This document shows positions 1 through 64,000 of a stretch of 64,000 nt of DNA, one piece after another (positions within the stretch are counted from its first letter, which is position 1; every line of letters starts with the position of its first letter). Below the pieces are notes generated by a model. It did not search any database and had not been told where the DNA came from. It saw nothing but the letters and a program-made list of their open reading frames with translations. The position numbers and the translations under genes are program-made. The stretch comes from Planctomycetales bacterium 10988 (GTDB lineage Bacteria > Planctomycetota > Planctomycetia > Pirellulales > Pb10988). The stretch lies in the NCBI GenBank assembly GCA_009664345.1, contig CP043547.1, positions 6,228,709 through 6,292,708 of the forward strand, given 5' to 3'.

Positions 1-1630
1 AGAGAATGACGTATTGCGGACCAATCTGCACCACCGGCGACAAGCGTCGGAGCGGATCGGGTTGACCTGCTTCGTTCACATCGCTGAGGGCAAAGGCTTC
101 TTTCTCCAATTGGGGATTTCCACAATGTCGATGCAATGGCGGAACTTCCCCACCCAAGGCTCGCGTTTGCGGGTCTTCGGAATGTTGCTCGGCGAGTGCC
201 CGCACATTTTCCTCGGTCGGTTCTCGCGAAATCATTCCCCAAACTTCTTGAGCACGACGCGGATTGTTGAAGAACAAAGCCAGCATACGGACGCGGGGGC
301 CGTAGTTCGCTTCGAAACCTTTTTGCAAATCCTCCGGCTGCACGATCACCTGTTTTTCAACGAGCTTTCGCAAACCGACCGAAGGCCAGACGGTTTGTTG
401 TAAAAAGAAATCGTAATTGATATCTCGTTCTTTGAGGATTTCTTCCACCCAAAGTCGCGGGTCTTGATAACCCATTTTCTCCGCCATATTGGCGACTTCT
501 TGGTTCAGGTCTTGCGGGGTAATTTCAATCTGAGCTTTGGCAAGTTCTTGCGCAAGCAGCATGCGATTGATCATGCCATCCAAGACTTCTTTGCCATGAC
601 GAAGCATACAAGTACTGGAAAGATGCGAAAGCATCACTGGTTGATTATTGACAAAGGCAGCCACTTCGGGGTGTTCTTGTCGAAGGGCCGGATTATTGAA
701 AACATTAATAATGCGGGCGTTGTTTTGAATATCGGCAAAGATCGTTTGTCCAGCTTGGCTGAGCTTTTTCTCTTTGATTTGTTCGGACAAAAGTTCTTTG
801 ACATTTTCCAACGGCACCGGACGTGGCGGATAATGGCGTTCACATTTCAAGACAACAAATTGCCCGGCGACTTGAATGACTTCCGAGATTTGCCCCGGTT
901 GCAGCGTGAAAGCGGCGTGTTCAATCCCTTTATCCCCAACATGGAGACGGATTGGTTGAACCATCCCGCCGGCACTCGCCGAAGCGGTATCCTCGGAGAT
1001 TTCGATCGCCAAACGACCAAATTGCTCGGGAGCAGCCAAGGCTCGTTTGCGGGCTTCATCCGCATCTTCCTTCTTGGAAGTTACGATCATGCGGCACTGC
1101 ACCGCGGGTCCGTATTGCGTTTCATAAGCGAATTGCAATTCTTCCGGAGTGACTTTCAAATCGTTGGAAGCGAGTTTTCGCAGAGCCAACGTCGGCCAAA
1201 TGATATCGCGGGCGTATTCGCGCGGGGTGACATCTCTCTCTTGTTGCAACATGATCAACCATTGATCGCGAGGCAGGCCGAAACGTTGGGCGATTTTCGT
1301 GATCTCTTCTTGAACTTCTTGATCGGAGATCGTGATCCCCAGATCCTTGCAACGAATCTCAATCAATTTTCGATTGACAAGATTTTGCAGGACGGTTTTG
1401 CCGTGCATCCGCATCGACTCTTGGGCCAATTCCTCCCGCATGATTCGTTGGTTGTTGACCTTGGCGACGACCTTCGGACCAAGCTCATCGACCATCGCCT
1501 GGTTTGGCCCTTGCGGTGGTTCGGCCTGGGGTTGGGGTTGTTGAGCGGAAGTAATACTGACAAGAGCAAGCATTAAAAGGAGCGGAATGAGCAATCCTTG
1601 CCCTCGATGCTGTCGCCGGACCATCTCCAT
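1..1630 (-). CDS. Secreted peptidyl-prolyl isomerase with two SurA/parvulin-like modules (partial, runs off left edge)
   Basis: This gene continues past base 1; 543 codons are visible. The ATG at 1630 has an AAGAGG Shine-Dalgarno about 8 nt upstream. Residues 1-29 form a signal peptide ending in ITSA, followed by a Q/P-rich stretch. Two tandem copies of a SurA-N plus PpiC-like module follow. Module 1 opens near residue 50 (VVAKVNNQRIMREEL, then VLQNLVNRKLIE) and module 2 near residue 323 (VAAFVNNQPVMLSHL, then VLDGMINRMLLAQ). Each module runs on through a DIxWPxxxLRKL motif to a parvulin-like segment (GGEVPPLHRH in module 2). From the family, it should act on exported proteins outside the cytoplasmic membrane as a foldase or chaperone. 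No partner gene is visible next to it. The long ORF on the opposite strand is a shadow. The isomerase activity itself is inferred, since catalytic residues cannot be confirmed by eye. Confidence 0.85.
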   Translation of the reverse strand, partial: MEMVRRQHRGQGLLIPLLLMLALVSITSAQQPQPQAEPPQGPNQAMVDELGPKVVAKVNNQRIMREELAQESMRMHGKTVLQNLVNRKLIEIRCKDLGITISDQEVQEEITKIAQRFGLPRDQWLIMLQQERDVTPREYARDIIWPTLALRKLASNDLKVTPEELQFAYETQYGPAVQCRMIVTSKKEDADEARKRALAAPEQFGRLAIEISEDTASASAGGMVQPIRLHVGDKGIEHAAFTLQPGQISEVIQVAGQFVVLKCERHYPPRPVPLENVKELLSEQIKEKKLSQAGQTIFADIQNNARIINVFNNPALRQEHPEVAAFVNNQPVMLSHLSSTCMLRHGKEVLDGMINRMLLAQELAKAQIEITPQDLNQEVANMAEKMGYQDPRLWVEEILKERDINYDFFLQQTVWPSVGLRKLVEKQVIVQPEDLQKGFEANYGPRVRMLALFFNNPRRAQEVWGMISREPTEENVRALAEQHSEDPQTRALGGEVPPLHRHCGNPQLEKEAFALSDVNEAGQPDPLRRLSPVVQIGPQYVIL

Positions 1631-1659
1631 GGGAATACCTCTTGAATGAAACGAACTAA

Positions 1660-1735
1660 GAGCCGGTGGTCAGAACCTTTCAGCGTCAGTTAGACACCTG
1701 TAAAAGGAAGGCTCAATTACCTCGACCACACTCTC
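1660..1735. repeat. MITE-like repeat copy 1 (76 bp, IS5-type ends)
   Basis: The left end reads GAGCCGGTGGTCAGAACC and the right end is an imperfect inverted copy (CTCGACCACACTCTC). It is flanked on both sides by TAA, consistent with a 3-bp target duplication. The interior closely resembles the copy at 7163-7240. It has no coding capacity. The ends resemble those of the IS5-family element at 34624-35510. Confidence 0.7.
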
Positions 1736-1890
1736 TAAAATGTGCTAATCCATGCATCAGAGCCTGTCTCTAAGGACTCCGTATCGGTCGCGCTCTTTCA
1801 CGCAACGTGCGCAGGCAGCGTAAAACAGAACCTCAAATGCTGCAAGGTCAGTTCATAGCTCCATCCCTACATCAGAAGGCTAGTGCTGTG

Positions 1891-2586
1891 TCAGGATTTA
1901 CTTTTTGGGTAGAGCGACTTCAGTTTGATTCGGGCGTCTGTGACTTGGAATTGCCAGTCCACCGTGCGTTGTTTTTTATTGGAGGGGTCGGACCAGGCCT
2001 TGGTTTCCGTTCGCAGGCGCTGGACGGATTCGAAGCGACGACCGCTCACGCACTGCCGGGTCATCGTGCTCAGTTCGTTTTCGGCAATGTTGAGCCAGCT
2101 TCCGTGCTTTGGCGTCCGGCGAAATTCAATCCGTCTGACCAAGCGACGAGCTTCCTCGGCCGGAAACGTTTCGTAAAAGGCTCCTTGGGTGTGCGTGTTC
2201 AGATGATCGCAGACCAGGATCACCTTTCGGGCGGAGCGATACCGTGTTGTCAGAAGTCGTTTTATTTCCATGGCCCAGTCCACTTTGGTACGTCGATCGC
2301 GAACGCGGACTTCGCGCCAGCCTGAGAGCGGTTCGGTGAACATGAAGACGCTGGCCGTTCCGCAACGTTCGTATTCGTAGTCGACACGACGAGCATGTCT
2401 CCGGGTGGCCGGGATCGGCCGACGGATTTCCTGGTGAAGCTGAACGGGTTGTTCATCCATGCACAGCACCGGATAATCGCTGTGGTAAGGTTCTTCGTAG
2501 GTATCCAGCACTTCTTCCATCGACGCAATGAATTCGGCATCGGCACCCGGAGGGATCACCCAGTACTGGACCTTGCGTTGGGTCAT
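1891..2586 (-). CDS. IS630 transposase, DDE catalytic part (orfB, copy A)
   Basis: A 231-aa protein carrying the catalytic half of an IS630/Tc1-type transposase. The DDE triad is visible: VLCMDEQPVQ (first D), VILVCDHLNTHTQG (second D) and the glutamate in HGSWLNIAENEL. It acts on the element's own ends and cuts at TA. Its ATG overlaps the stop of the upstream orfA in an ATGA arrangement, just after a run of seven A on the coding strand. It is therefore expressed by coupled reinitiation or as a frameshift fusion with orfA. The sequence is the same as in copy B. It appears intact, so the element may be active. Confidence 0.93.
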   Translation of the reverse strand: MTQRKVQYWVIPPGADAEFIASMEEVLDTYEEPYHSDYPVLCMDEQPVQLHQEIRRPIPATRRHARRVDYEYERCGTASVFMFTEPLSGWREVRVRDRRTKVDWAMEIKRLLTTRYRSARKVILVCDHLNTHTQGAFYETFPAEEARRLVRRIEFRRTPKHGSWLNIAENELSTMTRQCVSGRRFESVQRLRTETKAWSDPSNKKQRTVDWQFQVTDARIKLKSLYPKSKS

Positions 2587-3026
2587 CCCGTTTTTTTAAG
2601 GGTCTGGCGGACGGTTTCGTGACTGATCGAATCGACCAGGCCGAGCTCTACCACCTGTTCTGCCAGCAGGCGAAGCGACCAGCTCGCATAGCCTTCCGGC
2701 GGCTTTCCCAATCGCAGAGCAATCACCTTTGCTTCTTGTTTTCCGTCAAGAACTTTCTTTCTCGGAGGCGACTCGCGAGGCTTCCCGGAAAGAGCAATCT
2801 CAAATCCCTCGGTGACCAAACGCTTCCGCAGGTTCTCAACCGTCTGCACACGACAGCCGAACGCTTCGGCAATCCTGGCGTCCGTCCAGTTAGGACCGCG
2901 GACATCTGCTTTCAACAAAATCTGAGCACGCCTCACTTGTTGCGAGGACCCCTTCAGTTTCCTACAGACATCTGTCAGACGTTCACGTTCACTCTTCGAC
3001 AGTCGAACCACGTATTTCTTTTGCAT
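2583..3026 (-). CDS. IS630 transposase, helix-turn-helix part (orfA, copy A)
   Basis: The start at 3026 (MQKKYVVRL) is preferred over an upstream in-frame codon inside the terminal repeat, because GGGAGGAG lies about 7 nt before it. The product is 147 aa. It is the DNA-binding half, with a helix-turn-helix region around WTDARIAEAFGCRVQTVENLRKR and a second one around YASWSLRLLAEQVVEL (each broken here only for reference). It recognises the terminal repeats. It ends in LKKTG with a TGA that overlaps the ATG of orfB. The Arg/Lys-rich linker between the two helical regions is typical of IS630 proteins. Confidence 0.9.
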   Translation of the reverse strand: MQKKYVVRLSKSERERLTDVCRKLKGSSQQVRRAQILLKADVRGPNWTDARIAEAFGCRVQTVENLRKRLVTEGFEIALSGKPRESPPRKKVLDGKQEAKVIALRLGKPPEGYASWSLRLLAEQVVELGLVDSISHETVRQTLKKTG

Positions 3027-3110
3027 AGAATCTCCTCCCTGAGTGCCACGCAGTTTCCTCTCTTTCCACCAGATGGAAAACCCCACTTTTGAATCCTGAC
3101 GAAGCACTAG

Positions 3111-3814
3111 GTTGATAGATATTTCTACAAGCTACCCACAAAAGAAGCCCGAAGTAGCTCGGACAAAACTTTTAGAGCCATTGGTCAAAACCTAAAAAAG
3201 TAAAGCTCCCTTTACTTTTGACCACAAACTCTAATCCCTTTTCAACAAAGAAAGAAAAATGTGAATCAACAATACTGGCTCGTCCTGATCGAATCGACAG
3301 GAAATCAACGACATATTTTTAACACCAACAAACTCGCAGAAAATGTAGGGGCTTCGGAACAGCTTTATCAATTCGCAAACACGCTCTAAGAACGGATTCT
3401 ACTTCACATTCGCTTGAGGAAGTTTCTAAATGAAACCCAGGGCATTTAATTTCATCCCGAAAACGAACTCCTTATAATATGTAGTTTGTTTACACTAACG
3501 AAAAGCCCTCAGATGGCGGAAAGTCGGATGATTTAGGTGATCTCTGTGGAGGCACCATCGAGAAATTGGAAAATTCTTGCAACCCGCTGGAGGGAAACGA
3601 TTCTTGCCTTTTCAGTTTGGCATCGGTGAAGAGATGCTTTACAATAAAAAGTGTGGGAAAGAGAGGAAAACGCCAACAATTCTTTGCCTGATAGTACTCT
3701 TCTAAAAGATGCAAGAAAGAGTTCTTTTGCTGATTGCCGATGAAGAGAATGAGGTCTGGCGTTGGCCCGGCCGCTCTGTAGCTCGATGTGTTTCTTTGTA
3801 AGAACGAGGTTCTG
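3111..3814. other. Gene-poor intergenic region with one small repeat
   Basis: Apart from the repeat at 3175-3231, this AT-rich stretch shows no recognisable gene or RNA. A minus-strand ORF at 3490-3870 overlaps the start of the next gene, has no convincing ribosome site and resembles no family I know, so I did not call it. The promoter of the HEAT-repeat gene presumably lies near the right end. Confidence 0.5.
3175..3231. repeat. MITE-like repeat copy 2 (57 bp)
   Basis: The left end is GAGCCATTGGTCAAAACC and the right end ACTTTTGACCACAAACTC, an inverted match over about 16 bp. It is flanked by TTA and TAA. The interior holds a second inverted repeat (AAAGTAAAG and CTTTACTTT), so the transcript would form a long hairpin. 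It is a shorter member of the family seen at 1660, 7163 and 63229. Confidence 0.7.
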
Positions 3815-5083
3815 ATGTTTTTGCTTCCTCGCCCTTTATCGCTTGGCCTTGGTTCGCTGTTGCTGCTCACCGCATCGGTCGGGTGGGCGGATCGTTTTTA
3901 TTTGGAAAACGGCGGTGAAATCGCGGGGACGTTGCTCAATCCGAAGGAAGACCCTCGGCAGAGCTACCGTATCGAAATGGCCAACGGCATTGAAATCGAA
4001 GTAGAACGGCGTGCCGTGGTCCGCGTCGATCGGCAAAAACCTGTGGAAGAAGAGTATCAGCAGATCGCCCCGTTGCACACCGACACGATTGAATCGCAGT
4101 GGGAACTCGCTGAATGGTGCCGAGAAAATCAACTGCGAGATCAACGCGAAAAGCATTTACGCCGCATCTTGGAACTTGATCCCGATCACAAAGACGCCCG
4201 GAAGGCCTTGGGATATTCTCAGGAGAATGGCCGATGGATGACCCAAAAAGAAATGATGGAGAGTCGTGGCTATGTCCTGCATGGAGGGCGTTGGCGTTTG
4301 CCGCAAGAGATCGAACTGATGGAAGGTCGGGAGAAGCGAGAACGGGCCGAACGCGAATACTATCGCAAGTTCAAAATGTGGCGGCGTTGGCTTGAAGACC
4401 CCGAACGTCGCGAGGCGGCCTTGGTGCAACTCCGCAGTTTGGACGACCCTTTTGCTTTGAAAGCCTTGGGCGACAAGCTGGAAGAGGAAAGTCATTTTCA
4501 AGTGCGATTGCTCTACCTGGAAACGCTTAATCGCATGAATACTCCGGCGGCGGATAAGATGATCGTCGTGCGTTCGTTGGTCGATCCCCATTTGGAGGTT
4601 CGTCTGACCGCCCGGGAAATCTTGGAAAAGGAACCGACTCCCGAAGTCGTGACGATGTTCACCAGGGCGTTGAGTAGTCACAACAATATTATTATCAATC
4701 GGGCTGCGGCCGGCTTGGCCATGATTGGGGATGAGTCGGCGGTTGGGCCGCTGATCGATGCCTTGATTACCGAACATAAGTTTCAAGTGACCGTCGGAAA
4801 TCCCAACGGGGGGATGAGCATGAGCTTTGCCCAGCCGACTTCCAGCGGTGCCCAAGGGGCCATCGGTCCGAATACGGGAGGACTCCCCTCCAGCGGCGGC
4901 GGTCTTTCCGGCATGTCGATGGGAAGTAAAACCTCGATTGTGACACAACGGAAACAAAATGATGCGGTACTGAAAGCCTTGATCTATCTAACCGATCACA
5001 ACTTTGGCTATAATGAAAAGACTTGGCGAGAGTGGTTGGCCGCTCAACAAAACTCCGTCAGTCTCGATCCACGACGCGATTGA
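3815..5083 (+). CDS. Secreted HEAT-repeat-like protein
   Basis: The ATG at 3815 is chosen over an in-frame GTG at 3788 because GAGG lies just upstream and because a clean signal peptide then begins the protein (about 25 residues, ending SVGWA before DRFYLENGG). The product is 422 aa. A small beta-rich region (GGEIAGTLL, IEIEVERRAVVRVDR) comes first, followed by a highly charged helical stretch. Helical repeats of HEAT type occupy about residues 190-320 (LKALGDKLE, VRSLVDPHLEVRLTAREIL, INRAAAGLAMIGDESAVGPLIDAL). A Gly/Ser/Met-rich low-complexity loop follows at about 330-375, then a short tail with NYNEKTWREW-like features (FGYNEKTWREWL). Such proteins are common in planctomycetes and usually act as extracytoplasmic scaffolds. 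The exact role is unknown. It stands alone on its strand. Confidence 0.8.
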   Translation: MFLLPRPLSLGLGSLLLLTASVGWADRFYLENGGEIAGTLLNPKEDPRQSYRIEMANGIEIEVERRAVVRVDRQKPVEEEYQQIAPLHTDTIESQWELAEWCRENQLRDQREKHLRRILELDPDHKDARKALGYSQENGRWMTQKEMMESRGYVLHGGRWRLPQEIELMEGREKRERAEREYYRKFKMWRRWLEDPERREAALVQLRSLDDPFALKALGDKLEEESHFQVRLLYLETLNRMNTPAADKMIVVRSLVDPHLEVRLTAREILEKEPTPEVVTMFTRALSSHNNIIINRAAAGLAMIGDESAVGPLIDALITEHKFQVTVGNPNGGMSMSFAQPTSSGAQGAIGPNTGGLPSSGGGLSGMSMGSKTSIVTQRKQNDAVLKALIYLTDHNFGYNEKTWREWLAAQQNSVSLDPRRD

Positions 5084-5248
5084 TCACCGGAAGTGAACTA
5101 AGGTGCCATCTTTCGCGAAAGGGATACGATTCCAATAGAGCCAAGCTCTGGAGATTGAGGCTAACAAGGCGGTTCCCCATCGTCCCATGTCTGCTAAGTT
5201 CTCCTGTTTAGTCCATCCCCCATCAGTCCCTTTCATTTTCCCAGAACT

Positions 5249-5632
5249 ATGCCCAACCAAACGATTGCGATTATAGGAGCGAGTCGAGACCGGTCGAAAT
5301 ATGGCAACAAAGCCGTGCGGGCTTTCCTCAAACAGGGGTGGCAAGTCTATCCTGTCAATCCCCGAGGCGGAGAGATCGAAGGTCAACAAGCCTACAAACA
5401 TCTCTCCGAGATTCCTGAGGATCATCTTCAGCGGATTAGTATGTATGTGCCTCCGGAAGTCGGCTTGGAATTACTTCCTGAAATTACCGAAAAAGGGTGT
5501 GAAGAGTTATGGCTCAATCCGGGCAGCGAATCTTCTCAATTGATTGAAGAAGCTGAATCCGCCGGGCTTCATCCGATTCGTGCTTGCAGCATCTTGGATA
5601 TTGGCCGCAGTCCTGGTGAATTCATGCCGTAG
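5249..5632 (+). CDS. CoA-binding domain protein (YccU-like)
   Basis: A 127-aa cytoplasmic protein made of a single CoA-binding Rossmann fold. The nucleotide motif is at the N-terminus (IAIIGASRDRSKYGNKAVR), followed by VYPVNPRGGEIEG, the SEIPE segment, YVPPEVGLELLPEI and LWLNPGSESSQLIEEA. These are the usual landmarks of the family. Length matches single-domain members. The family binds CoA or acyl-CoA, but no reaction is established. It ends 22 bp before the convergent membrane-protein gene, so it is probably monocistronic. Confidence 0.88.
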   Translation: MPNQTIAIIGASRDRSKYGNKAVRAFLKQGWQVYPVNPRGGEIEGQQAYKHLSEIPEDHLQRISMYVPPEVGLELLPEITEKGCEELWLNPGSESSQLIEEAESAGLHPIRACSILDIGRSPGEFMP

Positions 5633-5654
5633 CTTACGCGGATCAACTCTGAAA

Positions 5655-7088
5655 CTAGGCGATTTGCGAAACCTTTTCCGATCTGGATCGAGGGCGAAGT
5701 CGCCACCCTTCCCCACGTACAAACTGGGCAACCCGGTCGTCGAGGTTTGGTCGGAAGAAAACCAACAGGACCAAGGGGAGATACCAGCTTAGGTTCAAAC
5801 CTCCGGGGAAGACATGCCAAGATTGCGAGGCGAGCATGAGTGCCGCGGTTCCACTGATAAGAGTGCCTAGGTTTTTCCGCACCGGCCAAACCGCAAAGCT
5901 CGCACTGAGAATGAGAAAAGCAACCTGCAATGGCAATTTGAAGGCAGGATCAAAGCTTTTTCCCCAAGGACCATCTTCAATTCCGGTGGAATCTCCTTGC
6001 ACCAAGAAAGCCAGGTGACTTCCCAACATCGACCCATATCCTAACGAAAACATCAAAATCAACAGAGTTCCCAAGGCAACCGAATAGCCGATGAGGAAAC
6101 GCCGGATTCCCTTTTGCCAATAAAAACTGACAAAAAGCGGCATTAAAAAGAGGGGATAAAAGATCGCCGCCGTGCTAAAACCCAGGAAAATCCCGCAGGC
6201 AACCGGCCATCGATAGGCAGCCAAGGCCCAAACCAAGAGTGCAGCAGGCAAGACCCCGGCAGCATAATCAATATGCATCGCCGTACTAGGCAGTAACAAA
6301 TAAAGTGCCGCGACTCCGATTCCTGTCTTTCCATTGCCAAAGTGCCGATAGCTAATCACCACGATCCCCACCAAGATGGCAAGGTGGGATAAGATGCAGA
6401 GAATTCTTCTCCAAATTCGGACCCCTTGCGAAAAACTATCCTCTGGTGGAATGCTTCCCGTCTGCGTCGTGTAGCCAATCATGGAAAAGAAAGGCCAATA
6501 AGGAAGGTCCGCGACCTCTGGTTCCGAATCGGGCTGAGCGTAGGAAATGACCTGCCAAGGCGAATTTTTCTCGAAATACGCCACCGGTTGGATGGTGCTT
6601 TGAGCTTCCCAAAGGCTGGAATCGATTGCCTCCGTTAAGGAAGTCGGAGCACGGCCTTGCGTAATAGGAGTCTCGATCCCGGCAGTATGCCCTGGAGAAA
6701 CCCAAGGAATCTCAGCAGGTGGAGGTTGTGGAGGTTCCGTGGTGCCGATGCGGGAGAAAAGAAAAATCATCAACGCGATGCCGAGAAAAACTAGGCCGCT
6801 TGTATTGAGATTGGGTTCTAGTAAAGGACGGCGCACCAGCAGGGGATCGAGGAACATGCGAGCAAAGAGAACCGCCCCCCAAATAAAGAGCCAGACAAAC
6901 CCCACTTGAGCCAAATCGGGTTCGCGCAGCAGAAGCAAACCAGGGGAAAGCAAAACAAGGGCAATCAGGTCTAAATTACGTACCCGAAACGGCGGGCTGA
7001 ATTTAAAATAGACCGTGATCACCAGCAAGGATGCTAAATAAACCCAGGTGGTTAAATCCAAGTTATAAAGAGGAAGTAAGCGGTTCAT
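5655..7088 (-). CDS. Polytopic membrane protein of unknown function
   Basis: A 477-aa integral membrane protein starting at an ATG at 7088. Hydrophobic segments occur at about residues 15-30, 40-55, 60-80 and 98-112. A long extracytoplasmic loop (about 113-215, rich in Pro, Thr, Gln and aromatic residues) follows, then some six to eight further segments. Internal features include YKHFGNGKTGIGVAALYLLLPS-like and LNLSWYLPLVLLVFFRP-like stretches. The layout resembles large lipid-linked glycosyltransferase-type membrane proteins, but I see no diagnostic DD motif, so I do not assign a function. It is convergent with the CoA-binding gene. Confidence 0.75.
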   Translation of the reverse strand: MNRLLPLYNLDLTTWVYLASLLVITVYFKFSPPFRVRNLDLIALVLLSPGLLLLREPDLAQVGFVWLFIWGAVLFARMFLDPLLVRRPLLEPNLNTSGLVFLGIALMIFLFSRIGTTEPPQPPPAEIPWVSPGHTAGIETPITQGRAPTSLTEAIDSSLWEAQSTIQPVAYFEKNSPWQVISYAQPDSEPEVADLPYWPFFSMIGYTTQTGSIPPEDSFSQGVRIWRRILCILSHLAILVGIVVISYRHFGNGKTGIGVAALYLLLPSTAMHIDYAAGVLPAALLVWALAAYRWPVACGIFLGFSTAAIFYPLFLMPLFVSFYWQKGIRRFLIGYSVALGTLLILMFSLGYGSMLGSHLAFLVQGDSTGIEDGPWGKSFDPAFKLPLQVAFLILSASFAVWPVRKNLGTLISGTAALMLASQSWHVFPGGLNLSWYLPLVLLVFFRPNLDDRVAQFVRGEGWRLRPRSRSEKVSQIA

Positions 7089-7162
7089 TGAACCAAAACT
7101 GCCTTAATGAAAAAATCCTTCACTGATGATATCCTTATCAATCCGACGATTGTGAAAGCACA

Positions 7163-7240
7163 GAGCCAGTGGTCAAAACTTTTCAGAAACAGCTAGACAA
7201 CCCCAAAAGGTGTCCGGAATTTACTTCTGACCACACACTC
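7163..7240. repeat. MITE-like repeat copy 3 (78 bp)
   Basis: The left end is GAGCCAGTGGTCAAAACTTT and the right end TTACTTCTGACCACACACTC, an imperfect inverted pair. The interior (CAGAAACAGCTAGACA, then AAAAGG) matches the copy at 1660-1735 closely. The flanks are ACA and AAA, so any target duplication has decayed. It is non-coding and lies about 75 bp upstream of the membrane-protein start at 7088. Confidence 0.7.
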
Positions 7241-7480
7241 AAAGTCCTGGAAGGCAAAAGGACGCTTTCAGTAAGGTCTAAAGCCAGAAAGAAACAACGT
7301 TCTTTCCATTCAAGAATGAAACCTTAGACCTGATTTTTCGTAAGAGCTTTTCGGTGAGCCTCTTAAAGCTTAGAACACAAACGGGGTTCGCGACGGTTTC
7401 AATTAGAAAAAAATTGCTTGCTATTGTTCAAATTGTCAAAGAATGATTATTAGAGAAAATAGTCAAAAGGAGCCCCATGT

Positions 7481-7837
7481 TTGCAGGGTTTTGAAAGAAA
7501 CAGAACCAAACAATCCATTGAACTTGGAAAAACCAATCGATCCGAGGATTCGAAACAAGAATCTCTCTACGAATCATCATCAATCGAAGCGGCAAACGAT
7601 CGCAAAAAGGAGTGTTTCTTGAATTATCGTTATATCATGGCAGGATTATTGCTTTGGGGAGCCGTTTTAGCCTTCGGGGCCTATCGCTATAACGGTGATC
7701 CACGACGAGCTGCCGTCGTCATGGGATTCACAATCTTCTTTATATTATTCTGGTATCTCATGTTACGTCAATTACGGCAGAAGCGGAGCCAGCAAGATAA
7801 AAACAAAGAGGCCCGGCTTCCATCTTCAAAGGAATAA
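7481..7837 (+). CDS. Small two-helix membrane protein, start ambiguous (TTG 7481 or TTG 7619)
   Basis: The C-terminal part holds two transmembrane segments (IMAGLLLWGAVLAFGAY, then a segment around VVMGFTIFFILFWYLML), separated by a short polar loop and followed by a basic tail. Two TTG starts are each preceded by a good ribosome site: AAAAGGAG about 8 nt before 7481 (118 aa) and AAAAAGGAG about 6 nt before 7619 (72 aa). The 46 extra residues of the long form are hydrophilic and low in complexity, so the short form may be the true protein. A five-codon ORF begins at an ATG at 7477, inside the same initiation region. Function is unknown and no relatives are recognised. Confidence 0.6.
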   Translation: MQGFERNRTKQSIELGKTNRSEDSKQESLYESSSIEAANDRKKECFLNYRYIMAGLLLWGAVLAFGAYRYNGDPRRAAVVMGFTIFFILFWYLMLRQLRQKRSQQDKNKEARLPSSKE

Positions 7838-8016
7838 TCCAGCGGTAGAAAATGCTGCCGAAAATCTCAGGAGGTCGAACTCGGATTACTCTATCTTTAC
7901 CGATTACCGTAATCTAACAAGTCCGAGGAGAACCGGCAAGGAACCTCTGGAGAAGGTTTTTAAAGGTTGAAAAGGGAAGAGAATCCCAAATAGAAAGACA
8001 ACCTAGGAACAAAATC

Positions 8017-10473
8017 CTAAGAGCGGGCTTCCGGATCAAGTGAGAAAAGTTTTCTAGCCAAGGGCTGGCGGTTTTCCTGTGTGACAGCGGAAGTCTTGCG
8101 AAGATCGAAATTTTGAATCAAAGCCGGCAAGAGCACCAAATCTCCAATCAACGCTCCGATCATGGCTACGGAACCTAAAAGCCCAAAGTGATAAAGTGGC
8201 AAAAATCCATTCAGTGCCTGCTGTTCGCTCCAAGCAGACATTAATAAGTCGGGAAGCCAGAAAATCGAAAACCCCGCCAGATGCACAAAAGAAGTGAGCA
8301 GAATTGGCCTGCCGACATGTTGCAGGGTTTCAATCAACCCTCGAGTGACCGAACTCCCCGCCCTACGTGTCCGCTGCCGATAATGTAAAACGAAATGAAT
8401 CGTATCATTGAGAGCAATTCCCAAAGCGACCGTCACCACCATCGCCGACCCGGAGCTGATCGGCATTCGGAAAAGCCCCATCCCCCCAAAGACCAAAACT
8501 AGCGGCAAAGCGTTTGGTAGGAAAGCGATCAACGCCAAGCGAGGGGAACGGAACAAGATCAAACAAAGCCCCGCCATCGCAAAGAAACTTGTTGCCAAGC
8601 CATAGATCATCGCCCCCACTAAGCCATTGGAAAGATGCACGATTTGCGGCACGGCCCCCGTGATCGAACAATCAAAGCGATCGCGTGGTAACTCCTTCTC
8701 GACATAATCAACCAATCGGGCAAACTCCTCGGCATCCTGTTCCAAACACATCAAACTCAACCGCATTGCCCCTTGATTCTCTTTGTCATGACTCCAACTG
8801 CGGAATGAATTGAGAAACTGCTCCGAGTTTTTATTAACTTGCTGCATGCGAGCCCAGGCTTGAAAGAGATTACCTTCCTGCCCGGTTCGAATTAAATCCC
8901 GAAAGAACTGCCGCTGCCGTTCCAAAAAGCTATGTGTGGAAATGACATGGCGAACCCCCAAGGCTTCCTTTTCCGTGACTGTCTTAATGAACTCTTCCAC
9001 GGCCTGATGATTTGCCTGATAAGTTGCATCCCCGGAGGTATTCCACTTCGGCGACGTTCCACGTTCGTGAGGAATCAAGATCACTTCCAAGGGATACAGC
9101 CCTAACTTCCGATCGGAAAGGTGATTCAGGGCTTGGGAAATCTCCTGATCTTCAGCGAAAAAGGAAAATGGATTCCCATCCACCCGTAATCCGATCGCCT
9201 CCTTGTTTTGCCGTGGCCAAGCACAATAGACCAACAATCCCACCAGCAAGAGCATCATCACATTCACCCAAGACGCATAGCGAATACTCCCTCCGAAAAG
9301 CCGTTCCAACCGACGAGGGCTTAACGTTCGGCTTTTATGAGCAATCCGAATGGGGAAATAGCGAGTTATCAAGAAGACCGAAAAGAAGGCCAAAAGCGTT
9401 CCGGCAAAGAGGAGAAAACCTAACTCTTGAATCGGTTGCAACTCATTGAAAGCCAGCATGAGAAAACCGATCGCCGTCGTTGCCGCGGCTCCCAAACAGG
9501 GCACGCCAACCCAATAGATGAGACGTTCATGAAAGCGATCGTCTTCCCCAGGGAGATCATCCGCGGCATAGGCGGCGAAGTGAACGGTCGTCGCAACGGC
9601 AATGATCGAAATCAGCGTAGGAGCCGTAATGGCAATGATTCCCAGCTTCACTCCGAAGAGCCCCATTCCGCCTAAAACCAAGACAATCGCCATGGCGGAG
9701 CCAAGCACCGCGATTCCCAACGCCCGCCAACTTTGAAACCCCCACAAGAGGCAAAGCATTCCCAGGCCGAGAGATAGAGGCAGAAAGATCATGGCCACCC
9801 GACGGGCTCGTTTCTCCATCTCGATCATGATTAAAATGCTACTTGTCACATAGAAACGGACTTGTTTCCATGCTGGCTGAGATTCCGTATCCGCAAGAAT
9901 CGTCTGAACTTGGGAGAAGATTTCTCTTCGTTTGTTATTTCTTTCGAGAGAGCTGAGTTTATCGAAAGTCTGTAATTCACAGATCATGAGCAAGGTACGA
10001 TCGCTCAAACCTTCGTGCGTTTGGTCCCACAGGGCTTGATCGTAGAGTTTGAAGCGATCATCCTCTTGCGGCGTCAACAGGTCGGTGAGGGAAACGCCTT
10101 CAATTTCGGCCACTAGAGAAGCATCGTAAACCTGTTGCATTCCCTCAATTTGCGACAATTGTCGATGCAAACGAGCGAGAAGTTGATCATCTTGGGCGGT
10201 GATGGATCGCTGATAATGAATCCCGATTCCGATTGTATCTCCGGATTCAAAATGCCGTTGAAAGGCCTGATAGGCGTCTTGGCTTGACTTCGGCATCCAG
10301 CGTTCGGGAGAATCCTCCAAACGCAAGCGAGGCAGAAAAGCGACCGCGAGCAATAAACTAAGCAAAGTGATCACTAGAAAGAAGTGACGATAGTGATCAA
10401 TCGCTATCAAAACCGCTTTTAACAATCGAATCTCCCAGCCAAAGCGGAAGAGAAGAGAACCTGCCCCAAACAC
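8017..10473 (-). CDS. MMPL/RND-superfamily exporter
   Basis: An 818-aa membrane transporter with the two-fold RND layout: a transmembrane helix near the N-terminus, a large extracytoplasmic domain (about residues 50-225), a helix bundle with a sterol-sensing-like region (about 230-420), a second extracytoplasmic domain, and a last bundle (about 630-790). The motifs GSAMVVTVALGIALNDTIH and LIGYSVAL-type helices are typical of MMPL and hopanoid/lipid exporters. The annotated GTG at 10473 may be too early; a TTG at 10425 has GGGAG 6 nt upstream. It probably uses the proton gradient to move a lipid or envelope component. It lies downstream of the polysaccharide deacetylase on the same strand, which suggests an envelope role. 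The substrate is unknown. Confidence 0.85.
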   Translation of the reverse strand: MFGAGSLLFRFGWEIRLLKAVLIAIDHYRHFFLVITLLSLLLAVAFLPRLRLEDSPERWMPKSSQDAYQAFQRHFESGDTIGIGIHYQRSITAQDDQLLARLHRQLSQIEGMQQVYDASLVAEIEGVSLTDLLTPQEDDRFKLYDQALWDQTHEGLSDRTLLMICELQTFDKLSSLERNNKRREIFSQVQTILADTESQPAWKQVRFYVTSSILIMIEMEKRARRVAMIFLPLSLGLGMLCLLWGFQSWRALGIAVLGSAMAIVLVLGGMGLFGVKLGIIAITAPTLISIIAVATTVHFAAYAADDLPGEDDRFHERLIYWVGVPCLGAAATTAIGFLMLAFNELQPIQELGFLLFAGTLLAFFSVFLITRYFPIRIAHKSRTLSPRRLERLFGGSIRYASWVNVMMLLLVGLLVYCAWPRQNKEAIGLRVDGNPFSFFAEDQEISQALNHLSDRKLGLYPLEVILIPHERGTSPKWNTSGDATYQANHQAVEEFIKTVTEKEALGVRHVISTHSFLERQRQFFRDLIRTGQEGNLFQAWARMQQVNKNSEQFLNSFRSWSHDKENQGAMRLSLMCLEQDAEEFARLVDYVEKELPRDRFDCSITGAVPQIVHLSNGLVGAMIYGLATSFFAMAGLCLILFRSPRLALIAFLPNALPLVLVFGGMGLFRMPISSGSAMVVTVALGIALNDTIHFVLHYRQRTRRAGSSVTRGLIETLQHVGRPILLTSFVHLAGFSIFWLPDLLMSAWSEQQALNGFLPLYHFGLLGSVAMIGALIGDLVLLPALIQNFDLRKTSAVTQENRQPLARKLFSLDPEARS

Positions 10474-10575
10474 CTATCGGTGTAGTATAGGTCTTGGGTG
10501 GCCTGGTTTGAATGGCTGGCGAAGAGAGTTTTTCTATTTTACTGATTTTGCAGGCGTTCGAAAGCCTTCCGACGA

Positions 10576-11514
10576 TCAAGAGAGTGAGGCCGGCAACGGG
10601 GAGACGCCTGGTTTTTGAGAGGCACCGGCTTTGCAATTCAAGTGATCATCTTTGACTTGTTGAACGACTTCAGAGATAGGAGCAAAGGAAAAGGTTTGTA
10701 CTAGCGAACGAAGTTTTCTTTCGGTTGAATGTAAGTTGACACAATGACGCCAACGGGAAAGTTTTGAGCCGGCATTAAGCTTCGGTTGTTCTGGATCAAT
10801 TTCCCAAGGATGTAAATAGAAAACAAAAGGCCGCTGATGAACTTGATTGACTTGTTTTAAACAATACAGTGACCAAGGGAGTGGATAGAGTCGAAAGTAT
10901 CCACCTCCGGAGATCGGGAGATTCCACTTTCCAATCGGATAAACAGAAGGCGGAAATTCATCAATCGAACCACTCGGGGTCAATTGTTGATGAATCTCAG
11001 GATTCGCATCGGGAATTCCATAGCGATCGTGATAAACAGGAAAGATACTGGAATCGAGAGTGAAGCCTTCTTCAACAAGTATTTCAAGCGCCCACAACGA
11101 ACGTTCCGTGATAGAAAAACTTGCAGCTCGAAAGGAAGTGATCGCTTGGTTTGATAAATTTTCTAGAATATCTTTAGAACGTTTTAAATCTTCACGAAAT
11201 TGTCGAGGAGATTGTTCATAAACAAGCCGATGCCAGTAACTGTGCGAAGCCAGTTCGTGTCCTGCCGCGGCGATCTCTCGCACGAGTTGTGGATATTTTT
11301 CCGCGACCCAACCTAAGACATAAAAAGTACCTTTTACATTTTCTTCCGCAAAAATTTCTAGTAACCGCATCGTATTGGAAACAGCTCGACTTTCAAACGA
11401 ATCCCATTGCGACCGATCGATCTCTCGTTCAAAGGCAGAGACTTGAAAATAATCTTCCACATCAATCGTCAAAGCATTTCGTAAAGCAGAAGTTGTATCC
11501 ATCGGTGACATCAT
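10576..11514 (-). CDS. Polysaccharide deacetylase, XrtA-locus type
   Basis: A 312-aa NodB-fold deacetylase. The N-terminal motif LTIDVEDYFQVSAF is the hallmark of the exosortase/EPS-locus subfamily. It is followed by GTFYVLGWVAEKYPQLV, the metal-binding HELASHSYWHRLV (His-x4-His), the SFRAASFSIT arginine motif, and HPWEIDPEQPK near the C-terminus, as in the DUF3473 tail of that subfamily. It would remove N-acetyl groups from an exopolysaccharide in or near the envelope. No signal peptide is seen, as usual for this group. It lies 61 bp downstream of the EpsI-like gene and 102 bp upstream of the MMPL exporter, probably one transcription unit. Confidence 0.92.
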   Translation of the reverse strand: MMSPMDTTSALRNALTIDVEDYFQVSAFEREIDRSQWDSFESRAVSNTMRLLEIFAEENVKGTFYVLGWVAEKYPQLVREIAAAGHELASHSYWHRLVYEQSPRQFREDLKRSKDILENLSNQAITSFRAASFSITERSLWALEILVEEGFTLDSSIFPVYHDRYGIPDANPEIHQQLTPSGSIDEFPPSVYPIGKWNLPISGGGYFRLYPLPWSLYCLKQVNQVHQRPFVFYLHPWEIDPEQPKLNAGSKLSRWRHCVNLHSTERKLRSLVQTFSFAPISEVVQQVKDDHLNCKAGASQKPGVSPLPASLS

Positions 11515-11575
11515 TACTTGAGCGAGAATTTTTATTGTTTAACGAACATTGTAATCGTATAAAGATGCTCACTAT

Positions 11576-12286
11576 TTAATTCGTGGTGAATTGTTGAATC
11601 CACTCTTTGGTTACAGAACTTTCTTCTTGTGGGATGACTAAATGATTTTCTAAAACAGGTAGAAAGTCTTTCAAGAACGTTTCACAAGGATCATTCTCTT
11701 CCAACTCGGTTTGAAACGCGACTTGGGCTGCGAGTTGTAGTTTAAATAGATAGGAAGAGCCAGCAAACTCAAATCGTGGTTGTTCGGAAGCCTTCCAGCC
11801 ATCTCCCCCATTCCACGCATAACAAACGCTTAGAGATTCACCAGAGACCTGTTTCGATTGAAGTTTTAAACGCCAACAGCTTTGGGGCGTTTCTTCTTCA
11901 GTGAAAGAAAGCTCTACTGCCTTGCGTTCTGTTAACAATCGATAACTTTGACTGGAATAACAAATCTCCGGAGTATGAACAGATATCGGTCCCGGAGGTC
12001 CCAACAAGAGGGCGACTTTGACCACTTCTCCAGTCATTTGATTTTGATAGGCCGCTTGAAAAGAACCGGCACATTCTAACATGTCCGTGATTTTTTCATC
12101 CAGCGGTTCTACAGTTTCCAACTTCCAAGGACCGGCCTCTTGCGGCAGTTGTTCAAAGCTGGAAGCAGCCTTTGCTAACGACTGGGAATCACCCCAGCGT
12201 GAGTCAAGCTCTCCATGAACCCACCCTGAAGTAGCTGTCAGTGCAGCAATCATACTAAATCCAAAGACGATAAAGATCGCTTTCAT
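11576..12286 (-). CDS. Exosortase-associated EpsI-family protein
   Basis: A 236-aa protein with an N-terminal membrane anchor or signal (residues 1-25) and the conserved core of the EpsI/DUF3485 family. Landmarks are LPQEAGPWKLE, MLECAGSFQAAYQN, and LLGPPGPISVHTPEICYSSQSY. That last motif, with H and CY, is diagnostic. EpsI proteins accompany exosortases in exopolysaccharide and protein-sorting loci. No exosortase gene is in the window, and the upstream 560 bp look non-coding, so the partner must lie elsewhere. It probably leads the transcription unit containing the deacetylase and MMPL exporter. Confidence 0.85.
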   Translation of the reverse strand: MKAIFIVFGFSMIAALTATSGWVHGELDSRWGDSQSLAKAASSFEQLPQEAGPWKLETVEPLDEKITDMLECAGSFQAAYQNQMTGEVVKVALLLGPPGPISVHTPEICYSSQSYRLLTERKAVELSFTEEETPQSCWRLKLQSKQVSGESLSVCYAWNGGDGWKASEQPRFEFAGSSYLFKLQLAAQVAFQTELEENDPCETFLKDFLPVLENHLVIPQEESSVTKEWIQQFTTN

Positions 12287-12787
12287 GGGTTTTCTTTCAA
12301 GTCGAAGGTTTGTTTAGCGAGTTGGGAGTGAATAAAATAGATCGCAGATTACACAGCCGAACCGTCATTGTCATTTGTTCGATGGCGTTTAATGGTTGTG
12401 GCTATAGGCTTGGGTGATGTCAGGGGGGCATCTTCGTTCTTCACTTCATTTCAATAGAAAGAAAGGGATGAACAGAATCAGGGAGGTCGCGGTAAAATTC
12501 AAGTTGAGCTTACCGCTGAATTCGGCTTGAAAATGTAGAACGATATTCCATTTAAATCAATAGGAAAAGTGTTGGATTTTAGAGAATCTTTCACGTAGAG
12601 AATCGCCTAGGAGGCGGGAATTCTTCACCGTCTTTCCACACACCTGCCGGATTGATCTAAATGATACTGGGCTTTGAATCTTATGACATTCACGACCGCC
12701 GATCGGACGCCTCGTATGTGACTTGTATTCCTGGGCCAGGAGTTTGCTTCCCGCTTCCTGACGCCAGGAGCCATGCCGAATCAGCAT
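12287..12787. other. Gene-poor intergenic region
   Basis: About 500 bp between the EpsI-like gene and the secDF terminator. It should contain the promoter for the EpsI cluster. A 76-codon minus-strand ORF (12557-12787) lies here but has no family resemblance and no clear ribosome site, so I leave it uncalled. No RNA gene was recognised. Confidence 0.45.
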
Positions 12788-12824
12788 AAAAAAAGGGCTC
12801 TTCGTTGGTAGAAGAACCCTTTTA
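12788..12824 (-). terminator. Rho-independent terminator of secDF
   Basis: On the minus strand the arms AAGGGTTCTTC and GAAGAGCCCTT pair around a short loop, followed directly by a run of seven T. It lies 23 bp beyond the secDF stop codon. Confidence 0.85.
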
Positions 12825-12846
12825 AAGTTTTTACAAGAAATGAAAG

Positions 12847-15800
12847 TTAGGCGGCTTTCTCAGCGACCTTTTCATTCTTGGCATTTTCAGCAGCTTCACG
12901 GGCGTAAGAACCGCTCAACCACAACAAGGTCGGGCAGGCCACGAAGATCGAGCTGTAAGTACCGACAATTACCCCGACAAGGAGGGCAAAGGCAAAGCCG
13001 TGAATTCCCGGACCACCACCGATGTAAAGAATCGCCACCACCAAGAAGGTCGTGACCGAGGTCAGCAAGGTACGGCTCAAGGTTTGGTTCACACTTTGAT
13101 TGACCATGGCGGTGGTGAGATGAGGATTTTTCCCTCGCACTTCCCGCACTCGGTCGAAGACCACGATGGTATCGTTGAGCGAATAACCAATGATCGTCAA
13201 GAAGGCGGCGACCATCGTTAGGTTGATCTTGAACGGTTCAAGCTGCAAAAGCTCGCTTCCTGGAATCGGAGCGAGATAAGCACTGATGGCGACACAACCA
13301 AGCACGACCAACACGTCATGCACCAAGGCAACCACCGCTGCAAGGCCGTAGGCAACCCGTTGGAAGCGGAACCAAATATAGCCAATGATACAAAGCAGGC
13401 TGACCACGATAGCAGCAATCGCGGCTTGTTGGGCATTGCCAGCCACGGCAGAACCGATTTTATTCGAGGTCGGGAAGTAAGGAGTATTCTCCAAGGTATC
13501 CTTGAAGGCAGCCATAATGGGCTTGGCTTCTTCAGGCGGGAGAGAGAATTCAATGACCCACTTATCAAAGGCCACTTCACTTCCTTCAACAAACTCGGGG
13601 TCTTCGGCACGAACGCGAACACGGCCTTCGGGGTCTCCTTCGCCAGCCTTTTGGAAGGCATCGGCAAGTTTGAAGAGGAGCGTCGGTTGGTTCAAGGCCC
13701 GTGCAAATTCGACAGGGAAGCGAGTTCCGCCGACAAAGCTTTGTCGCATCGAAGGAGCATCCGGAGTTGGTTCTTCCGTTTCTACTTCAGATGTTTCTTC
13801 CGACTCTTCTCCATTAGTGGAAGCTTCTTCCTCGGAGCTTTCTTCCGCTTGTCCTAAGAGAGCGGTCGAAAGCATCAACGCCTTTGAGTTGGCTCCGAGT
13901 TGAACCGGCTTTTGCGGGAACAAAGCAGCGGAATCATCCCCTTCCTCAGCAGGTTCTTCCGAGGATTCCTCACTGGAGTTTTCCGTGGAAGATTCTTCCG
14001 AATTCGATTCTTCCGTTTCGGTGGAAGTATTCTCTTCGGTTGATTCAGAAGTTTCTTCCGAGGTGTTCGAAGTATCCGGAGTCGTTTCCGTGGAAGGTTC
14101 TTCGGTGGAAGTCGCTTCTTCTGTTCCCGAAGCTGTTGGTTCTTCGATCACTTCGAAGTTTTCCAGGTCGCTCTCCAAGACGTTATGAACAAGCTTTTGC
14201 TTGAAAATATCGCTCAATTTTGTTTTGACCTGATCATCATCTTCGGTTTGGGTATTGATGATGAACTTGCGATCTTCTTCGGTATTGGAGATCAGCGGCG
14301 ATTGCAGAACGTCGCCCCCTTGTTCTTCGATACTCGTACGGACGAAGTTGATATCTTGCTGTTCTTCAAATTCCATCCAAACCGAGGTTCCCCCGGTGAA
14401 GTCGATGTCCAAAAGGTTATTGCCCCGAGTAAACGTCGAAGCCAAACCAACTCCAATGACCAGCAGCGAAATCACAAAAGCGATATGACGGCGGCCAATG
14501 AAATCAATCGCGGTACGGTCAAGAATCCGATTCATTTTCAATTCAGTCAGGAAGCGTTTGCGTTCAGCCAGATCGAAGACCGCGCGGGCGGCATAGATCG
14601 CAGTGAACATACTGAAGACAATCCCCAACCAAAGGGTGACGGCGAAGCCTTTCACTTGGTCAGTACCAATCACATACAATACTGTCGCGGTGATCAAGGT
14701 CGTCAAGTTGGCATCGACAATGGTGGTTGTCGCCCGAGCAAAACCGTTGCGGATACTCATTCGCAATGTTGCCCCGCGATCGAGTTCTTCACGAATCCGC
14801 TCAAAGATAAGGACATTCGCATCGACCGACATCCCTACCGTAAGCACAATCCCCGCCAAACCGGGCAAGGTGAAAGCGGCGTTCATGGCATACATCGCAG
14901 CAACCAGCATCAACAAGTTGAGCAACACCGCAAAGCAGGCCACAAACCCAGCGAAGCGATAATAAAACATCATAAAGATCAGCACGGCACCCAGCGAAAT
15001 CCCAATCGACCAAGCCCCAGCACGAATTGTATCTTCGCCAAGTTGCGGACCGACCAATTCATCCAAAACCGGAGTTTTATTCAAAGCTGCCGGCAAGGCA
15101 CCTCCATTGAGAATATCCACCAAATCTTGGACTTGATCCCTGGTGAATTGCCCTTGAATGATCCCTTGATTGGAAATACGAGAGTTAATCGTCGGAGCCG
15201 AATAGAGATGATCGTCCAGCACGACCCCCAGCAAGCGGCGGCGGCCAGCTTCATCGGGAAGGTTGGCACCCGTTAAAGAACTGAAGCGGCGGGCTCCGGT
15301 GCTATCAAAGGTAAAACCAACCGCCGGGAAACCACCTTCATCCTGCGTGACATAGGCTCGGGAAAGATATTCCCCCGTGACATTGTAACGATCGACTTTG
15401 ACCAAGACTTCGACTTGATCGCGAACGCGACGCCAGCCGGTTCCTTCTTCCGCACTTGGATCATAGCCAGCTGGAGTAACCGCCAGTTCGCGTTCGGCTT
15501 CGGGAAGTTCCGGGTCTTCCACACGGGCAACAGGAATCCAACGGGCACGCAATTGGCCATTTTGATCGAAGACTTTCCGCGAAAGCCCTTCTTGTTCTTT
15601 GGTTCGTTCGGCCATGCGGAGGAGATCGGTATCACGATCGTCAGCCAAGATACGGAATTGCAAGCTTCCGATATTGGTGATCACATCTTTGATTCGATCC
15701 GCTTCTTCTTGGCTGACGCCAGGCATGATGATTTGAACTTGGTTCGTGCCGAAGCGACGGATTTTCAGCTCTTTCACGCCAGCCGGGTCAATCCGATTGC

Positions 15801-16080
15801 GGACGGCGGCAATCAGGCGATCATAGTCGATCGAACCTTCTGAGGGATCAACCTTTTCTTGATCAACCTCATAAACAAGGTTCAAACCACCTGCCAGGTC
15901 GATGCCGAAGCGAGGCTGACCAAAGGCGATGATCGCACCGGAAACGGAGATGAAGAGGAAAATCCAAAAGAATCTCCATCCGTACTCCCGGACGCGTAAA
16001 GTTTGTGCGAGAAAATAAGCCAAGACTGCCGGAACGATCAGTATGGCGAGAGTAATGAGAGTGACGTAGAACGCTTGCAT
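12847..16080 (-). CDS. secDF: Fused SecD-SecF protein translocase subunit
   Basis: A 1077-aa fusion of SecD and SecF, which use the proton gradient to help complete protein export through SecYEG. The SecD half shows GIDLAGGLNLVYEV near residue 62, an extracytoplasmic P1 domain, and a TM bundle with VLTVGMSVDANVLIFERIREE. The SecF half begins near residue 530, with LDIDFTGGTSVWMEF and later IIGYSLNDTIVVFDRVREV. Unusually, the SecF extracytoplasmic region contains an insertion of about 130 residues (roughly 645-778) made almost only of Glu, Ser and Thr. Gene order tgt-yajC-secDF matches the classical tgt-yajC-secD-secF operon. The start at 16080 is preceded by AGGA about 10 nt away. Confidence 0.95.
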   Translation of the reverse strand: MQAFYVTLITLAILIVPAVLAYFLAQTLRVREYGWRFFWIFLFISVSGAIIAFGQPRFGIDLAGGLNLVYEVDQEKVDPSEGSIDYDRLIAAVRNRIDPAGVKELKIRRFGTNQVQIIMPGVSQEEADRIKDVITNIGSLQFRILADDRDTDLLRMAERTKEQEGLSRKVFDQNGQLRARWIPVARVEDPELPEAERELAVTPAGYDPSAEEGTGWRRVRDQVEVLVKVDRYNVTGEYLSRAYVTQDEGGFPAVGFTFDSTGARRFSSLTGANLPDEAGRRRLLGVVLDDHLYSAPTINSRISNQGIIQGQFTRDQVQDLVDILNGGALPAALNKTPVLDELVGPQLGEDTIRAGAWSIGISLGAVLIFMMFYYRFAGFVACFAVLLNLLMLVAAMYAMNAAFTLPGLAGIVLTVGMSVDANVLIFERIREELDRGATLRMSIRNGFARATTTIVDANLTTLITATVLYVIGTDQVKGFAVTLWLGIVFSMFTAIYAARAVFDLAERKRFLTELKMNRILDRTAIDFIGRRHIAFVISLLVIGVGLASTFTRGNNLLDIDFTGGTSVWMEFEEQQDINFVRTSIEEQGGDVLQSPLISNTEEDRKFIINTQTEDDDQVKTKLSDIFKQKLVHNVLESDLENFEVIEEPTASGTEEATSTEEPSTETTPDTSNTSEETSESTEENTSTETEESNSEESSTENSSEESSEEPAEEGDDSAALFPQKPVQLGANSKALMLSTALLGQAEESSEEEASTNGEESEETSEVETEEPTPDAPSMRQSFVGGTRFPVEFARALNQPTLLFKLADAFQKAGEGDPEGRVRVRAEDPEFVEGSEVAFDKWVIEFSLPPEEAKPIMAAFKDTLENTPYFPTSNKIGSAVAGNAQQAAIAAIVVSLLCIIGYIWFRFQRVAYGLAAVVALVHDVLVVLGCVAISAYLAPIPGSELLQLEPFKINLTMVAAFLTIIGYSLNDTIVVFDRVREVRGKNPHLTTAMVNQSVNQTLSRTLLTSVTTFLVVAILYIGGGPGIHGFAFALLVGVIVGTYSSIFVACPTLLWLSGSYAREAAENAKNEKVAEKAA

Positions 16081-16220
16081 CTCGAATGATCCTACCTAAA
16101 ACGACGAAAAATTGACTGCGGGGATCCTCCCGATCCCTGTTATTTCAACTCGGGGTCGATTGAACCTATTAAATGAATGTCTGAATTATGAAAGCGAGTT
16201 TCAGTGATCGATAGTCGCGA

Positions 16221-16625
16221 TTACTCTTTAACTGCTTTTTCCTTGGTGGCTTTTTCTTCTACCATTTTGCCTTCGATCATGCTTCCGAGGATCGTGATCT
16301 TGGTGTCTTCATGGGTGCGAATCGTGATTTCGGAATCCTTGCTCTTTTCGGAAAGCTGTCGAACCCCGGTCACGACACCAATAATGCCCCCTTTGGTGAT
16401 CACACGATCGTTCTTTTTCAAGCTCTCGATCATGGACTTACGGCGGTTTTCCTGCTGCTGTTGAGGCCGGATCAGAAGCATATAATAGGCAAAGACAATC
16501 ATCAGCATGAGCGGAAGTGAGGATAGGAACCAATTTCCGTTCGGCTGCTCTGGTTGTGCTTGTTGCTGAGCAAAGAGCGTGGTGAATTCCCAAGGGAAGT
16601 GAACCCACAAAGAGAGATCGTTCAC
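16221..16625 (-). CDS. yajC: Sec translocon accessory protein YajC
   Basis: A 134-aa single-span protein that associates with SecDF. A GTG start at 16625 opens an extended N-terminus including a Q/P-rich stretch. A transmembrane helix follows (FLSSLPLMLMIVFAYYMLLI), then the family signature RPQQQQENRRKSMIESLKKNDRVITKGGIIGVV. The C-terminal tail is rich in Lys and Glu. It is 140 bp upstream of secDF on the same strand and shares its operon. Confidence 0.95.
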   Translation of the reverse strand: MNDLSLWVHFPWEFTTLFAQQQAQPEQPNGNWFLSSLPLMLMIVFAYYMLLIRPQQQQENRRKSMIESLKKNDRVITKGGIIGVVTGVRQLSEKSKDSEITIRTHEDTKITILGSMIEGKMVEEKATKEKAVKE

Positions 16626-17048
16626 AACGATTTCCGATCTAAGAAAGAACGTAAGGAAAGCGGATGGAAACCGCTTAGTTTCGCTCTTTTTGGCTGAGAG
16701 ATCAAGGGGTAACCAGGAATGAACTCACTCAAAAGGGGAATCAAAACGCCCTTCCAAGAAAAAACAGTCGTAGCGGTTATCATAAGTGGAACGGATAAAC
16801 TGGGCAAGAGCAAGATTTTTGATTGCGCTGGAGACCTTGAAGGGGAAGTTTACGGGGAAGGAAAAGGTGGGGATTAGGGATCAGGTTTCGGGTTTCAGGG
16901 TTCAGATGACCAGGCAAGGTTAAGAAATAAGCCTATGTTTCTTGATGAGCAACATTGGATAAGGATCAGTTTTTCTATTGTTTTCAGTTTCCAGCCCGAA
17001 ACCTGAAACCTGAAACCTATCCGTTTCCCTGGAGTTCGGGCAGAACCG
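16626..17048. other. Intergenic region with inverted heptamer repeats
   Basis: About 420 bp between tgt and yajC without a recognised gene. It holds two oppositely oriented groups of RGGTTTC-type heptamers, listed separately. The distance suggests yajC-secDF may have its own promoter rather than relying on readthrough from tgt. Confidence 0.5.
16882..17020. repeat. Inverted pair of RGGTTTC heptamer tandem arrays
   Basis: The left array (16882-16904) reads as three heptamers: AGGTTTC, GGGTTTC, AGGGTTC. The right array (16993-17020) has the opposite orientation and on the minus strand reads AGGTTTC three times, then GGGCTGG. About 88 bp separate them. Together they could form a large cruciform or a transcript hairpin between tgt and yajC. 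Confidence 0.7.
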
Positions 17049-18194
17049 CTATTCGATGTTACCCTGATTCCACCCTTTCATCTTTTCTTTTTTAAATTCT
17101 TCGAATCTTCCTGCTTCGATGGCGGTGCGGGCGTCACGCATGAGTTTTTGGTAATAGCAAAGGTTGTGATGGGTCAGGAGGATGGGACCAAGCATTTCCT
17201 TGCTAGCAAAGAGGTGACGAATGTAGGCCCGACTGTGCGATGAGGCCAAGGAAGGACAAGTCGGATCGAGCGGGCGAGGGTCGAGTTGATGTTTTTGATT
17301 GCGGAGCCGAAGTGGGCCTTCATCGGTGAAAGCGAGGGCGTTTCTGCCATTTCTCGTCGGCATGACACAATCGAACAGATCAATCCCTCTGGAAATGCCT
17401 TCCAAAAGATCAATCGGGGTTCCGACTCCCATCAGATAGCGAGGTTTCTCCGTTGGAAGATGCGGACAAGTGACATCAAGCATGCGGTACATCTCTTCCG
17501 GCGGTTCGCCAACGCTGAGGCCACCGACAGCATACCCGGGAAAGTTGAGTTCGGTCAAAGCTTGTGAACATTCGATTCGAAGGTCTTCTTCAAGTCCTCC
17601 TTGCACGATGGCAAAGAGTGATTGATCCTCGCGAGTCGCGGCTTGTTGGCATCGCTTCGCCCAGCGGATCGAACGTTCCATGGCGGATGCGATTTCCTCC
17701 CGTTTCGCCGGCAGGGCGATGACTTCATCGAAAACCATGGCGATATCGCTTCCGAGAGCGGCTTGGATTTCGATGGATCGTTCCGGGGTTAAATGGATCA
17801 ACCTGCCATCAATATGCGAACGGAACTGAACGCCTTCTTCGGAAACCTTCCGCTGAGCAGCTAGGCTATAGACTTGAAAACCCCCGCTATCGGTCAGAAT
17901 CGGCTTGCTCCACCCCATGAACTGATGCAGTCCGCCCAACTTTTGAACGATCTCTTCGCCGGGTCGCAAGGCGAGATGATACGTATTGCCGAGAATAATC
18001 TCCGCCCCGGTGGAGACGACTTGATCGATGGTCAAGCCTTTCACCGTTCCCAAGGTCCCCACTGGCATAAACGCCGGGGTCTGCACTTTTCCTCGCTTAG
18101 TGGTGAGTGTCCCCCGTCGAGCTTGGGTCGCTTGATCTTGCTGCTTTAGTTCAAAGGACAAAGGGCCGGTGTCACTCACGTCGTTTACTTTCAA
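17049..18194 (-). CDS. tgt: Queuine tRNA-ribosyltransferase with altered zinc site
   Basis: A 381-aa enzyme that exchanges guanine-34 for the queuosine precursor preQ1 in tRNAs with GUN anticodons. The TIM-barrel active-site motifs are intact: [13 protein letters not shown] (base-binding Asp), [17 protein letters not shown], and [17 protein letters not shown] (nucleophilic Asp). The zinc motif is unusual. Where the family has CxCxxC, this protein has C313-P-S315-L-A-S318, so only the first cysteine remains, although the later histidine ([10 protein letters not shown]) is kept. The start is uncertain: TTG at 18194 lacks a clear ribosome site, and a GTG at 18179 is an alternative. It heads the tgt-yajC-secDF group. 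Confidence 0.92.
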
Positions 18195-18218
18195 AGGGTT
18201 GTGATAAAGGCAAATAGT

Positions 18219-18479
18219 TCAGCAGAGAGATTCATCCCAAGGGTTTTCTAAAATCCCAAGAAGAATTAGGAATCTTGAAAACCAAGTATTTCTATATCTC
18301 AACGGAATACAACTCAAAGGCAACGGAGTGTTGGTATTCAAATCAATCGGATTTATAGGCTTGGTAAAGGGTCGGGCACCAGGACCTATTTTAATCCATT
18401 GATCAAGCGTAGTTTTTACTTCCCCGTGGGAGGTGTTTATCGTAACTTGTATTTGTGAATACTTTACCGAGTTTTCCAT
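18219..18479 (-). CDS. Small hypothetical protein
   Basis: An 86-codon ORF just upstream of tgt. The N-terminus is polar (VTINTSHGEVKTTLDQWIKIGPGARP), followed by a Pro-rich middle and LPLSCIPLRYRNTWFSR, and it ends in NPWDESLC. The composition looks protein-like rather than random. However, the ribosome site is weak and I recognise no family. It could be a real short planctomycete protein or chance. Confidence 0.4.
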   Translation of the reverse strand: MENSVKYSQIQVTINTSHGEVKTTLDQWIKIGPGARPFTKPINPIDLNTNTPLPLSCIPLRYRNTWFSRFLILLGILENPWDESLC

Positions 18480-18502
18480 TCATCAACGATATTGAAGGGT
18501 AA

Positions 18503-18544
18503 TAAAAAAGAAGACGATACTTTTGAGAGAAGCATCGTCTTCAT
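18503..18544 (-). terminator. Rho-independent terminator of the TPR/alpha-CTD gene
   Basis: On the minus strand GAAGACGATGCTT pairs with AGTATCGTCTTC, followed by TTTTTTATT. It lies about 40 bp beyond the stop codon at 18585. Confidence 0.85.
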
Positions 18545-18584
18545 CATATTCAGATCGGTTCAAATCAAGCGTGAGCGAGTGAAC

Positions 18585-19913
18585 TTATTCACCACGGAGC
18601 TTGAGATTGAAGACCCCGAGTTTTTCACGGACTTCATTGAGGCTTGTCACCCCGAAGTTTTTACATTCAAGCAAGTCGTCGGCGCTGTATCTCATCAAAT
18701 CCCCGATGGTGCTGATATTGAGACGAATCATCGCCTTGCGGGCACGCACCGAGAGATTCAAGTCGGAAACAGGCTGATTCATCATGGCCTGTTCATCCGG
18801 AGACATCTGCGAAGGATCAACTGGCATATCCGGTTGGCGGCGTTGCTCGACACTTTGGCCAAGTCGCAACCCATTCGCGGTCATCATCTCTTTGATTTCC
18901 AGCAGCGAGGTTTCGCCAAAGTTTTTACTTGCCAAGAGTTCTTGTTCGGTGATCTTGACCAAATCGCCGAGGCTATTGATTCCCATGCGTTGCAAGCAGT
19001 TGCGGGCACGAACGGAAAGCTCGAAGTTCGTCACCGGGCGAGACATAATTTGTCGCAAGTGGTCGGTGCGAGCTTGGTCCTCTTCATTGTAGACCATCGT
19101 CTTCGAGGCTTCGGCATCTTTCAGATACATCCGTGCGCGGGGATGATCGGGAACGACCGAGATGACTCGCTCGAAACATTGCGTCGCTTGATCGAAACGG
19201 CCCAAATCCTCCAAGATCAAACCAAGGTTCATCAAGGTTCCGACATGGGGAGGAAATTGAGCGGCCGATTTTTCATATAAATCTTTGGCAGCTTCGTTAT
19301 TTCCTTGGCGGTCATTTTCCAAGGCAAGCTTGAATAAGGAGCCAACATGATTAGGATTGATCTCGATCGCTTTTTCGTAAAGCTCAATACTATCAGTGGG
19401 ATCGCCTTGCATCACGGCGAGCATGGCCCCTTTTTGATAGTAGTATTCCGCCGATTGGGCTGCGGAGCCTTGTACTTCTTCCAGCATTTTCCAAGCTTTG
19501 TCGAATTCGCCAGCGTAGCGAAGCGATTCGATTTGCCCGAGGGTGCAAAGTCCCTTGTCGTAGCCTGCTTTGCCCGCTTTTTCGTAGGCTTCCTGGGCTT
19601 TGTCGAAATGTTCCAAAGCAAAATGAGATTTCGCCAGGAAGAACAAGGCCAAGGCACTTCCATCGGCCCGTTCGAGGGCTTCCACGGCGGAAGGATATTC
19701 GCCCAACAGGTAGGACCCTACCCCTAGACGGACCTTCATCGCGGGACTCAGTTCGCTTTCACGTTCTAATTCATCGACCCCTTCCCGCAATCGAGACATT
19801 TGAGAAAAGTCTCGCGAGAGCGTTTCACGGATCTGTTGAATTTCTCGGGGGCCAAACGAACTACTTGAAGCAATGGCCTGTTTGATATCCAGCTCAACTT
19901 CGGCTTGCGCCAT
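18585..19913 (-). CDS. TPR protein with two RNA polymerase alpha-CTD modules
   Basis: A 442-aa cytoplasmic protein; the ATG at 19913 follows AGGAG. Residues about 55-265 are TPR-like helical repeats (ALFFLAKSHFALEHFDKAQEAYEKA; AVMQGDPTDSIELYEKAIEINPNHVGSLFKLA; GTLMNLGLILEDLGRFDQATQCFERVI, each seen in shorter pieces). Two copies of the RNA polymerase alpha C-terminal domain follow, at about 291-355 and 379-442. In module 1 the E. coli DNA-contact positions are R302, N305, C306, G333, S336 and E339, with T335 in place of Lys298. Module 2 keeps R390, G421, S424 and E427, but has K393 in place of the Asn. It is not the polymerase subunit itself, since the N-terminal assembly domain is missing. 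I infer a promoter-DNA or polymerase-interacting regulator. A terminator follows it. Confidence 0.88.
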   Translation of the reverse strand: MAQAEVELDIKQAIASSSSFGPREIQQIRETLSRDFSQMSRLREGVDELERESELSPAMKVRLGVGSYLLGEYPSAVEALERADGSALALFFLAKSHFALEHFDKAQEAYEKAGKAGYDKGLCTLGQIESLRYAGEFDKAWKMLEEVQGSAAQSAEYYYQKGAMLAVMQGDPTDSIELYEKAIEINPNHVGSLFKLALENDRQGNNEAAKDLYEKSAAQFPPHVGTLMNLGLILEDLGRFDQATQCFERVISVVPDHPRARMYLKDAEASKTMVYNEEDQARTDHLRQIMSRPVTNFELSVRARNCLQRMGINSLGDLVKITEQELLASKNFGETSLLEIKEMMTANGLRLGQSVEQRRQPDMPVDPSQMSPDEQAMMNQPVSDLNLSVRARKAMIRLNISTIGDLMRYSADDLLECKNFGVTSLNEVREKLGVFNLKLRGE

Positions 19914-20051
19914 GCGCTCGATCTCCTAAAGCAAAAGAAGCTTTCTCAACACGCCTACCTCATCAGAGGAGGTAAACAAAAGCAAACCACTATTATGCGA
20001 TAACTGCGTGCAATTGGCAACCGCCTAAATTCTCTGAATTCTCAAGAAACG

Positions 20052-20100
20052 AAAACCGGCACCTTTCTCAGAATCATTTTCTGAAAAAAGATGCCGGTTA
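20052..20100 (-). terminator. Probable terminator downstream of the RND pump gene
   Basis: On the minus strand AACCGGCA pairs with TGCCGGTT, with an inner TTTCAGAA/TTCTGAGAAA pairing, followed by TTCG and T-rich sequence. It lies within 40-85 bp of the stop at 20137. Confidence 0.7.
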
Positions 20101-20136
20101 AGAAGAAAATTTCGATTTTCTCAAAGATAAATGTCG

Positions 20137-23100
20137 CTAGACACCGATGCCGACTTCTTCTCGTTTCTCCACGGGAGTCGCGGGGGACTCTTCTTCGGCA
20201 AAGAGTTCGGCTTCATGTTCCTCAAAATGAGGGAAGAGAAATCGCCGGGTATTATAGTAGAGATAGAAGATCGAAGGTACGAGAATCAGTACCAACAGTG
20301 TTGTCAGCATCAAACCAAAGGCCAAACTGGTTGCCATGGGGATGAGAATCTGAGCTTGCCGGGAAGTTTCCAGGAGAATCGGCACCATCCCGGCGATCGT
20401 CGTGACCGAAGTCAGCAACACCGGACGGAAACGACGACTGCCGGCATCAATGAGGGCCTCTTTCAGCGGAAGCCCATCTTTCAGCCGATGATTAATAAAG
20501 TCAATCAACACAATCGAATCATTGATCACCACCCCGGTCAGGGCGACAAGTCCATACATACTGAAAATGGTCAGGCCGATTCCCATGAAAACATGCCCCC
20601 AGATTGCCCCGATCGCGCCGAACGGAATGATGGAGAGAATCAAAACGGGTTGCATATAGGAGCGGAATTCCAAGGTCAGCAGGACATACATCGCGGCCAA
20701 GGCAACAAGATAGCCGGCGATCATACTATTCAGCGATTCATCGGAACGCTCTTGTTCACCTTCCCAACGGACGGAAAGCCCAGGGTATTCCGCAAAGAGC
20801 TGAGGGAGGAAATTCTCTTTCAAATCCGCGATGATATTCGGGGCATTTCCAATTTCTTTATTCACATTCGCGGAAATGGTAATCGAGCGGAGTTGATCCA
20901 CCCGGTTGATTTCCGAGTAGCCGCGTTCGACATTGACTTCGGCAAAGTCCGGCAACGGGCGTTCCATTCCGTCGGTGGTGCGGATGCGAATATCATCGAA
21001 GAATTGCAGCGATTGCCGTTCTTCTTCGGGATAACGGACCATCAACTTCACCTCATGGCGACCACGTTGCAGCCGCATGACTTCTTCACCGTAGTAGGAA
21101 GCTCGGACGGTCTCGGCAATATCAGCGAGGGCAATTCCCAAAGAGCGGGCGGTGTCCTTGACAGCAAGTTGATATTCCCACTTTCCAGGTCGGGAGTCGT
21201 CATCGACATCAAAAACCCCGGTATATTCGTTGAGTTTTTGTTTGACTTCATCGGTCGCGGCTTCGAGTTCGTCAAACTGATCGCTTCCCGCCAAGAGCTT
21301 GAACTCGATCGGCGTTCCTCCTGGACCAAAGGAATCGACGCTGAAGACAACACTTTCCGCACCAGGGAATTCACCAGCGGCCTTTCGCCATTCATCTTTG
21401 AGTTCTTGACTGGTCACATCTCGCAGCGAGGGATCGACCAATTGCAGGGAAACTCCGCCGAAATGGCTCCCGGAAACGGAACTTCCCCCTTGGGAACGAC
21501 CACGAGTCATGGAACCGACATTGCGATGCACTAACAGGGCGATCTGAGGTTGATCTTCTTTTTGATACTTTGCCAAGATTTCTCGGCCGGATTCCTCCAA
21601 TCGCTTGGTGGCTGCATCCGAGACCGCCGACGGCGTTCCATCTGGATAGACCACCTTGGCCGAAACCGTATTGGCATCCAAATCCGGGAAGAAAATCCAA
21701 GGCGTAATCCCTGCCAGTTCAAACCCAACGGAAATGACAAGTAGCGCAAAGGCGATGGATACCACCACTAATGGAGCTGCCAACGACTTTATCAAGAGCT
21801 TCTTATAAATATTGTCAATGAACCAAGTCAGGCCATCGGTTGCTTTGTGATTCACCCAATGGATGGCATCGATGAAAGGCCGGAAAATATAAAAAATCGC
21901 GGACGTCACGCGGAAGAAAAGGCTGTCTTCTTCAGAAAGGTGACAAGGCAAGATAAAGAAAGCCTCGACCAGAGAGATCAACAACATCGAGATCACAACC
22001 AGCGGCAGACAGGCCATGAATTTGCCCATCGTTCCCGAAACGAACATCAACGGGAGGAAGGCAATAATGGTCGTCATCACCGAGGTGAAGACGGAAGGAA
22101 CCACCTCGACGGTGCCATCGATCGCGGCCCGAATGTGACTTTTGCCCATTTCGCGATGGGCGTAGATATTTTCACCGATCACAATGGCATCATCGACCAC
22201 AATTCCTAAGGCCAACAAAAAGGCAAACATGGTCAACATGTTGAGCGTTTCGCCCATGAGGAACATGACTCCGCAGGCCCCGAGAATCGAGATCGGAATC
22301 CCCAAGGCCACCCAGAAGGCAAGCCGTAGATCAAGGAAGATCGCGAGTACCAAGAAGACGAGAATCAGCCCTTGGGTTCCATTTTCCGCGAGAAGATTCA
22401 GTCGATCACGCACATCGATGGACACATCGTTGAAGATGACTAATTCGTAACCATGCGGGAGCACGGAAGCTTGGCGTTTGACGAATTCACGAACTTCATC
22501 CGCCACCGCCAAGATATCTTCGGTCTCGGTCACATTGACCGTAATGACCAAACCCGGTCGGCCATTGATCCGATTAATGGACGTGACATCAGTAAATTCG
22601 TCTTTGACTTCTCCGATATCCCCAACCGTCAGCGTGGCTCCATTGGGTTGACGAACAAGCACGATGTCGGCTATTTCCGATCCAACGAGACGTTTCCCCT
22701 TTCCTCGCAAGAGAACCTGACCGGAATCACCTAGCAGTTTTCCGCCAGGGACTTCGATATTTTCGCGGCGAAGAATATTGGCAACATCGGTGAGCGTCAG
22801 TCCATATCGCTGGAGGGTATCCTCACTGATTTCGACATCAATTTGGAAATCCCGAACGCCATCAAGCTCAGCCTGGGTGATATCCGGTTCCAGCAGGAGT
22901 TCATCTCGAATCCGCTCCGTTAAACGGCGGAGTTGAATCTCATGCTCGATCTGATCTTCATCGGAGAGATGCTTATCGTCAGGAGCAATCACCGCGAGTT
23001 TGACCGCAGGTTTGCGAATGGTGAGTTGCTTGACCTCGGGGTCTTCCGCAAGCACGGGAAAGCTGGGAATCCGATCCACTTCGGAACGGATATCATTCAG

Positions 23101-23418
23101 GATTCTCTGCGGATCGGTGACGGAGGGATAAAGTTCCATCACTACCGAGCCGGCACCTTCGGCCGCCACGGCAGTCACTTTCTTCAAGCCATCAATGGAG
23201 CTGACGGCTTCTTCAATCTTTTGACAAATCCCTTCCTCGACTTCGGCTGGACTCGCACCCGGGTAGGGAACGGTGACTAAAATGATGTCCAAATCGAAAC
23301 TCGGAAACACTTCACGACGTAATAGGCCGAGGCTCACAAGCCCCAGCACGAGCACGGTGACCATTACCGTATTCATGGCCGGAGTGTTCTGCACGGCCCA
23401 ACGAATGATCGCTCTCAT
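20137..23418 (-). CDS. RND efflux pump inner-membrane transporter
   Basis: A 1093-aa AcrB/HAE-type permease that uses proton influx to export small molecules. A strong GGAGG lies 8 nt before the ATG at 23418. The N-terminal helix is followed by the porter motif VPYPGASPAEVEEGICQKIEEAV. The central bundle has LALGIVVDDAIVIGENIYAH, with the paired aspartates of the proton relay, and the second half ends in GLVALTGVVINDSIVLIDFINHRL and RRFRPVLLTSVTTIAGMVP. The C-terminal tail is Glu-rich. The partner adaptor gene is 12 bp upstream, so both form one operon. No outer-membrane TolC-type gene is beside them. The substrate cannot be told from sequence. Confidence 0.95.
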   Translation of the reverse strand: MRAIIRWAVQNTPAMNTVMVTVLVLGLVSLGLLRREVFPSFDLDIILVTVPYPGASPAEVEEGICQKIEEAVSSIDGLKKVTAVAAEGAGSVVMELYPSVTDPQRILNDIRSEVDRIPSFPVLAEDPEVKQLTIRKPAVKLAVIAPDDKHLSDEDQIEHEIQLRRLTERIRDELLLEPDITQAELDGVRDFQIDVEISEDTLQRYGLTLTDVANILRRENIEVPGGKLLGDSGQVLLRGKGKRLVGSEIADIVLVRQPNGATLTVGDIGEVKDEFTDVTSINRINGRPGLVITVNVTETEDILAVADEVREFVKRQASVLPHGYELVIFNDVSIDVRDRLNLLAENGTQGLILVFLVLAIFLDLRLAFWVALGIPISILGACGVMFLMGETLNMLTMFAFLLALGIVVDDAIVIGENIYAHREMGKSHIRAAIDGTVEVVPSVFTSVMTTIIAFLPLMFVSGTMGKFMACLPLVVISMLLISLVEAFFILPCHLSEEDSLFFRVTSAIFYIFRPFIDAIHWVNHKATDGLTWFIDNIYKKLLIKSLAAPLVVVSIAFALLVISVGFELAGITPWIFFPDLDANTVSAKVVYPDGTPSAVSDAATKRLEESGREILAKYQKEDQPQIALLVHRNVGSMTRGRSQGGSSVSGSHFGGVSLQLVDPSLRDVTSQELKDEWRKAAGEFPGAESVVFSVDSFGPGGTPIEFKLLAGSDQFDELEAATDEVKQKLNEYTGVFDVDDDSRPGKWEYQLAVKDTARSLGIALADIAETVRASYYGEEVMRLQRGRHEVKLMVRYPEEERQSLQFFDDIRIRTTDGMERPLPDFAEVNVERGYSEINRVDQLRSITISANVNKEIGNAPNIIADLKENFLPQLFAEYPGLSVRWEGEQERSDESLNSMIAGYLVALAAMYVLLTLEFRSYMQPVLILSIIPFGAIGAIWGHVFMGIGLTIFSMYGLVALTGVVINDSIVLIDFINHRLKDGLPLKEALIDAGSRRFRPVLLTSVTTIAGMVPILLETSRQAQILIPMATSLAFGLMLTTLLVLILVPSIFYLYYNTRRFLFPHFEEHEAELFAEEESPATPVEKREEVGIGV

Positions 23419-23430
23419 TCTGTCAGCCTC

Positions 23431-25401
23431 CTATTCGACCACAAGTTGACTACGAACGGGCATTTGATCCGTGACGATTTCCAAAGGCGTAATCACGACC
23501 TGATCGCCTTCTTCCAAGGGAACTTCCGTACTGTAAATATACGCTTCTCGCTCATTGATATGGGCGACTTCCACCGGAACGACCGTAAGGACCTCATCGC
23601 GAATCAGCCAGATTTTGCGACCCGGTTGAAGCCCCCGTTCGGGGATCACCAGCAATTGCGTATGCGGATCGCAGTGAATAAGAATATTGACGAACATCCC
23701 ACGAAGGAGTGCTGGCGGACCAATGCGCGTTCCGGTCTTTGGATCAACACGTCGGCCTTCGACCTTCCGAGGATGTTCAACCACTACCCGGCAAGGAATG
23801 GTCCGCGTTCGTTCATCCAAACCAAGGCCATCATATCGGTTGAGGATGCCCTCCCACTCGAAATACTGCCCCCCGAGCTCATAAATTACCGAGACTTCCG
23901 TAGGAGGAAAGGAGTAATCCGCGGAGATTTCTTCGATCGCCTCTTCCACAGGAAGGGTCTTCGTTTCCAATTCATCCGCTTGATCGAGTTCCGTTTCTTT
24001 CGAATTGTCGCTCAAGGTGTTATCTCGCCAAAGCCAATAAAGGTCCTCCACCCTCAAATAGCAGCGAACTTCGGCTTTGGAGGTATCTTCGATCGTGAAG
24101 AGCGTCGTTCCGGCCTGAACATAGGAATCTTGCTCAACCGCTTCGGAGAGAATGACTCCATCCAGCGGAGCCTTGATTTCCGCACGTTTGACATCTTCCA
24201 CCGCCCGATCAAGTTGCCGGTTTGTCAAAGCTTGTTGTTGTTGAAGTCGCGCTTTGCGAGTTTCCAATAATTCCAGTTGATTTTGTTGTTGTCGGACCGA
24301 GGTTTCCGCAGCGATCAAGGTCCGTTCGGCATCTTCGACTTCCGATTCACTGATCGATCCCCGTTCTCGCAATCGTTCCAGGCGATCGACTTCACGCTTT
24401 TGCAGTTCGACATCCCGTTGAGCAAGTTCAATCAATTTTTTGGTGTTGACAGCTTCTACGTCGAGTTCTTCGATTTCGACGCCCGCTTGATTCACCTGAA
24501 GTTGCAACTGATCGCGTTCAATTTCGTAGTTGGTTTTATCGACGGTGAGGAGGTGCGTTCCCTTAGTAACAAAGTTCCCTACATCGCACTTTTCCGATTT
24601 ATAAGTCACTCGACCGGCAACTTCCGCGGCGACTTGCACATCGCGGAACGGAACGACGATCCCGTTTACCTCGAGATCAAGCGTTCCCGTCAAAGGCTTG
24701 ACTTCCACCGTTTGCACACGAGGAGGGAGCTTTTCAGGAATGACCCGAGAGGGGCGGTTTGCCAGCATGCTAAGTCCGTAGAAGCCGATGCCACCCGCGA
24801 TCAAGATGACCACCGAGATTAAAAATTGAGGAAGATGGCTTTTGTAATCGGCTGCCAATTCCCGCCAAGTCTTCGGCTGAGGCTTTTCATGAGAACTGAC
24901 GGCTTCTGGTTTTGCCGCCGCTGTACTTCCGGCAGAGCCGACAAAATTCTCTGCCTTTTTCGGTTGACGCTTTCTCTTTTCTTTGGTCGCTACATGATTG
25001 TTTTCCAATGGAGCATCCTGCTTTTCTGAGCGATGATTGGAATTCTCCGAAGGAGACTGTCCTTCGGAATCAGGGTTCGATGACGGCGGTTCCTTCATAT
25101 CCGTCGAGTGTTGTCCATTCGAAGTGAGAGGGGAATGATTTGAACTCGCTTCGTGGTTTTCTGCGTTTGCTTCTGCTCGATTTGGCTGGGTAGAAGGGGT
25201 CGTGGTATGTTGAGAAGGTTTCGATTGGCTAGTGTCTTGGACCTTCTCAGGTGAAGAGGAGTTTTCAGTAGAAGAGGTAGGCTTTTCGCTGGAAGCAGAA
25301 TTTGCATTCGAGGGGGTTCCAGGCGAGGAGGCGGCAGTCTTCTCCGATCTTGTTTGTTGTCTTCGTTGCTTTCTGGATGATCTTCTATTCTGTCGTGCCA
25401 T
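23431..25401 (-). CDS. RND membrane-fusion (HlyD/AcrA-like) adaptor with long disordered N-terminus
   Basis: Starting at MARQNRRSSRKQ (25401), the protein is 656 aa. The first ~185 residues are basic, then Ser/Thr/Pro/Glu-rich and probably disordered, unlike usual adaptors. A transmembrane anchor follows (FLISVVILIAGGIGFYGLSML). The adaptor core comes next: lipoyl-like half VPFRDVQVAAEVAGRVTYK, a long coiled-coil hairpin (VEIEELDVEAVNTKKLIELAQRD through KARLQQQQALTNRQLDRAVEDVK, in pieces), the second lipoyl half AEIKAPLDGVILSEAVEQDSYVQAG, and beta-barrel and membrane-proximal domains. It bridges the RND permease and an outer-membrane channel. It is 12 bp upstream of the pump gene. An in-frame start at 25452 is less likely. 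Confidence 0.92.
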   Translation of the reverse strand: MARQNRRSSRKQRRQQTRSEKTAASSPGTPSNANSASSEKPTSSTENSSSPEKVQDTSQSKPSQHTTTPSTQPNRAEANAENHEASSNHSPLTSNGQHSTDMKEPPSSNPDSEGQSPSENSNHRSEKQDAPLENNHVATKEKRKRQPKKAENFVGSAGSTAAAKPEAVSSHEKPQPKTWRELAADYKSHLPQFLISVVILIAGGIGFYGLSMLANRPSRVIPEKLPPRVQTVEVKPLTGTLDLEVNGIVVPFRDVQVAAEVAGRVTYKSEKCDVGNFVTKGTHLLTVDKTNYEIERDQLQLQVNQAGVEIEELDVEAVNTKKLIELAQRDVELQKREVDRLERLRERGSISESEVEDAERTLIAAETSVRQQQNQLELLETRKARLQQQQALTNRQLDRAVEDVKRAEIKAPLDGVILSEAVEQDSYVQAGTTLFTIEDTSKAEVRCYLRVEDLYWLWRDNTLSDNSKETELDQADELETKTLPVEEAIEEISADYSFPPTEVSVIYELGGQYFEWEGILNRYDGLGLDERTRTIPCRVVVEHPRKVEGRRVDPKTGTRIGPPALLRGMFVNILIHCDPHTQLLVIPERGLQPGRKIWLIRDEVLTVVPVEVAHINEREAYIYSTEVPLEEGDQVVITPLEIVTDQMPVRSQLVVE

Positions 25402-25903
25402 ATAAATTGCCCTACAACGATTCGTGCGGCTAAAGTTTCGGGTCCGGAGCACCGGAAGGCGTGTGCCGGTTGGAATGCGAAAGGGCCATCGAGAAACGAA
25501 ACAAGCCGCCCTTTCTCAGCATCGTAAAATTATCCGCATGGACGAATAAACCCCAATTTCGATGAAAAGTTTCCCATTTATCCAATTTAACGTGGAATTT
25601 TGTTAGGAAAATTCAAATAATCATGACGAATTGGCACCAGGGATTGGCAAATGGATCTTTCAAATCACCAGAAGACCGGATGAACGGCAACGATTATCTA
25701 GATAAAAACGTCCTAAATTTGCTGGCTTTCGAGTCTCTGGGAGTATTTTGCTAAGGATAAAACCCTCTATTTGAGAGAGTTAGGAAGATAAAATTACCAA
25801 TTCGTCAAAGTTTGAAGATTTCTGCTAAGGATATTTTTACTTACTACTATCATAGAATGAAATTTTAATCCAAGCCATCTTTCTTTCCAAGTTTACCTAT
25901 TCT
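25402..25903. other. AT-rich intergenic region
   Basis: About 500 bp without a recognised gene. It holds an exact 11-bp inverted repeat, TGACGAATTGG at 25624-25634 and CCAATTCGTCA at 25797-25807. The promoter of the RND operon should be in its left part. Confidence 0.5.
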
Positions 25904-26785
25904 TCAAAGAAGCCGAATGCCCGCTTCTTCGATGACATACGGAATGATATCCTCGGTGCAGGCACTCCCCCGATGCTTGGCAATATAGAGTGCCCGACCG
26001 AATTTCCCGCCCTCTCGTGTCTTCCCTAAATAGATCACTGTATTCGCATTCGAGAGGACATCGCCTTCGCCCAATGGCTTTTCAATGAGGTGATCCAACA
26101 TCGACTCGGCGGAGGTCTGTAACAATACCGAACTGATCTCTTCTTCGGGATATTGAAATTGTTCGACCTCTTCTTGGTGACTTCGGAATCGTTGCCGCAA
26201 CACCTCCCTAGCCACCCATTCGGATTCTTGACGAATACAACGATGATAAAGCAATTCCAACAATTCCAATTGCAGAGAATCGCTCGATCTTTCGACAGGC
26301 TCAAAACCATCGAAGACCACCCGCCGTACTCCATGGATAAAATGGCGATAGAAATAGGTGTAAGCCAAGTCAAGTTTTTGAGTTAAGAGCTGTTGCCAAT
26401 CACGAAAGTCATCAAAATCGAGGTCTCGCCGAGTGACCCGCCGCCCTGTCATTTGAAAAAGTCGCAGCAAATTCCCATCGGGCGCCGATTCGAACACCTG
26501 TTGCATCTCTTGCAGATTCTTGACGGATGCCTCGTTCAGATTCCAATCGAACAACCGCTCCGCGTAGGATTCGTGACCTTGCGAATCCCCCCGGCTGGCC
26601 ATATCAAACAGGATTCCCAAAGGCCTTTCTTGTCTGCTTCCGGCATGGGCGTAACTGAGTCCAAGTTGTGTCTTGCCAATCCCGGTTGCTCCCACCAAAA
26701 CCGTCAAGGTTCCAGGAAGCAACCCACCTCCGAGATGAGCATCGAGTTCAGAAATTCCCGTGGAATGACGTGATAGGGTTGCCAT
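25904..26785 (-). CDS. KaiC/RecA-like P-loop ATPase
   Basis: A 293-aa protein starting at the ATG at 26785; an in-frame TTG three codons earlier is less likely. The N-terminal STGISELDAHLGGGLLPGTLTVLVGATGIGKTQL is a KaiC-type core with a clear Walker A (GATGIGKT). Walker B-like VRRVVFDGFEP lies near residue 165. The C-terminal part has NANTVIYLGKTREGGKFGRALYIAKHRGS, which is typical of single-domain KaiC/RadA-related ATPases. It lacks a second KaiC domain and a zinc finger. It could act in signalling or recombination, but no neighbour clarifies this. It shares its strand with the downstream-lying aldolase-family gene. Confidence 0.8.
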   Translation of the reverse strand: MATLSRHSTGISELDAHLGGGLLPGTLTVLVGATGIGKTQLGLSYAHAGSRQERPLGILFDMASRGDSQGHESYAERLFDWNLNEASVKNLQEMQQVFESAPDGNLLRLFQMTGRRVTRRDLDFDDFRDWQQLLTQKLDLAYTYFYRHFIHGVRRVVFDGFEPVERSSDSLQLELLELLYHRCIRQESEWVAREVLRQRFRSHQEEVEQFQYPEEEISSVLLQTSAESMLDHLIEKPLGEGDVLSNANTVIYLGKTREGGKFGRALYIAKHRGSACTEDIIPYVIEEAGIRLL

Positions 26786-26898
26786 GAATGTCAATTTTCA
26801 AAAGGAGTGAAAGGGGGAATGGAAGAGGAACTTCAATAGCGAGAGTCCACGAAGTGAATCAATTGACCTAAAGATTTATCATTTCTCAACTTACTACG

Positions 26899-28002
26899 CT
26901 ATACCGTAATCTTTCGTCGTCTGGCAAGAACCTGCCAAGTGCCTCTCGCGATTCCATCCTCGACAACCGTTGCTTCTTCGAAGAGTGCGACCGTCGGGCA
27001 GACATGCCAGGGAATCCCATACAAGGCTTTGCCCAAAGCGATTTGATCTGCTCCGGGCAGCTCAATCACCATATGCTCTTCATAATGATGCACGATTTTC
27101 GCATCGGGATAATCGGGGAATTGTACCCGTTCCGCGGAATCCGTGGAAAGCGACTTCGTTCCTAAATCCAAGCAGAGCAAGTTTCTACCGGGACGACTAA
27201 CCACCCGGGTAAACAACGCGATGGCAGGTTCGAAAGGGACTTCTTCCGCCAAGTGTTGATACCCGGCATCCCACAGGACACACGTTCCAGGACTACATTC
27301 GCGGTCGGGATATTCCGCATGAATGGCAAACGTCGGGCTTCCTCCACAGACAAAAGCAGGCACCTCAAAACCTTCCGCAATAAGTCGTTCCTTCAGTTCT
27401 GTCACCGGCTGATAGACCTCCATGACCGCAGCCTTCCGCTCCTCGTAATCCCGCTGAGAAAGATGCCCATCATAGGCATGCAATCCCCCTGGAAAAATCC
27501 CAGGCAACTCAGCAATCGCCTGATATAGGGCGTAAGCTTCTTCCAAACTGCACCCTGTCCGCTGCAACCCCAAATCGAGGTCCACCAAGGTTGGAATTTC
27601 CAGCCCATGATAGGAAAAGCACTCTGACATTAATTCCAAAACTTCGGCATGATCGACAACCGCCTGGAAGATGACTTGGGGGAATTGCTGTTGAAGTGCC
27701 ACGAATCGATCTAAGTTCGGCCCGACCAACGGGTAAGCGAGCAGAACATCTTCCGCCCCCGTACCGGCAAGCATCTCGGCTTCCGCGATGGTAGCAGCTT
27801 TGAACTTTCGAATGCCAGAGGCCAACTGCATCGAAACCACTTCGGCCATCTTGTGCGTTTTCACATGCGGGCGGAGTCGTTCAGGCCCATCGGTGATTTT
27901 CAGCATCCGTACAATATTCGTCCACACCCGATGCGGGTAAATCAGCAAAGCGGGTGAAAGAATCGAATCTTCCTCACGGAGCGTATACCAGGTAGAGTCC
28001 AT
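26899..28002 (-). CDS. D-threonine aldolase / D-serine dehydratase-family PLP enzyme
   Basis: A 367-aa enzyme of the alanine-racemase-like fold III PLP group. GAGGAAATC precedes the ATG at 28002. The PLP lysine is K48 in RPHVKTHK. Other landmarks are IRKFKAATIAEAEMLAG, LVDLDLGLQRTG, GGLHAYDGHL, VCGGSPTF and SPGTCVLWD. The C-terminal metal-site motif WHVCPTVALFEEATVV is typical of D-threonine aldolases. It would split D-threonine or a similar beta-hydroxy D-amino acid to glycine and an aldehyde. Substrate preference cannot be read from sequence. It stands divergent from the GTPase gene. Confidence 0.88.
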   Translation of the reverse strand: MDSTWYTLREEDSILSPALLIYPHRVWTNIVRMLKITDGPERLRPHVKTHKMAEVVSMQLASGIRKFKAATIAEAEMLAGTGAEDVLLAYPLVGPNLDRFVALQQQFPQVIFQAVVDHAEVLELMSECFSYHGLEIPTLVDLDLGLQRTGCSLEEAYALYQAIAELPGIFPGGLHAYDGHLSQRDYEERKAAVMEVYQPVTELKERLIAEGFEVPAFVCGGSPTFAIHAEYPDRECSPGTCVLWDAGYQHLAEEVPFEPAIALFTRVVSRPGRNLLCLDLGTKSLSTDSAERVQFPDYPDAKIVHHYEEHMVIELPGADQIALGKALYGIPWHVCPTVALFEEATVVEDGIARGTWQVLARRRKITV

Positions 28003-28279
28003 GATTTCCTCGGTAATTCCTCTTGACCATACATTGATAGACTTTCCATTTTAACACCTCTGATCGGCTGTGGAAATGAGCAGGAAGACTTTCTCGCAAG
28101 AACTAGATTCGGTAAACTGATGACTTCAAAAACAGTTCCTTGGCCAATGTTCTACAGAGCGAAGCATTATTTTATCAAGAGAAGTTTCAATCAATTTTTC
28201 AATACACTGACATTCAATAGAAAAGCTTGACCTTTCAGGGTTCGCAATCCGAAGGTTCAGCATAAAGGATAAACATTCC

Positions 28280-29269
28280 ATGCCTGCCAACCTGACCCCA
28301 CAGTATCATAAAGCATTGGAAGCTTACCGTCGGGCCACCAGCCCTGAGGAAGAATTAAATTGTTTACAAGAAATGTTAAGGGAGCTTCCTAAACATAAAG
28401 GGACCGATAAACTTCAAGCTGATTTAAAAGCAAAAATTAGTGTATTAAAAAAGTCGGCTTCCAGCCCTTCTACAAAAAAAGGCCCCGGCATCCGCATCCC
28501 TCGACAAGGGGCTGGCCGGGTGATTTTGTTAGGCGGTCCCAATTCCGGCAAGAGTCAACTTTTAAAAAGTTTAACCAATGCCGAACCGGAGATTGCGGAT
28601 TATCCGTTCACGACGAGAACGGTGCAACCGGGGATGATGCCCTGGAAAGATATCTCCATCCAAATAATTGACACTCCACCCGTCACAGCAGACTATTTGG
28701 AAGCGGATTTGCAAAACTTAATTCGTGGTGCGGACCTTTGTTTATTTCTGATTGATCTTTCTACGGATCAAGGTTTGGAAGATGCTCAAGCGGCTTGGGA
28801 AAAATTAAATACAGGAAAAACAAAACTCAGTACATTTACAGGTCTAGACGAAGAAGATATCGGTGTAACGCATATTAAAAGTTTTGCAATCGCTAATAAA
28901 ATGGATGCTGAAGAAGCAGAGGATCGTTTGGAATTACTTCACGAGCTTTCACAATGGGTCCTTCAAGAGTTTAAAATTTCAGCGAATGATGAATCGACTC
29001 TGGATAAATTGAAAGAAGCCATTTTTGAGGGACTAAATGTGGTTCGGGTCTATAGTAAAATGCCCAATAAAAAAGAAGCTGATTTTGAAAAACCTTTCAC
29101 ACTCCCCTCCGAAAATTGTGTGTTAGATTTTGCGGGGCTTGTCCACCAAGACTTTGTCGAAAAGTTTAAATCTGCAAAGGTTTGGACCGAAGGCAATCAT
29201 GACGCGATCTCCGTGAAAGGAGATCATGTACTCAAAGATCGTGATATCGTAGAACTCCATCTTGGATAA
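28280..29269 (+). CDS. DRG/OBG-type GTPase with TGS domain
   Basis: A 329-aa GTPase. An N-terminal helical region (1-60) and a linker (SSPSTKKGPG) precede the G domain. G1 is GGPNSGKS (85-92), the switch region is DYPFTTRTVQPGMM, and G4 is ANKMD. G3 reads DTPP where DTPG/DxxG is usual. The C-terminal TGS domain (about 268-329) has VLDFAGLVHQDFVEKFKSAKVW and DHVLKDRDIVELHLG. Such proteins bind ribosomes or RNA. The codon use is more AT-rich than the neighbours on the left. It is followed after 40 bp by polX on the same strand. Confidence 0.85.
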   Translation: MPANLTPQYHKALEAYRRATSPEEELNCLQEMLRELPKHKGTDKLQADLKAKISVLKKSASSPSTKKGPGIRIPRQGAGRVILLGGPNSGKSQLLKSLTNAEPEIADYPFTTRTVQPGMMPWKDISIQIIDTPPVTADYLEADLQNLIRGADLCLFLIDLSTDQGLEDAQAAWEKLNTGKTKLSTFTGLDEEDIGVTHIKSFAIANKMDAEEAEDRLELLHELSQWVLQEFKISANDESTLDKLKEAIFEGLNVVRVYSKMPNKKEADFEKPFTLPSENCVLDFAGLVHQDFVEKFKSAKVWTEGNHDAISVKGDHVLKDRDIVELHLG

Positions 29270-29309
29270 ACCTTTTCTATCTTTTTAGCTAGCCTGGCGG
29301 AATTGAATA

Positions 29310-31025
29310 ATGACGAATGCCCAAATCGCTGCGGTCTTTGAAGAAATGGCAGACTTGTTGGAGTTCCAAGGGGCGAATGCCTTTCGAGTGCGTGCTTATC
29401 GAAACGCAGCAAGTAAAATTTCGGACCTGTCTGAATCTTTAAAGTCGATTGATGACAATCCCGATCGGAGGCTAGACGATGTAGCGGGCATCGGCAAAGA
29501 CCTTTCTGAAAAAATTAAAGTCTTGTTGAAAGAAGGCGTTTTGCCTCAGCATCAAAAGTTATTAAAAGAGGTTCCGCCTTCTACATTATCTTTACTCAAG
29601 GTTCCTAGCCTTGGCCCTAAAAAAGCCGCGATCATCTGTAAAGAACTTGGCGTTAAAAACCTGGAAGACCTGCGAAAAGCATGTGAAGAAAAGAAAGTTC
29701 AAAAGTTAAAAGGATTTGGAGAGAAGACAGAACAAAACATTCTGAAGAATATTGATCAAGCGATTGAAGCCGGCAAGCGAATTCCATGGAAAATTGCAGA
29801 TGAAATTGCGAAAGAACTTTCAAAGTATTTAAAACAATCTTCTCGTATCAAACGTTTGGAAGTCGCGGGAAGTTATCGCCGGGGAAAGGAGACGATTGGT
29901 GACTTAGATTTCTTGGTGATCTCTGAAAAACCTGAGAAGGTGATGGATCATTTTACAGGTTATCCCGAGCTTGCGGAAGTCATCGGTCGTGGCGATACCA
30001 AAATGTCTATTCGTTTGACAAATGGACTTCAAGTTGATTTGAGAGTTGTTCCAAAAGAATCGTTCGGGGCGGCGCTTCTGTATTTCACGGGTTCGAAAAA
30101 TCACAACATTGTCATTCGCGGACTGGCCAAAGATGAAGGTTTAAAAATCAATGAATATGGAGTCTATCGAGGGGAAGAAAAAGTCGCCGGGGAGACAGAA
30201 GAAGAAATTTATCAACTGTTTGATCTTCCGACCTTTCCACCAGAGTTAAGAGAGAATCGAAAGGAATTTGAATGGGGAAGAGAAAAGAAACTTCCACATT
30301 TAATTGAGCTAAAGGATTTGCAAGGAGACCTTCACACGCATTCAACGTTCACGGATGGAAGAAATACGATTGAAGAAATGTGTAAAGCCGCGGAGGCGGC
30401 CGGTTTTCAATATTTTGCTGTCACGGATCATTCAAAGCGTGTGACGATGGCGAACGGTTTAACTGCCGAACGATTACGAGAACAATGGAAAACCATTGAT
30501 AAAATCCAAAAGCAATTTAAACAATTGACCATTCTCAAAGGGATCGAATGTGACATCTTGGAAGAGGGGGGGATGGACCTGCCTGATGATGTTTTAAAGG
30601 AAGCAGATTGGGTGGTTGCAAGCGTTCACTATGGGCAACAACAACCCAAAGAAAAGATTACTAGGCGTATTGTTGAAGCTCTCAAACACCCCGCCGTTTC
30701 GGTTCTCGGCCATCCCACCGGGAGATTGATCAACCAACGTCCGCCATATGAAGTTGATTTAGAAGAGGTTTTTCAAGCCGCTTCGGATTATGGAAAGTTT
30801 TTGGAATTGAACTCTAGCTATATGCGACTTGATTTAAATGATGTGGCTTGTGCGACTGCGAAAGAGAAGAATATTCCTATTATCATTTCCAGTGACGCAC
30901 ATTCTACAGAAGGTTTTAAAACGCTTCGCTATGGAATTTTACAAGCCAGACGCGCGGGCCTCACTAAAGAAGATGTTGCCAACACTTGGGATTGGAAGGA
31001 GATTCAAAAGTATTTAAAAAAGTGA
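29310..31025 (+). CDS. polX: DNA polymerase/3'-5' exonuclease PolX
   Basis: A 571-aa family X DNA polymerase with a PHP nuclease domain, acting in gap-filling repair. The order is: helix-hairpin-helix 8-kDa domain (MADLLEFQGANAFRVRAYRNAA), fingers with further HhH motifs (VPSLGPKKAAIICKELGV), palm with the catalytic pair in GSYRRGKETIGDLDFLV (about residue 198), and the thumb with YFTGSKNHNIVIRGLA. The PHP domain begins near residue 340 (GDLHTHSTFTDG) and continues with FAVTDHSKRV, ECDIL, SVHYGQ, LGHPTGRL and ISSDAHST, so all metal ligands appear present. Length matches bacterial PolX. It is likely co-transcribed with the GTPase. Confidence 0.96.
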   Translation: MTNAQIAAVFEEMADLLEFQGANAFRVRAYRNAASKISDLSESLKSIDDNPDRRLDDVAGIGKDLSEKIKVLLKEGVLPQHQKLLKEVPPSTLSLLKVPSLGPKKAAIICKELGVKNLEDLRKACEEKKVQKLKGFGEKTEQNILKNIDQAIEAGKRIPWKIADEIAKELSKYLKQSSRIKRLEVAGSYRRGKETIGDLDFLVISEKPEKVMDHFTGYPELAEVIGRGDTKMSIRLTNGLQVDLRVVPKESFGAALLYFTGSKNHNIVIRGLAKDEGLKINEYGVYRGEEKVAGETEEEIYQLFDLPTFPPELRENRKEFEWGREKKLPHLIELKDLQGDLHTHSTFTDGRNTIEEMCKAAEAAGFQYFAVTDHSKRVTMANGLTAERLREQWKTIDKIQKQFKQLTILKGIECDILEEGGMDLPDDVLKEADWVVASVHYGQQQPKEKITRRIVEALKHPAVSVLGHPTGRLINQRPPYEVDLEEVFQAASDYGKFLELNSSYMRLDLNDVACATAKEKNIPIIISSDAHSTEGFKTLRYGILQARRAGLTKEDVANTWDWKEIQKYLKK

Positions 31026-31100
31026 CTCTATTGTAAGAGCGTGCTTGCGAATGGACAATTGGTTGGGTTTAAGCGGACGGTTCTTCCTTCGTGAAACCGT

Positions 31101-32730
31101 TTACTCAATGCCCAACCCAGTGAAGAGCTTGTCAATTTCTTCGGCAGATTGAAAGAATTCATCGGCATCGTCTTGCTAAGACTTTTTCTTATTCAGGTTG
31201 ACGATCGTGATGTCTTCCGGCGTTTCAGGTTTCGATTCGATTACAGGAATAGTGAAAGGTGCCGAGTTCGGAGCGGCGGTATCCTCGACAGGAAGAAAAC
31301 TGATTCCACCAGCGATGAAGATGCCATCGGTGTTGGTCGGAGAATCGGAGAAGAAGTTGGAAAGATCTAAAAAGATCAACTTCGCTGGAAGTTCGGCCGT
31401 GAGGACCTCCGGAAGAGCATGGAACGGTAATGATGTCAGCAAAGCCATCGCCGGCGGCAACGAAGACCCCGGTGGTAACATTCGGAGCGTAAGCATAAAA
31501 GCTATTGAGCCCGTCCTTGATCAGCTGACCAGTCGGGCTATCGAAGACTTGCACGTGTGGGCCTCCGCCTGGTTTAGCAGCGGTGATGATATCGAGAATT
31601 CCATCCCCGTTGATATCGCCAGTCGCCACACGAACGCCACCAGTGAAACTTTCTCCGTAAGGGAAAAACCTCATCACTTCATTGCCGGCTGTGTCAAACA
31701 CCCGAACCGCGTGGCAGGCCCTCCAGCATCAGTTCCAGTAACAATCAGCGGAGTTGGCTCGGTAGTATTGTGGGTAACAGTGGCGGAATCGCCGACATTT
31801 TCATTGCCGGAGCGGTGCCGTTATACGTGATCGGGGCACTGCCGATTTGGTTGCCATTGCCGGCGGCGTCCATGGCCCCATCGGCCAGTGCATTGAGAAT
31901 CACATTCCCATCGGCGATGGCGTTGACTTCGAGGGTATAGGTATCGCCATCGACGGCCGTGAAATTTCCCTTTGTGCCATTGGTCACGGTGGCATCATCG
32001 GCGGTGTAGTCAAAGACCTCCTCAGAAAACTCGAAAGTAAAGACCTTCGTCGCCACGTAGGTTAATTGATTATCCGGCGTGATGACAACCGTCGGAGCGG
32101 TGCCGTCATAGGTAACCGTGGCGATATCGCCAACCGGCAAGTTGCCCGCGGCATCATTTGCCACACTTACCGTGATGACTCCTTCGGCGGATGGCGTGAC
32201 CTCGATGGTGAAGGCATCCGAATCCACCATAGTAAAGTTGTTCCCCGTGCCCCTGATGGTAATATCCTGGGCTTCGAACTGATGGACGAACTCGGAGAAT
32301 TGGAACGTAAAGGTGATCGGATGATTGCTTTCCAAAGTGCTAACGGGGAGATCGTGAGAGTCGGTGCATCGGCATCTTGGAATACCCATAACTCCTTTCC
32401 GCTGCTTTCATCATTGGCGCTGAAAAACAAAGTGCCATTCCCATTTATCAAACGTCGGGGAAACGGAGCACTTCCCCCCTGAAGAATATCCTTAACGAGT
32501 TGCGTCCCTTCACTGGTTCCATTATTCATCCAGAGTTCATAGCCCGATGAACCATCACTTGCCTAGAAAAAAGAGCGTGCCATTCACATTCGTTAGATAG
32601 GTAGGTGCAGAAGTGAGGTGACCCGGCAAAATATCCTTAGAAAATGCGTTCCCTCTTCGGTTCCATCGCTTCTCCAAAGTTCCAGCAATTCAAGGTGAAG
32701 CATCGTTTCTAAATAACTCCTCCCCGGTAG
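31101..32730 (-). pseudogene. Remnant of a large surface protein (ELW repeats, Ig-like domains, FG-GAP repeats)
   Basis: Reading on the minus strand across frames, pieces of one protein are visible in order. First come ELWxxDGT-type repeats (ELWRSDGTEEGT, GTLFFSAND, GKELWVFQDADAPTLT), then bacterial Ig-like repeats (PITFTFQFSEFV, VFTFEFSEEVFDYTADDATVTNGTKGNF in pieces), then FG-GAP repeats (GDINGDGILDIITAAKPGGGPHVQVFD). The tail ends in EIDKLFTGLGIE. Frame breaks are seen near 32640, 32568, 32345, 31825, 31710, 31440 and 31410, and an in-frame TAG interrupts at 31176-31178. The 5' part is lost at the adjacent transposon. It was probably a secreted or cell-wall adhesin-like protein. Confidence 0.8.
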
Positions 32731-33859
32731 CGGAGTGAAGTTTATCCAACTTTGGCGAAGGTGTTTTTCATGTCTTGATAATAGTTGTTGTTTATATTTA
32801 GCCACTGCATGTTTGGCGGAGAAGCTCCTCGAGGGTTTCGCAGCGGTGGTTACGGGTGATGGTCTCGTGCAGGTGCCACCAGACTCGCTCGATCGGGTTG
32901 GTTTCCGGGGCGTACTTCGGCAGAAAGTGAAGGCGAATACGGCCGAGCCGCTCCTCAAGCGCCTGCCGGACTTTGCGGCAGTTGTGAAACTTCGCGTTGT
33001 CGCAGAGCACATGAATGACGCGATACCTCCGCAGCCGTTGCCGAAGTTCGGGCAGATGCAAAAGGAACAAGTCGGCGTTGCGACGTCGCTGTGGCGAACT
33101 GACGAACAGCCGACCCGGCGAGGTAAACTTTCTCGTTGTTGCCCGGCGTGGCCACGGCGGCTTGCCGACCTCGCAGGGTCCACATCGGGCCGAGCTTGGG
33201 ATTCAGATTCACGTCGACTTCGTCCTGAAATACGGCGACCTCGCTGGGAGGAAGTTGATCGAGCAAGTGGCGAATTTCCCGGATTTTTTGGCTATAAACG
33301 GGATCGGTCGGCCCGACCACCGGCCGAGGACGCCGCCAGACATCACCCTCTCGATGCAGGCCTCGGCGGATCGTTTCAGCACTCCGACGGACTCCCGTTT
33401 CCCAGGCCAGCAGCTCGGCCAACAGCCCACAAGACCAGCGGGAGCGAAAGAAGCCAAAGTCGCTGGGCGTTGTTTCCCTTACCCACTTGAGCACCTGCTG
33501 CCACCAGTCAGGCGACGTCGAGGCAGCGGGCAAAGTGTCCGAGCGTTGCAACACTGCGGAGATTCCGCCATGGTGAAACCGTCGCCGAGTCCGATCGATC
33601 AGATCGTTACTACAAAAAAGCGCTTTTCGAATCTGCTGCCATGTCCAACCGGCTGCCAAGAGGAGCAGGACATGGGCTTGCCGAGCGATCCGAGGGTCCG
33701 TCCCGGAGCGATAAACGTTCAGCAAATTCTTGCGTTGCTCGGTGGAGAATTGAATAAATTGAAGAATCGGATTCATGGCCTGACCTCTTGGTTTTTGTTT
33801 TTTGTTTCTCATAAACAAACGGTAGAGGCAGGCCCTACCTTTTCACCCCTTCCACTCCG
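32731..33859 (-). mobile_element. Degenerate IS630-type element (ends approximate)
   Basis: This carries the broken transposase described below and separates the surface-protein remnant from whatever encoded its N-terminus. A shared inverted CGGAGTG/CACTCCG lies near both proposed ends, but terminal repeats are weak, so the limits are tentative. It is not closely related to the IS630 copies at 1883 and 54111. Confidence 0.5.
32798..33776 (-). pseudogene. IS630-type transposase with internal frameshift
   Basis: Starting at MNPILQFIQFS (33776, GAGG 8 nt upstream), the N-terminal helix-turn-helix (ARQAHVLLLLAAGWTWQQIRKAL) and winged-helix region (WSCGLLAELLAWETGVRRSAETIRRGL) are intact. The first catalytic Asp is in VAVFQDEVDVNLNP. 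After EKVYLAGS the frame changes near 33110. The other frame resumes with GRLFVSSPQRRRNADLFLLHL and carries VIHVLCDNAKFH (second D) and PETNPIERVWWHLHETI (Glu). About 20 bp seem missing at a GGGTCG, probably by slippage between short repeats. The enzyme should be inactive. Confidence 0.8.
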
Positions 33860-34497
33860 ATTTCAATGAGGAGGTGTTTCGTTTAGAACGAGCCGATCGT
33901 TGGTGTTCGTTACGATATGAAAAGAAGGAGAGCCATGCCATCAATTCGATTCCTGCCCCGGAAGAATATGGTTTTGCGAGAAGGTAAGTCCGAGAGCTAG
34001 GTGCGATAACCCGTTAGATCCGGCAGGTAAAGTACTATTTGATAAAGGTACTGAATTTCATGGGAATTTGATGCCTCGTCCAATGGATATAGAGATATGC
34101 ATTAGTAGTTCAGAGAGCATGATATTGACATAAGTCATTTTCTTTGGTCATGTTTGAAGCTGACCACCACACGCTGGCTTTGCTCCTGTGAAAATTCCAA
34201 CGTAGTAATGGGGTTGTCGTCTCCGAGCTCATGCCCATGCGTGAGAACGTTCTGTAGAGGGAGGCTCCCTAGCGGTCACTTTTCAAAGAACTGTGTCAAG
34301 TCTTGTGGACGGGCTAGCATGGGGTGACCTACTTTGCGATCCTGCCAATGCTTATCTCTGGAAGTACCAAGCAGGGACAAAGCAACACAAACCATGGATG
34401 TGTAAATAAAAGATAAAGTTTTAGTTTAAAGATAAATGAAGCTTATTTTTATGGAAGTGTGTAAAAGTCGAACTCAAATTATTAATTGAATAATCAG
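33860..34497. other. Decayed non-coding stretch between two insertion elements
   Basis: No intact gene is seen. Short open stretches have protein-like composition: one near 34030-34135 (DPAGKVLFDKGTEFHG and RPMDIEICI) and one near 34300-34410 (VDGLAWGDLL and ANAYLWKYQAG). These look like remnants of a larger coding region, but I cannot name it. A well-spaced ribosome site (AAGAAGGAG) precedes a 21-codon ORF at 33934. Confidence 0.4.
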
Positions 34498-34623
34498 ATG
34501 ATAAAAGACTGGAAATATTTCGAAGAGTTTGACTTGAATGAAGCCTCTAAACTGATTTTGAAGCTGGGCGCAGATCGCGGAAATCATCATGAAGTCTTTG
34601 GTGATGCGCTTACGGCGATCTAA
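34498..34623 (+). pseudogene. Short ORF ending at the IS5-family insertion
   Basis: A 41-aa reading frame (MIKDWKYFEEFDLNEAS, then LILKLGADRGNHHEVFGDALTAI) stops at a TAA formed at the exact left boundary of the IS5-family element. If the element is removed and a single TAC copy of the target is restored, the frame runs on through VLSIFGE to a TGA in the right flank. I therefore suspect a small protein truncated by the insertion. No family is recognised. Confidence 0.4.
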
Positions 34624-34657
34624 GAGCCTGTGGTCAAAACTGCTTTTTGAGTTGTTT

Positions 34658-35305
34658 CTAGGTGATCATGGCACAGGCCAAAGTGACAAAAACTTCGTAC
34701 ATCGAGGCTCGGCGTTCCCGGCGGGTGCCGACGCGGCGATACTGTTTCAGCCACGAAATCGTCCGCTCCACTGGCCAACGTTGTCCCCCTAGGCCAGCCC
34801 CGGAGTCTTGGCCGCGTTGCGGTATTTCTGCCTCGATGCCACAACCTGCCAGCAAATTCAACAACGGCCCGGAGGTGTAACCGGCATCCGCCCGAATCCG
34901 CTTGGGCTTGGTGGGCGGTCGACCTGCCATGCCGCCGAGACGAGGAAAATGCACAAGCGAAAGCGGCAGCAAAAAGCCGACGTCGTGTTCGTTCGCGGCC
35001 GAGACTTGGACCGCTAGCGGGATACCTTGAGAGTCGGTCATGACATTCAGTTTACTGCCACTGCGGCCTCGGTCGGTCGGGTTGGGGCCGCATTTTCGCC
35101 TCCGCAGGGGGCTTTGACGAGCCCGCCGTCGATCAGCACCTCGGCCAGGTCGAGGCCTCCGGCAGCCCGGAGCCGGGTGAGCAGGCGATGAGCGATCGCC
35201 TCGAACAGTCCGAGGGCCTTCCATTCGTTGAGCCGCCGACGGACCGTCTTCTCGCTGGCCCCCAGCTCGGTGGGAAGTTCCCGCCAGCCGATGCCGGTCT
35301 TGCAC
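34658..35305 (-). CDS. IS5-family transposase, catalytic part (orfB)
   Basis: The meaningful part begins around RRKCGPNPTDRGRSGSKLNVMTD, about 85 codons into the frame; the codons before that are read in orfA's other frame. Visible features include GSKLNVMTDSQGIPLAVQVSAANEHD, IRADAGYTSGPLLNLL (second Asp) and RWPVERTISWLKQYRRV (catalytic Glu in the DDE_Tnp_1 fold). It lacks a plausible start of its own, so it is made by a -1 frameshift from orfA near GGCGAAAATGC, as in other IS427-group elements. Confidence 0.85.
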   Translation of the reverse strand: MQDRHRLAGTSHRAGGQREDGPSAAQRMEGPRTVRGDRSSPAHPAPGCRRPRPGRGADRRRARQSPLRRRKCGPNPTDRGRSGSKLNVMTDSQGIPLAVQVSAANEHDVGFLLPLSLVHFPRLGGMAGRPPTKPKRIRADAGYTSGPLLNLLAGCGIEAEIPQRGQDSGAGLGGQRWPVERTISWLKQYRRVGTRRERRASMYEVFVTLACAMIT

Positions 35306-35436
35306 AGGAAGAGGACGCAGGTGAAGACCGTGCGGTTCTGCACCGGCGGCCGCCCGCCCTTGTGAGAACGGCGATAGGTCGGAAAGAGCGGTTCGATTTC
35401 CGTCCAGAGTTCGTCTGTCAGCAAGCGACCAGCCAT
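35047..35436 (-). CDS. IS5-family transposase, N-terminal part (orfA)
   Basis: Start at MAGRLLTDELW (35436) with GGAGGG a few nt upstream; an in-frame codon at 35487 is too close to the terminal repeat. The DUF4096-type N-terminal domain is clear: LWTEIEPLFPTYRR, GRPPVQNRTVFTCVLFLCKTG, WRELPTELGASEKTVRRRLNEW. The first catalytic Asp region is AEVLIDGGLVKAP. After it the frame runs into nonsense, because the product normally shifts frame into orfB around positions 35085-35095. Confidence 0.88.
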   Translation of the reverse strand: MAGRLLTDELWTEIEPLFPTYRRSHKGGRPPVQNRTVFTCVLFLCKTGIGWRELPTELGASEKTVRRRLNEWKALGLFEAIAHRLLTRLRAAGGLDLAEVLIDGGLVKAPCGGENAAPTRPTEAAVAVN

Positions 35437-35516
35437 GATTCCCTCCGTGGAAAAAAGAGCATTATGCACATTCAGAGAAATTCGCAAAGATCAGTTTTGA
35501 CCACAGGCTCTACGTC

Positions 35517-35930
35517 TTAAGTATCTTCGGAGAGTGAATCTCTAAGCTCTTTGTAGAAATCAGGGTCTTCTCCACAATTTGGATTGTAGTTCATTTCCAG
35601 GTGATGCGTACCATCTGGAAAGATAGAAAGAACGATTCCATACCAATCCCTGTGGGAAGCAGTATTTTTTGATCTCCATAAGTCCATTATGAGAGGGCCT
35701 ACTCTCGCTTTGCGAGATATACTGGTTACCTTTGAAATAAGTTTATCCTGTGGATCGATCAATCTGATCTTACTAATTGCCGCAGCACTTCCTTCAGGTT
35801 TGAATCGTGCGTCCAAATACACACGTTTCCATTCCTTAAACTCAGACTGATTTACGGCTTTAAATAGTATTGAAACAATTTGTTCTATTATTTCATCGAA
35901 ATTTTTACTCATGGTTGAAATCCGCTTCAT
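35517..35930 (-). CDS. Immunity-protein-like small cytoplasmic protein (possibly YezG/DUF600 type)
   Basis: A 137-aa soluble acidic protein. It opens with an amphipathic helix (NFDEIIEQIVSILFKAV), followed by beta-strand-rich sequence (WKRVYLDARFKPEG), WYGIVLSIFPDGTHHLEMNYNPNCGEDPDFYKEL, and an acidic end. The layout resembles YezG/DUF600-type immunity proteins that neutralise secreted nuclease toxins, but the match is by eye only. A second Met at residue 7 is a possible start. It directly abuts the IS5-family element and the decayed segment, consistent with an orphan immunity gene. Confidence 0.6.
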   Translation of the reverse strand: MKRISTMSKNFDEIIEQIVSILFKAVNQSEFKEWKRVYLDARFKPEGSAAAISKIRLIDPQDKLISKVTSISRKARVGPLIMDLWRSKNTASHRDWYGIVLSIFPDGTHHLEMNYNPNCGEDPDFYKELRDSLSEDT

Positions 35931-36032
35931 TATACTAATGATTGAATTTATTGTTTATATATTCCATTAAAAACTGTTAGTTATTGGTGCAGTGCTTCAA
36001 CCGATCAGAAAAATAGAATGTACTTCTACATA

Positions 36033-36070
36033 AACAAAGCCGTATAGAATTTTTCTACACGGCTTTGTTT
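36033..36070. terminator. Bidirectional-type stem-loop terminator
   Basis: ACAAAGCCGTATAGAA and TTCTACACGGCTTTGT pair almost fully, with T-runs on both sides. It lies 31 bp beyond the stop of the PH-domain gene (minus strand) and may also insulate the immunity-like gene region. Confidence 0.85.
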
Positions 36071-36100
36071 TATTGTTAAAAATTTTAAAACAGAAAGCTT

Positions 36101-36751
36101 TTAAATATTGGTAATGTGTAGACCACGGCGAATACGTTCGGCGCGGCGGGCTTTATCAATGAGATCGGTCACTTCTTGCACATTCGTAATTCCTGGCATG
36201 AAGAGTTCCGGATGAGAACGATCGCTAGAATGAAGGCAAATGGTTCCAATGCCAAAGAAGCGTTCGACAAAGCCTTGTTCAAAACCTACGTCGTCGACAT
36301 CGATCACTTCAATCCGATCTGTGATACGCTTGATGATGCCGTGTTCGTGAATGAAACGTTGTGTTGTCAGACGATAGCGAACATTGATCGTGCGATAAAG
36401 TGCTTTAACGGCTTCATAGACAATGATAATCAAGGCCAAGCCAAGCAGAATCGCCCAAACATAATTTGCCCACAGCGAGAAAAAGATCGTGATAAAGATC
36501 AACGCAATACAGAGAAGTCCTGCCACGATCCACTCACCAGCGAGGGCCTTCGGGTTATAACCCCCGATCCAGAGGTCTTCTTCGGGTTCGTCATCTTGGC
36601 TGGTCGGGGCACCGACTTGTTCGCGGAAGCGTTCGGCTGGGGAATTCTGTTTTTCCGGGGCTTGATAAGGATTTCCGCCTTCGGGTTCCGCAGGCTTTTC
36701 CGGAGCTGGCTTGGGTTCCGGGGTAGGCTTCGGTTCGGGCGTCTCGCTCAT
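36101..36751 (-). CDS. Membrane protein with bacterial PH domain
   Basis: A 216-aa protein with a good ribosome site (AGGAAGGATC) before the ATG. Residues 1-60 are a Pro/Glu/Lys-rich cytoplasmic tail (PEPKPTPEPKPAPEKP). Two adjacent transmembrane helices follow (WIVAGLLCIALIFITIFFSLW and YVWAILLGLALIIIVYEAV, about 75-117). The PH domain then has YRLTTQRFIHEHGIIKRITDRIEVIDVDDV and GIGTICLHSSDRSHPELFMPGI, as in the YdbT/bPH2 family. Function is not established for this family. A terminator follows the gene. Confidence 0.85.
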   Translation of the reverse strand: MSETPEPKPTPEPKPAPEKPAEPEGGNPYQAPEKQNSPAERFREQVGAPTSQDDEPEEDLWIGGYNPKALAGEWIVAGLLCIALIFITIFFSLWANYVWAILLGLALIIIVYEAVKALYRTINVRYRLTTQRFIHEHGIIKRITDRIEVIDVDDVGFEQGFVERFFGIGTICLHSSDRSHPELFMPGITNVQEVTDLIDKARRAERIRRGLHITNI

Positions 36752-37283
36752 GATTGATCCTTCCTAAAGGCAGTTTAGATAATTCTTTGATGGCTGGGAG
36801 GAGATTCGTAACAGCGATGATTGTGTTTGCACAGGAGTCAATCGACAACACGTTCAAACATGGAACAGCATCAACAGCTGAAGAATGTTCACACTAGGTA
36901 TTGTTCGAGCCTCTAAACATCCCCTACCAACTTGCATTTGTAAAGCCAGGTGCTTGCATTATAGCTTGGCAGGGCATTTTGGTCACACTTCGATCGCTGG
37001 TTCCATAAGGTTCTTGCCAGGATTCGCGTTCTGAAAAAGACCGGTTCGCAACGTTGTTGGGGTTTCTAGCATGGGAATGTTGTACGGATGAACTGGTCGT
37101 TCTCTACGCTCTGTTTGACTATAACGGAGAATAGTGACCATGCAATGTGGTTTGTTTCAAATCTTGGCTAGTGGTTCGGGAATCCCCTGAGCCTACCTTC
37201 GCTTAGGGAAACGAAAGTGGAACGGTTTTGGATCAAGCGAATTCATGCCGGCTTGATTCACGGATTAGACTGAAGGAACGAAT
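36752..37283. other. Intergenic region upstream of nrdR
   Basis: About 530 bp between divergent genes, with no recognised RNA or ORF beyond overlaps with the neighbour. Promoters for the PH-domain gene and nrdR should lie here. I saw no clear NrdR box. Confidence 0.4.
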
Positions 37284-37754
37284 ATGAAATGCCCCTACTG
37301 CCGTGCTGACAATGATCGCGTGGTAGATTCTCGTGCCTCCCAAGATGGCTTTGCCGTGCGTCGTCGTCGCCTTTGCTCAAGTTGTGGTCGCCGCTATACG
37401 ACCTACGAGCGGGTAGAAGAGGCCGTCTTGAAGGTGGTGAAAAAGGATAAAAGTCGCGTTCCTTACGACCGTAATCGTATCAAATCCGGAATCGAGAAAG
37501 CTTGTTGGAAGCGTCCGATCAGCCCGGATCAAATCGATCGCATTCTCGCTCGGATTGAAGATGATCTCTATGCGAACTTTGAATCGGAAGTCCCCAGCGA
37601 ACACATTGGCGAACTCGTGATGCAAGAACTCAGCGAGCTGGATCAAGTCGCTTATGTCCGTTTCGCCAGTATTTACCGCGAATTTAAAGACGTGCAAGAC
37701 TTTCTGCGAGAGGTCGAACCGATGTTGGATGCGACGAAGCGACTCCGCTCTTAG
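37284..37754 (+). CDS. nrdR: Transcriptional repressor NrdR
   Basis: A 156-aa repressor of ribonucleotide reductase genes. The zinc ribbon is complete (CPYC at 3-6 and CSSCGRRYTTYERVE at 32-46). The ATP-cone follows from about residue 49 (VVKKDKSRVPYDRNRIKSGI, IGELVMQELSELDQVAYVRFASIYREF). It senses dATP/ATP. Length is standard. It is monocistronic, followed by a weak hairpin near 37870. Confidence 0.97.
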   Translation: MKCPYCRADNDRVVDSRASQDGFAVRRRRLCSSCGRRYTTYERVEEAVLKVVKKDKSRVPYDRNRIKSGIEKACWKRPISPDQIDRILARIEDDLYANFESEVPSEHIGELVMQELSELDQVAYVRFASIYREFKDVQDFLREVEPMLDATKRLRS

Positions 37755-38073
37755 AGCATTCCACGAACAAATCTTTTCATCATCCTCTCATTTGAAAGCC
37801 ATTCGGCAATCAAGTTAGTTTTTTACTTGATCAAGATTTGCTGGTTCTACCCTTCTTAGCACACATTTCATGAAAAACCTCGCTGCTTTTCCCTGGGACG
37901 GGGTTTTCGAAATCACTCCTAGTCGTTCTATTCAAGAGTGCCTTTCTAGATGATCTGTTCGCGATCAAACCAGTGGACTCGCTCCTCGACATCGAAAGGT
38001 AGCCATAGTAGCCAATTTCGAGAAGACAAACCGCCGGAAGACAAGACTTCGGGCTAGGGTAGGAGACTCGGTT
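37755..38073. other. Intergenic region with possible terminator
   Basis: About 320 bp without a recognised gene. A hairpin at 37872-37908 (AAAACCTCG paired with CGGGGTTTT) could end nrdR transcription, though it lies over 100 bp from the stop and its T-run is short. Confidence 0.4.
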
Positions 38074-40008
38074 TTGAAAGAGTTAATGCCAATCTACTTA
38101 GTCAGTGTGCTCTCCTTGGGAGTGATCTCGCAATGGCTTGCTTGGAGAATGCGTCTCCCGGCGATTATGTTGCTCTTGCTGGTCGGGTTTATTTCCGGGT
38201 TTGTGGCACAACCCGAAGAATATATTCCTCAAGAGTTGCTTTTTGCGGTCGTTTCTCTTTCGGTCGCCGTGATTCTGTTTGAAGGGGGATTGAGTCTCCG
38301 CTTCCATGAAATCAAAGAAACCGGTCATGCGGTCTTCCGGCTCGTTACCATCGGAGTGTTAGTCACTTGGCTGCTCGCCTCCGCCGCAATGTGTACGCTG
38401 CTTGATTTCGGCTGGGGAATGGCTTTGGTACTGGGAGCGATTTTCACCGTGAGCGGGCCGACGGTCATTATTCCCCTTTTGCGAGATATCCAGCCGAAAC
38501 GCCGGATCGGGAATTTGGTAAAGTGGGAAGGAATCGTGAATGACCCCATCGGGGCGGTGTTGGCGGTGTTGGCCTATGAAGCGGTTGTCGCCGGGGGGTT
38601 CCGCGAGGCGGCCTTCGAGACCATGTTCAGCTTGGTAAAAGCCCTTTTTGTCGGCATTATCGGCGGTTTGATTGTCGCGTTGGTGTTGGTCTTTTTGCTG
38701 AAGCGATACTGGATTCCCGATTATCTGCAAAATACGGTCCTGCTGACCGCCGTGCTGATTTCCTTTGCATTAAGTAATTGGGTGCAGCATGAAAGCGGCC
38801 TAATCACCGTGACGGTCCTTGGTGTCTATCTAGCCAATCAGCGACAAGTTTCCGTGAGCCATATCATCGAATTCAAGGAAAATCTGAGGGTGATCCTGAT
38901 CGGCTGCCTCTTTATCGTCCTGGCCTCACGTTTACAGATCGAACAGATCATCGGCCTAGGATGGCAAGGGCTGGCCTTTGTCGGTCTGCTGCTGCTTTTC
39001 ATTCGTCCGTTAGCAGTGTTCCTCTCAACTTGGGGAACCTCACTCACTTGGAGAGAACGGACTTTCCTGGGATGGCTTCATCCTCGCGGGATCGTCGCGG
39101 CGGCGGTCAGCTCCGTCTTTGCCCTGGATATCGTGCAGAAAATCGGGGGCGGAAGTCTGCCGGAATCGATGAAATTCGACGCGGATAGAATGGTCCCAGT
39201 CGCCTTTTCAGTGATTGTCGGCACGGTCGGAATTTATGGTTTGACGGCATCCCTGTTGGCTCGTTGGCTAAAGATTGCCGACCCTGATCCGCAAGGGCTT
39301 CTTTTTGCTGGGGCAGACCCGTTCGTGCGAGCGATTGCCAAGGCCTTGCATGTGGAAGGGTATCACGTTCTGTTGGTGGATTCGAATCATCGCAACATTG
39401 CCGCGGCCCGGATGCAAGGACTTCCTGCGGTGAATGCCAGTATTCTCTCCGAGTTTACCGACGAACATCTCGACTTTGGCGGGATTGGACGATTGCTCTC
39501 CATGACCGCGAATGATGAAGTGAATACTTTGGCGGCCTTGCAATTCACCGAACGCTTCGGTCGGGCGGACCTTTATCAATTGGCTCCTGCCTCCACCGAA
39601 TCCTATCGTCAAGAGACGGTCTCCGCCGATTATCGAGGGCGAATTCTCTTTAGTCCCGACCTCACCCATGAGATTCTCACGCGGAAGTTTGCCGCTGGTG
39701 CCAAAGTCAAGAAGACGACCCTCAGTAGTTCCTTCACTTATGAAGATTACCTTTCCCATTACAAAGGAAAAGCTTCGATCCTGTTTGTGATGGAGGAATC
39801 GAATCGTCTGATCGTCCATGCCACCGATATGACCCTCAAGTTCAAATCGGGGCAAAAATTGATCAGCCTCGTCGATCCGGATGTTCTTCAAGAGACCGAA
39901 AAGGCTGGGGCGGATGACTCGATCAATCGTCCGAAGAAAAAAGGAAACGATGATTCGATTAATAAACCCAAGAAAAAGAAGGCAAGCAGCCCATCCGAAT
40001 CTTCCTAG
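38074..40008 (+). CDS. Sodium(potassium)/proton antiporter with TrkA-N and TrkA-C-like domains
   Basis: A 644-aa CPA1-type antiporter. The start is TTG at 38074, with AGGAG about 8 nt upstream. Residues about 1-400 form 12-13 transmembrane helices with VILFEGGLSLRFHEI, ILGAIFTVSGPTVIIPLLRDI and the ion-binding NDPIGAVLAVLAYE. A cytoplasmic NAD-binding TrkA-N-like domain follows (LLFAGADPFVRAIAKALHVEGYHVLLVDSN, about 410-520), then a TrkA-C-like segment. The tail holds two copies of a DDSINxPKKK motif, ending Lys/Ser-rich. It would move H+ against Na+ or K+. It converges with the next gene over 18 bp. Confidence 0.92.
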   Translation: MKELMPIYLVSVLSLGVISQWLAWRMRLPAIMLLLLVGFISGFVAQPEEYIPQELLFAVVSLSVAVILFEGGLSLRFHEIKETGHAVFRLVTIGVLVTWLLASAAMCTLLDFGWGMALVLGAIFTVSGPTVIIPLLRDIQPKRRIGNLVKWEGIVNDPIGAVLAVLAYEAVVAGGFREAAFETMFSLVKALFVGIIGGLIVALVLVFLLKRYWIPDYLQNTVLLTAVLISFALSNWVQHESGLITVTVLGVYLANQRQVSVSHIIEFKENLRVILIGCLFIVLASRLQIEQIIGLGWQGLAFVGLLLLFIRPLAVFLSTWGTSLTWRERTFLGWLHPRGIVAAAVSSVFALDIVQKIGGGSLPESMKFDADRMVPVAFSVIVGTVGIYGLTASLLARWLKIADPDPQGLLFAGADPFVRAIAKALHVEGYHVLLVDSNHRNIAAARMQGLPAVNASILSEFTDEHLDFGGIGRLLSMTANDEVNTLAALQFTERFGRADLYQLAPASTESYRQETVSADYRGRILFSPDLTHEILTRKFAAGAKVKKTTLSSSFTYEDYLSHYKGKASILFVMEESNRLIVHATDMTLKFKSGQKLISLVDPDVLQETEKAGADDSINRPKKKGNDDSINKPKKKKASSPSESS

Positions 40009-40026
40009 GAGGTAAGCTCGACGGGA

Positions 40027-40845
40027 CTATTGGATGGTGTATTCCAAGTAAGGTTCAGGAGTTTTCATGAACCGTTCTCGGGCCGATTTGTCTTTGAAAA
40101 ACCAGAGCCGATCACGAAAGATCAATGCGGCTTTCGGGTTCCCTTCGGTGGCCTGTGACTCTTCCAAAGCCGTGACTGGGCAGAAACCATCCACGACGGG
40201 CCAATACTTTTCCGGGTTTTTTTGGAACTTCTCAAGTTGATCCTCGGAGGCGAATTGCAACTTTTTACCGTGATAGGTCATCGTCACGCTGCCTTCACCC
40301 ACAGTGAACTTCTTATCTTCGAGCATGCTGACCAAGCACATCCCTCCAAAGGCAAGTTCCGCTTTCTCTGGAAGGACCGGTCGGGTCGCACGAAAGGTCG
40401 TCGGAGGTCCTGAACCGGCGGAGATATGGGGATCAAGCCGATCTGCAAATTCAGCCGCGGTACGAAATCCAACGATTCGATCTACCACCCTCAGATTGCT
40501 GGAAAGAATCAACGTTGTGGGAAAGCCGTCCACTTTGAAGCTTTCCACCAAGGATTGCTGGCGATCTCCGTCAATATGGACGGGGATAAAATGCTCATTG
40601 ATCTTCCGGGCGATCAGCGCCTGCGAGAAAGTCTCCCGTTCCATTTTATGGCAATAGCCACACCAATCCGCACCGAATTGGACCAGCATCAGCTTGTTAG
40701 ATTGCTTGGCTTCTTTCACAGCCTGGCGGAAATCGTCCTTCCATCGAAGTTCGCCGGCTTGCGTGAACGCGGTCGAACCTAAAAGGAAACAGATAAGACT
40801 GACGCAGAGGGAGAAATCTCGAACTCGTTGATTCATGTTCTTCAT
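40027..40845 (-). CDS. Secreted thioredoxin-fold protein with two YHS-like domains
   Basis: A 272-aa exported protein. Signal peptide about 1-30 (LCVSLICFLLGSTAFTQAG). The thioredoxin fold (about 33-150) carries the redox motif WCGYC in LVQFGADWCGYCHKMERETF and the cis-Pro in VDGFPTTLIL. Two YHS-like modules follow: FGGMCLVSML through YHGKKLQFASEDQLEKFQKNPEKYW, and GFCPVTALEE through FRDRLWFFKDKSARERFMKTPEPYL (each in pieces). YHS domains bind metal in some proteins, so a role in periplasmic thiol or metal handling is plausible. A second Met at residue 4 is an alternative start. Confidence 0.88.
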   Translation of the reverse strand: MKNMNQRVRDFSLCVSLICFLLGSTAFTQAGELRWKDDFRQAVKEAKQSNKLMLVQFGADWCGYCHKMERETFSQALIARKINEHFIPVHIDGDRQQSLVESFKVDGFPTTLILSSNLRVVDRIVGFRTAAEFADRLDPHISAGSGPPTTFRATRPVLPEKAELAFGGMCLVSMLEDKKFTVGEGSVTMTYHGKKLQFASEDQLEKFQKNPEKYWPVVDGFCPVTALEESQATEGNPKAALIFRDRLWFFKDKSARERFMKTPEPYLEYTIQ

Positions 40846-41134
40846 ACTTCCAAGGCAAAGGGGAAAGTCAGGTATTTCGACTGTATGATTATCTACTCGG
40901 TGTGGGAAAGGTATCTGTTAGTTTATTAACAATTATCAAATAAATCTTGCCCCTCGTTTGGGGGTGTTTGGCGGATAATGTGACTTTTTGCGATTCGGGA
41001 GGTCATAAGTTCAATGCCGATTTACCATAACGATTTTTGAATTTTTAAGGAAGGGTTTTCGTGGCGATGCGGCGTTCATTAAAATAGCCTCGAAATCCAA
41101 TTTTTTCCAAATCTGTTTCGAAGGACATTCAAGC

Positions 41135-42043
41135 ATGGGAACCGCACTCAATCGCCGACAAATCTTGACTGGAACCGCCGCCGCTTTGGCAAGTCTCGGA
41201 TATGGAGTTTACTCCCAAGGCCAGGAAACAGCAGAAAAGCAGAGAGGAAAAGAAGGCTCAGCCGTGCGCGAAGGTCGCATTCGCCACTCAGTCGTTCCAT
41301 GGTGTTTCAAGCCGATGCCGGTTGAGCAGCTTGCCCACCATGCCAAAGCCCTCGGCATTGAATCCGTGGAATTGATCGATCCCAAGTATTTTCCTTTGTT
41401 ACAAGAGTTGGGACTCACCTGCGCGATTGGCAGCAGTGGACTTGGTTTTCGCTTTGGTTTGGCCAATCCTGCTTATGAAGAAAAATGTCTGAAAGCCTTA
41501 CGCGAGAATATTGAGCATTGTTCAGCCTTCGGAGTGAAACGGATCATCACTTTCTCCGGCATGAGCGAAGGGATTCCGCAGGATGTCGGTTTGGAGAATA
41601 TGGTCAAAGCAGTCAAAAAAATCATCGGGCTCGCGGAAAAGAAAGACGTCGCCATTTGTGTCGAGATGCTCAACACCCGCGTTTCTGAAACGATGAAAGG
41701 GCATCCCGGTTATATGGCAGATTCGATTGAATGGTGCGTGGAACTCTGCCAGCGAGTCGATTCGCCCCACATGAAAATTCTCTTCGATATTTATCACGTG
41801 CAAATTATGCAAGGCGATATCATCAAACGAATCCGCGAGTTCCATCCTTATATTGGACATTATCACACCGCCGGAAATCCCGGTCGCAATGAATTGGACG
41901 ATCAACAAGAAATCAACTACCCAGCGATCATGAAAGCCATCGTCGAGTCCAATTACGATGGTTTCGTTGGCCACGAATTCATTCCAAGGGAAGAAAATGC
42001 GGTCGAGTCCCTCAGACAGGCCGTAAAAGTCTGCACGGTCTAA
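41135..42043 (+). CDS. Exported TIM-barrel sugar isomerase/epimerase-like protein
   Basis: A 302-aa AP endonuclease family 2-type TIM barrel, related to hydroxypyruvate isomerases and xylose-isomerase-like enzymes. The N-terminus has a Tat-type signal (NRRQILTGTAAALASLGYG). Barrel landmarks are VVPWCFKPMPVEQLAHHAKALGIESVELID, GVKRIITFSG, VAICVEMLNTR (metal-binding Glu), ILFDIYHVQIMQGD (Asp and His) and IGHYHTAGNPGRNELDDQQEINY, then YDGFVGHEFIP. All expected metal ligands are visible. It is likely to isomerise a sugar or keto acid in the periplasm. It stands alone. Confidence 0.88.
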   Translation: MGTALNRRQILTGTAAALASLGYGVYSQGQETAEKQRGKEGSAVREGRIRHSVVPWCFKPMPVEQLAHHAKALGIESVELIDPKYFPLLQELGLTCAIGSSGLGFRFGLANPAYEEKCLKALRENIEHCSAFGVKRIITFSGMSEGIPQDVGLENMVKAVKKIIGLAEKKDVAICVEMLNTRVSETMKGHPGYMADSIEWCVELCQRVDSPHMKILFDIYHVQIMQGDIIKRIREFHPYIGHYHTAGNPGRNELDDQQEINYPAIMKAIVESNYDGFVGHEFIPREENAVESLRQAVKVCTV

Positions 42044-42303
42044 ATTCTCACAATCCTTCCTATTCGAAGCTTTTCCCTTGAAAACAAGGCTTTTCGCACG
42101 ATCGGTTCCTCTCGTGGCAGACGGTTCTTTGGCAAGATTTTCGTTGTCAATAGAAAAAACCGCAAGTTCGGCGCAATCGGACACGATAATAACAGCAGGT
42201 ATCAAGCCCGACATGCGCCAAATGTGATGGCATCCTCCTGGTACGTTGAGTCCCAGCAGAGAACCACTGCCCGCTTTCGTAGAGCCACATGGGGGAACCT
42301 TCC

Positions 42304-42873
42304 ATGTTTATTCGACCGTGTACATTATTGCTTACCGTTTTGGGAGTGGTTTCGTTGCTGAGCAGCACCGGTTGCCACTACCATCTTATTTGGGGAGGAC
42401 CGGAATTTGGTCCTGCGACCTTCCCTACGCCGGTGAGCCCGTATTTTCAAGATCGTAAAGAAGACGAATTTTGGGTTCACGAGCGGTACGAACGTGTACC
42501 GATTTTGGGACCGGTCACCGCCGGTGGCCCTCCTCGTGCCCTCGATCCGCCGACGCCGGATGAAGTCATCCGCGCCCTGCCCAGTATCGAAGGGGGACTT
42601 CCCTTCTTATGGGAAAAACAGCGAAACAACGTCCGAATGGTGATCGAACCGGTTGCGGACTATGTTGATCCGCCACGGGTCTATCCGTTGATCGGTCCGG
42701 CCCAGCACCACCATGCTCACTACAAATGTACGGTGTTCTGCTCGGAAGTCACCCGCAATGGGTGGCCTCTCCCGCACACCTTGCATGATCAAGAAGTCGT
42801 GCATGTGGTCTACATTGACCATAACCACCTGCACATGGTTGGTGATGTCTCCGGTGGCGGCAACTACCCGTAA
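42304..42873 (+). CDS. Lipoprotein of unknown function
   Basis: A 189-aa protein. The ATG at 42304 is chosen because GGGGGAA lies 7 nt before it; an in-frame ATG at 42289 would precede it. The signal ends in a lipobox, LLSSTGC, so Cys becomes the lipidated N-terminus. The mature protein is Pro-rich (GPATFPTPVSPYFQ, GGPPRALDPPTPDEV) and ends His-rich (AQHHHAHYKCTVFC, VVYIDHNHLHMVGDVSGG). The histidines may bind metal. It lies about 190 bp upstream of the TPR gene and on the same strand as the TolQ cluster, which hints at an envelope role. Confidence 0.78.
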   Translation: MFIRPCTLLLTVLGVVSLLSSTGCHYHLIWGGPEFGPATFPTPVSPYFQDRKEDEFWVHERYERVPILGPVTAGGPPRALDPPTPDEVIRALPSIEGGLPFLWEKQRNNVRMVIEPVADYVDPPRVYPLIGPAQHHHAHYKCTVFCSEVTRNGWPLPHTLHDQEVVHVVYIDHNHLHMVGDVSGGGNYP

Positions 42874-43064
42874 CCAGACTCACCGTGTCAATCCAAAGCT
42901 GTCTGGTCAGAACAAACCGTTTGCCGAGGGAGGTCGCAAGATCGAACTCGGCTTCGGTACGTCCTGCCGACAGTCTTTTTGTTCCGCCCTCCGCTGCTTA
43001 GATAATGTTCTAAGTCCGGAGTTGCCAACCGAAGAACCTTTCCGGTTCCTCAAGAGAGGTTTCC

Positions 43065-46000
43065 ATGGAAACCGCCCGCCTTCCGCTTCAACTTTCGCGT
43101 TTCTTTCTCTTGACGTTGGGAAGCCTCCTTTGCTTGAGTTCCCATCTTCTTGCGGAAGATACGCCTGACGAAGTCTTTGCCTTGGCCAAAGGGCATTACA
43201 TTGCCGGCGATTGGCAATCCGCCGCGGAACATTTCAAGTCGTTTCTGATCAATACCCCAGAGCATCCCCGCTTGGATGACGCTGCTTTTTATTTGGCGGA
43301 ATCGTATCATCAATTGCAGCAATACGAGCGGGCCAATCAAATCTATCAAATCTTTCTGGAAGAAGCCTCTGGGCATACTTCCACGAAAAGAGCCTTGTTC
43401 CGGCTTTGCGAAACGTATTACTTTCTAGAGAATTTCAAGCAAGCCGAGCGGACGCTCCATCGATTCGAGATCGAATACCCTGCCGATCCGCTGTTGGGCA
43501 AATTGTGGCTCTTGCAAGGCTTTCATGAACTCGATCGTCAGGCGTGGTCCTCGGCGGAGGATTATTTCAGCCGCACGCTTGCGACCTTTCCAGAGACGCC
43601 GCTTGCTATCAAAGCCCGATTTGGCCTTGCCGAGTACCATCAACAAGTCAAGCAAAAGCCGAAAGCGATCGAGGTCTATCAAGCGATCTTGGCTGAAGGA
43701 ACGGTTGCCGAACAAGCCGAGGCACGTTTTCTCCTGGGAAAACTGCAACTGGACCTTCAGCAATTTGATTCCGCCTTGGAATCCTTAGAGACTTTTGTTC
43801 AATCAAATCCAAAGGCCCCCCAAGTTCCTGAAGCACATCGACTGATTGCTTGGATCTATTTAAAAGAGCAACGATATCAAGAAGCGGAAGCTCTTCTCGA
43901 ACAGCAATCGATCACTGCAGAGAATGAACAAGAAGTCCGCTTCGGGCTGGCCGAATGTGCCTTGCATTCGCTCGGTTGGGCTGAAGCTCAGACTCACCTT
44001 GAAGCATTGAGCAAACAAGAGTCTGTGAGTCCGAAAGTGCGTCGAGAAATCTTCGCGAATCTGGAACGGGTTTTTTATGAACAACAAAATTGGCCCGCGT
44101 TGTTGAGTCAGATCGAACGTTCTTCGCAAGACCTTCCCTTGGAAAAATTCTCCTCCGAGCGGATCTCCCGTGCATTGACCGCTGCGAAACTACTGGAGAA
44201 GTGGGATTTGGCTCATCAGTTCGCGACCACATTGCTAGCCAGTAAGACAACTTTGAACGATCCTTCTGAGATCACGTTGCTAAAGGGAAAAGCGCTTTTT
44301 GAATTGGGGAAGTACCCGGAAGCCTTGGCTACTTTAAACGGACTGGAAACCGAGAACCCCCGGCAATCGCTGGAACGCGATCTCTTGATTGCGCTGACCT
44401 GGCAATCCCAAGCGAAGCTCGATCAGGCCGCGGAGGTCTTTTTTCGGTGGGAACAGCGGATATTGAATGATCCGGAAATCTTGCAAGAAAACGCCTTCAT
44501 GGCAGGGAAGTTATTGCTTTTCTGTAGTCGGCATTATGCCAATCAAGGGAGAATCGCTGAGGCGGAATGCCTCTTGGAACGCGTTGCAAAGCTCCTTGAA
44601 ACCATCAAAGAACCCGAGGACCGAGCCTCGTTGACGGCGGCCCATCGGTGGGAAGAGAATCGTTTGCTTGCTCTTCAAAACCGCTTTTTGGAAGTTTGGA
44701 AACGACTGGATCAACAAGCTTCCTTGGATGATTCTTCCCCGTTGCGTGAACAACTGCTCTTGGCGGAGCGTGCTTTTGACGCGAATCAATACACGTGGTG
44801 CGAACGCTTTGCCAACCGGATTTATCAGCGAGCGGAAGCAGAGGATTTGGAGTTGCGGCGGGATGCCTTGGGCTGGCTCGTTCGTGCTTCGTTTGCCTTG
44901 GAAGATTGGGAGCGTACCTCGGAACTGTTGGCGGATTACTTTCAATACCCGAGCGATACCGAGGAACTCGCGGAATTTTGGCTGATGGAAGCCCAGACGT
45001 TTGAGCAAATGAAGAAGACTCCGGCGGCCTTGCATCGGTACATGATGACATTGGACTATTACCCTCATCATCCTATCTATGGAGAAGCCTTGGCCCGCTT
45101 GGCTCATCTGCTGGATACGTTGGAGGAGAATGAAGAATCCGCGCGGCTCTATCGGGAGTTGCTCGAAGATTATGACCAGCACCTTGAACTCGGGGCGAAG
45201 CTCGATTCGAAAGATCGCTATCTTTATCAGGCGGCCTGGGTGGAACTGGAATGCATGAATCGGGAACAGGCCATCACTTGGTTCCGAGAATTGAGTGCGA
45301 ATTATCCCAACAGCCCCCACATCCAAGAGGCACGTTACTCTCTGGCGAAGACCGCTTATCAAGCTCAAAAGTTGGAGGAAGCCGTTCACCTGACCCAGGT
45401 GCTCCTCTCGCATCCGCTCTCTGACGAACTTCATCAGAACGGGCTTTATCTGGATGGCCTATTGCAAATTCAGCTCAAGGATTGGGAGGCTGCCGCTTAT
45501 TCCTTCGATCAATTGAATCAGCGGTTCCCCCTAAATCCCTGGCAAATCACCGTCCGTTATTGGCTAGGTCGATCTTTGTTGAACGCTCAAGCGAACGAAG
45601 AGGCCTTGGAGGCTTGGTCTGCTTTGTCTTTAGAAACAGAACTGTCCCGTGCCGCGAAAACCACGGCGGAAGAAAAACTTTTGCAACTTGCCCAATTCGG
45701 AATGATTGAACTTCAACTGAAATTAAGGCGAGCCGAGGAAGCCGAACAATCCGCAGGTGCTTGGATCGCTACGTATCCAGAATCCACCCGGCTTGCCCAA
45801 GTGTATTATTTGAAAGCCCAAGCTTATATCCAACAACAGGCTTGGTCGGATGCTCGGGAATCCCTCGCCCTTGCTTTGGAGAAATCAGAAAAGTCCGAAA
45901 CGTGGCGAGCCTCCGCTCAGAAGCAACTTGCCGATATGTTCTTCCAACAAGGAGCCCTCGAAATGGCGAAGGAAGAATATCTAAAAGTCGGGCACTTTCA

Positions 46001-46211
46001 ACCTAGTGAGGCTTTGCTTTGGGAAGCGAAGATCGAAGCGGGAAAATGCGCTTATCATCTTGGCCATCCAACCGCGGCTCGTTCCCTTTGGCAAGAGGTG
46101 ACGGAAAAGGCCCCGCCTCATCATCGACAAGCTGCGGTTGCTCAAGGTCTTTTGCGCTGCACAGGTTGGGAGCGGCTTGGTCTGCAACCTTCGACTGCCG
46201 ATCGAAAATAA
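43065..46211 (+). CDS. Large secreted TPR protein (YbgF/CpoB-like role suggested by context)
   Basis: A 1048-aa protein with a signal peptide of about 30 residues (FFLLTLGSLLCLSSHLLAE) and an AGAGAGG-like ribosome site (AGAGAGG) before the ATG. The rest is an almost continuous array of TPR-type helix pairs, with motifs such as AAEHFKSFLINTPEHPRLDDAAFYLAE, YERANQIYQIFLEEA, LARLAHLLDTLEENEESARLYRELLEDY and EARYSLAKTAYQAQKLEEA in pieces. It would act as an extracytoplasmic scaffold. The neighbourhood (TolQ, TolR and TonB-like genes downstream) parallels the place of YbgF in Tol-Pal operons, but similarity is structural only. A gap of 278 bp separates it from the TolQ gene. Confidence 0.85.
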   Translation: METARLPLQLSRFFLLTLGSLLCLSSHLLAEDTPDEVFALAKGHYIAGDWQSAAEHFKSFLINTPEHPRLDDAAFYLAESYHQLQQYERANQIYQIFLEEASGHTSTKRALFRLCETYYFLENFKQAERTLHRFEIEYPADPLLGKLWLLQGFHELDRQAWSSAEDYFSRTLATFPETPLAIKARFGLAEYHQQVKQKPKAIEVYQAILAEGTVAEQAEARFLLGKLQLDLQQFDSALESLETFVQSNPKAPQVPEAHRLIAWIYLKEQRYQEAEALLEQQSITAENEQEVRFGLAECALHSLGWAEAQTHLEALSKQESVSPKVRREIFANLERVFYEQQNWPALLSQIERSSQDLPLEKFSSERISRALTAAKLLEKWDLAHQFATTLLASKTTLNDPSEITLLKGKALFELGKYPEALATLNGLETENPRQSLERDLLIALTWQSQAKLDQAAEVFFRWEQRILNDPEILQENAFMAGKLLLFCSRHYANQGRIAEAECLLERVAKLLETIKEPEDRASLTAAHRWEENRLLALQNRFLEVWKRLDQQASLDDSSPLREQLLLAERAFDANQYTWCERFANRIYQRAEAEDLELRRDALGWLVRASFALEDWERTSELLADYFQYPSDTEELAEFWLMEAQTFEQMKKTPAALHRYMMTLDYYPHHPIYGEALARLAHLLDTLEENEESARLYRELLEDYDQHLELGAKLDSKDRYLYQAAWVELECMNREQAITWFRELSANYPNSPHIQEARYSLAKTAYQAQKLEEAVHLTQVLLSHPLSDELHQNGLYLDGLLQIQLKDWEAAAYSFDQLNQRFPLNPWQITVRYWLGRSLLNAQANEEALEAWSALSLETELSRAAKTTAEEKLLQLAQFGMIELQLKLRRAEEAEQSAGAWIATYPESTRLAQVYYLKAQAYIQQQAWSDARESLALALEKSEKSETWRASAQKQLADMFFQQGALEMAKEEYLKVGHFQPSEALLWEAKIEAGKCAYHLGHPTAARSLWQEVTEKAPPHHRQAAVAQGLLRCTGWERLGLQPSTADRK

Positions 46212-46489
46212 GACCAGCCAGCTCCTTTCCCTTCCCGAATGGCTGCACTGCCCTAGCACGTTTGGACAATATTTGCGAAAACTTGCGGTAGCTTCAGGAA
46301 CTCTTCAAGCAAAATAAATACGCACTTGTTTGAACCTTTTATCGTTCAAAACGTTATAGTAGTAGATATCCATCGAATCCAACGGGCTTTCATTTCGGAA
46401 GGGAAGACCTTTCTCAACGGACTTCCTTAAGAAAAGCTCTAGGAATCTTCTCGTTTGGCAATTCACACGATCCTTAGAGGATGCGTTCG

Positions 46490-47407
46490 ATGCAATGTTT
46501 TCGTGCTCGGCACACTCTTCCTATCTTATTACTTCCCATCTGTTTATGGTGTTTCTTTCCCGCCGCAGGATCGATTCTCTTTGGTCAAGAAACCCAGGAA
46601 ACCGTGGAAGAACCCGCTCCGGTAACTCCTCCGACGAACGGCATTCCGAGCCTGTCCCTATTCGGTAATGGGCAAGATGCACCGATTTCCAGCTTGCTTG
46701 ATATTATCACGCAAGGGGGCTATTTAATGGTCCCCATCGTCGCCAGTTCGTTTCTGCTCATCCTCTTCGTGTTGGAAAGATTCATCAGTTTACGTCATAG
46801 CCGAGTGATCCCTAAACCCTTTGTCAAGCGTTTCTTACATCAATTACGAGAGCAGTCGCTCGATAAAGAATCGGCCCTCGAAGCTTGCCGCGTAAGTGGT
46901 TCGCCGGTCGCGAAAGTCTTCGAACATGCCGTGTTGAAATGGGGACGCTCCGGAGTAGAAGTTGAACAGGCCCTCCTCGATGGAGGTGAGCGGGTGGTCC
47001 ATTCGTTGCGGCGATATCTTCGTGTGATTAACGGAGTTGCGACCGTGACGCCGTTGTTGGGGTTGTTGGGAACCGTCGTCGGGATGATCAACGCTTTCAA
47101 TGCGATTGCTACCAGTCAAGCGATGGGGCGACCGGAACTCCTAGCAGGCGGGATTTCTCAGGCATTGTTGACCACCGCCGCTGGTCTGACCGTCGCGATT
47201 CCGGCCTTGATTTTCTATATGTATTTTGTGAGTCGGGTCGATCGGTTGATTGTTGAAATCGATGCTTTAGGGCAAGAAGTCGTCCATCTTATCTCCGCCG
47301 AAGGCCTGGAAGAGTTGGAAAATGAAACGGATTCAAGCCGCGACAGCACTTCGACCAAGTCCTCCGGGCGTTCCACCAAGTCCAGCAAATCCGTCGGGGC
47401 TGCCTAA
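46490..47407 (+). CDS. MotA/TolQ/ExbB proton channel family protein
   Basis: A 305-aa membrane protein. The ATG at 46490 is chosen because AGAGG lies 9 nt upstream; the in-frame ATG at 46481 is directly next to that site. The N-terminus is a signal peptide or anchor (LPILLLPICLWCFFPAAGS). A first TM follows (YLMVPIVASSFLLILFVLERF). The conserved TolQ core has VINGVATVTPLLGLLGTVVGMINAF and LLTTAAGLTVAIPALIFYMYF, which form the proton path. A Ser/Thr/Lys-rich tail ends the protein. With TolR/ExbD it makes a proton-driven motor that energises a TonB- or TolA-like partner. Confidence 0.95.
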   Translation: MQCFRARHTLPILLLPICLWCFFPAAGSILFGQETQETVEEPAPVTPPTNGIPSLSLFGNGQDAPISSLLDIITQGGYLMVPIVASSFLLILFVLERFISLRHSRVIPKPFVKRFLHQLREQSLDKESALEACRVSGSPVAKVFEHAVLKWGRSGVEVEQALLDGGERVVHSLRRYLRVINGVATVTPLLGLLGTVVGMINAFNAIATSQAMGRPELLAGGISQALLTTAAGLTVAIPALIFYMYFVSRVDRLIVEIDALGQEVVHLISAEGLEELENETDSSRDSTSTKSSGRSTKSSKSVGAA

Positions 47408-47543
47408 TCTTTCTTTGCAACCGTCTGTCTTATCTGGTCTTTCGATCATTGGCGAATGGGAACTTCAAACACCTCTCGTTCCATTGTGTTTAAAAGCAAC
47501 GATCAACCTCGAATCGTGATTGTTCCAAAAGGGAAGAAGCAAC

Positions 47544-47954
47544 ATGCCGCTGAAAACTCACCTCGATGAGCAGCCAGGGATCAACCTGACGCCGATGATC
47601 GATGTTGTCTTCTTGCTCATTATCTTCTTCATGGTCGGGACCAAATTCGCCGAGATGGAGCGTTCGATTGGTCTGCAAATCCCTGAAGTTTCCGATCAAG
47701 GGGTGTTAAAAGACCCGCCGCCGGCCCTTGTGGTGAATGTCTATTCGGATGGCGAATTGACTCTCGATCGCAAGTCGGTCTCTTTACAAGAATTGGGAAC
47801 GGAACTGCAAGCCACGCGGCAGGAGCATCCGGCTACAAGTGTCGTTGTGCGGGGCGATGGCAAGACTTCTTATCAGCGAATCGCGGAAGTGATGAATGTC
47901 TGTCGGCAGGCCGGGATCAAAGACCTCGGCATGGCCGTCCGTTTAGAACCTTAA
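47544..47954 (+). CDS. ExbD/TolR-family protein
   Basis: A 136-aa partner of the TolQ/ExbB protein. The ATG at 47544 (GGAAGA upstream) is preferred over a TTG at 47520. The N-terminal segment INLTPMIDVVFLLIIFFMVGTKF includes the essential Asp of the transmembrane helix. The periplasmic domain follows (LVVNVYSDGELTLDRKSVSL, VVVRGDGKTSYQRIAEVMNVCRQAGI). It ends 12 bp before the next gene, so the two are translationally linked. Confidence 0.95.
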   Translation: MPLKTHLDEQPGINLTPMIDVVFLLIIFFMVGTKFAEMERSIGLQIPEVSDQGVLKDPPPALVVNVYSDGELTLDRKSVSLQELGTELQATRQEHPATSVVVRGDGKTSYQRIAEVMNVCRQAGIKDLGMAVRLEP

Positions 47955-47966
47955 TCGAGAACCTTG

Positions 47967-50072
47967 ATGTTCGATTTTCTTCAATTCGATCAATTTCTTG
48001 ATTTCTTCACTCCGGCCCGGATCACCTGGTCAGTGCTGTTGTCGCTGACGATATTGCTGTTGCTTTTGACCCGGACAAGATGGGGACATTCCAAACCGCT
48101 GCGGAAATGTGCCTTCGCTTCGTTGATTGTTCATCTAGTCATTGCCGGATATTTTGCTACCGTCCCGCTGACGCTGACCCCCGGCGATGCCCGAGAAGAA
48201 GTGATTCAAGTCAGCCATTTTGAAACTTTTGAAGCGGAAAGTCTCGATTCGCCGCTGCCGGAAAAAACTCCCGCTCCCGAAGAAACTCCTGCGGAAGAGC
48301 TTCCACAACAGACGATCCCAGAGCCTGAGCCGGAACCGACTCCCGAACCAGAACCTGAACCAGAACCTGAACCAAAACCGGAGGAAGTCCCGCTTTCGGA
48401 GAGTTCGCCAGAACTTTTTCAAGAAACCAAACCAAGTCCGAAGATCGAGCCGAAGCCGGAAAAGCCGCTGTTGAGCGAACGCCCCAACGAGCCATTGACG
48501 CCGAGGGAGACCCCGCTGACGCGTCCCGAAGTTCCGCTTCGCCGGAAGCCTACGACCCCGGAAACGCCGGTTTCCTCCGAAGTGACCGCGACCCCTTCAC
48601 AACCCACTTTGTCACGGAGACCGCCGGAACTGCCACCAACCCGAGAGCCGCTTGGACCACCTGACATTTCGGGAATGGAGTCTTCCAATCCAGAAGCCCC
48701 AAAAACGAATCCTAAGGAATTAGAACAATCCGAATTGGTCAAACCGATCGAAGTGGTCGAGACTTCTGAGGAAGCAAGCGACCCCGCTCCGCAAAGCGAA
48801 TGGGTACGCGGCGAACTCCCAAGCCCGACCCGAATGCCTAGCCGACCACCGAGCAGCGAAGGGTTAACGCCTTCTCGACCCGTTTCGAATCCACTTCCGC
48901 CCCCGATTTCTCGACCAGGATTTGAGCCAAGACCGCCGTCGCTCCCTACTCCATCGCGTTCGGAACTGACGACCGTTGATCCGCTGCCCGCTCCAGAAAT
49001 CGGAACCGATCGGCCAGAGATCTATCGCGGACGAACGGCACCCAATCGGCAAGAACTCGTCGAGCAACAAGGGGGAAGCAGCGAAACCGAAGCAGCCGTG
49101 CAGGCGGCCTTGGAGTGGCTTGCCATGCATCAAGAGATCGATGGCAACTGGTCAGCCCGCCGTTTTCAAGGAGGCCGTGAATGGCGAGTCGGAGGCCAGA
49201 ACCGTGAAGGTGCCGGGGCCAAAGCAGATGCCGGAGTCACAGGCTTGGCATTGCTGGCTTTCTTGGGAGCCGGCTTCACGCATCAAGAAGGAAAGTATAA
49301 AGAGACCGTTCAGCGTGGCCTTCGCTATTTGATTGAAATTCAAAAGACAGATGGTTCCCTCGGCGGAGATGCGAATCTTTATGCAGCCATGTACTGTCAC
49401 GCGATGGCGAGCTTTGCCATGAGTGAATGCTTTGCAATCACGCAAGACCCCGATCTTGAGATGCCGGTCCGTCGGGCGATTGGATATACGCTTTCTTCAC
49501 AAAATCTCACCGATGGAAGCTGGCGATATCAACCCGGCGACACCGGAGACACCAGCCTGCTAGGTTGGCAACTCATGGCCCTCAAGTCGGCTCATTTGGC
49601 AGGGATCGCTATGCCGCAAAATTCGCGAGAGGGGATGATTCGCTATCTCGGTCGTGCTGCCAAAGGCCGTTTTGGGGGACTTGCCGCCTATCGACCTGGC
49701 GAAGAAGCAAGTGTCACGATGTCCGCGGAGGCCCATCTTTGCAAGCATTTCTTGAACATTCCTCCCCAAACGCAGGCGACCGAAGAACTCTCCAACTACC
49801 TCCTGCAATCGCTGCCCCACTTGTCCAATCCAGACTATTATTATTGGTATTATGGAACGTTGGCCGCTCATCAATTGCCGGACCCGATTTGGCAAAAGTG
49901 GAATAAAGCCCTTGTGGGCGTGTTGGTTTCTCAGCAGCGAACTGATGGCACTTTGAAGGGAAGTTGGGACCCCAATAGTCGCTGGGGTGGCTACGGTGGC
50001 CGGGTTTACTCCACCGCGATGGGGGCACTTTGCCTCGAAGTCTATTATCGCTTCTTGCCCGTTTATGAATAA
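47967..50072 (+). CDS. TonB-like proline-rich protein fused to a QW-repeat (prenyltransferase/squalene-cyclase-fold) domain
   Basis: A 701-aa protein. Residues about 20-36 and 50-70 are transmembrane. A long Pro/Glu-rich region (about 85-370) follows, with EPEPEP runs that recall TonB's rigid periplasmic spacer. The C-terminal domain (about 375-700) has four QW-like motifs: ALEWLAMHQEIDGNW, GLRYLIEIQKTDGSL, AIGYTLSSQNLTDGSW and ALVGVLVSQQRTDGTLKGSW, as in alpha/alpha-barrel terpenoid cyclase and prenyltransferase folds. It lacks an obvious DxDD cyclase motif. It is 12 bp downstream of the ExbD-like gene. I infer a motor-driven protein whose end domain replaces TonB's usual C-terminal fold. 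Confidence 0.85.
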   Translation: MFDFLQFDQFLDFFTPARITWSVLLSLTILLLLLTRTRWGHSKPLRKCAFASLIVHLVIAGYFATVPLTLTPGDAREEVIQVSHFETFEAESLDSPLPEKTPAPEETPAEELPQQTIPEPEPEPTPEPEPEPEPEPKPEEVPLSESSPELFQETKPSPKIEPKPEKPLLSERPNEPLTPRETPLTRPEVPLRRKPTTPETPVSSEVTATPSQPTLSRRPPELPPTREPLGPPDISGMESSNPEAPKTNPKELEQSELVKPIEVVETSEEASDPAPQSEWVRGELPSPTRMPSRPPSSEGLTPSRPVSNPLPPPISRPGFEPRPPSLPTPSRSELTTVDPLPAPEIGTDRPEIYRGRTAPNRQELVEQQGGSSETEAAVQAALEWLAMHQEIDGNWSARRFQGGREWRVGGQNREGAGAKADAGVTGLALLAFLGAGFTHQEGKYKETVQRGLRYLIEIQKTDGSLGGDANLYAAMYCHAMASFAMSECFAITQDPDLEMPVRRAIGYTLSSQNLTDGSWRYQPGDTGDTSLLGWQLMALKSAHLAGIAMPQNSREGMIRYLGRAAKGRFGGLAAYRPGEEASVTMSAEAHLCKHFLNIPPQTQATEELSNYLLQSLPHLSNPDYYYWYYGTLAAHQLPDPIWQKWNKALVGVLVSQQRTDGTLKGSWDPNSRWGGYGGRVYSTAMGALCLEVYYRFLPVYE

Positions 50073-50388
50073 TTCTCGGGAATGTAGGGAGATAGACGAA
50101 AAAGTCCGTTACTTTTTAGTAGGTTTCGCCAAGAGTATATTAGAGTGTCGCCCGCTCATCTGATCGAAGAGGTCGGCAAAAACACCGCCTCTTGTTACAT
50201 CAACAAACTTTGATTTATTTTCGAAGATCGTTTGACACGCTGCCGCGTGGTGGTAAAATAATAGCTGGCGAATCATCTACCTTGCCTTCCTCTAGTTTCT
50301 GTTCACGAAGCTTGTGAACTCAAATCACCTAACTCGTTTTAAATTCTACGTTTAGGTTGATTGTAATATAATTGAATTTTGAGATGAG
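50073..50388. other. Intergenic region upstream of tatA genes
   Basis: About 315 bp without a recognised gene. A hairpin at 50168-50192 (AGAGG-CGG paired with CCG-CCTCT) is present, but no T-run follows. The promoter of the first TatA gene should be near the right end. Confidence 0.4.
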
Positions 50389-50601
50389 ATGGATCCTATG
50401 AGCCTAGCTTTTATCTCCCCCGGCCCTGTCGAATTGATTATTATCGGGGTGATTATTTTATTACTGTTTGGTACCCGCCTTCCCAGCGTGATGCGATCGC
50501 TAGGGATTGGAATCAAAGAATTCCAAGAAGGGGTCAAAAGTGGCGGAATTGAAGACGCCAAAGCCAAAAGTAACTCCGGTTCTTCGAATCAAGATAATTA
50601 A
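50389..50601 (+). CDS. tatA: Twin-arginine translocase subunit TatA-type, first copy
   Basis: A 70-aa protein of the TatA/E family. A short extracytoplasmic N-terminus leads to one transmembrane helix (VELIIIGVIILLLFG), the hinge (TRLPSVMRSLG) and an amphipathic helix (GIKEFQEGVKSG), then a polar tail. It forms the Tat pore for folded proteins. An internal ATG at residue 4 is an alternative start. Another TatA-type gene follows 148 bp later, and no tatC is in the window. Confidence 0.93.
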   Translation: MDPMSLAFISPGPVELIIIGVIILLLFGTRLPSVMRSLGIGIKEFQEGVKSGGIEDAKAKSNSGSSNQDN

Positions 50602-50749
50602 TGCCCACGTTGCTTTATTCCTGCATTTTTTCTTCGTTGAGTCGCTGAAATTCCGCGAAGATTTTAGGAACTTCCCTGGCAAGAAGGCGTATTAAAGAGT
50701 GTAGCTTAGACCCTATTTTAACGACCAAACCATACAAGAGGAGAGAACA

Positions 50750-51028
50750 ATGTTTACACCTGGCCCAATGGAAATGTTGATTATCGGGGTCATTGCCGTT
50801 TTGCTGTTCGGCAAGCGTTTGCCGGAAGTTGGCCGCTCGCTCGGAAAAGGCTTCTGGGAATTCAAACGAGGCCTGACCGGCATTCAAGACGAAATGGACA
50901 ATGCCAGCCGACCTTCGGCTCCTGCCCGCAGCCAATCCTATGATTCGGCCGACGACTATGATGAAGTCTCCGTGCCGAAATTCGAACCGCCGACCTCGGC
51001 TCCGCAAGAAAACGCAGCCAAGGTCTAA
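50750..51028 (+). CDS. tatA: Twin-arginine translocase subunit TatA-type, second copy
   Basis: A 92-aa TatA/B-like protein with a strong ribosome site (GAGGAGAG). The membrane helix MEMLIIGVIAVLLFG is followed by KRLPEVGRSLG and an amphipathic helix (KGFWEFKRGLTGIQDEMDNA). The C-terminal tail is longer than in the first copy and acidic (DSADDYDEVS), slightly TatB-like. The pair may make a mixed TatA or TatAB arrangement. Confidence 0.93.
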   Translation: MFTPGPMEMLIIGVIAVLLFGKRLPEVGRSLGKGFWEFKRGLTGIQDEMDNASRPSAPARSQSYDSADDYDEVSVPKFEPPTSAPQENAAKV

Positions 51029-51144
51029 TCACCTACCTTGTCGAAAAAATTTGCCTCGCTTTGAGAACCAACGCGTTGCCATTCTTGTCTTTCGCACATA
51101 GATCATTAGAATGGCAACGAACGGCTTTTCGATAAGTCTTATTA

Positions 51145-51218
51145 GGGCGATTAGCTCAGTTGGTTAGAGCGCTATCTTCACACGGTAGAGGTCACTGGTT
51201 CGAATCCAGTATCGCCCA
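51145..51218 (+). tRNA. tRNA-Val (anticodon CAC)
   Basis: A 74-nt cloverleaf: acceptor GGGCGAT pairing with ATCGCCC, D-arm GCTC/GAGC, anticodon stem CTATC/GGTAG with loop TTCACAC (anticodon CAC), variable loop AGGTC, T-arm ACTGG-TTCGAAT-CCAGT, discriminator A. CCA is not encoded. Its 3' end is duplicated at 52594-52616. Confidence 0.97.
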
Positions 51219-51220
51219 CT
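51197..51220 (+). other. Attachment site attL inside the tRNA-Val 3' end
   Basis: The bases from the T-loop to just past the acceptor stem recur at 52594-52616 (TCGAATCNAGTATCGCCCACT, one mismatch over 21 bp, one upstream indel). This is the usual place for integrases to recombine at tRNA genes. Confidence 0.7.
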
Positions 51221-51303
51221 TCTCCTTTCACTCTCAGACATCCTTCAATTAATTTAGGTCCGATCGATTCAAAGCATTTGTTTTGGATTCAGCCCTCAAT
51301 CTC

Positions 51304-51510
51304 CTATCCACGACGGGTAAATTCATAAGCCTGTTTTCGAGCTTTTTGCATCAGACGTATTCTCTCAAATCCTTTTTGAATTAGAAAATCAGCTTTCTCT
51401 GGGGTGTTAATATCTGAAGGATTGTCTAGAGCAGGATACAGACTCCAAAACTCTTCATATAGTGCCCTTGCCTCTGCCTCTTCTTGCTGACTTAGAGATT
51501 GCCTAGTCAT
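51304..51510 (-). CDS. Small hypothetical protein on the tRNA-Val islet
   Basis: A 68-aa, highly charged, helical protein (QQEEAEARALYEEFWSLYP, ADFLIQKGFERIRLMQKARKQAYEF). No signal peptide or membrane segment. I recognise no family. It lies 116 bp downstream of the DUF2971 gene on the same strand, within the tRNA-bounded islet, and may be co-transcribed with it. Confidence 0.6.
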   Translation of the reverse strand: MTRQSLSQQEEAEARALYEEFWSLYPALDNPSDINTPEKADFLIQKGFERIRLMQKARKQAYEFTRRG

Positions 51511-51626
51511 TTACAAATGATTCTCCAATTATGTGAGTTTAATTATCGATTTGAACCTGTGTATTGATCGTATCTGAACGCATTTTTTTACAAACTTAGG
51601 GTTTTTAATAATCCAATCTCATTGTG

Positions 51627-52448
51627 TTATAGAGGTGAGATTTTTACTCGAAATTCTTTAGGGGCCATTGATGCTTGAGCAAGCGGTATTTCTTTTTTCT
51701 GACAAACTTCTTTAAGATCTTCTTTGAACTTACCACAGCATTTTATACCTAAAATGACTCGTTTAATTGGAGCAGGTAGATTGCATTCCTGGTCGCCGTG
51801 ATCAGTTATCATTCTCCACTCCTTTTCATATGACCAACATTCTGCCTTATATCGCATCATAAGATCTCTAGTTTGACCGTCTCTATGTATCAACATCTTT
51901 CCTAAATCAATAACAGGGTACAACGAACTATATGTTACAGGTGAACATAATCCCTCATCTCCCAGAACCCCTCCTGAGTCTCGTTGAAACTCGATACAAA
52001 TACCTTCGTGGTTTTGGGCGTAATGCCCCCACATGAGGATAGAGTCTGGTACTTGGGTCAAACAGACTATGCCGGAATTCCTATTTTCATCATGTAATTT
52101 TTGAATTTCACTCTTTATTCTATCACTTTCGCTGTCTGTGAAAGTACCGTCTTCCTTAAAAATTGAGTCAGCGTACTGCTTTATTCCCTTTGGCCAGTTT
52201 TCTTGAGATCCATATGAGTGTTTTATAGCCTCGACCACGCTTTCCTCTGTAATATCTTTTGAAACAGTAAGATCGCAGTCAAAGGGATCATTAAAATGTT
52301 CTGGTTTTGCTGACCATAATCTTTCATTCTGGAAAATGTTAAGGGTAAAGTCGTTTGGGGGTCTGTATATATACAGATGTTTAATTTCTGGATGAATCAT
52401 AATTGTTTCAGCATAGGAGACATTAGAAAATAAGGAGAGTTTACCCAA
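51627..52448 (-). CDS. DUF2971 domain protein on the tRNA-Val islet
   Basis: A 273-aa soluble protein. Family landmarks are HLYIYRPPNDFTLNIFQNERLWSAKPEHFNDPFDC (N-terminal, read in pieces), VCLTQVPDSILMWGHYAQNHEGICIEF, and WSYEKEWRMITD. These match DUF2971, a family of unknown function often found in accessory and defence-gene contexts. The base composition is more AT-rich than the flanking core genes. The start is uncertain: MIHPEIKHLYIY, 17 codons in, is a good alternative. It sits between the tRNA-Val gene and the copied tRNA end, so it arrived by site-specific integration. Confidence 0.85.
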   Translation of the reverse strand: MGKLSLFSNVSYAETIMIHPEIKHLYIYRPPNDFTLNIFQNERLWSAKPEHFNDPFDCDLTVSKDITEESVVEAIKHSYGSQENWPKGIKQYADSIFKEDGTFTDSESDRIKSEIQKLHDENRNSGIVCLTQVPDSILMWGHYAQNHEGICIEFQRDSGGVLGDEGLCSPVTYSSLYPVIDLGKMLIHRDGQTRDLMMRYKAECWSYEKEWRMITDHGDQECNLPAPIKRVILGIKCCGKFKEDLKEVCQKKEIPLAQASMAPKEFRVKISPL

Positions 52449-52593
52449 TACGACTAATTATCATAACTAGTTTCTACTTTAAAAACAATAGTTGTCTGTG
52501 AGGGAATTGCCTAGATCTTTAGCTGATATCACAAAAGAAACTTTAATAGTTCTTAACCAAATTATTGTGTATTACTATTGAATACTATTAATA

Positions 52594-52616
52594 GGTCGAA
52601 TCTAGTATCGCCCACT
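52594..52616 (+). other. Attachment site attR, duplicate of the tRNA-Val 3' end
   Basis: A near-exact copy of tRNA-Val positions 51197-51220, with one C-to-T change and one missing T. It marks the right boundary of the 1.4-kb islet. Confidence 0.7.
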
Positions 52617-52649
52617 ACTCGACGATCAACGTTGTTAAGAATTCATAAA

Positions 52650-52692
52650 AAGAGCTTTGTCGGTCTTCCCCTGGACCACAAGGCTCTTTTTT
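52650..52692 (+). terminator. Rho-independent terminator, probably original tRNA-Val terminator
   Basis: AGAGCTTTGT and ACAAGGCTCT pair (with inner GGTC/GACC), followed by TTTTTT. It lies 34 bp after attR, where the terminator of the tRNA would have been before the islet inserted. Confidence 0.8.
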
Positions 52693-52974
52693 ATTGATAG
52701 GATGCGTTGAACAATAGGGAAATTTGGAACCAACTGGCCCAGATGTCCAAGTTCCGCAGGGCGAAGATCGGACCAAAAAGATGGCTTTTTCATTTTTCTG
52801 AAAGGTCCAAACGATAGGGAAAGAGAGGGAGAAAAGAGGATTTCGTAAGTTCTTGTAAATTCCAGGGATTAACTGACTTGACGGAAAGTCATTTCCCGGC
52901 TAACACTTCCTTTGCAGTAAAAAACAGTCAATTTCTGCGAAGTGGAAATCGCCTGCTCAAGGAATGGATCGAGT

Positions 52975-54111
52975 ATGAGAATCGGAGTCTCCCAACAACG
53001 GCTGATGCCTTCGCATCTTGGCAATTCACCGCTTGCCAGGGGGATGGTGACGATTCGCGATTTTTCCTCGACGTCGCAAGGGAAACGCTTTTACTTCACG
53101 GGTTCCAGCGAGTGCCAGGCGGAAGCGACCTCCATTCGTGTGGAAAATACCGACATCGGCAGACTCGAAGCGGTCTTGTTTATCGCCAGGGAGCCGCTTT
53201 CGATTCGGAAGTTGGCACAATTGGCAAATTTAGAGGATGGAACTGCCGCGCGAACCCTAGTCCAAGAACTGAATGAACGCTACGATTTACGGCATTCCGC
53301 GTTTCGTGTGGAAAAGGTCGCCGGTGGTTATCAACTATTGACCCGGCCGACCTATAGTAAATGGCTGCAACGAAGTCAGCCCAAAACGGAAACACCAACC
53401 CAGCTATCAACCCCTGCTCTGGAAACACTCTCGGTCGTCGCGTATCGCCAGCCAATCTTGAGGGCGGAACTCGAGGCGATTCGTGGCGTCAAATGTGGCG
53501 AAATTTTGCGACAATTACTCGAACGAGATTTGATTCGGATCGCCGGAAAGTCGAATGAACTAGGTAGACCCTTTTTCTACGCGACCACGAAAAAGTTTCT
53601 CCAGATGTTTGGGTTACAAGATATTGAGGACCTACCTCATTTTGATCGTTTATGTCGTAATCCCGAAGAAGAGCTAGAAGAATCTTCTGAGGAATTAGAA
53701 CCCGTTTCTCACAGTGGAACCTCTACTGACAACCCGCAAGCAAAGGATTCTGACGTGAAGTCCCAGCCGGAAGAATTCACTACCCACCTCGCTCCTGAAG
53801 ACGAAACCGCCACCTCCGTGCAAGTCCTGGAATCGATCGACGAGGATGATCTGGAAGAAGATGAATACGATGAATATGAAGTCGAAGAAGACGACGATGA
53901 GGAAGACGAAGACTACTGGGAAGAAGTAGACGACGAAGACGATGACGATGATGATTGGGATGACGACGACGAAGATGATGACGACGACTGGGATGACGAC
54001 GACGAAGACGATGATTGGGACGAGGATGAAGACGATGACTATGACGACGAGGACGAAGAAGACGACTACGATGACGAAGAGGATTGGGATGACGAAGAAG
54101 ATGATGACTAG
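52975..54111 (+). CDS. scpB: Segregation and condensation protein ScpB with very acidic C-terminal tail
   Basis: A 378-aa protein from the ATG at 52975 (an in-frame GTG at 52942 is less likely). The winged-helix ScpB core spans about residues 55-225: RLEAVLFIAREPLSIRKLAQL, FRVEKVAGGYQLLTRP, TPALETLSVVAYRQPILRAELEAIRGV and LGRPFFYATTKKFLQMFG. ScpB joins ScpA and SMC in chromosome condensation. The C-terminal ~90 residues are almost only Asp and Glu, with Trp and Tyr at intervals (DDDDDDWDDDDEDDDDDW type). The stop TAG lies exactly at the IS630 boundary, and the same stop is formed without the element. Confidence 0.93.
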   Translation: MRIGVSQQRLMPSHLGNSPLARGMVTIRDFSSTSQGKRFYFTGSSECQAEATSIRVENTDIGRLEAVLFIAREPLSIRKLAQLANLEDGTAARTLVQELNERYDLRHSAFRVEKVAGGYQLLTRPTYSKWLQRSQPKTETPTQLSTPALETLSVVAYRQPILRAELEAIRGVKCGEILRQLLERDLIRIAGKSNELGRPFFYATTKKFLQMFGLQDIEDLPHFDRLCRNPEEELEESSEELEPVSHSGTSTDNPQAKDSDVKSQPEEFTTHLAPEDETATSVQVLESIDEDDLEEDEYDEYEVEEDDDEEDEDYWEEVDDEDDDDDDWDDDDEDDDDDWDDDDEDDDWDEDEDDDYDDEDEEDDYDDEEDWDDEEDDD

Positions 54112-54118
54112 TGCTGTG

Positions 54119-54814
54119 TCAGGATTTACTTTTTGGGTAGAGCGACTTCAGTTTGATTCGGGCGTCTGTGACTTGGAATTGCCAGTCCACCGTGCGTTGT
54201 TTTTTATTGGAGGGGTCGGACCAGGCCTTGGTTTCCGTTCGCAGGCGCTGGACGGATTCGAAGCGACGACCGCTCACGCACTGCCGGGTCATCGTGCTCA
54301 GTTCGTTTTCGGCAATGTTGAGCCAGCTTCCGTGCTTTGGCGTCCGGCGAAATTCAATCCGTCTGACCAAGCGACGAGCTTCCTCGGCCGGAAACGTTTC
54401 GTAAAAGGCTCCTTGGGTGTGCGTGTTCAGATGATCGCAGACCAGGATCACCTTTCGGGCGGAGCGATACCGTGTTGTCAGAAGTCGTTTTATTTCCATG
54501 GCCCAGTCCACTTTGGTACGTCGATCGCGAACGCGGACTTCGCGCCAGCCTGAGAGCGGTTCGGTGAACATGAAGACGCTGGCCGTTCCGCAACGTTCGT
54601 ATTCGTAGTCGACACGACGAGCATGTCTCCGGGTGGCCGGGATCGGCCGACGGATTTCCTGGTGAAGCTGAACGGGTTGTTCATCCATGCACAGCACCGG
54701 ATAATCGCTGTGGTAAGGTTCTTCGTAGGTATCCAGCACTTCTTCCATCGACGCAATGAATTCGGCATCGGCACCCGGAGGGATCACCCAGTACTGGACC
54801 TTGCGTTGGGTCAT
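54119..54814 (-). CDS. IS630 transposase, DDE catalytic part (orfB, copy B)
   Basis: The translated product is identical to that of copy A (1891-2586). It has the DDE residues in VLCMDEQPVQ, VILVCDHLNTHTQ and WLNIAENEL. The start overlaps the orfA stop in ATGA, after a run of seven A. No lesion is seen, so this copy should be as functional as the other. Confidence 0.93.
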   Translation of the reverse strand: MTQRKVQYWVIPPGADAEFIASMEEVLDTYEEPYHSDYPVLCMDEQPVQLHQEIRRPIPATRRHARRVDYEYERCGTASVFMFTEPLSGWREVRVRDRRTKVDWAMEIKRLLTTRYRSARKVILVCDHLNTHTQGAFYETFPAEEARRLVRRIEFRRTPKHGSWLNIAENELSTMTRQCVSGRRFESVQRLRTETKAWSDPSNKKQRTVDWQFQVTDARIKLKSLYPKSKS

Positions 54815-55254
54815 CCCGTTTTTTTAAGGGTCTGGCGGACGGTTTCGTGACTGATCGAATCGACCAGGCCGAGCTCTACCACCTGTTCTGCCAGCAGGCG
54901 AAGCGACCAGCTCGCATAGCCTTCCGGCGGCTTTCCCAATCGCAGAGCAATCACCTTTGCTTCTTGTTTTCCGTCAAGAACTTTCTTTCTCGGAGGCGAC
55001 TCGCGAGGCTTCCCGGAAAGAGCAATCTCAAATCCCTCGGTGACCAAACGCTTCCGCAGGTTCTCAACCGTCTGCACACGACAGCCGAACGCTTCGGCAA
55101 TCCTGGCGTCCGTCCAGTTAGGACCGCGGACATCTGCTTTCAACAAAATCTGAGCACGCCTCACTTGTTGCGAGGACCCCTTCAGTTTCCTACAGACATC
55201 TGTCAGACGTTCACGTTCACTCTTCGACAGTCGAACCACGTATTTCTTTTGCAT
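54811..55254 (-). CDS. IS630 transposase, helix-turn-helix part (orfA, copy B)
   Basis: Identical in translation to copy A. Start at MQKKYVVRL with GGGAGGAG upstream. It supplies the DNA-binding half of the transposase; the catalytic half follows in an overlapping frame. Confidence 0.9.
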   Translation of the reverse strand: MQKKYVVRLSKSERERLTDVCRKLKGSSQQVRRAQILLKADVRGPNWTDARIAEAFGCRVQTVENLRKRLVTEGFEIALSGKPRESPPRKKVLDGKQEAKVIALRLGKPPEGYASWSLRLLAEQVVELGLVDSISHETVRQTLKKTG

Positions 55255-55334
55255 AGAATCTCCTCCCTGAGTGCCACGCAGTTTCCTCTCTTTCCACCAG
55301 ATGGAAAACCCCACTTTTGAATCCTGACGAAGCA

Positions 55335-56780
55335 CTAGGTAAGAATATCATGAAGGACGTGGCCATGCACATCGGTCAGGCGTCGATCAAGCCCGTTGTG
55401 ATACCAAGTGAGCTTCTCATGATCAAAGCCAAGAAGGTGCAGGACGGTGGCGTAAAAATCCCAAACGGTGCTTGGATTTACCTCCGCACGTCGGCCAAAT
55501 TCATCTGTTGCCCCGTAGCTGACCCCGCCTTGGACACCGGCTCCCATCATCCAACAGGTGAACCCATCAGGGTTGTGATCTCGACCGGCGGTCCCTTCTT
55601 GATGGGTGGGCATTCGACCGAACTCTGTTGTCCAGAGAACCAACGTATCTTCCAATAGCCCGGATTTCTTGAGGTCGGTCAATAAGGCCGCCGTCGGCTG
55701 ATCAAAGATGGGACAATGCCGCTCGTAGTCTGGCTTCAAGGTTTTATGTGCGTCCCAGTTGAGCAGCCCATCGACACCGGATGCCCGCGAAGCACAGAAT
55801 AAGTTGACATACCGAACGTCACGCTCCAATAATCGGCGGGCGAGAAGGCAATTGCGGGCATACGCAGCCTTGAGCGGATTTCTGTCTTGTGTTCCATAAA
55901 GCTGATGAACTGCCGGAGATTCCTTCGAAAGGTCGGATACTTCCGGAGCGGAGAGTTGCATTCGTGCGGCAAGTTCGTAAGCGGCAACGCGGGCTTGTAA
56001 CTCTGTTTCCGCCGGATTTTGTGCAGCGAAGTTCTGATTGAATTCGGAGAGTAACTCCCGAGAGGCAGCTTCTTGAGATTGGGTAAGTTGTCCGGGCCGG
56101 GCGAGATTACGAATGGGTTGTTGATCGCTCATCATGATCGCTTGATGACGAGCGGGAAGAAAGCCATTCGACCAATTCGCTTTCCCATTCGGCGGCTCTC
56201 CACGGATATCAGGAATTGCTACGTAGGTGGGAAGATTATCATTTTCACTTCCTAACGCATAACTGAGCCACGCCCCAGCAGTGGGAAAACCTTCCGTATC
56301 GTGGCCAGTGTTCATGAAAACACAACCTGGCCCGTGCGTGTTGGTTTTGCTTTGCAAGGAATGAACAAAGGCAATGTCATCCACATGCTCGGCCATGTGA
56401 GGAAGGAGAGAACTGATCATCTTGCCGGACTCCCCCGCCGAAACAAACGGCCAAGGACTCTTCATCAAATTCCCATTTTTCCCTTGGAAAGAAAGGAAAT
56501 CCTCCGCACCGGGCAAGGGCTTGCCATGCCACTTTTCCAGAGCAGGTTTGTATTCCCAGAGGTCCATGTGGGAGGCGGCCCCTGGGCAAAAGATTTGCAG
56601 CACGCGCTTAGCTTTGGCGGGGTGATGCGTCATTCCTTGGCCAGGCTGCCAGTTCGTTTCCTTGGCAAAGCCGCGTCCAGAGAGTAATTGCATCAGGCCC
56701 ACTCCGGCCAGCCCGGTCGTGACATTCCCTAAAAAACTTCTCCGAGTCAGGTTCGTTAGGATGTGATTCGATTGGTCCAT
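55335..56780 (-). CDS. DUF1501 family exported protein
   Basis: A 481-aa protein. GAGGAA lies about 9 nt before the ATG. The N-terminus is a twin-arginine signal (LTRRSFLGNVTTGLAGVGLMQLL). The DUF1501 core, a sulfatase/alkaline-phosphatase-like fold, has VLQIFCPGAASHMDLWEYKP, VHSLQSKTNTHGPGCVFMNTGH and the DTLVLWTTEFGRMPTHQ motif. These proteins almost always pair with PSD1 cytochromes in planctomycetes, and the PSD1 gene lies immediately upstream (64 bp). The activity is unknown. The stop codon lies at the IS630 boundary. Confidence 0.92.
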   Translation of the reverse strand: MDQSNHILTNLTRRSFLGNVTTGLAGVGLMQLLSGRGFAKETNWQPGQGMTHHPAKAKRVLQIFCPGAASHMDLWEYKPALEKWHGKPLPGAEDFLSFQGKNGNLMKSPWPFVSAGESGKMISSLLPHMAEHVDDIAFVHSLQSKTNTHGPGCVFMNTGHDTEGFPTAGAWLSYALGSENDNLPTYVAIPDIRGEPPNGKANWSNGFLPARHQAIMMSDQQPIRNLARPGQLTQSQEAASRELLSEFNQNFAAQNPAETELQARVAAYELAARMQLSAPEVSDLSKESPAVHQLYGTQDRNPLKAAYARNCLLARRLLERDVRYVNLFCASRASGVDGLLNWDAHKTLKPDYERHCPIFDQPTAALLTDLKKSGLLEDTLVLWTTEFGRMPTHQEGTAGRDHNPDGFTCWMMGAGVQGGVSYGATDEFGRRAEVNPSTVWDFYATVLHLLGFDHEKLTWYHNGLDRRLTDVHGHVLHDILT

Positions 56781-56844
56781 TCAATGGTTCCTCGCAGCAA
56801 GAGCGATCTTCTTTCCAAGTATTGTTATCTATCAAGGGACATTC

Positions 56845-59775
56845 TTAGCGAACAAAGATCAGCTCGCTGGTATTCAACAGCACTCGGCAAAGAGCCGGAA
56901 GTCCATGCTGGTCCACAAATTCTTGACATGCCTGACGTTCTTCAGCGGACGGCTCCCTCGAATAACAGAGTTGGTAAGCTCGTTCGATTTGGTCAGGCAG
57001 ATCCCCGGCCGTTTCTGATTGCAGCCGCTCCGCCAAGAAGTGGGCCATGTCGAGCGTAAATTGATGATTGAGAAGCGTGAGTGCCTGAAGCGGCGTCGTT
57101 GTCTCCGCACGGCGGGGGGAGGAGAAAGTGCAATCGGGTTGATCGAACTCTGTCATGAGGTCGACCACCGAGGCTCTAGCATTTTGATGATAAACCGCCC
57201 GGCGATAGGTTTCCGGCCCGTGTTCATCTAAAGGAACATAGGTGCAAACGTTATCTTGCATAAAGTGGTAAAGCCGAAATCCGGGGCCTCCCATCTTCTT
57301 GTTCAACTTTCCACTCACTTGCAAAATCGTATCGCGAACCTCTTCCGCAGAGAGACGACGAGGAGGGAATCGCCACAATAGGCGAGCATCCCCATCGATT
57401 TCACCAGCTTGCTGCCGATAATCAGAAGACTGCCGATACGTTTGCGAAAGCATAATAAAGCGGTGCATCGGTTTCAGCCGCCAGTCGGATTCAATGAGCT
57501 TGTTGGCCAAGAAATCAAGAAGTTCCGGATGCGTGGGACGCCCTCCCATATAACCCAGATCGTTAGGAGTATCCACAATTCCAGTGCCGAAATGATAATG
57601 CCACAATCGATTTGCCAAAACGCGAAGGGGTAGCGGGTTCCGTTCGTCTGCGATCCATTCAGCCAATTCTGTTCGCCGCGTGGCTTCTTTACTATCGCTT
57701 GGCAAATCGTAACTCGGAGCGACCTCATCGAGTACCGAGAGACTTGCCGGTTGTACGATTTCTCCAGGACGTTGCGGACTTCCTCCTAGAAAAATATGAA
57801 ACGGCCCTTCCGCGGACTGAGCGTTGCGAGTTCCAATCCATACCGAAGGAATCACAGGAACTTCGCTGATTTCACGACGCAGGGTAGCCACTTCCTTCGT
57901 GAGCCGAGCCAACTCTCGCCGTTCCTCCGGGGTAATTTCTAGTTCAAAGAGTCGATGATCCACATGCTTCGAACTGAGTTCAGGACGCCTCATGTGAAAC
58001 TTTTGACTGACGGGCATTCTGTCATGACTGTTGGCAACTTCGACCCAATGCTCGCCATCATCCGAAATCTCGATCCGATACTCCGCAACGAAAACAAATT
58101 TGCGATGCTCAGGGGTTGTTTCTCCCCGAGCACTTGAAAAGACGACTCGATTGATTTCGGTAGGCTGAGCAAGTTCGATTGTGAGATAATTTCCTCGCGA
58201 GAGAAACCTTGCCCCGACTTTTCCATCATTTGCATGCTGTGGACCATACGCATTGGGAAAGTCTTCAATCTGTCGGGATTCACCGGATGCAGTACCTCCG
58301 TTGGAGGCAAGTGCCACGTTCCTCGGTTTTTCACCTGTAGACCAAACTTCAAACTCGTCGATCGCAAACCCAATATTGGAAGAGAGGGTAATGTCCTGTG
58401 CTTCGCAAAGAAGTCGGACAAATTTCGCAGAGACAGGATCAAAACGTTCCTCGGTTCCCGTGCGGTCCACCGGAGGACGTGTCCAACGCTGCCGGTAGGT
58501 TTCAAGTTTCGATTTCGCTCTGGCGAGAATCTCGGCCCTCAGCTTACTTTCCGCCGTTTCTACGAGTTTTTTTTGCTTCAAAATTGGAGCGAGCTGTTTC
58601 GCTCGTTCCGCTTTTTGCTCAGGAGTTGCCAGAGGAACTGCCCCATGGGTGACAGCAGAAAACGTTGCGTATAGGCCGTAATAATCACGCTGCGAAATCG
58701 GGTCGAATTTATGATCGTGGCAGCGGGCACATCCAAGGGTCATCCCCAAAAAGGCTTGGCCAGTTGCATTGATGATCTCGTCAAGTGTATTGGCTCGAAT
58801 CTGTGCCGCTTGGGCGGGGTCTTGATTTTTCACATTGTCGTAAGCCCCCGCGACCAGGAAGGCGCTGCCAACCGCGACGTCGGGTTGATCCTTCCCGAGA
58901 ATATCCCCAGCGAGGTGCTCGCGAATAAATTGATCAAACGGCTTATCTTCGTTGAAGGAATCAATGACATAATCACGAAAAGGCCAGAGGGAATCAATGA
59001 TGACATTTCTTTCAAAGCCATTGCTTTCGCCAAACCGCACCACGTCCAGCCAGTGGCGACCCCAGCGTTCGCCGTATCGGGGAGAAGCAAGCAGGCGATC
59101 AATGAGTTTTTCATAGGCGTTTGGGTCGGGGTTATTCACGAACGCTTCGACTTCTGCCGGAGTAGGCGGTAAACCCGTTAAGTCATAGGTCGCACGACGA
59201 ATCAAGGTGCGGCGATCCGCAGGTGGATTCGGCTCTAAGTTCTCCTCGGCCAGCTTGGAAAAAATAAAGCGATCGATCGGGTGCTTCTTCCACTCTCGAA
59301 AACCACTTTTTACATTCTTTTTCGATGGCGGGGGAGATTGATCGAGCGGTTGATAAGACCACCAGGTTGAGTCGGCTTTCGATTTTTCATGGAGAACCAA
59401 ATCATCCGGCCAATGAGCCCCTTGAGAAATCCACTCCCGGACAAGGGCCACTTCTTCTGTATTTAGAGGTTCAGCGTCCTTGGGCATCTCAGGTGGCATC
59501 CCTTCAAGGGCGGTCACCAAATCGAGGAGATAACTCCCTTCTGGATCACCGGCGATGAGATAGCCATTCTCCTCTAAATTATCGATCGTGGCTAAGGACA
59601 AATCCCCTTTGTTATTTCCCGGGGTGTGGCAGCGGATGCAATGCTGTTCCAAAATCGGGGCAATTTCCTGTTGGAAATCCACCTGCTTCTCGAATCCGCG
59701 ACTAACGGACGGGAAGAAAAATTGTCCTGCGAAGCAAAACAGAAGACCGCTGAAAATAAATGAATATTTGCTCAT
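56845..59775 (-). CDS. Planctomycete PSD1-type cytochrome c protein (PSCyt1-PSCyt2-PSD1)
   Basis: A 976-aa secreted protein from the ATG at 59775; a GTG at 59784 is possible but too close to the ribosome site. A signal peptide opens the protein. PSCyt1 carries the heme motif CIRCH (about residues 46-50), followed by GDLSLATIDNL. PSCyt2/DUF1549 follows (HPIDRFIFSKLAEENLEPNPPADRRTLIRRATYDLTGLPPTPAEVEAF in pieces; CARCHDHKFDPISQRDYYGLY gives a second CxxCH). A discoidin-like region (YLTIELAQPTEINRVVFSS) sits in the middle. PSD1/DUF1553 ends it (RVLANRLWHYHFGTGIV, FPPRRLSAEEVRDTIL). Probably a periplasmic redox partner of polysaccharide breakdown. Confidence 0.93.
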   Translation of the reverse strand: MSKYSFIFSGLLFCFAGQFFFPSVSRGFEKQVDFQQEIAPILEQHCIRCHTPGNNKGDLSLATIDNLEENGYLIAGDPEGSYLLDLVTALEGMPPEMPKDAEPLNTEEVALVREWISQGAHWPDDLVLHEKSKADSTWWSYQPLDQSPPPSKKNVKSGFREWKKHPIDRFIFSKLAEENLEPNPPADRRTLIRRATYDLTGLPPTPAEVEAFVNNPDPNAYEKLIDRLLASPRYGERWGRHWLDVVRFGESNGFERNVIIDSLWPFRDYVIDSFNEDKPFDQFIREHLAGDILGKDQPDVAVGSAFLVAGAYDNVKNQDPAQAAQIRANTLDEIINATGQAFLGMTLGCARCHDHKFDPISQRDYYGLYATFSAVTHGAVPLATPEQKAERAKQLAPILKQKKLVETAESKLRAEILARAKSKLETYRQRWTRPPVDRTGTEERFDPVSAKFVRLLCEAQDITLSSNIGFAIDEFEVWSTGEKPRNVALASNGGTASGESRQIEDFPNAYGPQHANDGKVGARFLSRGNYLTIELAQPTEINRVVFSSARGETTPEHRKFVFVAEYRIEISDDGEHWVEVANSHDRMPVSQKFHMRRPELSSKHVDHRLFELEITPEERRELARLTKEVATLRREISEVPVIPSVWIGTRNAQSAEGPFHIFLGGSPQRPGEIVQPASLSVLDEVAPSYDLPSDSKEATRRTELAEWIADERNPLPLRVLANRLWHYHFGTGIVDTPNDLGYMGGRPTHPELLDFLANKLIESDWRLKPMHRFIMLSQTYRQSSDYRQQAGEIDGDARLLWRFPPRRLSAEEVRDTILQVSGKLNKKMGGPGFRLYHFMQDNVCTYVPLDEHGPETYRRAVYHQNARASVVDLMTEFDQPDCTFSSPRRAETTTPLQALTLLNHQFTLDMAHFLAERLQSETAGDLPDQIERAYQLCYSREPSAEERQACQEFVDQHGLPALCRVLLNTSELIFVR

Positions 59776-59923
59776 AGCTCGCACAGTTCCCTTAGTTGCG
59801 AGTCAATTTGGCTGAGAGGTTCCGAGTCAATACCTTTAACGTAACGTGGGCAGATCGACATATCAACAATGTTTTATGCGACATGAAGTAGAATTTTTCA
59901 AAACGAAGTAACGAACGCTCTGA

Positions 59924-61504
59924 CTATTGGCTGGTTCGCTTTGCATATTCCTCTTTAGTAAGCCAAGTGAGGTCCTCCCAATACTCGGTATCGTTGGGTT
60001 GAGCCTCTCCAGGCGTGGTCCGACCTTGGCAAACAATCGCGGTGATCTTTGTTTGAAGATCATTTGCAATGTCAGGTTGTTCATCGATCAGATTCTTCGT
60101 CTCCGCAGGGTCCTCGCCCAAGTGATAAAGCTCAGCCGCCAATTTGCCATGAGGCAGAATCAATTTCCAATCCCCTTCGGTAATGGCAAATCGCCCTTTA
60201 ACTCCATGATTGATTAAGGGGAGCCGCTCATGGTTAGTCGCAGGATGAAAAAGAACGGCGGCAAAACTTTGCGAATCCTCGCCTGCGTTCTCTGGGATTG
60301 TTTGTTGAGTAACCTCGGCCAAGGTCGCCAGCAGATCAATCTGCCCAACTAACGCATCACAAGTTCGGCCAGGTTGCTCGATCCCCGCTGGCCAACGAAC
60401 GAAGAACGGGACTCGATGTCCGCCTTCGTAAATATCTCGCTTTCCTCCTCGGTAAGGTCCAGCACTATAATGCTGATAGGTTTCTATTCTTTCCCGCCAA
60501 GAGTTTTCCGGCCCATTGTCGCTGGAAAAGACGATCATCGTGTTTTCGTCCAAGCCGGATTCTTTCAAGAAAGCCAGAATGCGACCGACGTGATAATCCG
60601 TTTCGATCACGAATTCTCCGTAGCCTCCGCAATCGCCTTGCCCCCAAAATTCAGGTAAAGGACAGACGGGATAATGTGGAGAAGTGTAGGGCAGATACAG
60701 GAAAAAAGGCTTGCCTTCCTTTGCCTCGTCTGCTTTCGACTGCATCCAAGCAATCGCCTGATCGGTGAATTTCGTTAAGCACTGATTGTCGATAAAGTCG
60801 GAAGCAACCTCCATCCCCGGTCTTCCTAAGACGCGCCTTGTTGCCTGAGGTGTTTTCTGATAAGGCGGCATGATGCGATAATCGACATGTCTTTCATTCG
60901 GCTTTTTGGCAGTATAAAGTGTCGGCGGAACCTCGGCATATCGACCTTCAAACCAAGCAAGAATCCCATAATTCAAAGATGCCGGAATTCCATAGAAATA
61001 CTCAAACCCCTTATCCAAAGGCATATCCTGAACCGGTTGTGTCCAATCCCGGCTACCAGGATCGCCAGGGAAATCCATTCCTAAATGCCATTTCCCCACC
61101 ATCGCGGTCGAGTAACCTGCGTCTTTGAGCATCGAAGCCAGCGTCATTCGATCCTCCGCGATGAGGCAATCGACCTCCGCATTGAAAACACCTGTCTTCA
61201 ACGACGTCCGCCAACTATAACGTCCCGTCAGCAATCCGTAACGAGACGGCGTGCAAACAGAATCTGAGGAATGTCCATTCGTGAAGGAAATCCCTTCTTT
61301 CGCCAAACGATCGAGGTTGGGTGTTTGGAATTTGGCCTCTGGGTTCAAACAACTTGCATCGCCAAAACCTTGATCATCGGTGTAAATCACGATGATATTT
61401 GGTTGAGATGAAGACTTGACCTCATTAGCAAAACATTCAAAAGTGAAACAAGACATGAAGGCTAACATAGTAAGCCTTGTCAGAACGTGATTGTTCAAGA
61501 GCAT
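59924..61504 (-). CDS. Formylglycine-dependent sulfatase
   Basis: A 526-aa secreted arylsulfatase-type enzyme. Signal peptide about 1-26. Metal-binding PNIIVIYTDDQGFGD (D43, D44) leads, followed by the sulfatase signature C84-T-P-S-R88, whose Cys becomes formylglycine, and GYSTAMVGKWHLG. Further residues are VFSSDNGPENSW and the C-terminal GDWKLILPHGKLAAELYHLGEDPAE. It would remove sulfate from a sulfated glycan outside the cytoplasm, fitting the FucP permease next door. Three 25-bp-spaced boxes lie in the gap upstream. Confidence 0.94.
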   Translation of the reverse strand: MLLNNHVLTRLTMLAFMSCFTFECFANEVKSSSQPNIIVIYTDDQGFGDASCLNPEAKFQTPNLDRLAKEGISFTNGHSSDSVCTPSRYGLLTGRYSWRTSLKTGVFNAEVDCLIAEDRMTLASMLKDAGYSTAMVGKWHLGMDFPGDPGSRDWTQPVQDMPLDKGFEYFYGIPASLNYGILAWFEGRYAEVPPTLYTAKKPNERHVDYRIMPPYQKTPQATRRVLGRPGMEVASDFIDNQCLTKFTDQAIAWMQSKADEAKEGKPFFLYLPYTSPHYPVCPLPEFWGQGDCGGYGEFVIETDYHVGRILAFLKESGLDENTMIVFSSDNGPENSWRERIETYQHYSAGPYRGGKRDIYEGGHRVPFFVRWPAGIEQPGRTCDALVGQIDLLATLAEVTQQTIPENAGEDSQSFAAVLFHPATNHERLPLINHGVKGRFAITEGDWKLILPHGKLAAELYHLGEDPAETKNLIDEQPDIANDLQTKITAIVCQGRTTPGEAQPNDTEYWEDLTWLTKEEYAKRTSQ

Positions 61505-61538
61505 GTTCGTATACCTTTGCTTTCAAATCTTAACTATT

Positions 61539-61603
61539 AAAAAGTAGTTTTCGTCATTAAATCAAAAAGTGCTTTTCGAGATAATCCTAAAAAGTACTTT
61601 TTG
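61539..61603. promoter_or_regulatory. Three palindromic AAAAAGTNNTTTT boxes at exact 25-bp spacing
   Basis: The sites start at 61539 (AAAAAGTAGTTTTCG), 61564 (AAAAAGTGCTTTTCG) and 61589 (AAAAAGTACTTTTTG), each 25 bp apart. The third is a perfect palindrome (AAAAAGTACTTTTT). They fill the 99-bp gap between fucP and the sulfatase start at 61504, so they could be operator sites for a repressor or activator of the sulfatase. Confidence 0.55.
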
Positions 61604-63049
61604 TTAACTCATAGTTGCGGATTCTTGAGGATGCTTTTCAAAGCTCAAGAATGTTCGAATTCCAAAAATTGCAATGAGGATAAAACAAATCATGGGCAGA
61701 TAAAAAGAATTTCTGACACCGAGTTCGTCAATAAACTTCCCTTGCATCAGAGGTAAAATCGCCCCGCCTACGATTGCCATGATCAGGCCGGCGGAGCCGA
61801 GTTTTGCTTCTTCCGCGGGAAGGCCCTTCAGCGCGATTCCATAAATCGTTGGGAACATTAAAGACATACAACCTGAGATAAGCACAAGGCAGGTCAGTCC
61901 AACTTTTCCAGGAAGCAAAATCGTTCCGAACGTAAATCCAACCGCAGCGACCGCCAGAATTGCCAACAGCTTGCCGGGGCTAATGTAGTGTAATAAGAAA
62001 GTGCAGATAAAGCGGCTGATGAGAAACAGAAACATCGCGGCGATGTTCCAAGCTTGTGCCTGCCCCAAGGTCAGTCCTACTTGCTCCATTCCATAATGAA
62101 TAATAAAGGTCCAACAGGTGATTTGGGCACCGACATAGACGGCTTGGGCGATGACGCCTTCGCGGTAGTGTGGTTTTTTGAGAAGCCTTTTTAACACTTG
62201 GCCAAGCGGGGCATCCGGTTCCTCTTGCTTGAAAGTTGGCATTTTATTGAATGCGAAAAGTCCCAGAAAAAACAGCACCACCGCGGCAATGACCACATAG
62301 GGAGTTCGTACCACACCCAGGTCGTGTTGTTGCATCTGTTTGAATTTCTCCGGCGATTCAACTTTCATCCGCTCCAGTCCGATTCCCACAGCGGTATCTA
62401 ACGTGCCGAACTCTTCTTTAAAATTCGGTAAGCCGTCAGGGTAATCCGCTTGAATATACTGTACTGCTGCGGGGTCTTCCTTTTCGATCGCATCGCGGAA
62501 CAGGCCGACTTCCAAGCTCGGAGCGATGAAGAGGGAGGCAACAGTCATCCCCATTAACGAACCAATTGGATTAAAGGCTTGGGCGAGATTGAGCCTTCGG
62601 GTGGCTGTCTCCGCCGGACCCATCGCCAAAATGTAGGGATTGCAACTTGTCTCTAAAAAGGCAAGGCCGAATGTCAGAATGTAGAACCCAACGAGAAAAA
62701 TCCAGAAGTTCGAATAGAGACTTGCCGGGATACTTAACAGCGCTCCCGCAGCATAAAGCGCGAACCCCACCATGATCGCCCCTTGATAGGAGAAGCGGCG
62801 AATAAAGCAGGCCGCCGGCAAGGCCATCGTGAAGTACCCACTATAAAAAGCAAATTGAACCAACGAACTTTGCGTGTTGCTAATCTGAAAAACTTCTTTA
62901 AACACTTTCACGAGAGGGTTGGTGATATCATTCGCAAAACCCCACAAAGCGAAGCAGCAAGTGGTTAAAATGAAAGGAAGAACAAACTGTTTCGGGACAA
63001 CCGAGGCGGATGGGGGGACCGTCTCGGAAAGGGATTCCGTAGTCGTCAT
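61604..63049 (-). CDS. L-fucose permease-like MFS transporter (FucP family)
   Basis: A 481-aa major facilitator protein with 12 predicted helices. FucP landmarks are LTTCCFALWGFANDITNPLVKVFKEVF near the start, SLVQFAFYSGYFTMALPAACFIRRFSYQGAI, and FLETSCNPYILAMGP, plus FPTIYGIALKGLPAEEAKLGSAGLIMAIVGGA in the second half. A longer central loop (about 190-240) is unusual for FucP. It imports fucose or a related sugar by proton symport. It heads the permease-sulfatase-PSD1-DUF1501 series on this strand. Confidence 0.93.
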   Translation of the reverse strand: MTTTESLSETVPPSASVVPKQFVLPFILTTCCFALWGFANDITNPLVKVFKEVFQISNTQSSLVQFAFYSGYFTMALPAACFIRRFSYQGAIMVGFALYAAGALLSIPASLYSNFWIFLVGFYILTFGLAFLETSCNPYILAMGPAETATRRLNLAQAFNPIGSLMGMTVASLFIAPSLEVGLFRDAIEKEDPAAVQYIQADYPDGLPNFKEEFGTLDTAVGIGLERMKVESPEKFKQMQQHDLGVVRTPYVVIAAVVLFFLGLFAFNKMPTFKQEEPDAPLGQVLKRLLKKPHYREGVIAQAVYVGAQITCWTFIIHYGMEQVGLTLGQAQAWNIAAMFLFLISRFICTFLLHYISPGKLLAILAVAAVGFTFGTILLPGKVGLTCLVLISGCMSLMFPTIYGIALKGLPAEEAKLGSAGLIMAIVGGAILPLMQGKFIDELGVRNSFYLPMICFILIAIFGIRTFLSFEKHPQESATMS

Positions 63050-63075
63050 GCGATTACTTTCTCACTGGGAAGCGG

Positions 63076-63091
63076 GGATCAAATTTGATCC
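63076..63091. promoter_or_regulatory. Perfect 16-bp palindrome upstream of the permease gene
   Basis: GGATCAAATTTGATCC lies 27 bp before the fucP-type start codon at 63049 and resembles an operator for a dimeric regulator. Confidence 0.45.
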
Positions 63092-63228
63092 GATTCTAAC
63101 CTCGTCTCCAGTCGGCTTCCACTTGCGAGGAAAAATGTGCCACTAGCGTTTGTTTTTAGACGTAGAATCCTTTTTGAACCAAGTCACCTCTTCAACCGTA
63201 CTTAAAGGATGGGATAGGAATCGTCTAA

Positions 63229-63307
63229 GTGCCCGCGGTTAGAACCCTTCGAAATCAGGTAAATACCGGGAAGAGAGAACGCCCAATTTACTTTTGACCA
63301 CAAAGTC
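63229..63307. repeat. MITE-like repeat copy 4 (79 bp)
   Basis: The left end (GTGCCCGCGGTTAGAACCC) and right end (TTACTTTTGACCACAAAGTC) are imperfect inverted copies, flanked on both sides by TAA. It is the most diverged of the four but has the same size and layout as copies 1 and 3. Confidence 0.6.
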
Positions 63308-63404
63308 TAAAAATAGCACTAGACCCTTTGTAGACGTCCCGATATAAAACCAGTGACGAGTGATTCGCGATTTTCTCTCTTTTCTCAATGTCTTCGGATT
63401 GGCC

Positions 63405-63842
63405 ATGTTTCGCATTCTCCCCATCCTGCTAACGATTAGCTCTTTGACGCTGCACGCGGTGTTTGGATGCGCGATTCACCATGATCACGTTGCGGGAACA
63501 GACTTGGTACTCTTCCAGTCGAAGCAGCTTGCAAGTGATCATTGTCATGCCGATCATCACTCTCATGCCGGGGGAAAGGAATCGTCCCACGATCACCGTC
63601 ATTTGCCTGATTTGCCGCATGACCATTGCGAAGAAGCTTGTTGCAATCTGGTTGTGCTTCCTCGCAATGACTCTCAGCCCAGCGAGACTGTCCTTTCGAC
63701 ATTCTTACAATTGATTCAGTTGTCGAATGCGACTTTTCTAATTCCGGCAGCGGACCCATTGCCTCGTCCGTCCGTGCTTGATTCTCTTTCTTCACCCTCC
63801 GCGCTGACACTGCGCGCGCAATTCCAACTCTTGCAAATTTAG
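63405..63842 (+). CDS. His-rich secreted protein, possibly CzcI-like head of a metal-efflux operon
   Basis: A 145-aa protein from the ATG at 63405; an in-frame GTG at 63360 is less likely. The signal peptide (FRILPILLTISSLTLHAVFGCA) is followed by a stretch very rich in His, Asp and Cys (CAIHHDHVAGTD, SDHCHADHHSHAG, HDHRHLPDLPHDHCEEACC), fit for zinc, cobalt or copper binding. The C-terminal half is Leu/Pro/Ser-rich. In planctomycetes such small His-rich exported proteins often stand just before CzcCBA-type heavy-metal RND genes, so the next gene outside the window may be such a pump. Confidence 0.7.
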   Translation: MFRILPILLTISSLTLHAVFGCAIHHDHVAGTDLVLFQSKQLASDHCHADHHSHAGGKESSHDHRHLPDLPHDHCEEACCNLVVLPRNDSQPSETVLSTFLQLIQLSNATFLIPAADPLPRPSVLDSLSSPSALTLRAQFQLLQI

Positions 63843-64000
63843 CTCTTCACTCACTTGCAAGCTGGAAACATTCAACGCATTAGGATGTTTCTTCTCCAAT
63901 GCTATCTCTTCAAACTTGAGCAACGCTTGTTGCTTTGGAATTGCAATTTACTTTTCGAATCCACCTGTCGGCAGCAGCCTCGATACGCTGTTTGCGCGGT

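Follow-up and report, generated by a model that had tools for sequence, protein, structure and literature searches.

A TPR protein with two RNA polymerase alpha-CTD modules, near-universal in a sample of Planctomycetota, as a possible DNA-binding adaptor

The window, by which we mean the whole 64,000-nucleotide stretch of DNA that was analysed, carries a gene, here called T, whose product joins a TPR solenoid to two C-terminal modules of the RNA polymerase alpha-CTD type. The parts of T and its conserved neighbours are listed in Table 1.

Table 1. Features of the T locus, with positions in the window and the basis of each assignment.
Feature	Position	Strand	Basis or remark
Gene T, TPR protein with two C-terminal alpha-CTD modules	18585..19913	-	442 aa; ORF, Pfam, orthologues
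TPR/helical solenoid of T, N-terminal and middle (residues 61-224)	19242..19733	-	Pfam TPR models; all-helical model
Last TPR, capping helix and charged linker of T (residues 225-288)	19050..19241	-	
alpha-CTD module 1 of T (residues 289-353)	18855..19049	-	DNA-contact set near-invariant
Inter-module linker of T (residues 354-376)	18786..18854	-	Variable, low-confidence
alpha-CTD module 2 of T (residues 377-441)	18591..18785	-	
tgt (queuine tRNA-ribosyltransferase), downstream of T	17049..18194	-	Pfam TGT E 1e-158; synteny
yajC, 134-aa ORF	16221..16625	-	tblastn to YajC orthologues, one of them Pfam YajC
secDF, end of the conserved neighbouring block	12847..16080	-	Pfam SecD_SecF

The reading frame of T opens with an ATG codon. 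The Pfam model RNA_pol_A_CTD (PF03118) matches the protein in two stretches with 141.4 bits (cut-off 23.8, E 7.3e-42), the modules scoring 76.9 and 72.5 bits when taken one by one, and TPR_2, TPR_1, TPR_8 and other TPR models lie above their own Pfam cut-offs. In phmmer comparisons, solved E. coli alpha-CTD chains match T with E values of 3e-14 to 1e-13. A chance or artefactual reading frame was ruled out by the Pfam scores, by matches throughout the phylum and by conservation among orthologues; an ORF overlapping T on the opposite strand (18492-19280, +) we infer to be antisense noise. T was also ruled out as a duplicate of RpoA, there being no match to the alpha N-terminal domain. The NCBIfam rpoA models all fall below their cut-offs, with their best stretches in the C-terminal part of the models; the RpoA equivalog TIGR02027 reaches 124 bits (cut-off 227.8), its best stretch covering model positions 213-297. 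An 86-aa ORF between T and tgt (18219-18479, -) has no Pfam match and is probably not a gene. The window also contains two identical copies of a 1,233-bp insertion sequence (1880-3112 and 54108-55340), each having a pair of overlapping ORFs with HTH and DDE_3 parts, and CTAG close to both ends; their identity suggests recent transposition.

An AlphaFold2 model of full-length T, built from a 44-sequence alignment, has a mean pLDDT of 86 and an all-helical N-terminal and middle solenoid. A fold search with the whole model ranked TPR solenoid proteins at the top and gave no alpha-CTD among the 50 matches listed, for which reason the C-terminal part was folded separately. Folded alone, the last 167 residues gave a pLDDT of 84, and in Foldseek 65 columns of this model superposed at 1.0 Å on 3n4m_C, an alpha-CTD in a complex with CAP and DNA; VIA-align placed the same chain on module 1 at 1.9 Å over 72. 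The best VIA-align match of module 1 was 9zum_B, an alpha-CTD on A+T-rich DNA (Z 12.5, 2.2 Å over 75), and that of module 2 was 8y5l_A2 (Z 12.5, 1.1 Å over 67 residues). The architecture of TPRs followed by two alpha-CTD modules, as put forward in the original prediction, is borne out by the Pfam match and by these fits: both modules superpose on the alpha-CTD at about 1 Å, which argues against the generic helix-hairpin-helix fold that had been named as the alternative, and as modelled they are true RNA polymerase alpha-CTD modules. The linker between them has pLDDT values below 50 at residues 359-364 and a mean column entropy of 3.4 bits across residues 358-376 of the orthologue alignment. 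Since the pTM values of the models are 0.58 and 0.47, we give no reading to the relative placement of the domains.

Conservation was assessed over 61 T orthologues (60 chosen loci and the window) and set beside 30 planctomycete RpoA proteins. Literature searches for a paper listing the alpha-CTD determinants returned none, and the names and residue roles used here are those of E. coli alpha: R265, N268, C269, G296, K298, S299 and E302 contact DNA, positions 259 and 261 face sigma, and V287 and R317 face activators (the 287-type face). Residues R302, N305, C306, G333, S336 and E339 of T, singled out in the original prediction as retained contacts, indeed occupy the positions of R265, N268, C269, G296, S299 and E302, and they are conserved across the phylum: module 1 has the E. 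coli residue at these six positions in 61, 56, 55, 61, 61 and 60 of the orthologues, respectively. The position of K298 is T335 in T, with threonine there in 56/61 orthologues and in 29/30 RpoA proteins. The sigma-facing pair is also maintained, with an acidic residue at the 259-type position in 60/61 orthologues (22/30 RpoA) and at the 261-type position in 58/61 (24/30 RpoA). The only orthologue without the acidic 259-type residue is the window's own T, which has N296. The RpoA of the same genome has lysine at the 261 position, the sole lysine there among the 30 RpoA proteins, and the two changes are possibly linked. On the 287-type face of module 1, V287 and R317 are variable and E286, E288 and G315 are kept, so that the sigma-like face is not the sole conserved acidic patch of this module. 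The position of E. coli K297 is lysine or arginine in 27/30 RpoA proteins and glutamate in 52/61 module 1 sequences.

Module 2 is retained in 60 of the 61 orthologues and keeps the equivalents of R265 (59/60), G296 (57/60), S299 (53/60) and E302 (60/60). Position 268 is lysine or arginine in 48/60 and position 269 is cysteine in 29 and alanine in 24 of the 60, with lysine and alanine, respectively, in the window's T; module 2 appears, from the alignment, to have drifted at these two contact positions. The one orthologue lacking the module (locus L085) is 380 aa long and stops short of it, and no frameshifted module 2 was found in the three frames downstream, up to ruvA, which indicates that module 2 can be lost. 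Both modules carry extra basic residues, at 267 and, mostly, at 272. Arginine at 267 is found in 57/61 module 1 and 49/60 module 2 sequences and in 2/30 RpoA proteins, and position 273 is methionine in 57 module 1 and leucine in 54 module 2 sequences and glutamate in 19/30 RpoA proteins. These residues are mostly foreign to RpoA, and the module surface that they mark may serve another purpose.

Across 20 genomes with both proteins, mean pairwise identity is 65.1% for module 1, 59.9% for the RpoA N-terminal part, 57.6% for the RpoA CTD, 47.8% for module 2, 47.3% for the last TPR and linker and 27.9% for the other TPRs; the TPR solenoid (residues 61-224) is the fastest-evolving of the parts of T measured in these genomes. 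Module 1 has the higher identity than the RpoA CTD in 136 of the 190 genome pairs, which are not independent of one another. Mean column entropy over the 61 orthologues is lowest in module 1, followed by module 2 and by the last TPR with its linker, and the remaining TPRs are looser. The first alpha-CTD copy of T is, by these measures, constrained more strictly than the original in RpoA.

A search of 149 Planctomycetota genomes, including that of the window, gave some match to T in all of them at E 1e-3, and a phylogenetic profile of the fusion, which had been suggested as a check, gave a strong match spanning the TPRs and at least module 1 in 139/149 (E 7.5e-45 or better). Eight of the ten genomes without a strong match (G006, G008, G031, G053, G067, G075, G091, G120, G123 and G143) are less than 90% complete; of the 88 genomes that the listed, rounded figures place at 90% completeness or more and no more than 5% contamination, 86 have T. 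The best 80 of at least 564 relatives in genome_contigs, among them Rhodopirellula baltica and Lacipirellula limnantheis, are planctomycete by title, bar one titled only 'bacterium'. A mobile origin was sought among plasmid and phage records, and a match covering 80% of T was found in 0 of 54 matching plasmid records and 0 of 8 phage records. T is probably a core factor of the Planctomycetota.

An RpoA query hits exactly three places in 42/59 genomes, as expected for one RpoA and one two-module T; the other 17 genomes have one place (2 genomes), two (9), four (4) or five (2), the window's own genome, which has a small alpha-CTD protein, being among those with four. In a tree of 153 alpha-CTD sequences over 65 columns, whose bootstrap had not settled, the module 1 sequences fall into a single clade (support 99/88), as do those of module 2 (98/87), the planctomycete RpoA sequences group with the E. 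coli alpha-CTD (99/93), apart from the T modules, and the small stand-alone protein lies on a long branch. A recent fusion from planctomycete RpoA is unsupported by this 65-column tree with its unsettled bootstrap, in which the module clades stand apart from RpoA; on these sequences T looks like an old, separate two-module protein and not like something copied late from the local rpoA. The earlier description of an alpha N-terminal domain 'replaced by TPRs' accordingly misleads, with an intact RpoA encoded elsewhere in the genome and the modules of T in clades of their own.

Clustering of 3663 ORFs drawn from the 61 loci identified RuvA as the standout neighbour of T, the largest cluster (40 loci) consisting of ORFs antisense to T. 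A RuvA profile places ruvA downstream of T on the same strand, at 0-615 bp, in 35/61 loci and 25/43 families, and in 24 of the 35 the profile match begins 0-60 bp past T. Clustering gave 36 such loci and tblastn 30 (within 400 bp); we adopted the count of 35, as clustering took in several ORFs that were wrong or antisense, and some genes escaped tblastn. By tblastn, 9 loci have ruvB downstream of T and on its strand, a number that could miss some because several of the locus stretches end 1.3-6 kb downstream. Four loci (L063, L069, L073 and L085) have the order T-ruvA-ruvB-x-spoIID-tgt-yajC-secD, in which we read x as queH (that of L063 has no match in NCBIfam); the order is T-spoIID-tgt-yajC-secD in L041 and L042 and T-tgt-yajC-secD in L036 and the window. 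The T-tgt-yajC-secDF order of the window looks like what is left of a longer block that included ruvA and ruvB. Among 29 closer relatives, tgt adjoins T in 15, and in 14 none of the tested neighbours lies downstream. The only RuvA_N match of the window's genome is about 4.3 Mb from T on the contig, or 2.4 Mb if the contig is circular. A RuvC-like gene stands between T and ruvA in L063 (E 2e-37, below the NCBIfam cut-offs), and uvrD is divergent upstream of T in 5 loci (4 families), each of which also has the T-ruvA pair. Five LexA-like patterns occur in 0, 0, 0, 2 and 0 of the 61 regions upstream of T (0.2 expected for the fourth pattern and no more than that for any other), and these patterns give little support for SOS control.

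We propose, at a probability of roughly 0.45, that T is a DNA-binding adaptor that works like a set of extra alpha-CTDs free of RNA polymerase and brings a partner to promoters. The tandem pair would bind A+T-rich DNA in the minor groove by its R265-type contacts, the acidic 259/261-type face of module 1 could simultaneously contact sigma region 4 or some other basic partner, and the TPR solenoid would carry or recruit a partner protein to the docking place. DNA binding, sigma contact, partner recruitment and localisation to promoters are all deduced; the safest of these is DNA binding by module 1, and next is recruitment by the TPRs. Several observations weigh against the promoter adaptor: the missing acidic 259 residue in the window's own T, the glutamate that prevails at the K297 position of module 1, the frequent absence of C269 and the usual absence of N268 from module 2, the arginine at 267 and methionine or leucine at 273 of both modules, and the conservation of E286, E288 and G315 beside the sigma-like face. 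In addition, the most conserved neighbour of T is ruvA, a recombination gene. A position next to sigma region 4 is favoured by the acidic 259/261 face; the linkage to ruvA speaks for recombination and opens a second reading.

According to this second reading, which we consider unlikely although it is the best placed of the alternatives, T would be an adaptor for recombination or repair, its alpha-CTD pair anchoring it to a DNA structure or to A+T-rich DNA and its TPRs bringing RuvA, RuvB/RuvC or UvrD, for instance to sites of collision between transcription and replication. The close spacing of T and ruvA in so many families, the intervening RuvC-like gene and the divergent uvrD genes are consistent with such a role, as is the finding of ruvB in so few loci, whereby, in the stretches seen, the T-ruvA link outlasts that of ruvA with ruvB. 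However, the block also contains the unrelated housekeeping genes spoIID, tgt, yajC and secDF, and genes transcribed together there need not have a common function; the T-ruvA pair is missing in 26/61 loci, the RuvA_N match of the window's genome is megabases away, and the LexA-like patterns are nearly absent. The two adaptor readings could be combined, T being a portable alpha-CTD pair that reads UP-like DNA and touches sigma without depending on RNA polymerase, while its TPRs couple the positions of promoters or RNA polymerase to Ruv/UvrD. We regard this as quite improbable, and we know of no transcription-repair coupling route of this kind from anywhere else.

A decoy is slightly less probable again: T would occupy UP-like DNA or alpha-CTD-binding activators and so lower the recruitment of RNA polymerase. 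The contact residues of T are the same as those in RpoA of the phylum and tandem modules could confer avidity, but a pure decoy would have no use for family-specific surface residues or for a TPR solenoid whose last repeat and linker are conserved, and near phylum-wide retention would better suit a positive role. Least probable is an architectural (nucleoid) protein of A+T-rich DNA, for whose function the RNA polymerase ancestry would have no bearing; it would fit the R265-type residue kept in both modules and the additional basic residues that they have at 267 and usually at 272, but not the acidic 259/261 face, which T retains at a higher frequency than do the 30 RpoA proteins.

The tail piece of RpoA also sits in a separate, near-universal protein of the Planctomycetota sample, and the ruvA linkage provides a concrete genetic handle on that protein. 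For Planctopirus limnophila there are transposon-essentiality data (PMC10632474), which bring a first functional answer on T within reach; the words 'tetratricopeptide', 'TPR', 'ruvA' and 'rpoA' are absent from the main text of that paper. Four loci of the class of P. limnophila (L037-L040) show no ruvA in the stretches covered, and if that species is like them, insertions in T would be less prone to polar effects on ruvA.

The occurrence of alpha-CTDs outside RpoA is known already, from family libraries. Five places in the genome of the window (a single contig of 6.65 Mb) match the alpha-CTD: two lie in T, and the others in a normal RpoA (332-aa frame), in a PglW kinase and in a small stand-alone protein. 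The BREX PglW kinase (NCBIfam NF033442, a model also matched by T) is a non-polymerase protein with an alpha-CTD-like stretch; it is a kinase of a defence family with a single alpha-CTD match, whereas T has TPRs and two modules. The genome's own PglW (locus L005, G000:C1 around 4104907) scores 1160 bits against a cut-off of 990 and has a PF03118 match. Small stand-alone alpha-CTD proteins are known too (NCBIfam PRK07758 'hypothetical protein'); that of the window's genome, of about 100 aa (locus L004), has, unlike T, a single module and no TPR match. In 57 genomes, its own and those of 56 relatives in the same order, the protein at L004:1438-1743 (G000:C1:3181163-3181450) has matches of E 1e-18 or better in 54, the best ones in the relatives being 63-78% identical to it; judged by sequence, it is another conserved alpha-CTD outside RpoA. 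The Streptomyces protein AfsR is, like T, a TPR-bearing transcription protein, and the abstract on it (PMC10936776) names SARP, NOD and TPR domains and no alpha-CTD of its own. A fusion of TPRs to tandem alpha-CTDs was not described in the literature searched, as judged from titles and the openings of abstracts. What may be new is the mounting of two tandem alpha-CTDs on a TPR solenoid, in a protein that nearly all genomes of the phylum sample encode, although databases may list this architecture uncommented. The closest known system remains the RNA polymerase alpha-CTD itself (PF03118; E. coli alpha 249-329), with which T shares the fold, the DNA-contact residues and the acidic 259/261 pair, module 1 being about 50% identical to the E. 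coli domain. T differs from it in the arginine at 267, the hydrophobic residue at 273, the tandem arrangement of its modules, its TPR fusion and the lack of an alpha N-terminal assembly domain. One chain tethers the alpha-CTD pair in T, just as the alpha dimer tethers that of the polymerase.
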